Assembly (NCBI GenBank): GCA_020722645.1 | Contig: DYKL01000004.1 | Location: 1 to 32,856, forward strand | Origin: Acetofilamentum sp. | GTDB lineage: Bacteria; Bacteroidota; Bacteroidia; Bacteroidales; JAFGUD01 | Length of the DNA stretch: 32,856 nt | Direction: 5' to 3' | Shown here: piece after piece, positions 1-32,856 of the stretch | Position numbering within the stretch: the first letter of the stretch is position 1 | Layout of the letters: every line of letters starts with the position of its first letter | The notes under the pieces: generated by a model | The model's input: the letters and a program-made list of their open reading frames with translations, nothing else | Told to the model about the DNA's origin: nothing | The model's database searches: none | Program-made: the position numbers and the translations under genes

Positions 1-49
1 TTAAAATTTATATCACACTTTTTCTCGTTTTTATTTTTTTTAGTGGCAC

Positions 50-355
50 TTAACGGTCATAAATCAATATTTTGCTGTTTTCAATATTTTGGGCAAGAAT
101 TGGATTTGATATTCTTTGGTCGGTTAATAAATCTACTTTTCTGGAAAAAAGAGACTCCAATTCGTCCCAGATAGCTAAGATATTTTCACCTTTTTGTTCA
201 GGAGACATTTTTTCGAGATGTACAATTAAATCAATATCACTTCCCTTTCGAAAATTTCCTTTTACAACAGAGCCAAAAGCATATAACTTATCGACTTTAT
301 ATTTTTCGCATATAAGTTCTAACTTTACGTAATAATTTCTAAAAAAATCTTTCAT
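50..355 (-). CDS. MntA-type minimal nucleotidyltransferase (putative antitoxin)
   Basis: This 101-residue protein is a single Pol-beta-fold nucleotidyltransferase domain. It shows the family signature: Gly28-Ser29, then Asp40-x-Asp42, and a third acidic residue at Asp75. Proteins of this size are usually the antitoxin half of MNT/HEPN toxin-antitoxin pairs, in which the nucleotidyltransferase adds AMP to the HEPN ribonuclease and silences it. The HEPN partner normally lies next door. None is visible upstream (356-587), and the 49 bases downstream on this strand hold only stop-broken frames, so a partner, if present, lies beyond the left edge. The family call is firm. The toxin-antitoxin role is inferred from the family. 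Confidence 0.85.
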   Translation of the reverse strand: MKDFFRNYYVKLELICEKYKVDKLYAFGSVVKGNFRKGSDIDLIVHLEKMSPEQKGENILAIWDELESLFSRKVDLLTDQRISNPILAQNIENSKILIYDR

Positions 356-377
356 TTCTTTTATACAAATGAGTTTA

Positions 378-424
378 GTCTATAAAGTTCATAAAGTTGA
401 AAATTCATAAAGTTAATGCATTGA
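378..424 (+). repeat. aaagtt-type dispersed repeat, left copy
   Basis: Three copies of ATAAAGTT lie at 382-389, 391-398 and 407-414, followed by AATG. Allowing one gap, the stretch aligns with a second copy at 32238-32286 in the same orientation. Both copies are intergenic and lie within a few hundred bases of the two window edges. No protein or RNA function is evident. Confidence 0.6.
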
Positions 425-477
425 TTATCAGAAAATTATATTAATTTTTGAAAAATTAATTATACTACTGATAATCA
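422..477. repeat. 56-bp imperfect palindrome between mntA-like and radical SAM genes
   Basis: Outer arms TGATTATCAG (422-431) and CTGATAATCA (468-477) are perfect 10-bp inverted repeats. The core, with arms 440-449 and 451-460 around G450, forms another perfect 10-bp inverted repeat. Single-stranded DNA or RNA from here could fold into a long A+T-rich cruciform or hairpin. It could be a bidirectional terminator for neighbouring transcripts, a protein-binding palindrome, or a remnant of a small inverted-repeat element. The sequence does not decide between these. Confidence 0.6.
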
Positions 478-587
478 GCTACTTATGATTGATATCCTAT
501 AATGTTTATACTTTTTAGACCTGACTCACAAATATTAATTAAAAAAATTAAACTTAAAAACATTATATTGGTTTTCGAATTTATAGT

Positions 588-2027
588 CTAAATTTTGGGG
601 TTAAACTTTAAAACACTAAAAGCCCCTTTAACTGCATACATAAATTCCTGTAATGAACGAATCTCTTTTAGTTTATTTATTACTGTAATTGGTCTTAAAT
701 AAAATCTTTTAAATGATTGTTTTATCGTTTTAAATAAAAATTGTTCAGAAACAATTTCTGTCCAGTATTCTACTTTAAAATTTTCATAAATTTCAATTGG
801 ATTTTCTGCAAATTCAAGCCAATAATCTTTTGAAAATAAACCTTTTTCAAGTCCTTCCAAATAAGCTTCGGTAAAAGGATATGGAACCAAAACACTATAC
901 TGGGCATAATTTAAACCAATTTTTCTTGAAAATCTCAAAGTTTCTAATATATCTTCTTCCGTTTCGTCCGGTAAGCCAATCATAAAATTACCAATAGTTG
1001 TTATTTTAGCTTTTTTGCACCATTTAATAACTTTTTTAATTTGTTCGGTTGTTATACCTTTTTTAATACGTTTCAATGTTTTTTCAACACCTGATTCAAT
1101 ACCGAATTGTATTCTATGAATATTTGCAGCTTTGACTTCTTTTATCAACTCTTCGGTAATGGTATTTATACGACCTCTGAAACTCCAATCGATTTTAATT
1201 TTTTCATCTTGCAAAGCTTTTGCAAAATCTATTACCTTTTTGGGCTGTAGTGCAAATAAATCATCAAAAAAGAATATTTCTTTATAACCTAAATCAAGTA
1301 AATATTTTATTTCTTCAATAATGTTCTTTGTGGAACGACTTCTATATTGTTTACTAGGACAGTAGCAATAAGTACATTTGAAAGGACAACCTCTTGAAGA
1401 CATGACGGTTGCAACCATTTTATTTCTACCAACAATACTTTTATACAAATCCATTGGCAATAGAGTTCTGTCAGGAATTGGTAAAATGTCTAAATTTTGA
1501 ATAAAAGGAATATTAGAATTATAAAAAATTTCATTATTTTTTAAAAAGCCGATACCTTGTATTTTTGATAATTCTTCATCATTTTTATTATTTTGCAATC
1601 CATCAATAAGTTCTAAAAATGTAAATTCAGCTTCACCGTTTAAAATAAAATCGATATTAGGATATTTAATACTTTGTTTAGGATAAAGAAAAGTATGATG
1701 TCCACCAATTATAACATAAATTTCAGTATTCAATTCTTTCACCAATTTTGCGGTATCCAAAACATCAATAATTGATGTAGTAAAAGTTGTTATACCCACG
1801 GCAAAAGGATTAAACAATAAAATTTCAGACTTAATTTCTTCAAAGTCATATTTCATTGGAACACAGTCCAAAATTTTAACTTCGTAAGCATTATTTTTCA
1901 GCACTGTTGCCAAATACATCAAACCAAGCGGAGGATAATATCCTATAATATCAATAAAATCGTCTTCAATTCCGGCAGCAACAACATTTTTCTGTGGAGG
2001 ATTTATAAGTAAAATTTTATTATTCAT
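588..2027 (-). CDS. B12-binding domain radical SAM protein
   Basis: I start this 479-residue protein at the ATG whose product begins MNNKILLINPP, because that matches the normal first strand of the cobalamin-binding fold. A start 27 bases upstream would add an unrelated hydrophobic stub. Residues about 1-150 form the Rossmann-like B12-binding domain. Cys214, Cys218 and Cys221 form the CxxxCxxC motif that holds the radical SAM [4Fe-4S] cluster, and the SAM-binding barrel runs to about residue 400. Class B enzymes of this type methylate or rearrange unactivated carbons in lipids, cofactors or natural products. The canonical DxHxxG cobalamin motif is not evident, as is usual in this class. The substrate cannot be read from the sequence, and no biosynthetic cluster surrounds the gene. 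It lies downstream of a strong terminator, so it probably has its own promoter. Confidence 0.88.
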   Translation of the reverse strand: MNNKILLINPPQKNVVAAGIEDDFIDIIGYYPPLGLMYLATVLKNNAYEVKILDCVPMKYDFEEIKSEILLFNPFAVGITTFTTSIIDVLDTAKLVKELNTEIYVIIGGHHTFLYPKQSIKYPNIDFILNGEAEFTFLELIDGLQNNKNDEELSKIQGIGFLKNNEIFYNSNIPFIQNLDILPIPDRTLLPMDLYKSIVGRNKMVATVMSSRGCPFKCTYCYCPSKQYRSRSTKNIIEEIKYLLDLGYKEIFFFDDLFALQPKKVIDFAKALQDEKIKIDWSFRGRINTITEELIKEVKAANIHRIQFGIESGVEKTLKRIKKGITTEQIKKVIKWCKKAKITTIGNFMIGLPDETEEDILETLRFSRKIGLNYAQYSVLVPYPFTEAYLEGLEKGLFSKDYWLEFAENPIEIYENFKVEYWTEIVSEQFLFKTIKQSFKRFYLRPITVINKLKEIRSLQEFMYAVKGAFSVLKFNPKI

Positions 2028-2043
2028 AAATATACATATAAAA

Positions 2044-2065
2044 AAAGTCTGCAAAAGCAGACTTT
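2044..2065 (-). terminator. Intrinsic terminator of the hemerythrin sensor gene
   Basis: A perfect 9-bp stem, AAAGTCTGC with GCAGACTTT, surrounds a four-base loop. On the minus strand it is followed immediately by a run of T. It begins 3 bases after the sensor gene's stop codon and ends 16 bases before the radical SAM start, so it separates the two transcripts. Confidence 0.85.
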
Positions 2066-2068
2066 AAT

Positions 2069-4837
2069 TTATCTGATTCCATGTTTTTTAAATAAATCTA
2101 CATATTTTTTATCAGTAACAGTAACGTGTTCAGTAACCCAAGATTTCAAAAGAATAATCAACTGAAATACAGAATTTTTGCTACCACCAACGTATTCAGT
2201 AAACAATTCAATTACCCTGTTAACAAATTTTTGATGATTAATATGATGATTATCAAAATCCTGATAATTAAATTCTTTCATATACTTTTCTTCAAAACCG
2301 AAGTGATAATCTGTATAATCCATTAATTTTTTAAAAATTTCATTTAAAGCGATGTCTTTATCATCACTGTTTAATACTTCATAAAGCTTATTAATAAATT
2401 CAATCCAGCGTTTATGCTGATTATCAATCATTGATATACCTAACTCAAATTTTGGTCCCCATTTAATAAGTTGTTTTTTGTCTATATCTATATTAGTCAG
2501 CGGTATATTATTTTTTTCAAGTAACTCTGTATATTTTTCGATAAGCATAGAGTTTTGAAAATCTTTTTTAGCAAGCTCATTAATAAATTCTTGGCTCATA
2601 TCAACTTTTTTAGCAAATCGTTCAGTGTCTTTTAAGAACAATACCATTCTCATGTCTTCTTCTTTTTCTGCTTCGATAATCATCATTTCAAGATGGACTT
2701 TTTGAGTTTTACCATCTTTTATTGTGATAATAAAATCTTTGCCTTTATCATGTTTAATTTTCTCCATATTTTCGAACAAAAATTCACAAAGTTTAGCATC
2801 TTTTGCTTCAGGTGGTTTCAGTAACAATTTTTCAACATTTAGTCCAAGTATTTCCATTTCGTTATACCCCCATAAATCTTCTGCCGCTATATTAACAAAA
2901 TCAATAATCCCGTCTCTTTTAATTATCAAAACGGCTGTCATCATAAAATTCAATATTTCAAGACTTTGTTTCTGACTTTTAGATATTTGTTTGATTTTTG
3001 TATCGTTTTCCTGTGTAAGTTTCTGAATTTCTAATTTTTGTATTTCGTCTTTGTACTTAATTTGTTTATTAGCTTCTTCAAGGTCTCTAACTAAATTTCG
3101 TAAATTATCTTCATTTTTTCTTCTTTCATCGTGAGCTTTTTTAAGTTCATCAATTGTAGAACGCATCGCCGTTTCCTGTTCTTTCATTTCAGCCGCCTGA
3201 ATCTGGAATTTTTCGAGTAAATCAGTAGTTTGAGCAGAAATACGAACAGATTTAAGAGTAGATCCGATACTTTCAGCAATTTTTTCTACAAGCTCAATTT
3301 CATATTGATCAAATGTTCTGAACGAAGCCAATTCAACCACACCTAAAACTTCAGTATCTACTTTTAAAGGAACAATAAGAATACTTCGTGGATTTGCAGC
3401 ACCTGTTCCTGATTTAATTTCTATATAATCTTCGGGAACATCAGTCATATAAACTGTAAATTTTTCGACGGCAACAGCACCAATTAAACCCTCGCCAAGT
3501 TCAAGTTTCTTTTCAATAAATTTTTCTCTGTTCCACGCGTACGCAGAAAGAATATCCAAATAAATATGTCTTTTATCTTCATCATTTAATAAAAATATAA
3601 CACCTTGATTACAGTTCAAAAATTTAACTAAATTTGAAATAACTTCACTTCCTAATTTTTTCAGATTATGTTGATTTTGTCGAAGAATATCAGAAAATTT
3701 AGCCAAACCGTCAGCAGTTCTGCTTCTTCTGTAGTCTTCCAGTTTTCTGTTTTCTTCTTCTCTTTTAGCAGACAACAAACTTTCGCGAAGTTGAATCAGA
3801 GAATTCCCTAAAACGTCTGTATCACTAGCAGGATAGAATTTATAATCAAAATTACCGCCTGAAATTTCCTTTGCAAATTCAGCCGAATGCTTTAAATTTG
3901 TAACTAAAGACTCTAAAGATTCAACGATAAGTCCAATTTCATCAGTCCTGTCTTTATCTATGTTTTTAGGAAATTTTCCTTTGGATAAGTTAAGAATTAT
4001 TTCATTGGTTTCTGTAAGTGGTTTAATAACATTACCTGAAATAACGAAACTTATAATCAGAATAAGAATTAAAGAAACAGAAAAAATAATAGCAGTTGAT
4101 ATTATTGTATTTCTTCTTGCTCCTGTTATCAATTGTTCATCTTTGTTTGTTTCTTCCTGAATATTATATGATATTTTGTCTAATGAAAAAGTTTGTGATT
4201 TAATTTTATTTGTAATAAAAACAGTAATATCATTTATTGATTTTTCGTAAACACTTACCAATTCTTCAACAACCTCATCTTTATCGGTATATTCTTCGTC
4301 GTAAGACGTAACAATAACGCCAATATGCTGCTGTTCGTTAACTAACCTTTCGTAATCATCTTTAATTTTTTCGGGATGAATAATTAAATATTTGTACTCA
4401 ATTAATTTGTTTACAGATAATTTGATATTATCATTGTATATCCCTTCGTATTTAAACAAAGTATCATTAAAAGAGGAAAGGAAATTTATAGTATTTTGAT
4501 CTTTTAAATTTTTAATGTCAATATTTTCGAGTTCGATAAAAACAGAAGAAATATCAATGTCAAGAGATTTGAACTCGTTGGAATTTTTTACAAAGTCATC
4601 ATTGTTATTAGAATTGGCAATTTTTGCCATTGTTGCATCTAATTTAAAATACAAATTCTGTAATTTTATAAAATTGTTTTTGTATAAAGTCAGAACATAT
4701 CTGTCTTCATAATTTTTCTGAATTTTTACAATTTTATTAAACTCAATTATTCCAATGCCTAACGAGAGAAAAAGAGTAAATAATAGCCCAAAAATAATTT
4801 TATTTTTTATACTGATATTGTCAATAAAAGTTGCCAT
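2069..4837 (-). CDS. Membrane HAMP-GAF-PAS sensor with C-terminal bacteriohemerythrin domain
   Basis: This 922-residue protein has a transmembrane helix at about 14-32, a periplasmic helical sensor region at 33-240, a second transmembrane helix at about 244-268, and a HAMP linker at about 268-320. A GAF domain follows at about 390-530, then a long coiled coil (535-625), a PAS domain (about 625-740) and a bacteriohemerythrin domain (about 792-918). All seven di-iron ligands of hemerythrin are present: His808, His845, Glu849, His864, His868, His904 and Asp909. Such domains bind O2 and may also respond to NO or iron. There is no histidine kinase, methyl-accepting signalling, GGDEF, EAL or phosphatase domain, so the output is unknown. 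It probably signals through a partner bound by the coiled coil. It has a lone promoter-like site upstream and a clear terminator, so it appears to be a single-gene unit. Confidence 0.88.
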   Translation of the reverse strand: MATFIDNISIKNKIIFGLLFTLFLSLGIGIIEFNKIVKIQKNYEDRYVLTLYKNNFIKLQNLYFKLDATMAKIANSNNNDDFVKNSNEFKSLDIDISSVFIELENIDIKNLKDQNTINFLSSFNDTLFKYEGIYNDNIKLSVNKLIEYKYLIIHPEKIKDDYERLVNEQQHIGVIVTSYDEEYTDKDEVVEELVSVYEKSINDITVFITNKIKSQTFSLDKISYNIQEETNKDEQLITGARRNTIISTAIIFSVSLILILIISFVISGNVIKPLTETNEIILNLSKGKFPKNIDKDRTDEIGLIVESLESLVTNLKHSAEFAKEISGGNFDYKFYPASDTDVLGNSLIQLRESLLSAKREEENRKLEDYRRSRTADGLAKFSDILRQNQHNLKKLGSEVISNLVKFLNCNQGVIFLLNDEDKRHIYLDILSAYAWNREKFIEKKLELGEGLIGAVAVEKFTVYMTDVPEDYIEIKSGTGAANPRSILIVPLKVDTEVLGVVELASFRTFDQYEIELVEKIAESIGSTLKSVRISAQTTDLLEKFQIQAAEMKEQETAMRSTIDELKKAHDERRKNEDNLRNLVRDLEEANKQIKYKDEIQKLEIQKLTQENDTKIKQISKSQKQSLEILNFMMTAVLIIKRDGIIDFVNIAAEDLWGYNEMEILGLNVEKLLLKPPEAKDAKLCEFLFENMEKIKHDKGKDFIITIKDGKTQKVHLEMMIIEAEKEEDMRMVLFLKDTERFAKKVDMSQEFINELAKKDFQNSMLIEKYTELLEKNNIPLTNIDIDKKQLIKWGPKFELGISMIDNQHKRWIEFINKLYEVLNSDDKDIALNEIFKKLMDYTDYHFGFEEKYMKEFNYQDFDNHHINHQKFVNRVIELFTEYVGGSKNSVFQLIILLKSWVTEHVTVTDKKYVDLFKKHGIR

Positions 4838-4857
4838 ATTGATGTTTTTTAACCAAA

Positions 4858-4865
4858 CAAAGTTA
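4858..4865 (-). promoter_or_regulatory. Candidate -7 element upstream of the hemerythrin sensor
   Basis: Read on the minus strand this is TAACTTTG, matching the Bacteroidota -7 consensus TAnnTTTG. It lies 20 bases upstream of the start codon. No convincing -33 TTG is seen at the right distance, so the call is tentative. Confidence 0.3.
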
Positions 4866-4899
4866 TTAAATTAAATAAATAATTAAAAATATTTTTTAT

Positions 4900-5877
4900 T
4901 TATTTTTTTCTGAATATAACGAAATCGACCAATAAATCTAATGATTTTTTTGTATCCGAATTACTAAAATTGCTATTTAGAATATTTTTTGCTGTTTTGA
5001 CAAATTGTAATAAAACATTTTCAGAATATTCTATACCGCCTTTTATTTTGACAAAATTATGAACAAATTTAATGTCATCATTAGTTTTTGTTTTTTTAGC
5101 CAATATTTTCCGAATTTTTCTTTGTTCATCTTTCTGTGAATTTTTTAAAGAATATATCAAAGGTAAAGTAATTTTACTTTCCTGAATGTCATTTCCATAA
5201 GGTTTCCCTACCAAATATGTTTGTTGATAATCGAACAAATCGTCCTTAATCTGAAAAGCCATACCTAAATTATAACCAAATTTTCTGATGTCAGCAAGAA
5301 TTTCTTCATTATCTGTAACAGATTTTGCACCGGATAGAGAAGAAGCTATTAAAAGACTTGCCGTTTTCTTAGAAATAATATCAAAATATTCATCTTCTGT
5401 AATATTCAACCTTCTAACCTTTTCTATTTGAATTAATTCGCCTTTTGCCATATCCTGGACAGCATCCGAGACAATTTCAAGAACATCAAATGCTTTATAT
5501 CTTACAGAAATAAGTAAACCCTGAGCTAAAAGATAATCGCCGACCAGTACAGCTAATTTTGATTTCCATAATGCTTTTATAGAAAATGAATTTCTTCTGA
5601 TTTGAGAATTATCAACAACATCATCGTGAACTAAAGTAGCTGTATGCAATAATTCTACCAAAGAAGCAGCAACGTAAGTTTTTTCATTAATTTTACCTAC
5701 TAATTTCGCACATAATAACACCAAAATAGGTCTAAGTTCCTTTCCTTTATTTTTTAAAATATAATTCAATACAAAGGTTAACAACTTCTTGTCTGACTTC
5801 ATTAAATCTTTAAAAAAAGTTTTAAAATATAAATATTCTTGTTCAATTGGAAATTTTATTTCATCTAATACAGACAT
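4900..5877 (-). CDS. Trans long-chain polyprenyl diphosphate synthase
   Basis: This 325-residue all-alpha prenyltransferase adds isopentenyl diphosphate units to an allylic primer, giving the side chain of menaquinone in this phylum. Both aspartate-rich Mg-binding motifs are intact: DDVVD at residues 85-89 and DDLFD at 212-216. The small residues just before the first motif (around 79-81) fit a long-chain rather than a farnesyl synthase. It resembles the IspB/octaprenyl synthase group, but chain length cannot be fixed from sequence alone, so I give no symbol. It is divergent from the secreted nuclease-fold gene at 5980, with overlapping promoter elements between them. Its 3' side faces the hemerythrin sensor in the same direction across a 62-base gap. 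Confidence 0.93.
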   Translation of the reverse strand: MSVLDEIKFPIEQEYLYFKTFFKDLMKSDKKLLTFVLNYILKNKGKELRPILVLLCAKLVGKINEKTYVAASLVELLHTATLVHDDVVDNSQIRRNSFSIKALWKSKLAVLVGDYLLAQGLLISVRYKAFDVLEIVSDAVQDMAKGELIQIEKVRRLNITEDEYFDIISKKTASLLIASSLSGAKSVTDNEEILADIRKFGYNLGMAFQIKDDLFDYQQTYLVGKPYGNDIQESKITLPLIYSLKNSQKDEQRKIRKILAKKTKTNDDIKFVHNFVKIKGGIEYSENVLLQFVKTAKNILNSNFSNSDTKKSLDLLVDFVIFRKK

Positions 5878-5897
5878 TTAATTTATTTTCATTATTT

Positions 5898-5928
5898 TTG
5901 AAACCAAAAGTAAAAATTTTTATATTTG
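5898..5928 (+). promoter_or_regulatory. Bacteroidota-type promoter for the secreted EEP gene
   Basis: TTG at 5898-5900 and TATATTTG at 5921-5928 are separated by 20 bases. This fits the sigma-ABfr consensus of a -33 TTG and a -7 TAnnTTTG. The start codon is at 5980, giving a leader of roughly 45 bases. On the opposite strand TACTTTTG (5905-5912) could serve as the -7 element of the divergent polyprenyl synthase gene, so the two promoters would overlap. Confidence 0.55.
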
Positions 5929-5979
5929 TTGCTTTACTTTTTTAAAAATAATATAATAATAAAACTAAATCTATTAAAA

Positions 5980-7236
5980 ATGAAAAAATTAACCGCTCTT
6001 ATATGTCTAATAATCAATGTTTTTACATATTCAATTTCACAAAATCCAAGTATAAAAATTTTGCAATATAATTTATTATATTTCGGTTTATATGATGATG
6101 GTTGCGACCAAACAAACAATAATATAGATGATAAATGTGATTATCTTAAAACTATTATAAATTATGCAGAACCCGATATTTTCGCTGTAAATGAAATTTA
6201 TAAAAATGATAATGTACACGAATATTTATGGACAAAAGTTTTTGCTTTGAATAATTTAAGCTATTATGATTATGGAGAAGTGAAAGGTTCGCATTTAACT
6301 TCGCAGGTTTTTTACAACACAAATACCCTAAGACTAAAAGTAGAAAACACAATTTATACATCTCCAAGAAATATTCACGAATATGTTTTTTACTATAATT
6401 CACCTGATTTATTAACAGGAGATACTGTCTTTTTTTCTTTGTTTGTGGCACATTTAAAAGCCGGTGATGAATATGAAAACGACAGAGCCGAATCTGCCAA
6501 CAGTTTAATGAGTTATATATATTCCAACGATTTAAAAAATTACATTCTTTCAGGCGACTTAAATTTATATGGTTCATCAGAACAAGCCTATCAATATCTG
6601 ACAAATTATGCACAATCATCTTATAGTTTTAAAGACCCATGTTCTTCAGGCGAATGGCACGAAAATTCAAATTATGCAGATTATCACACACAATCTACTT
6701 CATATTCCGGAACAGATTGCATGTCAAGTGGAGGATTAGATGACCGATTTGATTTTATACTTTTTTCCCCTGCAATACAAAACGGCACTTATGATATGGA
6801 ATATGTTACAAGTTCTTTTACAACAATCGGTCAAGATGGTGAACATTTTAATGACGGAGTAACATATAATGGAAACAGTTCAGTTCCTGCAAATGTTTTG
6901 ACAGCATTGGCAAATAATTCAGACCATTTACCTGTTTCAGCTATTTTTTCTTTTAATCAAACATCGGCATTTCAGTATAATGAAAAAATATATCAGGATA
7001 TTAAAATACAAAATCCGGCTAATGATTATTTAAAAATTTTTATATCCGACAATAGACTAATCTCGAACAATTTGAAAGCAGAAATCTACAAAATTGACGG
7101 CACAAAAATAAAATCTTATAGTATAGAAAATTTTGAACATAAAGAAAATATTTCCTTTTTATCAGCCGGAATTTATATTATTTCGATATATGATAATTCA
7201 AAATTTTACGGCACAACAAAACTTATAAAACAATAA
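5980..7236 (+). CDS. Secreted endonuclease/exonuclease/phosphatase-fold protein with T9SS sorting domain
   Basis: The start chosen is the ATG giving MKKLTALICLI, a typical signal peptide; the open frame continues 18 codons upstream, but that extension hides the signal. The 418-residue product carries the EEP fold: the first strand with QYNLL, a catalytic Glu in NEIY, Asp and Asn in GDLN, and the closing SDHLP motif. Members are DNases, sphingomyelinases or phosphodiesterases. The last 80-90 residues look like a type A sorting domain (start INPxxD-like KIQNPANDY, end GIYIISIY...KLIK), which targets proteins through the type IX secretion system to the surface or outside. It may be an extracellular nuclease for phosphate or nucleotide scavenging. 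The adenine deaminase gene converges on it with only 2 bases between the stops. Confidence 0.85.
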   Translation: MKKLTALICLIINVFTYSISQNPSIKILQYNLLYFGLYDDGCDQTNNNIDDKCDYLKTIINYAEPDIFAVNEIYKNDNVHEYLWTKVFALNNLSYYDYGEVKGSHLTSQVFYNTNTLRLKVENTIYTSPRNIHEYVFYYNSPDLLTGDTVFFSLFVAHLKAGDEYENDRAESANSLMSYIYSNDLKNYILSGDLNLYGSSEQAYQYLTNYAQSSYSFKDPCSSGEWHENSNYADYHTQSTSYSGTDCMSSGGLDDRFDFILFSPAIQNGTYDMEYVTSSFTTIGQDGEHFNDGVTYNGNSSVPANVLTALANNSDHLPVSAIFSFNQTSAFQYNEKIYQDIKIQNPANDYLKIFISDNRLISNNLKAEIYKIDGTKIKSYSIENFEHKENISFLSAGIYIISIYDNSKFYGTTKLIKQ

Positions 7237-7238
7237 AA

Positions 7239-8858
7239 TTATTCAAAGAGATTTGTAAAACTAAATTTTTCGACATCAAACAAACCTTTGTCGCTAAGTT
7301 TTAATTTAGGAATTACTAATAAAGACATAAACGAGAGAGTCATAAAAGGAGCTTTTAATTTTGTTCCAAACTCTTTGACTCTCTCGTTTATTTTTTTATA
7401 AATATCAATTACCTGTTCCGGATTTGCAGATGACATCAGACCGGCAATGTCAAGTTTTAAAAAATCAATATCATCTTGATTTGCAACAACAACGCCTCCT
7501 TTTATTTCAATCAATTTATTGATAGCATTAACAATGTCTGAATCATTTGTGCCTACAGCAACAATATTATGACTATCATGGGCAATACTTGTTGCCACCG
7601 GACCTTTCCTAAAGCCAAAACCATTGATAAAAGCAACTACAGGTTTGGTGTTTTTTTCATATCTGTTTAAGATGATCAGTTTTAAAATATCGTCATTAAT
7701 ATTCGAAACAATCTCACCGGTATCAGTTTTTATTTTAAAAGAATCTGTTATTAATTCCCCATCAATTGCTTTTATGACATTCATTTGTTTTCCATCAGAA
7801 AAAACTTTGATATCATCTGTGTTTATTTTCGATACATTAAAAACATTTAATGCATCAATTTTGTTTGAAGAAATTATTTTTCTGTTTGAATCAAAAACAA
7901 TTTTCCCGTTAATAACTGTTTTTAAAACATTAAAATTTTCCATGTTATCAACCATAATAAAGTCAGCCTTATCCCCTACCTTAAGCATTCCAATATCATT
8001 AAGTCCGTAATGTTTGATAGGATTAAAAAAGACGGCTTTATATATATTATTCATAGAAACGCCCTTGTTCAACAATCTTTTTACGATCACATCAATGTAT
8101 CCGTTTATTAAATCGTCAGGGTGAGAGTCGTCAGTACACAACATAACTTTATCCGGAAATTCATTGACAAGGGACCAAAGAGCATCAAAATTTTTAGCAG
8201 CGCTTCCTTCTCTTATTTGAATCATCATTCCCTTTTCTATTTTTTCTTTTGCTTCGGGATAAGAATACGCTTCGTGGTCAGTTGAAATTCCGGAGGCGAT
8301 ATATTTATTTAGAGCTTCACCCGTTAAGCCGGGAGCGTGTCCATCAATTTTTTTATTGTATTTTTTTGCCACAGATATTTTTGCCAACACATCACTATCT
8401 TCGTTCAGGGCACCGGGAAAATTCATCATTTCGCTTAAAGTAACGACCTTTGGATTCCTAATTAATTTTTCAATAATTAGCGGATCGAACACAGCTCCAG
8501 ATGTTTCAAAAGGAGTAGCAGGCACGCAAGAAGGTACTCCGAAATAGATTTTCAAATCAGTGTTTTCGGCATCATTAAGCATAAATTCAAAACCTTTAAC
8601 GCCCAACACATTTGAAATTTCGTGTGGGTCAGTAACTACAGCTATCACTCCTTTTCTGACAGCTAATTCCGCAAAACGACTCGGGATAAGCATCGAACTT
8701 TCGATATGTACATGCGAATCGATAAGCCCTGGCAAAATTAGTTGAACAGCACCCTCTTCTTTTTTTATATTTACGATCTTCCCATTTTCAAAAAAGATTC
8801 TCGACGATTCAAAAAACTCTTTTTCAAAATTGTAAATTTTTCCAAAAACGTTTTCCAT
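7239..8858 (-). CDS. ade: Adenine deaminase
   Basis: This amidohydrolase of 539 residues converts adenine to hypoxanthine and ammonia in purine salvage. Metal ligands appear in the DSHVHIE motif (His49, His51), followed by the DPHE signature near residues 77-80 and the CTDDSHPDDL motif that carries the catalytic Asp. The C-terminal domain typical of the Ade/AdeC family, including the AHDSHN motif, is complete. It starts just beyond two parS-like palindromes that separate it from mnmG, so it is probably a separate transcript from the long operon upstream. A surface nuclease encoded convergently next door could supply purines, but that link is speculative. Confidence 0.95.
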   Translation of the reverse strand: MENVFGKIYNFEKEFFESSRIFFENGKIVNIKKEEGAVQLILPGLIDSHVHIESSMLIPSRFAELAVRKGVIAVVTDPHEISNVLGVKGFEFMLNDAENTDLKIYFGVPSCVPATPFETSGAVFDPLIIEKLIRNPKVVTLSEMMNFPGALNEDSDVLAKISVAKKYNKKIDGHAPGLTGEALNKYIASGISTDHEAYSYPEAKEKIEKGMMIQIREGSAAKNFDALWSLVNEFPDKVMLCTDDSHPDDLINGYIDVIVKRLLNKGVSMNNIYKAVFFNPIKHYGLNDIGMLKVGDKADFIMVDNMENFNVLKTVINGKIVFDSNRKIISSNKIDALNVFNVSKINTDDIKVFSDGKQMNVIKAIDGELITDSFKIKTDTGEIVSNINDDILKLIILNRYEKNTKPVVAFINGFGFRKGPVATSIAHDSHNIVAVGTNDSDIVNAINKLIEIKGGVVVANQDDIDFLKLDIAGLMSSANPEQVIDIYKKINERVKEFGTKLKAPFMTLSFMSLLVIPKLKLSDKGLFDVEKFSFTNLFE

Positions 8859-8870
8859 ATTTTTGTTTTT

Positions 8871-8886
8871 TGTTCCACGTGGAACA
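8871..8886. promoter_or_regulatory. parS-like centromere site 1
   Basis: TGTTCCACGTGGAACA is a perfect 16-bp palindrome. It differs from the classical parS TGTTTCACGTGAAACA only at the symmetric T/C and A/G positions and has the core of the Pseudomonas parS. An identical copy lies 53 bp to the right. ParB is expected to bind such sites. No parAB genes are in the window. Confidence 0.7.
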
Positions 8887-8923
8887 TTTTTAATTGAATT
8901 TTTATTTAAAATAAAACAAAAAA

Positions 8924-8939
8924 TGTTCCACGTGGAACA
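8924..8939. promoter_or_regulatory. parS-like centromere site 2
   Basis: This is an identical copy of TGTTCCACGTGGAACA, extended by one matching base on each side (8923-8940). It lies 6 bases past the mnmG stop. Its 53-bp spacing from site 1 is close to five helical turns, so both copies face the same side of the DNA. On the minus strand it is followed by a T run, so the transcript could also fold into a terminator hairpin closing the mnmG operon. Confidence 0.7.
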
Positions 8940-8945
8940 TTTTAA

Positions 8946-10817
8946 CTATCTTTTCAAAAAAATCAAAATAGTATTAATGTCAGAAGGAGAAACGCCCGGT
9001 ATCCGTTGAGCTTCTCCAATGGTTCTTGGTTTAATTCTGTTTAATTTCTGTCTTGCTTCGGTTGAAATAGATTGTAGTTGTTGATAATCAAAATCGGGGT
9101 TGAGTTTTATGTTTTCTAATTTTATAATTTTTTCTGCAATTTCTTTTTCTTTGTCTATATAGTTTTGATATTTAATTTTAATTTCAGCAGATTCAATAAT
9201 CTCGTTGTTAATATTATTTTGTTCAATAAAATTCGAAATTTTTGGTAAAATTTCTTTTAAAGTAGAAATAGAAACTTCCGGTCTTAAAAGAAATTTTTCA
9301 GCTTTAAGACTTTGCGATAAAGCTGCTGAATTTATCTGTTTCAAATAATCATTTGCTTCACTTGGGGAAATTCTCAATTTTGCAATAAAATTAATAAACT
9401 TATTTATTAATTCGTATTTGTTTTTGTAAATATCATATCTATTCTTGGGAAGTAATCCTATTTCGTGACCCAAATCGGATAAACGTTCATCTGCATTATC
9501 TTGTCTCAATAAAATTCTATATTCAGCTCTTGATGTAAACATTCTATATGGTTCATCAACTCCTTTTAAGACCAAATCATCAATAAGAACACCAATGTAA
9601 GAGCTATCACGAGATAAAACAACAGGTTCTAAATCGTTTAAGATACGATGAGCATTAATTGCAGCCATCAAACCTTGAGCTGCAGCTTCTTCGTATCCGG
9701 TTGTTCCATTTACTTGACCGGCAAAAAAAAGATTTTTTATAATTTTTGATTCTAAAGAGTGATTTAATTGAGTAGGTGGAAAATAATCGTATTCAATAGC
9801 ATAAGCCGGTCTGAAAATAGTAGCATTTTCAAAACCTTCAATTTTACTTAATGCTTTTTCCTGAATTTCTAAAGGCAAAGAAGAAGAAAAACCATTAAGA
9901 TAATATTCTACGGTGTCAGTACCTTCGGGTTCAAGGAATAAAAGATGTTGATTTTTTTCAGAAAAAGTAACTAATTTATCCTCAATACTTGGGCAATATC
10001 TTGGACCACGACCTTTAATAACGCCTGAAAAAAGAGGAGAAAATTTGAACCCTTTTTTTAATTCATTATGAACATCTAAATTAGTATAAACTAAAAAACA
10101 ACTTTTAGAAGGAAGTATTTGTTTTGATTCCGGGTCATAAGAAAATTTACCGGTTTGCTCATCAGGTTTTTGTTCAATAAGCTTAGAAAAATCTACGGTT
10201 CTGCCGTCAATTCTAGGTGGTGTACCGGTTTTCATTCTGTCAGCTTTAATACCGAGGCTAACAATTTGTTCGGTTAGATGATAAGAAGCTTCCTCTCCTA
10301 CTCTCCCGCCCTGAATTTGATTACTACCAACGTGCATTAAGCCATTTAAAAAAGTACCGGCAGTTAAAATAACAGCTTTAGAATAAAAAGAAACACCCCA
10401 TTTAGTTCTGACACCTTTTAAAATATCTTTTTCAACAATAAGTTGAGTTACGGTATCTTGCCAGAAATATAAATTAGGTATTTTTTCCAATCTGTCACGC
10501 CAAGCAATCGAAAATTTAACTCTGTCAGATTGAGCTCTGGGACTCCACATAGCCGGACCTTTTGATTTATTGAGCATTCTGAATTGAATCATAGTTTCGT
10601 CTGTAACATAACCGGATAGTCCACCTAAAGCATCAATTTCACGAATAATCTGACCTTTTGCTATACCGCCCATTGCAGGATTACAAGACATTTGAGCTAT
10701 TTTAGTCATATCCATAGTTACAAGTAAGACAGAAGAGCCAAGATTAGCAGCGGCAGAAGCAGCTTCAGCACCAGCGTGACCGGCACCAACTACAATAATA
10801 TCAAAATTTGTTTTCAC
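8946..10817 (-). CDS. mnmG: tRNA uridine-5-carboxymethylaminomethyl synthesis enzyme MnmG (GidA)
   Basis: MnmG works with MnmE to install the cmnm5 group on wobble uridine 34 of tRNAs, using FAD, NADH and a methylene-folate carbon. The 623-residue length is full for the family. The N-terminal FAD motif GAGHAG (residues 11-16) and the conserved CNPAMGGIAKGQI, GTPPRIDG and GYEEAAAQGL segments are all present. The start codon is GTG, because no ATG is available between it and the ybeY stop 2 bases upstream. It is the last gene of the 11-gene minus-strand unit. In many bacteria mnmG lies beside the chromosome origin and parAB, which agrees with the parS-like sites just past its stop. Confidence 0.97.
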   Translation of the reverse strand: MKTNFDIIVVGAGHAGAEAASAAANLGSSVLLVTMDMTKIAQMSCNPAMGGIAKGQIIREIDALGGLSGYVTDETMIQFRMLNKSKGPAMWSPRAQSDRVKFSIAWRDRLEKIPNLYFWQDTVTQLIVEKDILKGVRTKWGVSFYSKAVILTAGTFLNGLMHVGSNQIQGGRVGEEASYHLTEQIVSLGIKADRMKTGTPPRIDGRTVDFSKLIEQKPDEQTGKFSYDPESKQILPSKSCFLVYTNLDVHNELKKGFKFSPLFSGVIKGRGPRYCPSIEDKLVTFSEKNQHLLFLEPEGTDTVEYYLNGFSSSLPLEIQEKALSKIEGFENATIFRPAYAIEYDYFPPTQLNHSLESKIIKNLFFAGQVNGTTGYEEAAAQGLMAAINAHRILNDLEPVVLSRDSSYIGVLIDDLVLKGVDEPYRMFTSRAEYRILLRQDNADERLSDLGHEIGLLPKNRYDIYKNKYELINKFINFIAKLRISPSEANDYLKQINSAALSQSLKAEKFLLRPEVSISTLKEILPKISNFIEQNNINNEIIESAEIKIKYQNYIDKEKEIAEKIIKLENIKLNPDFDYQQLQSISTEARQKLNRIKPRTIGEAQRIPGVSPSDINTILIFLKR

Positions 10818-10819
10818 AA

Positions 10820-11236
10820 CTAAATATTTAACTTTAATAAATTATTATCTTCTAATTTTCTCATATTAAACCTTTTTTCGTCAGTATCATCAGAAAAACC
10901 CAAAAGATGTAAAACACCGTGAGCGATAACTCTGTGCAACTCATCTTGAAAAGTTTTTTTAAAAAGGGTGGCATTTTCTTCAACACGTTCAATACTTATT
11001 AACAAATCACCTGATATGTAATCATTATGAGAATTGTCAAAAGTTATTATGTCAGTATAATAGTTATGATTCAAATATTTTTGATTTATTTCAAGTAAAT
11101 ATTTATCAGAAACAAAAACAACAGAAATATCACCAAGTTTTTTTTTATAAGATTCAATAATTTCTTTTATCCATTTTTTAATAATTGTTTTATTTTTAAA
11201 AGTAAAAGAAATATCTTCAGTTACAAAATTAATCAT
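10820..11236 (-). CDS. ybeY: Endoribonuclease YbeY (rRNA maturation factor)
   Basis: This 138-residue protein is a single UPF0054 domain. YbeY is a metal-dependent RNase involved in 16S rRNA 3' processing and ribosome quality control. The zinc motif HGxLHLxGYxH reads HGVLHLLGFSD here: His106 and His110 are kept, but the third ligand position is Asp116 instead of His. As far as I recall this variant is common in Bacteroidota, so it need not mean loss of function. The gene lies 2 bases from both neighbours and is translationally linked to the ATPase upstream and mnmG downstream, so the operon pairs rRNA and tRNA maturation. Confidence 0.92.
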   Translation of the reverse strand: MINFVTEDISFTFKNKTIIKKWIKEIIESYKKKLGDISVVFVSDKYLLEINQKYLNHNYYTDIITFDNSHNDYISGDLLISIERVEENATLFKKTFQDELHRVIAHGVLHLLGFSDDTDEKRFNMRKLEDNNLLKLNI

Positions 11237-11238
11237 AA

Positions 11239-11670
11239 TTATAAATTGAAAATCATTTTAACAATTTGTCCATTATTATAAGAAAATTCGACAATATCGG
11301 CTAAATTAAGAATAATAAATACACCTCTGCCTGTTAATTTTTCTCGATTTATAGTTTCAGTGGGGTCATCAATTAATTTATAATCAAAACCGGCACCTTC
11401 ATCTTTAACAGCAATTTCGAGTTTTTTAGATGAAATTTTGTAATATACAGTAACATTTTTATTTGGATTAAACTTATTACCGTGCACAATAGCATTGTTA
11501 ATAGCCTCAGATAATGATAACAAAACATTACCATATATTTCGTCAGAAATCACAATTTTTGAAGACATCTTTTGAATGACCTGCTCGGCATAAGTAATAT
11601 TTTTAAAATCAGATTGAAATACGATTATTTCATCATAATTATTCTTTTCCAAGTCTGTACATGTAATCAT
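11239..11670 (-). CDS. RsbW/SpoIIAB-like GHKL ATPase (anti-sigma-factor-type kinase)
   Basis: This is a stand-alone HATPase_c domain of 143 residues. The ATP-binding boxes are visible: the N box from Glu55 to Asn59 in SEAINNAIVHG, the G1 box DEGAGF at about 90-95, and the G2 box TGRGVFI at about 113-119. Proteins of this shape act as anti-sigma factors and serine kinases in Bacillus. No anti-anti-sigma (STAS) protein or matching sigma factor is nearby, so the target here is unknown. The start overlaps the end of the DUF4175 gene by 32 bases, implying translational coupling. ybeY begins 2 bases after its stop. Confidence 0.85.
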   Translation of the reverse strand: MITCTDLEKNNYDEIIVFQSDFKNITYAEQVIQKMSSKIVISDEIYGNVLLSLSEAINNAIVHGNKFNPNKNVTVYYKISSKKLEIAVKDEGAGFDYKLIDDPTETINREKLTGRGVFIILNLADIVEFSYNNGQIVKMIFNL

Positions 11671-14600
11671 TATAGTAGGTTTTATAAAAAGGGTTTAACT
11701 GTAGTATTTTTTTTGAAAAAGATTCATTTAAAAGTTTATAATCATTAAAATATTTTTCTATATCTTCGGGTGAATTAGTATTTAGGTTGTTTCCGACTTT
11801 GGATTCTCGTTTATCGTCGTATTTTCTTTTATTATCAGAATTTTCGACTTCCAAAAGTCGCGTTTTAATTTCATTATCTCTTTGTAAAATTTCAGGTGTT
11901 ATATTATTGTTTAGAATATCTTTTTTAATATCATCATTTATTTGGTTAATCTCGTTCAATAATTTGGACATTTCATCAGAAAGCTGACCGGAATTTAGCA
12001 TATCTTCGAGCATTTTTTGAAAAGCTTCTCTTTTAGCGACTTGCTGCCCCATCTGTTCAGAAGTATATTGCCCATTTTTCATTTGGTTAATCATTTCCTG
12101 AAGTTGTTGCTGCATAGATTGTTGCATTTGTTTCATATCACCTACAGACATTTGCTGAGGTTTGCTGGAAGATGGATTTCCTGACCCGGGCATACTCATC
12201 TGATTTTGCATATTTTGCAAAGACTCTTGCAACATTAAAGCTAATTTATTGACAGATTCAATTGTATATCTTTGATTTATTGCTGCTTCATTTCTTTTAT
12301 TGACATTCAAATTTTGGATTGTTTTATCTAAATTATTTCTGATATTTACTAATTCATCTGTAATAGGTTTAGAAATAGTAGGATTTCTTTTGGCTAAAGC
12401 ATATAAAGTATCATTGATTACAGCATATTGATTTTGCAATGCTATTTGATTGATTTTCAATTCTATATATGCTTCAGATTTATACGATAAATTTTTCTGT
12501 GTTAATAAATTTAATTGTTCTTGTGTAAATGAAAAATTAAGCAAATTAGATAATAAAAATTTAATAGCCTGTTCATCTTCGGAATTTTGCATCATAGAAT
12601 TTTGCATCATCATATTAGACATCTGTTCAGAAAGATTCTTCATTTGTTCAGAAGAATTTTTCATATTCTGAGAAGCCTTTTTATTTTTATTTTCAAACAT
12701 ATTTTCTTTTGCTTGTTCAAATTCCTGATTTATCTGTTCAATTTCTTCCTGAAATTCTTCTAAAATGTATGGCTTTTCGAGTGATTGATTATAATTTTGA
12801 AGACTGTCATATTCCTGCATTAAATCTTCAAATTTTTTCTGATTTGTTAAAAGAGAATCTTGAAGTTCTTGATTATTTTTGTCAGATTTTTTAAAAGATT
12901 CAGATAAGTTTTCCTGTTCTTTAGCTAATTCATTGAGTTGATTTGCCACATTTTGCACATCTTGTTCCAACTTCATTCTTTTCAGTAATTCTTGAGTACG
13001 TTCCATTTCTTTAGACATATCTTCATAAGACAATTCTGTTTTTTTCAGAGTATTATCAAATTTTTTATCATCAAATTTACTTTGTAATTCTTTTAATTGC
13101 TCTAATAAATCTTTAATTTCATCGGTCATTAATTCATCTAATAATTTTTGAATTTCTTCGTGTTTCTTTAACAAATCTTCATTTTTTGGGTCGAAAGATT
13201 TTAAATTGTTAAGTTTTTCTTGATTTTCCTTTTTTAAAGAATCTAAAAGTTGTTCCAATTCATTTTGTTTGTTCAAAATATTGTCTAAAAAACTTTGTTT
13301 TTCCCATTTGCTAACCTCTTCATTTAATAATTTCTGATTAAAATTGTCAATATCCTGCTGAATGTCAAAAGATAATTGATAAGCATTGTTTAATTGCTCC
13401 TGCACTTTTTCATCAGAAACATTAAAAGCAGAATCAAGCTCGTTTAAAGAAGGGATATAAAAATTAAATTGTGAAGTAGCAGTTGATTTATAGCCGCTTA
13501 CATAATCGTTGTCAGTAATTTTGAAAAAATACTTAACTATTTGATTATTAGATATTTTTAAATCAGAAAAATCAAAGATATAAAAAAACTCCTGATTAGA
13601 TTGAAATTTGGAAATATCAATATTTACAGATTCATAATTATCAGCCTGTTCAGAATTTTTATCATTTACTGAATAGTTGAAAGATAAAGACTTAAAACCA
13701 TAATCATCTGAAATTAGCCCTCTGAAGAAAAATAAAGAATAATTATTTGAATCCTGAACCTGCTGAACAGCGATATTAGGATATAAATCAGGAATTACAG
13801 ATAAATTATATTCAAACAAAGAATTCTGAACATACTTATTTTTAACAATAATAGAATAGCTTGCTGATATTAAGGCTTGATAAGTAATGCTGAAAGTTTG
13901 TTTTTCGTTTTTTGAATAAATCTTATTAGAATCAACAAGCATTAAAAGAGTGTCGATGTTGTTACCGGAAAAATTAAATTTCAAAACAGAGCCGTAAGGA
14001 ACAATTAAATCGCCTGTATTTTTGAGAGAATACTTTGATTTTCCAGTATATGAAGGAGGTAAAATATCAACGGAAAAATCAGATATTTGAGGTGTTGGAA
14101 GAATAGAGATTTGATATTTAGACGATTTAAAATTATCAGCTTCGAAATAAAAAGAAAAGTTGTTGTTTATTGATTTAAAGTTGTATTCAAAAATACTTTT
14201 TTTAGAGCCGATAATCATAGGAATTTTATTAGAACCATAGACTATATAAACAATAGATGGGACATATTCGCCTGTAATTTGTACAAGTACATTGAAATCA
14301 GCTCCGTTTTGAACTTCCAAATTTTTATTTAACAAATTGAAGTTAAAAGGAGCTTGCTGTTCATATAAAACACCGTAATTTACGAATCTTTCAGTTCCAA
14401 GTTTAAGAATATTATTATTAAAAATAACAAAAAACAAAAGAATGAGTAGCGGAATAAATAAATATTTATAATATTTATTCAAATCTTTTGATGAAAGAGC
14501 ATTAGAAAAATTGAACAATTTGATGTTGCTAATTTTCTGATTTATAGCTGCATTAATAAGGCTGATGTTTTGTTTATCCGATATTTGTTCATTTAATTCC

Positions 14601-14935
14601 AAAATATTGATTAAAATATCTTGAATTTGAGGAATTTTTTCTGAAATATAAGTTGCAGCCTTATAATTTGAAATAGTAGGGAGTAATTTAATAACTTTTA
14701 AAAAAGGAATTATAATTAAATCGGCTAATATAAAGAGTAAAACTACTACGTAAGAAAAAAACAAAACTTTTTTTATACTAACAGGTAAATAATAAAAATA
14801 ATTAATTGCAACAATTAACAAAAAAATAAGAGAAAGAATAGAAACAGAAAAAATTAAACCTTTTAAGAGTTTGAATAAATAAAGCTTCCTAACAAATTTA
14901 TTTATATTTATATTTATGTCATTAATATTGTTCAT
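11639..14935 (-). CDS. DUF4175-family large membrane protein with coiled-coil domain
   Basis: This 1098-residue protein matches the layout I associate with DUF4175. Two transmembrane helices lie near residues 21-45 and 57-80, and a third near 155-175. A beta-rich extracytoplasmic region follows (about 190-500), and then a very long Gln/Glu/Lys/Asn-rich coiled coil (about 510-1050) containing Met-Gln-rich runs near 910-970. No catalytic motif is seen and the function is unknown. The order DUF4175, RsbW-like ATPase, ybeY, mnmG looks like a conserved Bacteroidota arrangement, although I cannot verify that here. The 32-base overlap with the ATPase gene suggests that the two products work together, for example as an envelope stress sensor and a cytoplasmic switch; that role is inference only. 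Confidence 0.75.
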   Translation of the reverse strand: MNNINDINININKFVRKLYLFKLLKGLIFSVSILSLIFLLIVAINYFYYLPVSIKKVLFFSYVVVLLFILADLIIIPFLKVIKLLPTISNYKAATYISEKIPQIQDILINILELNEQISDKQNISLINAAINQKISNIKLFNFSNALSSKDLNKYYKYLFIPLLILLFFVIFNNNILKLGTERFVNYGVLYEQQAPFNFNLLNKNLEVQNGADFNVLVQITGEYVPSIVYIVYGSNKIPMIIGSKKSIFEYNFKSINNNFSFYFEADNFKSSKYQISILPTPQISDFSVDILPPSYTGKSKYSLKNTGDLIVPYGSVLKFNFSGNNIDTLLMLVDSNKIYSKNEKQTFSITYQALISASYSIIVKNKYVQNSLFEYNLSVIPDLYPNIAVQQVQDSNNYSLFFFRGLISDDYGFKSLSFNYSVNDKNSEQADNYESVNIDISKFQSNQEFFYIFDFSDLKISNNQIVKYFFKITDNDYVSGYKSTATSQFNFYIPSLNELDSAFNVSDEKVQEQLNNAYQLSFDIQQDIDNFNQKLLNEEVSKWEKQSFLDNILNKQNELEQLLDSLKKENQEKLNNLKSFDPKNEDLLKKHEEIQKLLDELMTDEIKDLLEQLKELQSKFDDKKFDNTLKKTELSYEDMSKEMERTQELLKRMKLEQDVQNVANQLNELAKEQENLSESFKKSDKNNQELQDSLLTNQKKFEDLMQEYDSLQNYNQSLEKPYILEEFQEEIEQINQEFEQAKENMFENKNKKASQNMKNSSEQMKNLSEQMSNMMMQNSMMQNSEDEQAIKFLLSNLLNFSFTQEQLNLLTQKNLSYKSEAYIELKINQIALQNQYAVINDTLYALAKRNPTISKPITDELVNIRNNLDKTIQNLNVNKRNEAAINQRYTIESVNKLALMLQESLQNMQNQMSMPGSGNPSSSKPQQMSVGDMKQMQQSMQQQLQEMINQMKNGQYTSEQMGQQVAKREAFQKMLEDMLNSGQLSDEMSKLLNEINQINDDIKKDILNNNITPEILQRDNEIKTRLLEVENSDNKRKYDDKRESKVGNNLNTNSPEDIEKYFNDYKLLNESFSKKILQLNPFYKTYYNDYMYRLGKE

Positions 14936-14940
14936 AAAAA

Positions 14941-16002
14941 CTAATTTAAGTTCAAATATTCAACAGGGTTCAATTTTTCTGTATTATACCAAATCTGTAA
15001 ATTTAAGCAAGGATAAGAATATTTGCTTGTAGATTTTGATACAGAGCCAATAACAAATCCATTTAAAATTTGTTGATTTTGAGATACATATATAAGATTT
15101 AAGTTAGAATAAACAGAATAATAATTATCGTGTTTTAAAATAACCGAATGACCATAATTTGGTAAATTAACAATTGCAATAACTTTAGCATCAGCAATTG
15201 ATTTAACAAGAGTGTCAGTTTTGGAATACAAATCAATTCCATCGTTTACAACAGTAATATTTTTTAGATAAGGGTGATTATGAGTACCAAAAGAACTGAT
15301 AACAACAGAATTGTATAGAGGTGCATTAAATTTTTTCTCAATTTTTTCGGAATTATTTGAATTTAAGCTATATGGCAATTTCAAAAAATAATCGTTCAGC
15401 ATTAAATATGTATTATAATCATTATTTATTATTATACGGATATCATTTGCCTTTTGTTGCAAAATATTTGCAGAATTAAGAGCAATGATAAGATTGTTTT
15501 CAATGTCAACTTTTTGGGTTTGATAATTTTTAATATAAATATCCAATGATTTTACATAATTTTCATAAGAAAGAGATTCATTTATCAATTTTTGTTGAGT
15601 TAATTTAATAAATTGATTTAATTTTTTCAAATAATTTAACAATAACTGCAAATAATTATATCTGTAAAAAGCTTTCGAAAAAGAATCAGCTGAAAAAACA
15701 AATAATTTAGGAGATTTAAGCTGTAGTAGAATTAAATAAATATTTTTTAATAAATCAGCATATAAATCAGAATAAATTTCTAATGTTTTATTATAGACGT
15801 TAATTGAGATTTTGTTTTGATTAATTTGATTTTGATAAAATATAATTTTATTGTTTAATTCAACTAATAATTTTTCGTCATTGTCAATTTTAGATTTTAA
15901 TAAAAGTAAATCGTAAACAGACAAAACAGTATCGTTTAAATTATTAGAAAAAGAAAAAGAAGTTGAAAAAAGTAATATGTTAATAATTAATAGGTTTCGC
16001 AT
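14941..16002 (-). CDS. EnvC-like murein hydrolase activator, catalytically dead LytM domain
   Basis: This 353-residue protein has a signal peptide (about 1-19), a helical coiled-coil region (about 25-200) and a C-terminal LytM/M23 fold (about 225-353), the architecture of EnvC. The metal-site residues of active M23 peptidases are lost. The HxxxD motif reads Asn253 with Asp257 kept, the YxHL position is Asn300, and the HxH motif is replaced by Asn334 and Gln336. EnvC-type proteins lack peptidase activity but switch on cell-wall amidases at division, and this is the most likely role. The start overlaps the DUF4292 gene by 23 bases. An intact M23 protein is encoded separately at 29194. Confidence 0.8.
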   Translation of the reverse strand: MRNLLIINILLFSTSFSFSNNLNDTVLSVYDLLLLKSKIDNDEKLLVELNNKIIFYQNQINQNKISINVYNKTLEIYSDLYADLLKNIYLILLQLKSPKLFVFSADSFSKAFYRYNYLQLLLNYLKKLNQFIKLTQQKLINESLSYENYVKSLDIYIKNYQTQKVDIENNLIIALNSANILQQKANDIRIIINNDYNTYLMLNDYFLKLPYSLNSNNSEKIEKKFNAPLYNSVVISSFGTHNHPYLKNITVVNDGIDLYSKTDTLVKSIADAKVIAIVNLPNYGHSVILKHDNYYSVYSNLNLIYVSQNQQILNGFVIGSVSKSTSKYSYPCLNLQIWYNTEKLNPVEYLNLN

Positions 16003-16753
16003 TATCAGGTAAATTAAATTTTATATTAATTTGTTCATTAAAAATAACTTTTTTGCTAATAATAAATAATGACAAAGTATCTATCGAAACAACTTTTAAT
16101 TCAGTGTGTTCCGGTAAATCATAATTATCGAAAGTTTTAAAATTACTGTAGTTTATATACAAATCTTTATGCAATAAATTATCGTATATTTCGCAGTATT
16201 TAATATTAAAATTGTCTGTTATATAAAATAAATGTGCAATATTAACAATTTTTGAGTTATTTTGATTATATATTAAATTTTTGAAGATATATAAAGAATC
16301 TTTATCAAGCGAATATGAATTCAAGTCTGTGAAATAAGGATAACTGAATAAATCGGCAGTAAAAATGGATTGCAAGGAATAAAAATCGAAAGCAATGCTG
16401 TAATTTTTTAATATAACATCTTTATTACCTGCGATATAGTCTTTTTGAACAGGCATATAAATAATAAAAGTATCGGGAGTTGCAAAGATTTCAGCGATAG
16501 TAATTCCAAATCCCAGAGATATTGAAATGTACATAACCGAATCTTTGATAATTTTAGTTGAACCAAAAAAAGATAATTTTTGTTCATTTGAAGAATAATC
16601 AGCACTGAATTTAAAAGACAACGATTTAAAATCCTTATTGACAGAATCAATAAAAGTAGTGCCTGAAATTTTCATTTTTGAGGTATTTTGTTTAAAAATC
16701 GAGCAAGAAGAAATCAGAAAGATTAAAGATATTATTATAAAAAAATTTTTCAT
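15980..16753 (-). CDS. DUF4292 outer-membrane lipoprotein
   Basis: The 257-residue product begins with a lipoprotein signal peptide ending in the lipobox ISSC (Cys17). The body is rich in beta strands and aromatic residues, with repeated amphipathic strands such as LSFKFSADY and KLSFFGSTKI, as expected for DUF4292. That family has been compared to LolA/LolB-like lipid-binding half-barrels. It sits between the TPR and EnvC-like genes, overlapping the latter by 23 bases, so a role in envelope assembly is likely. Family membership is recognised from overall pattern and context; the molecular function is not known. Confidence 0.72.
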   Translation of the reverse strand: MKNFFIIISLIFLISSCSIFKQNTSKMKISGTTFIDSVNKDFKSLSFKFSADYSSNEQKLSFFGSTKIIKDSVMYISISLGFGITIAEIFATPDTFIIYMPVQKDYIAGNKDVILKNYSIAFDFYSLQSIFTADLFSYPYFTDLNSYSLDKDSLYIFKNLIYNQNNSKIVNIAHLFYITDNFNIKYCEIYDNLLHKDLYINYSNFKTFDNYDLPEHTELKVVSIDTLSLFIISKKVIFNEQINIKFNLPDNAKPINY

Positions 16754-16767
16754 TAAATTGTTTATAA

Positions 16768-18429
16768 TTACAACTGTTTATTTAAAAAAGTGTTGCCCAG
16801 ATTAACAGATTTTAACCAAGCTTCATTAGCTAAATCATTCTTATTTAATTTATTGTAAACATTACCCAATAATTCATAGTATAAAAAATTAGGTTTTGAT
16901 GAATTTGAAATAGCAATTTGACAATAATTTAAAGAAGAGTTATAATCATCAAATTTGTACATAGCATAAGCATAAATGTATGCAATGTTTGAACTTAAAG
17001 AACTTGTTTCGTTTATAATACATTCACCAAGCAGGTTGAAAGTTTTATTTTTGTATAAGGAATTTTGTGCAAAATAAAAAGAGAAATAGGCATTTAAATC
17101 GCAATTTGAAGTAGCAAAAGAAAGAGCATTGTTGTAGTACAAATTTTCATCTGAAAAATTACCTGTTATTCTGAAATATTGAGAGAGATAAAAGTTAAAA
17201 TAAGCCATTAAATCATTTTGTTCGTAAACTATTGATTTACCAAAAATAAGAGCTTCATAAGCATCATTATTTTTTGATAAATTCAGAGATGAAATTCCTT
17301 TGAATAAATATATAACAGGTTGAGCCGGAAACAAATCTATTGCATAAGCAGCTAAAGAATCTAATTTTGAATAAAAACCAAATCTGTTGTATAAGTTAAA
17401 CAATTTCAAGTAAGTTGAAAAATCCGTTATATCTTTACTTTGTTTGATTTCATAGAAATAGATAGCATCATAGAACTTATTATTTATTTCATAAAATTCG
17501 CTTAAAAAATTCACAAATCTTACATTACTTTGATTTTTAAAATATAAATTATAAAAAATAGTATCTAAATCGAAAGAGAAAGAATTGTAATTGAAAAAAT
17601 CCATATTTTCATACAATATCTGTATAAATGCAGAATTAGAAGATAGACAATCGCCTGATTTTTCTAAATAATATAAAACACTGTCTTTTTTGTCGATTAA
17701 AATGTAATATTTGAGCGAAAGTTCATAAAAATAAACAGTTTCAGGAAATAAAGTTTGAATTTTTTTGATATAAAAAAAAGCAGAATCAAGATTTTTTTCA
17801 GACAGATAAAATTGAGCCAAATTCACTAATGATAAGGAATTTTGAGGAAATTTTTGAACAATAGTTTGTAAAAGATTTACAGCATCATCATTTTTACCTG
17901 TTTTTTGCAATAAATTGACTTTTTGAAGATAAAAATCAATTTCGTAATTGAATTTTGATATAGCTGCATTTAAAGCTATTAATTGATTTTTGTAATCAGA
18001 ATAAAAAGCAAAAAAATCAATTGCATTTTGAAAATCATCGTGAATATCTGATTTTTGTATTATTTGTAGTTGTAAATCAGTTGCTTCGTTAATCGAATTA
18101 ACCTTTTCGTAGAGTAAAGCAAGATTTTTTAAATACCAGATATTTTCAGCGTCAATATTAACAGCATTTTCAGCGTAATTTATGGCAAGAAAATATTGAG
18201 CTTCCTGTTCATATATTTTAGATAATAAATAATTTGCGGCAGAAGATTGATTGTCAATTTCCAAGGCTTTAATTAGTAAATATTTAGCTGTATCGGTATT
18301 TTCAGTTAATAAAAATCGTTGAGCCTCAGAAAAATATTCGATAAATTTTTCCTTTTCGACTGTTTGAGAATTGAGCGATAAAAAAGACAAAAAACAAATA
18401 ATAAAACCAAATATTTTATATTTTATCAT
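16768..18429 (-). CDS. Exported tetratricopeptide-repeat protein
   Basis: I use the ATG start that gives MIKYKIFGFIICFLSF, a signal peptide; a GTG two codons upstream is an alternative. The 553-residue mature part is a solenoid of TPR helical hairpins. The first is around residues 30-60 (EAQRFLLTENTDTAKYLLIKALEI), and repeats continue with paired Ala/Leu/Tyr positions to the C-terminus. TPR proteins scaffold protein complexes. The position beside DUF4292 and EnvC-like genes suggests a periplasmic assembly factor. The start overlaps the end of the nucleotidyltransferase gene by 14 bases. There is no enzymatic motif. Confidence 0.82.
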   Translation of the reverse strand: MIKYKIFGFIICFLSFLSLNSQTVEKEKFIEYFSEAQRFLLTENTDTAKYLLIKALEIDNQSSAANYLLSKIYEQEAQYFLAINYAENAVNIDAENIWYLKNLALLYEKVNSINEATDLQLQIIQKSDIHDDFQNAIDFFAFYSDYKNQLIALNAAISKFNYEIDFYLQKVNLLQKTGKNDDAVNLLQTIVQKFPQNSLSLVNLAQFYLSEKNLDSAFFYIKKIQTLFPETVYFYELSLKYYILIDKKDSVLYYLEKSGDCLSSNSAFIQILYENMDFFNYNSFSFDLDTIFYNLYFKNQSNVRFVNFLSEFYEINNKFYDAIYFYEIKQSKDITDFSTYLKLFNLYNRFGFYSKLDSLAAYAIDLFPAQPVIYLFKGISSLNLSKNNDAYEALIFGKSIVYEQNDLMAYFNFYLSQYFRITGNFSDENLYYNNALSFATSNCDLNAYFSFYFAQNSLYKNKTFNLLGECIINETSSLSSNIAYIYAYAMYKFDDYNSSLNYCQIAISNSSKPNFLYYELLGNVYNKLNKNDLANEAWLKSVNLGNTFLNKQL

Positions 18430-19405
18430 AATCACCTAATTCGAGAGATTTGGGGATTTTATTTACAAATACATTATTGCCAATCATTGAATTTTCTATA
18501 ACAATATTTCTAATTATCGAATTACTCAAAATAATGCTATTCTTAACAATAACATTCATCAGAGTAGAATTTGATTCGATTGAGACATTAGGACCGATAA
18601 CAGAATTTATTATTTTTACATTATCAGCAATAAAAACGGGCTTTATAATAACTGTATCAGTCAATACAATTTTATCAGAAGTCTGAAATTGATTAGTATT
18701 CAACAAGTGCGAAGTAGTATTTATCAATAAATCTTTATTACCGCAATCTAACCATTCATCAACATTTTGAGATTTGAATAATAAATTATCATCAAGCAAC
18801 ATTTGAAGAGCATTAGTAAGTTGATATTCATTGTTTTCCCTTAAATTGTTGTTTATAATATTTTCTATTTTGGTATGCAATAAAGCAACATTTTTGAAGT
18901 AATAAATACCAATTATAGCTTCATCAGAAATAAATTGTTTAGGTTTTTCGTAAAAAGAAGTAATAACATCATTTTGTTTTACGACAACTCCATATAATTG
19001 AGGATTAGAAACTTTTTTAGTCCAGATAATAACATCAGCGGAATTATCAATTTCAAAGTCTGCATCAAAGAGAGTGTCAGCAAAAGCAACAATAACTTCA
19101 TCACTTAGCATATCTTTTGCCTGATAAATAGCGTGAGCAGTTCCTAATGCTTCTTGCTGATAAAAAATATTTACTTTAAAATTGTATTTATTTCCGAGAG
19201 AATGAATATCATCAATAATATTTTGCGGAAAATTACCAATAATGAAGCCAACTTCTGTAACAGTGTTTTTAGAAACGGCAATTAGTTTTTCAATTAACCT
19301 TTGCAAAATTGATTTACCTGCTAATTTGATAAAAGGTTTAGGAGTAGTTAAGGTAAATGGACGCAATCTTGTGCCCATTCCAGCCATAGGTATTATTATT
19401 TTCAT
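18416..19405 (-). CDS. Sugar-phosphate nucleotidyltransferase with left-handed beta-helix tail
   Basis: This 329-residue enzyme has the N-terminal NDP-sugar pyrophosphorylase signature: GxGTR at residues 9-13 followed by TPKPFIKLAGK, with a metal-binding Asp in AFADTLFD. A C-terminal left-handed beta-helix of hexad repeats follows the catalytic domain (about 245-325, with repeated I-x-N-S-x-I patterns). Such enzymes activate sugar-1-phosphates with UTP, dTTP or GTP. The layout resembles glucose-1-phosphate thymidylyl- or uridylyltransferases, but the nucleotide and sugar cannot be fixed, so no symbol is given. It lies downstream of dut and a flippase, consistent with envelope polysaccharide supply. 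Confidence 0.85.
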   Translation of the reverse strand: MKIIIPMAGMGTRLRPFTLTTPKPFIKLAGKSILQRLIEKLIAVSKNTVTEVGFIIGNFPQNIIDDIHSLGNKYNFKVNIFYQQEALGTAHAIYQAKDMLSDEVIVAFADTLFDADFEIDNSADVIIWTKKVSNPQLYGVVVKQNDVITSFYEKPKQFISDEAIIGIYYFKNVALLHTKIENIINNNLRENNEYQLTNALQMLLDDNLLFKSQNVDEWLDCGNKDLLINTTSHLLNTNQFQTSDKIVLTDTVIIKPVFIADNVKIINSVIGPNVSIESNSTLMNVIVKNSIILSNSIIRNIVIENSMIGNNVFVNKIPKSLELGDYDKI

Positions 19406-19419
19406 AAAAATGTTGTTTA

Positions 19420-19851
19420 TTAGATTCCTGTATGTCCGAAACCGCCGTCTCCGCGATTAGTTTCGTTCAATTCATTTACTTGCATCCAGCTAACGTGTTC
19501 ATAACTGCTGATAATCATTTGAGCAATTCTTTCGCCGGAGTTTATTGTAAAAGGTTCATTTGATAAATTGACAAGAATAATTTTGATTTCACCGCGATAA
19601 TCAGCATCAATAGTTCCGGGAGTGTTTAAAACAGTTAAACCGTGTTTAGCAGCTAAACCGCTTCTGGGGCGGATTTGTGCTTCATAACCGACAGGCAATT
19701 CAATAAATATTCCTGTTGGTATCATTGCTCTTTGAAGAGGTTGTAAAATAACAGGTTGTTCTAAAAACGAATATAAATCAACACCGGCGGAACTTTCAGT
19801 AGCATAAGCCGGTAGAGAATTATTTGATTTATTAACTATTTTGACATTCAT
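19420..19851 (-). CDS. dut: Deoxyuridine 5'-triphosphate nucleotidohydrolase (dUTPase)
   Basis: This homotrimeric all-beta enzyme of 143 residues hydrolyses dUTP to dUMP and pyrophosphate, keeping uracil out of DNA. The five family motifs are visible: AGVDLYS (motif 1), RPRSGLA (motif 2), [10 protein letters not shown] with the catalytic Asp (motif 3), GERIAQ (motif 4), and the Gly-rich C-terminal [10 protein letters not shown] tail (motif 5) that closes over the active site. The length is normal. It is spaced 5 bases from the flippase gene and 14 from the nucleotidyltransferase gene within the long operon. Confidence 0.97.
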
Positions 19852-19856
19852 ATAAA

Positions 19857-21359
19857 TTATTTTTTGTTAAATATTGTTTTTAATGACGACAAAGTTATAT
19901 TTTCATTTTTAAAAATGAAAATTATATATAACAAAATTAAAAAGTTATTTATAATTAATTTTAGATATATATTTGAAAGATTTATAAAATCAGTAATAAG
20001 ATACAAACCAAGCGGAATTGCAGTGTATAAAAAGATTTTAAAATAGTCATATTTAATTTTCATATATTTTCTACTCCAAATGAATGAAAAAACAACCATC
20101 ACAAAATAAGCAGCAAAGTTAGTCCAAGCCGCTCCGATATAACCGTATTTTGGAATTAAAAAATAATTTAAACTCAATGTAATAATTGCACCTGTCGAAA
20201 AAATGATAATACCATATTTTGTAACATCATTTAATTTATACCAAAACGAAAGCACAAAAAAGACACCAACCAATAATCTGCTTAAAAACAATGGCAGCAC
20301 AACATTTAAACCTTCAAAATATGTTTTGTTTATAAAATATTTTACAAAGTCCAAATTCATCATAACAGCCAAAAACATAAGAAAAGAAAAAATTATATAA
20401 TACTTCATTACATTTGCAAAAGCATCATACGAATCTTTATTTTTATGATAAGAAAAAAAGAAAGGTTCAGCAGCATATTTGAACGCCTGCACAAATAACA
20501 TCATAATGACAGCTAATTTGGCATTTGCACCATAAATGCCTAACTGATAAAGAACATATTCAGTTGCATTTTCAGTACCTTCCGGCACAACAGTCCAATA
20601 TTTTATTAAAATTCTGTCAGCCATTTCATTTACAGCACCGGTTAAGCCTGTAATTAGAAGCGGAAGTGAGTATATTAAAATTTGTTTCCAGATATGAAAG
20701 TCAAATTTAATTTTAATTTTGAATAAATCAGGAATAAAAATAATTAAAACTAAAATAGTTGCTATTAAATTAGAAATGAAAATATATCCGACACCATAAG
20801 CAGCATTGTATATATATTCGATAAAATTTATACCTTTTTCATATAAATACGGACACAGTATAAGGAAAAAAAGATTAAGAGCTATATTTACAGCAATATT
20901 TATAACTTTTATAATAGCAAATTTGAACGCTTTATTCTGTTGCCTTAAACGAGCAAAAAATATAGATGTAAAAACATCAACTGCTAAAATCAGTGAAAAT
21001 ATTAGAACATAGTCTCTGTTGTTTGGATAACCTATAAATGTTGAAACAGAAGAAGAAAAAATAAAAATAAGAAAGAGAAAAATGCTTGAAGTAGAAAATA
21101 CTGATGTTAAAACTGTTGAAAATACAGTATTTTTATCAATATTTTTTTGAGAAAATCTAAAAAAGCCGGTTTCCATACCATAAGTAAGAATTATTTGCAG
21201 AACTACCACATAAGCATAAAACTCAATAACAACTCCATATTGCTCAGGAGAGAAAGTGTACGTATAAAGAGGTACTAAAAGATAATTCAAAAAACGACCA
21301 ATTATACTACTTAAGCCGTAAACAGCTGTCTGCCCTGCTAATTTTTTTATAACTGACAT
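19857..21359 (-). CDS. Wzx-like polysaccharide flippase (MOP superfamily)
   Basis: This 500-residue protein is strongly hydrophobic from end to end, with about 12-14 transmembrane helices, and begins with the [27 protein letters not shown] segment characteristic of polysaccharide-biosynthesis flippases. These carry lipid-linked sugar repeats across the inner membrane. It is not beside a glycosyltransferase cluster, and in Bacteroidota one such gene often sits with dut and a sugar nucleotidyltransferase. Its ATG overlaps the preceding GNAT stop codon as TAATG, indicating coupled translation. The substrate is unknown. Confidence 0.88.
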
Positions 21360-21793
21360 TATTTATTTTTATATATCATTTTAAAATGCTTTTTACCAAA
21401 CTCAACAAAGTCAGTACCTGAAACATAAAAACCGATAAGTTTGAAAAAATCTATGGTTTCTTCAATAGAATGTAAATAAATAATTTTTTTTGATTTTAAA
21501 ACATCATCTAAAATATGTTTAACGAGCAAAAAGCCATATCCTAAATGTCTGTAATTGTTTAAAACAGAAACTCTTTCTATCTTAATGCCATAATCAGTTT
21601 CGCGCCAACGAGCAGTGGCTATAAATTTGCCGTCTATTGACAACAAAAAATGAACTGCATCAAAATCTAAACCGTCATAGTCCAAATTTTTGTCAATTTT
21701 TTGTTCGTTTGTGAATACTTCAAAACGAATTTGAATAGCCTTATTAAAAAGCTCATTATTAGATATTGAAAAAGACAGTAATTCTAAAAACAT
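21359..21793 (-). CDS. GNAT-family N-acetyltransferase
   Basis: This 144-residue protein has the GNAT fold. RFEVFTNEQ near residue 24 resembles the ElaA/YjcF-like branch, IERVSVL forms the beta-4 strand, and YRHLGYGFLLVKHIL is the acetyl-CoA pyrophosphate loop (RxxGxG/A motif A). The aromatic strand LHSIEETIDFFKLIGF matches the C-terminal half. The acceptor substrate is unknown. It is the first gene of the 11-gene minus-strand operon; upstream it diverges from the barrel protein gene at 21920. Confidence 0.85.
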   Translation of the reverse strand: MFLELLSFSISNNELFNKAIQIRFEVFTNEQKIDKNLDYDGLDFDAVHFLLSIDGKFIATARWRETDYGIKIERVSVLNNYRHLGYGFLLVKHILDDVLKSKKIIYLHSIEETIDFFKLIGFYVSGTDFVEFGKKHFKMIYKNK

Positions 21794-21887
21794 AAAAATA
21801 ATTTAAAAATTTTATGCAAAATAAACAATTTAAGAGTAAATCGGAAAATAGAAACTAAAAAAAAACGTTTATTTATAAAATATTAAA

Positions 21888-21895
21888 TAAATTTG
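21888..21895 (+). promoter_or_regulatory. Candidate -7 element for the barrel-protein operon
   Basis: TAAATTTG matches the TAnnTTTG consensus and lies 24 bases upstream of the start codon at 21920. A clear TTG at -33 is missing, so only the -7 half supports the call. Confidence 0.35.
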
Positions 21896-21919
21896 AAGCG
21901 AATTTGTAAAAGTAACAAA

Positions 21920-22603
21920 ATGAAAAAAATCCTGATATTTTTTAGTTTAATCTTATTTGCTTATATTTCTTTTAGTCAGGCAAATACCGGATTCACAATC
22001 GGAAGTAATTTTTCTACCTATACTGGCGATAGCACAACCCTTCCGTTCAATAATATAAAGCCAGGACTTAACACAGGAATATTTTGGGATATAAACAGCG
22101 GCTATAAAACTTATATTCAGATTGGCGGCTTTTATTCTCAGCAAGGAGCAAGATATAAACAAGAATATTTTACATTTGGTAACAAAGTAACATACCTTAT
22201 ACGACACAATGTTGATTATATAAATATTCCAATTTCGTGGAAGCAAATTTGGGGTGATTGGTTTACAATTTTAGGTTTGTACGGTGAATTTGCTATTGTT
22301 TCTAAATCAAAATGGACTGAAACTGATGAATACGCAGATACAATAATATACAAAGTAGGCGACTATCAAAGTTTTACAAATGAACTTAGAACTTTCGATG
22401 CAGGTATTAAACTTGCAATGGGTATTCAGGTTCCTATTTCCAGCCAAAATGATTTTACTCTTTCTGTAGCATATAATCACGGCTTTCTGTGTGTAAATCC
22501 GAATACAAACAGAGTAGAAAACAAAATGTTTAATCGTTTTTTTACAGTTAATTTGGGTATTATAATTAGCAGAAATAATTACAAGTATAAATCAAGAAGA
22601 TAA
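21920..22603 (+). CDS. Outer-membrane beta-barrel protein (PorT-like/OMP_b-brl_2 family)
   Basis: I start at the ATG giving MKKILIFFSLILF, the signal peptide; nine codons of open frame upstream lack it. The 227-residue product has a cleavable signal ending near ISFSQA and then alternating amphipathic strands with many Gly, Tyr and Thr residues, as in small 8-stranded barrels of the Bacteroidota PorT-like family (SGITIGxNxSxxxG-like opening, GIxxxxxxGY strand, closing VNLGIII). The specific role is unknown. It heads a three-gene plus-strand unit with an unknown exported protein and a VanZ-like protein. Confidence 0.75.
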   Translation: MKKILIFFSLILFAYISFSQANTGFTIGSNFSTYTGDSTTLPFNNIKPGLNTGIFWDINSGYKTYIQIGGFYSQQGARYKQEYFTFGNKVTYLIRHNVDYINIPISWKQIWGDWFTILGLYGEFAIVSKSKWTETDEYADTIIYKVGDYQSFTNELRTFDAGIKLAMGIQVPISSQNDFTLSVAYNHGFLCVNPNTNRVENKMFNRFFTVNLGIIISRNNYKYKSRR

Positions 22604-22608
22604 ATTTG

Positions 22609-23520
22609 ATGAAGAAATTTCTATTTTCTCTCTTATTTGTATTTTTATCAATGTCTGTATTTCCTCAATACAGACAATTTTCTCACCCTATATGGACTAT
22701 TGGAACAGCAAAAACCATTGGCAAAAAAGAAGTTCATCTTAACACCTTATTTTATTCTCAATACGGCTTAACAAAAAGAGTTGAAATACAATCAAAACCT
22801 TTATGGTGGATTAAATTTCCTAATCTTGGAGCAAAAATTAACTGGATATACAAAAAACCAACTCCAAATGCAGAGTTTATTAAACGAAAAGGAATAATAG
22901 TAAGTACAAAACATTTTGGCTTTTACCCTAACCCTCTTTTAAAATATGTACAAAATAATAATGTACATAATATTGATTTCGGAATCTCTTCATTTGATAA
23001 TTTTTTTGTGATAAAAAATGAACTTCTCATTTCATTAATTAACAGAAAAAACAAAGGTTGTACTTCAAAATTAAGTATTTATACTTTAAAATTCGGAAAT
23101 CAAAAGGCATTAAATAATTCTCAAAATTTAATTTTAACTGATAACTCTATGTTATTCAGACAAACAAGTATGCTTGGCGATTATTCTTTGTGGTATATTG
23201 GTTTTGACCTTGATTCAAAGTTAACATACGGTTTGAATTATTGCATTGATTTTGATGTTTACGCTGTTGGTCTGATAGTTTCTAATTGGGTATTTGAGCA
23301 TAAGAGTATTTTTTATTGGTATATGGGAACAAACAAAAGAATAAGACCATCAATCGGCTATCAGTTGTCTTATGCAAGCCATCCTGATGCCAAAATGTCT
23401 TTTATGCCATTGTTTGATTTAAGCTATTTATTAAAAATCAGCAAAAAAGGTAAGGATAATGATTTATTTGAAAAAGGTGTTTTAGAAGATATGTACGATG
23501 ACAGAAGCGAACTTTATTAA
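22609..23520 (+). CDS. Exported protein of unknown function, probably barrel-like
   Basis: The start is the ATG at 22609; the preceding in-frame TTG is not needed. The 303-residue protein has a signal peptide (about 1-20, ending SVFPQ) and no recognisable domain. The remainder is rich in aromatic and alternating hydrophobic residues, with few predicted helices (for example HLNTLFYSQYGL, WWIKFPNLGAKINWIYKK, LWYIGFDLDSKLTYGLNY), which suggests an outer-membrane or periplasmic beta structure. It is 5 bases from the barrel gene upstream, and its end overlaps the VanZ-like gene by 23 bases. I do not recognise a family. Confidence 0.65.
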   Translation: MKKFLFSLLFVFLSMSVFPQYRQFSHPIWTIGTAKTIGKKEVHLNTLFYSQYGLTKRVEIQSKPLWWIKFPNLGAKINWIYKKPTPNAEFIKRKGIIVSTKHFGFYPNPLLKYVQNNNVHNIDFGISSFDNFFVIKNELLISLINRKNKGCTSKLSIYTLKFGNQKALNNSQNLILTDNSMLFRQTSMLGDYSLWYIGFDLDSKLTYGLNYCIDFDVYAVGLIVSNWVFEHKSIFYWYMGTNKRIRPSIGYQLSYASHPDAKMSFMPLFDLSYLLKISKKGKDNDLFEKGVLEDMYDDRSELY

Positions 23521-23887
23521 AAAAATATTAAAATTCAAATTTACATTTCTTTGGTCATTAATAATTCTCATTCTTTTATTATTACCCTCTGATAATATCC
23601 CTGACAGCAAATTTCAGATTCCTCAACTTGATAAATTTGTTCATTTTACACTGTTTTTTATTCTTTCAATTATTGAATCAATTGAAAAAAAAAATAATTC
23701 TTTTAAACTAAAATTTGTTTATTTACTTTTATTATCATTATTATTTGCAGTTTTTAGTGAACTTTCACAAAAAATATTTACTTCTTCAAGAAATTTTGAT
23801 GTTTTTGATATTATCTCAGATTTAGCAGGTATTATTGCAGGCTTTGGAATATATTTTATAATAATAAAGATACATCAAAAGGCTTAA
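23498..23887 (+). CDS. VanZ-like membrane protein
   Basis: This 129-residue protein has about four transmembrane helices. It shows the VanZ-like ending in which a charged SQ...FTSSRNFDVFDIISDLAGIIAG segment leads into the last helix. Early hydrophobic residues FVHFTLFFILSI and the LDKFVHF motif also fit the family. VanZ gives low-level teicoplanin resistance in enterococci, but most homologues have unknown roles. The start overlaps the upstream gene by 23 bases. Its 3' end overlaps the convergent Rrf2 gene by 32 bases, so both stop codons lie inside the opposing gene. Confidence 0.78.
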   Translation: MTEANFIKKILKFKFTFLWSLIILILLLLPSDNIPDSKFQIPQLDKFVHFTLFFILSIIESIEKKNNSFKLKFVYLLLLSLLFAVFSELSQKIFTSSRNFDVFDIISDLAGIIAGFGIYFIIIKIHQKA

Positions 23888-24296
23888 GCTTAGTTACTAT
23901 CTCATTTATTGTTAATTCTTTAAATACCTTATAAATTTGTTCAAGTATCGGATCTAACTTCATTCTAAACGGACAAACTTCTTTCATTTTAATGTCTTTT
24001 TTGCAAATTTGCAATCCGATTAAACATTCATTATACATTTCTAAACCATCGAATATTTCTACAATATCCAAAATACTTATTTTTGAAGGATTTTTTTGAA
24101 ATTTAATGCCACCTTGTATTCCTCTTTGCGAATAAAGGATTTTATGCTTTGTTAAATTAGAAATAATTTTGGTTAAAAAGGAATAAGAAATATTCAAATC
24201 TTTGGCTATCTGTTTAATGTTTACCAAAGAATCTTTTTGATTAAAAGCTATATAAATCAAAGCTCTGATAGCATATTTTGTAGTTGCTGAAAGCAT
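23856..24296 (-). CDS. Rrf2-family transcriptional regulator, probable Fe-S sensor
   Basis: This 146-residue regulator has an N-terminal winged helix (residues 1-65; TTKYAIRALIYIA and the recognition helix SYSFLTKIISNLTKHKIL) followed by the long dimerisation helix. Three cysteines, Cys91, Cys98 and Cys108, sit where IscR, NsrR and RsrR bind a [2Fe-2S] or [4Fe-4S] cluster, but the spacing (six and nine residues between them) differs from IscR. The regulator may read iron, redox or nitric oxide state. It is 9 bases downstream of rpiB in the same direction. Its targets are unknown; rpiB or the operon across the gap are possibilities. Confidence 0.87.
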   Translation of the reverse strand: MLSATTKYAIRALIYIAFNQKDSLVNIKQIAKDLNISYSFLTKIISNLTKHKILYSQRGIQGGIKFQKNPSKISILDIVEIFDGLEMYNECLIGLQICKKDIKMKEVCPFRMKLDPILEQIYKVFKELTINEIVTKLKPFDVSLLL

Positions 24297-24305
24297 AATA
24301 ATAAT

Positions 24306-24740
24306 TTACAAAGGTATTTTATCTATTCGTTTTTGATGTCTTCCGCCTTCAAATCCGGTAGATAGAAAATTATCAACAATTTGTACAGCAGTCTCAAAGT
24401 CTATAAATCTTGCAGGTAAGGAACAAACATTAGCATCATTATGCAATCTTGCCAACTTTGCAATTTCGGGTGTCCAGCATAATGCTGAGCGAATAAGCTG
24501 ATGCTTATTTGCGGTCATATTTATTCCGTTACCGGAACCGCATAAAGATATGCCGAAATTGAATTCTTTTTGTTCAACAGCCTTAGCCATAGGATGTGCA
24601 AAATCAGGATAATCTGCACTTTCTTCGGAATAGCATCCGTAATCAAATAAACTGTATCCTTTACTTTTTAAATAATCTATAAGTTGTAATTTTAACTTGT
24701 AGCCAGCGTGGTCAGAGGATAACGCAATTTTAATCTTCAT
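24306..24740 (-). CDS. rpiB: Ribose 5-phosphate isomerase B
   Basis: RpiB interconverts ribose 5-phosphate and ribulose 5-phosphate in the pentose phosphate pathway. The 144-residue length is typical. Asp10-His11 in the SSDHAG motif and the catalytic Cys67 in LCGSGNG are present, as are the NKH and RLHNDANV segments. It is the first gene of a two-gene unit with the Rrf2 regulator, and it flanks the 845-bp gene-free region at a strand switch. A TAAATTTG element at 24771-24778 (minus strand) is the likely -7 promoter box. Confidence 0.95.
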   Translation of the reverse strand: MKIKIALSSDHAGYKLKLQLIDYLKSKGYSLFDYGCYSEESADYPDFAHPMAKAVEQKEFNFGISLCGSGNGINMTANKHQLIRSALCWTPEIAKLARLHNDANVCSLPARFIDFETAVQIVDNFLSTGFEGGRHQKRIDKIPL

Positions 24741-24770
24741 TTTATTATGCTTTTTTAAATAAATTATTTA

Positions 24771-24778
24771 CAAATTTA
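24771..24778 (-). promoter_or_regulatory. Candidate -7 promoter element of rpiB
   Basis: Read on the minus strand, TAAATTTG matches TAnnTTTG and lies about 30 bases upstream of the rpiB start. No good -33 TTG is visible at the expected distance. Confidence 0.35.
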
Positions 24779-24878
24779 ATTATATTTGCGTTTTTAATTG
24801 AATTTTTTTGTAAAATATTTCTTTAATAATTTGAATTTACTGAAAAATAAATAATCAATAGTTCGGTATATTTTGAAG

Positions 24879-25001
24879 TAATTCGTTAATATTCAGCAAA
24901 TTGATTTTGTATGTGTAACAAATTAGTAGTTGATTGAAAATCAATAATTTGCTTCCTTCGTTATAACTCTGGATGACGCTAAATGAAAAATTAACGAATT
25001 A
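24879..25001. repeat. Structured inverted-repeat element in the gene-free region
   Basis: TAATTCGTTAAT (24879-24890) pairs perfectly with ATTAACGAATTA (24990-25001). Inside, GCAAATTGATT (from about 24896) can pair with AATCAA-TAA-TTTGC (from about 24939), leaving a 3-base bulge. A second TTGATT next to it can instead form a local hairpin with the same AATCAA, so the two folds exclude each other. The segment could encode a small structured RNA, or it could be part of the origin. Confidence 0.45.
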
Positions 25002-25219
25002 TTGAATAATAGTATCTTTTATTTATTATAATTGTTCTTATATGTTTTGTTCTTATTGTGAAAAATGATTGCTAAAAAGTAATGTAAATAACTGAATAAT
25101 AAAATGTTAAATTGCATTATCAACAATTATTTTTTGATGTAATTAAAACAAAAAGCATAGTTTTTGTTTTTAATTGTTTAATAATCAATAAAATACAATC
25201 TAATTTGAAATGTAAAATA

Positions 25220-25241
25220 TTATTAACAATTTTGTTAATAA
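25220..25241. repeat. Perfect 10-bp-arm palindrome
   Basis: The arms TTATTAACAA and TTGTTAATAA surround a 2-base spacer. It is the longest short-range palindrome in the gene-free region and may be a protein-binding site or an unwinding-prone cruciform. Confidence 0.5.
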
Positions 25242-25585
25242 AAGTTCAAAAACTTAGAATAAGTTTCAAGTATTTTTAAAAAAATCAAAATTTGAATAAA
25301 TTAAAAATATTTTTACAAGTTACTTAACATTAATTTAACAAAAAATTTACATTGCTCATTCAACTATTTTTTCACAATTAAAAAAACAGTCTTAAATATT
25401 TAAAAACATAAATAGTTTATTTTCAGCAAAATAAATGATTACAATTAGTTAATAATATGTGGAAAAAAGTAAAGTTTTTTAATATCCAAGAAAAATTGAT
25501 TTTTTTTTTTCACTATATTAACAATCTATTATTATCATTATTTCTTTTAAATTAATTAATTTTTATTTATATTAATAATATAATT

Positions 25586-26530
25586 ATGGTTGATAACATA
25601 AAAAATGAAATTTTAAATTTAAAAAATAAAAAAAATGCAATAATATTAGCACACTTTTATGTTGATGACGATATTCAGGATATTGCAGATTTTGTTGGAG
25701 ATAGTCTTGAGCTGTCAAGAAAAGCTTCTTTAACTGATGCCGAAATTATTGTTTTTGCAGGAGTTCATTTTATGGCTGAAACTGCAAAAATTTTATCTCC
25801 TCATAAAAGAGTTCTGATACCTGATATAAATTCAGGATGTCCGTTGGCAGACAGTATGAATATAAATGAGTTCCTAAAATTTAAAGAAAAATATCCCGAT
25901 TATTTTGTTGTTAATTATGTAAATAGTACTGCTGAAATCAAAGCCGTAAGCGATTTAATATGCACATCTTCAAATGCTGTTGCTTTAATAAAATCGTTAC
26001 CCAAAGAAACAAAAATTCTTTTCGGACCTGATAAAAATCTAGGTTCTTATGTAAAATCATTTGTAGAAAATGAAATTGTATTATGGGACGGAAATTGTCC
26101 GGTTCACGAAAATTTTTCTGCTGAAAAACTGAAACTTTTGAAAAAACAATATCCTTCAGTTAAAGTATTAGCACACCCTGAGGCTAACAAAGATGTTCTT
26201 TTAAAATCCGATTTTATTGGCTCTACATCACAAATTTTGAAATTTGTCGAAAATAGCGACAATAAACAATTTATTATTGCAACTGAGCCGGGAGTTATTC
26301 ACAAAATGAAAGAAATTAAACCCGATAATTTATATATACCGCTTCCTCCTATCACAAAACATAGTCAAAGTATTTGCTATAATATGAAAAAGCATACCAT
26401 AGAAAAAGTTTATTATTCTTTAAAAAACGAGCAACACGAAATTATTATGAAAGATGACTTGATTGAAAAAGCTAAAATACCAATAACAAGAATGATTGAT
26501 ATATCTTTAAAGTTAGAATTAATAAAATAA
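25586..26530 (+). CDS. nadA: Quinolinate synthase A
   Basis: NadA condenses iminoaspartate (from NadB) with dihydroxyacetone phosphate to make quinolinate in de novo NAD synthesis. The 314-residue protein has the three pseudo-symmetric domains and the expected [4Fe-4S] ligands Cys85 (GCPLADS), Cys171 (GNCPVH) and Cys264 (near SICYNM). Signature segments LAHFYVDDDIQDIADFVGDS, CTSSNA, LFGPDKNLG, HPEA and TEPGVIHKM are intact. It opens the plus-strand unit to the right of the strand switch, with the MORN-repeat gene 22 bases downstream. nadB and nadC are not in the window. Confidence 0.97.
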   Translation: MVDNIKNEILNLKNKKNAIILAHFYVDDDIQDIADFVGDSLELSRKASLTDAEIIVFAGVHFMAETAKILSPHKRVLIPDINSGCPLADSMNINEFLKFKEKYPDYFVVNYVNSTAEIKAVSDLICTSSNAVALIKSLPKETKILFGPDKNLGSYVKSFVENEIVLWDGNCPVHENFSAEKLKLLKKQYPSVKVLAHPEANKDVLLKSDFIGSTSQILKFVENSDNKQFIIATEPGVIHKMKEIKPDNLYIPLPPITKHSQSICYNMKKHTIEKVYYSLKNEQHEIIMKDDLIEKAKIPITRMIDISLKLELIK

Positions 26531-26552
26531 CATCTGAACAAAACCTCTAAAT

Positions 26553-28106
26553 ATGCGATATCCATTAAAATATTGTTTCTTAATGTCTTTGTTCTTGATT
26601 ACCAATAATTTATATAGTCAGGAAAAAGAAGTAAATCCAAACGGATACAATGTTTTTTACTATCCAAACGGATTCAAGCTCAGCGAAGGTAATTTCAAAG
26701 ATGGTAAACCTGACGGTTATTGGATAACTTATTACGTAAACGGAAACAAAAAATCGGAGGGTAACAGAAAGAACTTTTTGCTTGACAGTGCCTGGATTTT
26801 TTATTCTGAAAACGGAGATACTACAGAAATAATAAATTATAAAGAAAATCAAAAAAACGGTTTCTATTTTAAATTCGAAAAAAGCGATGATGGGGTAAAT
26901 TATTTAGCTTCAAAAGAACTTTATATTGATGATTTGAAACAAGGTTTTTCTTATTATTACTACCCTTCGCATAAATTACATTATCAGATAAAATATGAGA
27001 ATAACAATAAGCACGGTTCTGCAAATGAATATTCCGAAGACGGGACTTTGATTGCTATAGAAGAATACAGATACAATAATCTTGTAAGCCGTAAAGCAGT
27101 GAACAGAAAGGATAATGAAGGACAAAAAACAGGTACTTGGGTAGAAGTTTTTGACAATGGAAAAATAAAATCTGAAATTAATTTTGTTAGTGGTATGCCT
27201 AATGGCAATTATAAAGAGTATTCGCCGACAGGTAAAGTATTGAAAATTGAACAGTTTGAAAACGGTAAAGTTGTAAATTCATTTGACAAAATAAAATATG
27301 ATACATTGCAAAGTGCTAACATAAAAGTAGATAAAGAGTATTATCCTAACGGAAACATTAAATCAATAAAAAACTATAAAGACAGCATTCCTTTTGGTAA
27401 TCATCTTTTTTATGATAAAGATGGAAAAATCGAAAAAGCAATTTCTTACAACGAATACGGTATAAAATCAGGCGAAGGGCTTTTTGACGACAAAATGAAC
27501 AAACAAGGTAAATGGATTTTCTTTTATGATGATGGCAACATTAAAGCCGAAGGCGAATATGTGGACGATAAAAGAGAAAATCAGTGGATTTTTTATTATC
27601 AAAACGGAGTTATTTATCAGAAAGGTAATTACAAAAACGGTTTACCCGAAGGATTGTGGCAACTTTTTTACGAAAATTCAAATTTATGGCGTTCCGAAAA
27701 ATATTTGTTCGGAATCAGAAATGGAATGATGTATGAACTTTCACCGGCAGGCGATACAATTGTAAAAGGTAAATACGAAGAAGGAGATGAAACAGGCGAA
27801 TGGTATTATAAAATTGGCGATGAATACTCAATCGGTAATTATTTTTTTGGGCAGAAAACTGGTGAGTGGAAGACTTATTATTATCCGCAGATGAGAATTA
27901 AATCTGTTATTGAATATTCTGAAGGTAAAATGAACGGAAAATATGTTTTATATTACCCGAACAAAAAATTACAGACACAGGGAAAATATAAATCTAACGA
28001 AAAAGATTCAAAGTGGACATATTTTTACGAAGACGGCACACTAAATTATACTGTTTTATATAGCTACGGCGAAATTTTAAAAGTTAATGATATACCAATC
28101 AAATAA
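26553..28106 (+). CDS. Exported MORN/YwqK-type repeat protein
   Basis: The 517-residue product has a signal peptide (about 1-22, ending LYSQ) and then more than a dozen repeats of about 22-24 residues with the pattern YYPNGxxxxEGxFKxGKxxGxWxxYY, the MORN-2/YwqK motif. Clear units are seen near residues 30-80, 215-260 and 280-500. This fold forms an elongated beta sheet that may act as a scaffold or ligand surface. Some databases label it a toxin-antitoxin antitoxin repeat after YwqK of Bacillus, but no toxin is next to it and the Bacteroidota versions are secreted. It lies 22 bases after nadA and 6 bases before ruvB, so it is cotranscribed with both. The function is unknown. Confidence 0.82.
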   Translation: MRYPLKYCFLMSLFLITNNLYSQEKEVNPNGYNVFYYPNGFKLSEGNFKDGKPDGYWITYYVNGNKKSEGNRKNFLLDSAWIFYSENGDTTEIINYKENQKNGFYFKFEKSDDGVNYLASKELYIDDLKQGFSYYYYPSHKLHYQIKYENNNKHGSANEYSEDGTLIAIEEYRYNNLVSRKAVNRKDNEGQKTGTWVEVFDNGKIKSEINFVSGMPNGNYKEYSPTGKVLKIEQFENGKVVNSFDKIKYDTLQSANIKVDKEYYPNGNIKSIKNYKDSIPFGNHLFYDKDGKIEKAISYNEYGIKSGEGLFDDKMNKQGKWIFFYDDGNIKAEGEYVDDKRENQWIFYYQNGVIYQKGNYKNGLPEGLWQLFYENSNLWRSEKYLFGIRNGMMYELSPAGDTIVKGKYEEGDETGEWYYKIGDEYSIGNYFFGQKTGEWKTYYYPQMRIKSVIEYSEGKMNGKYVLYYPNKKLQTQGKYKSNEKDSKWTYFYEDGTLNYTVLYSYGEILKVNDIPIK

Positions 28107-28112
28107 TTTGCA

Positions 28113-29129
28113 ATGGACATAAGAAAACCGGAAATAAACATCACTGATTTGGATTTTGAGAACAAATTGAGACCTCAGCAGTTCAAAGATTTTCAGGGAC
28201 AGCAGAAAAATGTTGATAATTTGTTAATATTTGTTCAAGCTGCAAAAATGAGAAATGAAGCGCTTGACCACGTTCTTTTACACGGTCCTCCGGGATTAGG
28301 TAAAACTACTTTATCTAATATTATTTCAAATGAACTTGGAGTCAAAATAAAAATCACTTCTGGTCCTGTTCTTGAAAAACCCGCTGATTTAGCAGGGCTT
28401 CTTACAAATTTAGACGAGCGAGATGTTCTTTTTATTGATGAAATTCATCGTCTTTCACCTGTTGTCGAAGAATATTTGTACTCGGCAATGGAAGACTACA
28501 AAATTGACATTATGATTGATAAAGGTCCTAATGCTCGTTCTATTCAGTTGAACTTAAGCCCTTTTACTTTAATAGGTGCGACAACAAGAGCCGGATTATT
28601 GACAAGCCCTCTCAGAGCAAGGTTTGGAATTAAACTGCTTTTGGAATATTACGACTACGAAGTTCTTTCTAATATAATCACACGTTCATCAAAAATTTTA
28701 AATATTGATATTGTAAAAGAAGCCTCCGACGAAATTGCTCGCAGAAGCAGAGGAACGCCACGTATTGCTAATGCTTTGCTCAGAAGAGTAAGAGATTTTG
28801 CACAAGTTAAAGGTGACGGCAGTATTGATTTGAAAATTACTAAATATGCCTTAGATGCTTTAAATATTGATAAAAAAGGTCTTGATGAGATGGACAATAA
28901 AATTTTAACTGCAATTATTGATAAATTCAAAGGCGGACCAGTTGGTCTTACAACTATTGCCACTGCTGTTGGTGAAGAAGCCGGCACTATTGAAGAGGTT
29001 TATGAACCTTTTTTGATTATGGAAGGTTTTATCAAAAGAACTCCAAGAGGTAGGATGACTACTGAATTAGCTCTGAAACATCTTGGTAAAACTTTAACTG
29101 ATTTTGATAATTTTCCTTCTATTTTTTAA
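28113..29129 (+). CDS. ruvB: Holliday junction branch-migration ATPase RuvB
   Basis: This 338-residue AAA+ motor is normal in length. Walker A GPPGLGKT spans residues 58-65, Walker B FIDEIH centres on Asp108-Glu109, and the RuvB signature [18 protein letters not shown] (sensor and arginine finger region) follows at about 155-172. The C-terminal winged helix carries the [10 protein letters not shown] and FIKRTPRGR motifs. With RuvA it drives branch migration at Holliday junctions during recombination. It lies 6 bases after the MORN-repeat gene. A 64-base A+T-rich gap separates it from the M23 gene. Confidence 0.98.
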
Positions 29130-29193
29130 TTTTTTATAAATTTACAGAATTTTAAAATTATAAAAAGTTTACAAATTCATTTTATTATAAATT

Positions 29194-30039
29194 ATGGGAA
29201 AAAAGGACAATAATATAGGAAACACAAAAAGTAATAGGTTTAAAATGGTCATTTTTGATGAAGTTTCTTTAAAAGAAAGATTCAATTTTTCTTTATCAAA
29301 AATAAATTTATTCACTTATCTTGGAATAGCATTCATTTTATTGAGCTTTCTTGTTGGCTTATTGCTTATTTACACACCTTTGAAATATCTTTTGCCTCCG
29401 GTTGAAAATTACGCATTGGAAAAAAAGATTGTTCAGAATTATATTTTGATTGATTCTCTCGAAAAACAAATAATTCAAAGAGATTATTATTTTGATCAGA
29501 TAAAAAACATCATAACCAAAGATAATTTGCTGCTTTACGGCAATACTGATTCTATTGACGAAAGCGACATTTTGACTCAAAGTCAAAAAGATTCTATTTT
29601 GAATGAACTTATAGAAAGAGACAAAAACAGTCTGAGCATTATAAGAGATGAGCAAGGATTATCGGGCGAAAATTTATATTTTGTAAAACCATTGTCTGGA
29701 GCTATTTCAAACGGTTTTAATCCGAAAAAATCGCATAACGGAATTGATATTGTTGCCCCCGAAGGCACTCCTGTTCTATCTACATTGCAAGGAACAGTTA
29801 TTCTGGCTACTTGGAGCGTTAATTCCGGTTATATAATTCAAATTCAGCATCCAAATAATTTTATTTCTGTCTATAAACATAATGCCGAAATTTTGAAAAA
29901 AGAAGGAGATAAAGTAATAGCAGGAGAACCGATTGCTTTGACAGGTAATACAGGGCAAGAAACAGACAAACCTCATTTGCATTTTGAAATCTGGCAAAAC
30001 GGAGTTCCGGTTGACCCAACCGAATTTATAAATTTTTAA
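29194..30039 (+). CDS. Membrane-anchored M23 peptidoglycan endopeptidase
   Basis: This 281-residue protein has a short cytoplasmic N-terminus, one transmembrane helix at about 42-60, a helical linker (70-155) and a C-terminal LytM/M23 zinc peptidase domain (about 165-281). The metal site is complete: His181 and Asp185 in HNGID, His229 in YKHN, and His261-x-His263 in HLHFEIW. It should cut peptide cross-links in peptidoglycan, in contrast to the dead EnvC-like paralogue at 14941. It is followed by dxr after 8 bases, an arrangement commonly seen in this phylum. Confidence 0.92.
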   Translation: MGKKDNNIGNTKSNRFKMVIFDEVSLKERFNFSLSKINLFTYLGIAFILLSFLVGLLLIYTPLKYLLPPVENYALEKKIVQNYILIDSLEKQIIQRDYYFDQIKNIITKDNLLLYGNTDSIDESDILTQSQKDSILNELIERDKNSLSIIRDEQGLSGENLYFVKPLSGAISNGFNPKKSHNGIDIVAPEGTPVLSTLQGTVILATWSVNSGYIIQIQHPNNFISVYKHNAEILKKEGDKVIAGEPIALTGNTGQETDKPHLHFEIWQNGVPVDPTEFINF

Positions 30040-30047
30040 AAGTTTTT

Positions 30048-31208
30048 ATGTCCAAAAATATTGCAATTCTGGGCTCTACAGGCTCTATCGGAAAACAAAC
30101 TATTGAAGTTGTAGAACAAAATCCTGATTTGTTTAGAATAGTTGTTTTAACTGCAAATAGAAATTTTAATTTATTAATTGAGCAAGCACAAAAAATTAAA
30201 CCAAAATACGTTGTAATAGCTGACAATAAGCATTACAATGACGTAAAAAAAGCATTAAACTGTTTCGATATTGAAGTTTTATACGGAGATGAAAATGTCG
30301 CTAATGTTACAGTTTTAAATGAAGTTGATTTTGTACTTGTTGCATTAGTAGGATATTCTGCTCTTATTCCAACAATTAAAGCCATTGAAAACAAAAAGAA
30401 TATTGCTTTGGCAAATAAAGAAGCATTAGTTGTTGCAGGTGATATTATCACAAAAATCGCTCAAAAAAACAACATTAAATTACTACCGGTTGATTCAGAA
30501 CATTCAGCTATTTTTCAATGCCTTAGTGGTGAAGATTATTCTCAAATCGAAAAAATTTATTTAACTGCTTCCGGTGGTCCTTTCAGAGGTTATAGTTATA
30601 ATCAGTTAGAAAATGTTACGGTAAAACAAGCTTTGAAGCATCCTAACTGGTCAATGGGATCAAAAATAACTATTGATTCAGCTACAATGATGAACAAAGG
30701 TCTTGAAATGATTGAAGCTAAATGGCTTTTCGACCTCAAACCAGAGCAAATTCAAGTTATTGTTCATAAACAATCAATTATTCATTCTATTGTTCAGTTT
30801 ATTGATGGTTCTATGAAAGCTCAAATGGGATTACCTGATATGAAATTACCCATACAATATGCACTTGCGTACCCTCAGCGTATTTACTCTCCGTTTAAGA
30901 GGTTTTCTTTTTTGGATTATTCACAGTTTGATTTTCAATTGCCTGATTTTGAAGTTTTTAAATGTTTATCTTTGGCAGAATATGCTTTGATTAAAGGTGG
31001 TAATATTCCTTGTATTCTAAATGCTGCTAACGAAGTTGCTGTTGATGCTTTTTTAAATGAAAAAATTAAGTTTTTGCAGATACCTCAGACTATAGAAAAC
31101 ACCATTGAAAAAATAGGTTTTAAAGATAATCTGAATCTCGAAGAATATATTCTGACTGATAAAGAATCAAGAATTGTTGCAAGTGAATTTATTAACACTA
31201 AATTTTAA
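30048..31208 (+). CDS. dxr: 1-deoxy-D-xylulose 5-phosphate reductoisomerase
   Basis: Dxr converts 1-deoxyxylulose 5-phosphate to 2-C-methyl-erythritol 4-phosphate with NADPH, the committed step of the MEP isoprenoid pathway. The 386-residue length is typical. The NADPH loop GSTGSIG is at residues 9-15. The catalytic segment LLPVDSEHSAIFQCL, the TASGGPF loop, the HPNWSMGSKITIDSATMMNKGLE signature and QMGLPDMKLPIQYAL are all intact. It provides precursors for the polyprenyl synthase encoded at 4900. It lies 8 bases after the M23 gene and 3 before the epimerase gene. Confidence 0.98.
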   Translation: MSKNIAILGSTGSIGKQTIEVVEQNPDLFRIVVLTANRNFNLLIEQAQKIKPKYVVIADNKHYNDVKKALNCFDIEVLYGDENVANVTVLNEVDFVLVALVGYSALIPTIKAIENKKNIALANKEALVVAGDIITKIAQKNNIKLLPVDSEHSAIFQCLSGEDYSQIEKIYLTASGGPFRGYSYNQLENVTVKQALKHPNWSMGSKITIDSATMMNKGLEMIEAKWLFDLKPEQIQVIVHKQSIIHSIVQFIDGSMKAQMGLPDMKLPIQYALAYPQRIYSPFKRFSFLDYSQFDFQLPDFEVFKCLSLAEYALIKGGNIPCILNAANEVAVDAFLNEKIKFLQIPQTIENTIEKIGFKDNLNLEEYILTDKESRIVASEFINTKF

Positions 31209-31211
31209 TTG

Positions 31212-32222
31212 ATGATTTTGGTTACTGGTGCAACAGGAAATTTAGGCTCTCACCTACTCTATCATTTACTTCAGGAGAATGAAAAAGTTGTTGCATTATA
31301 CCGAAATGAAAAGAAAAAGCAGAATGTTCTTGAAATTTTCGGTTATTATTCAGAAAATCCTGAAAAGATGTTCGAAAAAATTGCGTGGCGTAAAGCAGAT
31401 TTAACTGACGTTTTAAGTCTCGAAAATGCTTTTGAAGGTATCACATCAGTTTTTCACTGCGCTGCAATTGTTGGCTTTAAAAATAGAAAATATGAGCAAT
31501 ACCGCTTGAATAACATCGTTGGGACTACCAATATTGTTAATCTGGCTATTGATTTTAATGTCAAAAAACTTGTATATGTTAGTTCCATCGCTGCATTGGG
31601 TGTTAATAAAGAAGGCTTGACAACCGAAGAACATCACATCAATCCTGATAATGTTACTTCTTTTTATTCAAAATCAAAATATTATGCTGAATTAGAAGTT
31701 TGGAGAGGAATGCAGGAAGGTTTAAATGCCGTTATAATAAATCCGTCAGTTATATTAGCACCATATTCTTTTTCAGGTTTTACCGAAAAAATAATAAAAT
31801 TTGTAATTAGAAAAGGCATAAAATATTATACTTGCGGAAAAAAAGGTTATGTCGATGTTAATGATGTTGCAAAAATAGCAATTGACTTAATGAAAAGCGA
31901 CATATCAGGTGAAAGGTTTATCTTAAATTCGCAAAATTTGAGCTTCAAATCTGTTTTTGATTTAATAAATCGTAAAATTGGTAAACCTTATTCCGAAAAA
32001 AAAATCAAAAAAAGTACATTAATAGCATTAAAACATATACTGAACGTCTTTACATTCGGAAAATCTTTATTGAATAATCAGTTAATTTTTTATGCGGTAA
32101 ATGATGAGCTTTATTCAAGCGAAAAGTTAAAAAATGCTATTGATGTCAATTTTAAAACAGTCAGAGAATCAATAGATTATATTGTAGATATTTATAGGAA
32201 AAAATTGAGTTTAGAGTTATAA
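31212..32222 (+). CDS. NAD-dependent epimerase/dehydratase (extended SDR)
   Basis: The ATG at 31212 is used; an in-frame TTG one codon earlier is not needed. The 336-residue protein is an extended short-chain dehydrogenase. The Rossmann motif GATGNLG is at residues 6-12, the catalytic triad members Ser124/Ser125 and Tyr152-x3-Lys156 (YSKSK) are present, and the substrate-binding C-terminal part is variable. Substrates could be a nucleotide sugar, a 3-beta-hydroxysteroid-like lipid or a dihydroflavonol-like compound; the sequence does not decide. It is the last gene of the M23-dxr unit and ends just before the right-hand aaagtt repeat. Confidence 0.88.
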   Translation: MILVTGATGNLGSHLLYHLLQENEKVVALYRNEKKKQNVLEIFGYYSENPEKMFEKIAWRKADLTDVLSLENAFEGITSVFHCAAIVGFKNRKYEQYRLNNIVGTTNIVNLAIDFNVKKLVYVSSIAALGVNKEGLTTEEHHINPDNVTSFYSKSKYYAELEVWRGMQEGLNAVIINPSVILAPYSFSGFTEKIIKFVIRKGIKYYTCGKKGYVDVNDVAKIAIDLMKSDISGERFILNSQNLSFKSVFDLINRKIGKPYSEKKIKKSTLIALKHILNVFTFGKSLLNNQLIFYAVNDELYSSEKLKNAIDVNFKTVRESIDYIVDIYRKKLSLEL

Positions 32223-32237
32223 AGTTAAAAGTTTAAG

Positions 32238-32286
32238 GTTCATAAAGTTTGTAAAGTTGTGCCGTTTGTAAAGTTAATGTGTTAGA
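32238..32286 (+). repeat. aaagtt-type dispersed repeat, right copy
   Basis: ATAAAGTT at 32242-32249 and GTAAAGTT at 32251-32258 and 32268-32275, followed by AATG, align with the left copy at 378-424. The element lies between the convergent epimerase and DUF3098 genes. Both copies are followed, after roughly 30-90 bases, by a short TTTTAGACC motif. Confidence 0.6.
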
Positions 32287-32357
32287 CGAGTTCAACTATG
32301 CTCTTTTAACTTTTAGACCCTTTCAGGGCAAGTTTTATAAACTTTCAACTAATTCAT

Positions 32358-32588
32358 TTATTCTTTGGGTTTTTTCATTATAGCGTAAATTTCAAAGCCA
32401 AAGCCGAAGACAACAATAATGGTTGCAAGAACAATTCTGCGGAAGTTGAAAATTTCAGGGTTAAAAACATTAGGGTCTTTGCTGCCGCCACCTGCCATTA
32501 AAATAAAACCGAAAATTATAATAGCAAAGCCTATAGCCAATAAAATGAAGTTTTGTTTACCAAATGGAAAATCAATTTTAGGTGACAT
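32358..32588 (-). CDS. DUF3098 small membrane protein
   Basis: I start at the ATG giving MSPKIDFPFGKQN; an upstream ATG would add 12 residues not typical of the family. The 76-residue product has two transmembrane helices (about 13-32 and 50-70) separated by the conserved GGGSKDPNVFNPEIFNFRR loop, which is the DUF3098 signature. In Bacteroidota this gene is usually found next to ftsX and uppP. Here those genes are not visible: the left neighbour is convergent, and the 268 bases to its right hold only doubtful fragments. The function is unknown. Confidence 0.87.
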   Translation of the reverse strand: MSPKIDFPFGKQNFILLAIGFAIIIFGFILMAGGGSKDPNVFNPEIFNFRRIVLATIIVVFGFGFEIYAIMKKPKE

Positions 32589-32672
32589 AATGCAAGATTT
32601 AAAAAATTTGCGACAAAAATACAATATTTTGTTTAAAATCCTAATATTTTTGTTCTTAAAAAATCTTTTTTA

Positions 32673-32777
32673 TCATTCAACAAAAAAATCAACTGCTCCA
32701 CAAGTTTTTTTATCCGATTGTAAATAAACAATATATGTCTCTCCGTTTACAGTTGCTTTAAAATTTGATGGATATTT
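32673..32777 (-). pseudogene. Possible remnant of a protein C-terminus
   Basis: A minus-strand frame open for 34 codons with no start reads naturally as protein (ending KATVNGETYIVYLQ...FFVE). It joins, by a single-base shift in an A run near 32778, to a frame that stays open to the right edge. This suggests a broken gene or a single-base error, but it is too short to identify and may be chance. Confidence 0.25.
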
Positions 32778-32794
32778 TCAATTTCAAGGATGTT

Positions 32795-32856
32795 TTATAT
32801 TGCCTTAAATCCGCAAGTCTTTTCGTAAGTGGTTGCAGGTGAAAACACCTGCAACA
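32795..32856 (-). other. Possible C-terminus of a gene entering from the right edge
   Basis: In a third minus frame the last 62 bases encode LQVFSPATTYEKTCGFKAI followed by TAA. The KTCG tail resembles the KTCG near the end of the remnant at 32673-32777. Three frames are open here, so the coding frame is undecided. Confidence 0.25.
32832..32855. repeat. Perfect 10-bp hairpin at the right edge
   Basis: GTTGCAGGTG, an AAAA loop and CACCTGCAAC form a perfect, relatively G+C-rich hairpin. No T run follows on the minus strand. The plus-strand flank is outside the window, so a terminator role cannot be judged. Confidence 0.6.

Follow-up and report, generated by a model that had tools for sequence, protein, structure and literature searches.

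The window (the whole 32,856-nt stretch of DNA analyzed here) carries a minus-strand gene (2069..4837) for a 922-residue receptor whose layout, from the ORF list and Pfam/NCBIfam matches, is TM-periplasmic-TM-HAMP-GAF-coil-PAS-hemerythrin. Hydropathy places hydrophobic stretches near residues 12-32 and 242-275, and these enclose a probable periplasmic domain of ~210 residues (putatively residues about 33-244; 4106..4741, minus strand) without a Pfam match. The remaining features, all on the minus strand, are a HAMP domain (residues 266-316; 3890..4042; Pfam E 3.4e-6), a GAF domain (residues 390-528; 3254..3670; Pfam E 7.7e-15) that the family alignment identifies as the core of a HAMP-GAF-coil family, a signaling coil recognized from conservation and modeled by AlphaFold as a single long helix (residues 534-630; 2948..3238), a PAS domain (residues 628-738; 2624..2956; Pfam and fold search), and a C-terminal bacteriohemerythrin (Hr) domain (residues 790-916; 2090..2470). 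A gene for a B12-binding radical-SAM protein lies downstream (588..2018, minus strand; assigned from Pfam, synteny, and distribution), its best NCBIfam matches, HpnJ and BchE, being far below cut-off. Between the two genes is an intrinsic terminator (2044..2065, minus strand), a 9-bp stem and T-run at 2065..2044 that persists in two congeners through compensatory changes (GTCTGC/GCAGAC versus GTCCGT/ACGGAC).

The first-pass annotation proposed that the receptor has no known output domain, and this holds under every search applied. Pfam and NCBIfam detected no kinase, cyclase, phosphatase, or MCP domain in the 922 residues, and phmmer against PDB returned only DcrH/bacteriohemerythrin and FixL/DosP PAS sequences, with no catalytic domain. 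An AlphaFold model of residues 534-922, built with an alignment of 13 orthologues (mean pLDDT 83.6), runs from a helix of 97 residues through a PAS fold and a second helix of 38 residues to a four-helix bundle, and the top matches listed in a fold search were PAS proteins (FixL, DosP, LOV) and DcrH-Hr, giving no hint of a concealed enzyme. A divergent catalytic domain in residues 535-790, which the annotation had itself suggested looking for, was thus sought by profile and by structure, and we rejected it on the results of Pfam, NCBIfam, phmmer/PDB, AlphaFold, and Foldseek. A match to PF24820 ("Diguanyl_cycl_sensor") was below cut-off and coincided with the PAS domain, and the signaling coil gave only weak, uninformative coiled-coil matches in PDB, mostly to designed proteins. 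MCPsignal (PF00015) has no match in the receptor, and none was detected in the source genome. The receptor has no SpoIIE/PP2C domain (Pfam) and so is not a SiaA-type phosphatase, and no GGDEF domain (Pfam, NCBIfam) and so is not an Hr-diguanylate cyclase (Bhr-DGC). Bacteriohemerythrin is an O2/redox sensor in Vibrio cholerae Bhr-DGC and Ferrovum Bhr-HD-GYP (PMC9388753), but those proteins have an N-terminal Hr and a catalytic domain in cis, whereas the window receptor has no catalytic domain. The Porphyromonas gingivalis protein PG_0686 (Hr-PAS10-DUF1858), which reportedly produces c-di-GMP (PMC10101095), is likewise a Bacteroidales Hr and PAS protein without a recognized output domain, but it has 517 residues, no TM segment, an N-terminal noncanonical Hr, and no HAMP or GAF; with so different an architecture, we dismissed this GGDEF-less cyclase as a relative.

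The Hr assignment rests on NCBIfam NF033749 (residues 790-916, E 5.8e-33, above cut-off) and a Pfam Hemerythrin match to residues 800-914. Reading the residues bears out the earlier claim that all seven di-iron ligands are intact (H808, H845, E849, H864, H868, H904, and D909). The nearest solved Hr domain is that of DcrH (phmmer E 2.4e-17; Foldseek TM 0.92), and the DcrH-type MCP-hemerythrin receptors of Desulfovibrio vulgaris resemble the window receptor in being membrane receptors with a HAMP domain and a C-terminal bacteriohemerythrin. Unlike DcrH, the window receptor has no MCP signaling domain and carries GAF-coil-PAS there instead. A 2016 survey found MCP-Hr, with the Hr C-terminal, to be the commonest multidomain Hr architecture (PMC4919030). 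The source genome encodes two other hemerythrin-like proteins of ~245 residues (L166:5826-7159 and L167:6633-7944), each gene adjoining a ~190-aa gene that resembles a small regulator, and these pairs could be small O2/redox systems.

The annotation also suggested looking for the architecture elsewhere, and a search of 149 related genomes recovered full-length homologues with the same domain order in 12 other genomes. Their hosts span several family-level groups within one order; the copies in public databases come from Bacteroidales MAGs. Each Fe ligand is kept in at least 90% of the 13 aligned orthologues and the ligand set in 11 of the 13, with G057 lacking three ligands and G037b at least one; both still keep the Hr region. 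A quick family tree with SH-aLRT support grouped the Hr orthologues together with two Hr-less proteins nested inside, and placed three other Hr-tailed family members in a distant clade (one orthologue, L047, has a long branch and an unsure placement). Because Hr-less relatives are nested among the orthologues and the other Hr members are distant, the domain was probably gained at least twice within the family, can be lost, and is probably dispensable for it; it therefore looks like a swappable accessory sensor. This bears on the proposal that Hr does not sense but acts as the effector, carrying O2 or serving as a binding platform. Hr is indeed the last domain of the receptor, and its retention in two orthologues despite lost Fe ligands hints at a function additional to O2 binding, but it is missing from most family members as well as from the nested relatives, and C-terminal Hr is common on receptors with a separate output (PMC4919030). 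The nested Hr-less relatives and the two orthologues that have lost Fe ligands speak against the proposal, and we regard an effector role as distinctly improbable.

The receptor had also been described as a single gene with its own terminator. The terminator is real and covarying, but the single-gene status is less clear because an orthologue of the radical-SAM gene lies directly downstream of the receptor in four genomes, with a start/stop overlap in one of them (G071). Orthologues of this gene occur in 8 of the 13 Hr-receptor genomes and in none of the 136 others among the 149, and the gene is the window receptor's most specific genomic link. The receptor might then be dedicated to the adjacent B12/radical-SAM pathway, sensing O2 and controlling or binding an O2-sensitive enzyme, and both the adjacency and the finding that all eight orthologue-bearing genomes also have the Hr receptor point this way. 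Yet at the threshold used five Hr-receptor genomes have no orthologue, four others carry it elsewhere (partly adjoining glycosyltransferases), the terminator separates the two genes in the genus, and the shared descent of these lineages could explain the pattern, which makes such a dedicated role unlikely.

The HAMP-GAF-coil portion (residues ~241-590) has numerous additional gene matches, with identities of about 40-45%, and across residues 250-590 the receptor is ~40-45% identical to these members, placing it in a large, mostly Bacteroidales receptor family. A first look gave up to 76 candidates per genome, with 14 matches in the source genome. We sampled 93 further members and surveyed their tails: in 12 the coil forms the C-terminal end. 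In the C-terminal tails of the other 81, Pfam recognized PAS in 74 members, Hr in 4, and some Cache-like matches, and none of these tails matched a kinase, cyclase, phosphatase, MCP, or DNA-binding family. Among ten paralogues scanned in the source genome, an output domain was found solely in one SpoIIE protein. The lack of an output domain in cis is thus the rule for this receptor family. The earlier supposition that the Hr domain stands in place of an output domain is not supported; output-less C termini are general in the family and Hr is a sporadic add-on. Similarly, the statement that the receptor "transmits by unknown means" is true of this protein but is shared by the whole family, for which we propose a candidate partner below.

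We found this candidate in the neighborhoods of other family members. By Pfam, CheR methyltransferases flank five members on both sides, with CheB beside them, and longer stretches revealed a conserved order, CheR-receptor-CheR'-CheB-TM/GAF-[GAF-coil-PAS-PAS-SpoIIE phosphatase]-SiaB-SiaC, present in genomes G039, G066, G026, G081, and G139 and partial in G018. In these clusters SiaB is DUF6272 and SiaC belongs to PF09345; both were Pfam-tested in G081 and G018, and elsewhere the SiaC end was assigned from SiaC matches at corresponding positions. The source genome carries CheR-CheR'-CheB-TM/GAF on one contig (C387) and receptor-SpoIIE-SiaB-SiaC-ABC/TerB on another (C615; ABC/TerB by Pfam). Its SpoIIE protein (L157:5887-8493) has the family GAF, the conserved Trp at position 373, and a related coil of the same type, and this sharing of GAF, Trp373, and coil with the receptors suggests action in trans on SpoIIE. 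In G197, from another family of the phylum, HAMP-GAF-PAS-PAS-SpoIIE is one protein inside a CheR-CheB-TM/GAF-SiaB-SiaC cluster, and homologues of 1126-1131 aa are also found in G294 and G334. The window receptor itself is adjacent to neither CheR/CheB nor SpoIIE-SiaB-SiaC, its neighbors being the radical-SAM gene and a polyprenyl synthetase. A genome-wide link to a known output partner, named in the first-pass annotation as a possible refutation, is therefore partly present for the family, in the form of the conserved cluster, the SpoIIE fusion, and co-occurrence, but is indirect for the window gene.

Alternatively, the shared GAF-coil might pass the signal in trans to a hybrid histidine kinase and not to the SpoIIE phosphatase. 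Other families of the phylum fuse GAF-coil to HisKA/HATPase/REC, once directly after CheR-CheB (L206), and in the flanks that we sampled, response-regulator/SpoIIE genes neighbor a few of the family members; within the order, by contrast, no such kinase occurs among the 81 family tails and the recurrent operon partner is SpoIIE-SiaB-SiaC. We consider the kinase route doubtful, and a SpoIIE partner remains our preferred reading.

Several further genes were observed near family members. In the source genome two long proteins with a similar MS..IL.AL.QL.A start lie near family receptors (L157:1677-4841 and L163:8991-12122); the first, directly after SiaC, is by Pfam a TerB-ABC transporter/ABC-2 fusion, and a similar start is also found after SiaC in G018 and G197, making this protein a candidate for an additional SiaABC cluster component. 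A 1001-aa GAF-PAS-PAS paralogue in the source genome (C103; L165:6918-10450) has an H-NOX (HNOB) gene directly after it, a pairing repeated in three other genomes (L050, L118, and L122) that likely feeds NO/O2 signals into this family of receptors. H-NOX was rejected as a general partner: it adjoins these four family members, C103 included, but not the window receptor. Within the window, 11239-11670 encodes a 143-aa RsbW-like HATPase_c_2 protein, between ybeY and a DUF4175 gene in a neighborhood kept in a congener, that is a possible anti-sigma/partner-switch kinase.

Across the 149 genomes surveyed, 57 were receptor-positive at E<=1e-30 and 92 negative. Without phylogenetic correction, CheR was found in 56/57 positive versus 30/92 negative genomes (p 1e-17), SiaC in 52/57 versus 12/92 (p 1e-22), and CheW in 39/57 versus 8/92; in CheW-negative genomes alone, the association held for CheR (p 7e-8) and SiaC (p 1e-7), again uncorrected. 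SiaC copy number also tracked the number of receptor candidates (Spearman 0.73, n=77, uncorrected for phylogeny). This co-occurrence of receptor, CheR, and SiaC is phylogenetically confounded. The source genome has 18 SiaC genes in 18 places on 16 contigs, with a SiaB-like match near nine of the SiaC loci fetched, together with three CheR matches and one CheB. CheW and MCPsignal were undetected there, an absence that is not proof in a MAG that is 96.7% complete and in 684 contigs, and CheW and MCPs are present in two congeners. The receptors are thus retained, together with CheR and CheB, even where neither CheW nor MCPs can be detected, and we rejected CheA/CheW chemotaxis as a requirement. 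That the receptor is a noncanonical chemoreceptor working through CheA/CheW would fit its co-occurrence with CheW and the location of some family genes inside che loci (L154 and L155), but the receptor has no MCP signaling domain, neither CheW nor an MCP domain was detected in the source genome, and CheW is missing from 18 receptor-positive genomes; this reading is hard to favor, with a probability that we judge to be low. The G091 chemotaxis locus (L154) has a HAMP-GAF-coil receptor adjoining CheB and, inside it, two tandem single-domain bacteriohemerythrin-like genes (L154:7037-7923).

The explanation that we find best, at a probability of roughly 0.45, is an output-less, chemoreceptor-like receptor with an accessory Hr domain, whose GAF-coil acts in trans on a SiaA-type SpoIIE switch and is tuned by CheR/CheB. 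The Hr domain would bind O2 and, placed at the receptor C terminus as in DcrH, give the cytoplasmic side an accessory O2/redox sensor, and the periplasmic, GAF, PAS, and Hr inputs would converge on a dimeric GAF-coil. The coil would then act in trans on a SiaA-type SpoIIE (PP2C) phosphatase, the receptor's GAF-coil module touching the like module of the phosphatase, and the response of the phosphatase would shift the SiaB/SiaC phosphorylation switch; the window receptor would presumably follow the same route as its relatives. In canonical family members, CheR/CheB-type enzymes would methylate coil Glu/Gln residues and thereby tune sensitivity. In Pseudomonas aeruginosa SiaC is dephosphorylated by SiaA and phosphorylated by SiaB (PMC7647112), and it is the unphosphorylated form that activates the partner protein SiaD (PMC8457831). 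The family clusters similarly encode a SpoIIE/PP2C phosphatase, SiaB, and SiaC, but SiaA senses within one protein, whereas the present family has many separate receptors with the same GAF-coil as the phosphatase, and, unlike in P. aeruginosa, the clusters add CheR/CheB and SiaC is multicopy. Among the open-access papers searched, we found none linking CheR/CheB to SiaC or describing a CheR/CheB-SiaABC receptor system.

The post-GAF coil is highly conserved in the family alignment (N..T..LL..SQ.Q.EE...QEEEMRQN.EEL.ATQEE), and its likeness to MCP methylation helices is our impression, without a profile match. The window receptor, whose coil opens with this motif, keeps 13 of its 25 conserved residues and the genus 11-13; across the family the median is 22.5 and the 5th percentile 10, and several distant orthologues are near canonical for the coil motif and Trp373. 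Glu or Gln occupies 3 of 7 candidate coil positions in the receptor and 2-3 of 7 in the genus, against a family mean of 6.1, and codon 373 (3719..3721, minus strand), Trp in 98% of the family by alignment, encodes Arg, a position altered among the orthologues in this genus only. Because of the drifted coil, the few Glu/Gln residues, and the Trp373-to-Arg change, methylation or partner binding may have been lost in this genus, which may represent a specialized, nonmethylated branch.

More broadly, we tentatively envisage a CheA/CheW-independent system of Bacteroidota, somewhat less probable than the reading of the single receptor, in which banks of output-less receptors, the window receptor as an O2 sensor among them, would adapt through CheR/CheB methylation of their GAF-linked coil, jointly influence a SiaA-type PP2C phosphatase with a coil of this kind, and switch SiaB/SiaC in place of a CheA-CheY cascade. 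Many Bacteroidota proteins are annotated just as GAF/PAS/HAMP sensors without a recognizable output, and if the route through CheR/CheB and SpoIIE-SiaB-SiaC is true, this large set of orphan receptors would gain a pathway, and chemotaxis-style adaptation would be coupled to partner switching in organisms without CheA/CheW. The hemerythrin receptor would offer a defined O2/redox input for testing the SpoIIE-SiaB-SiaC pathway.
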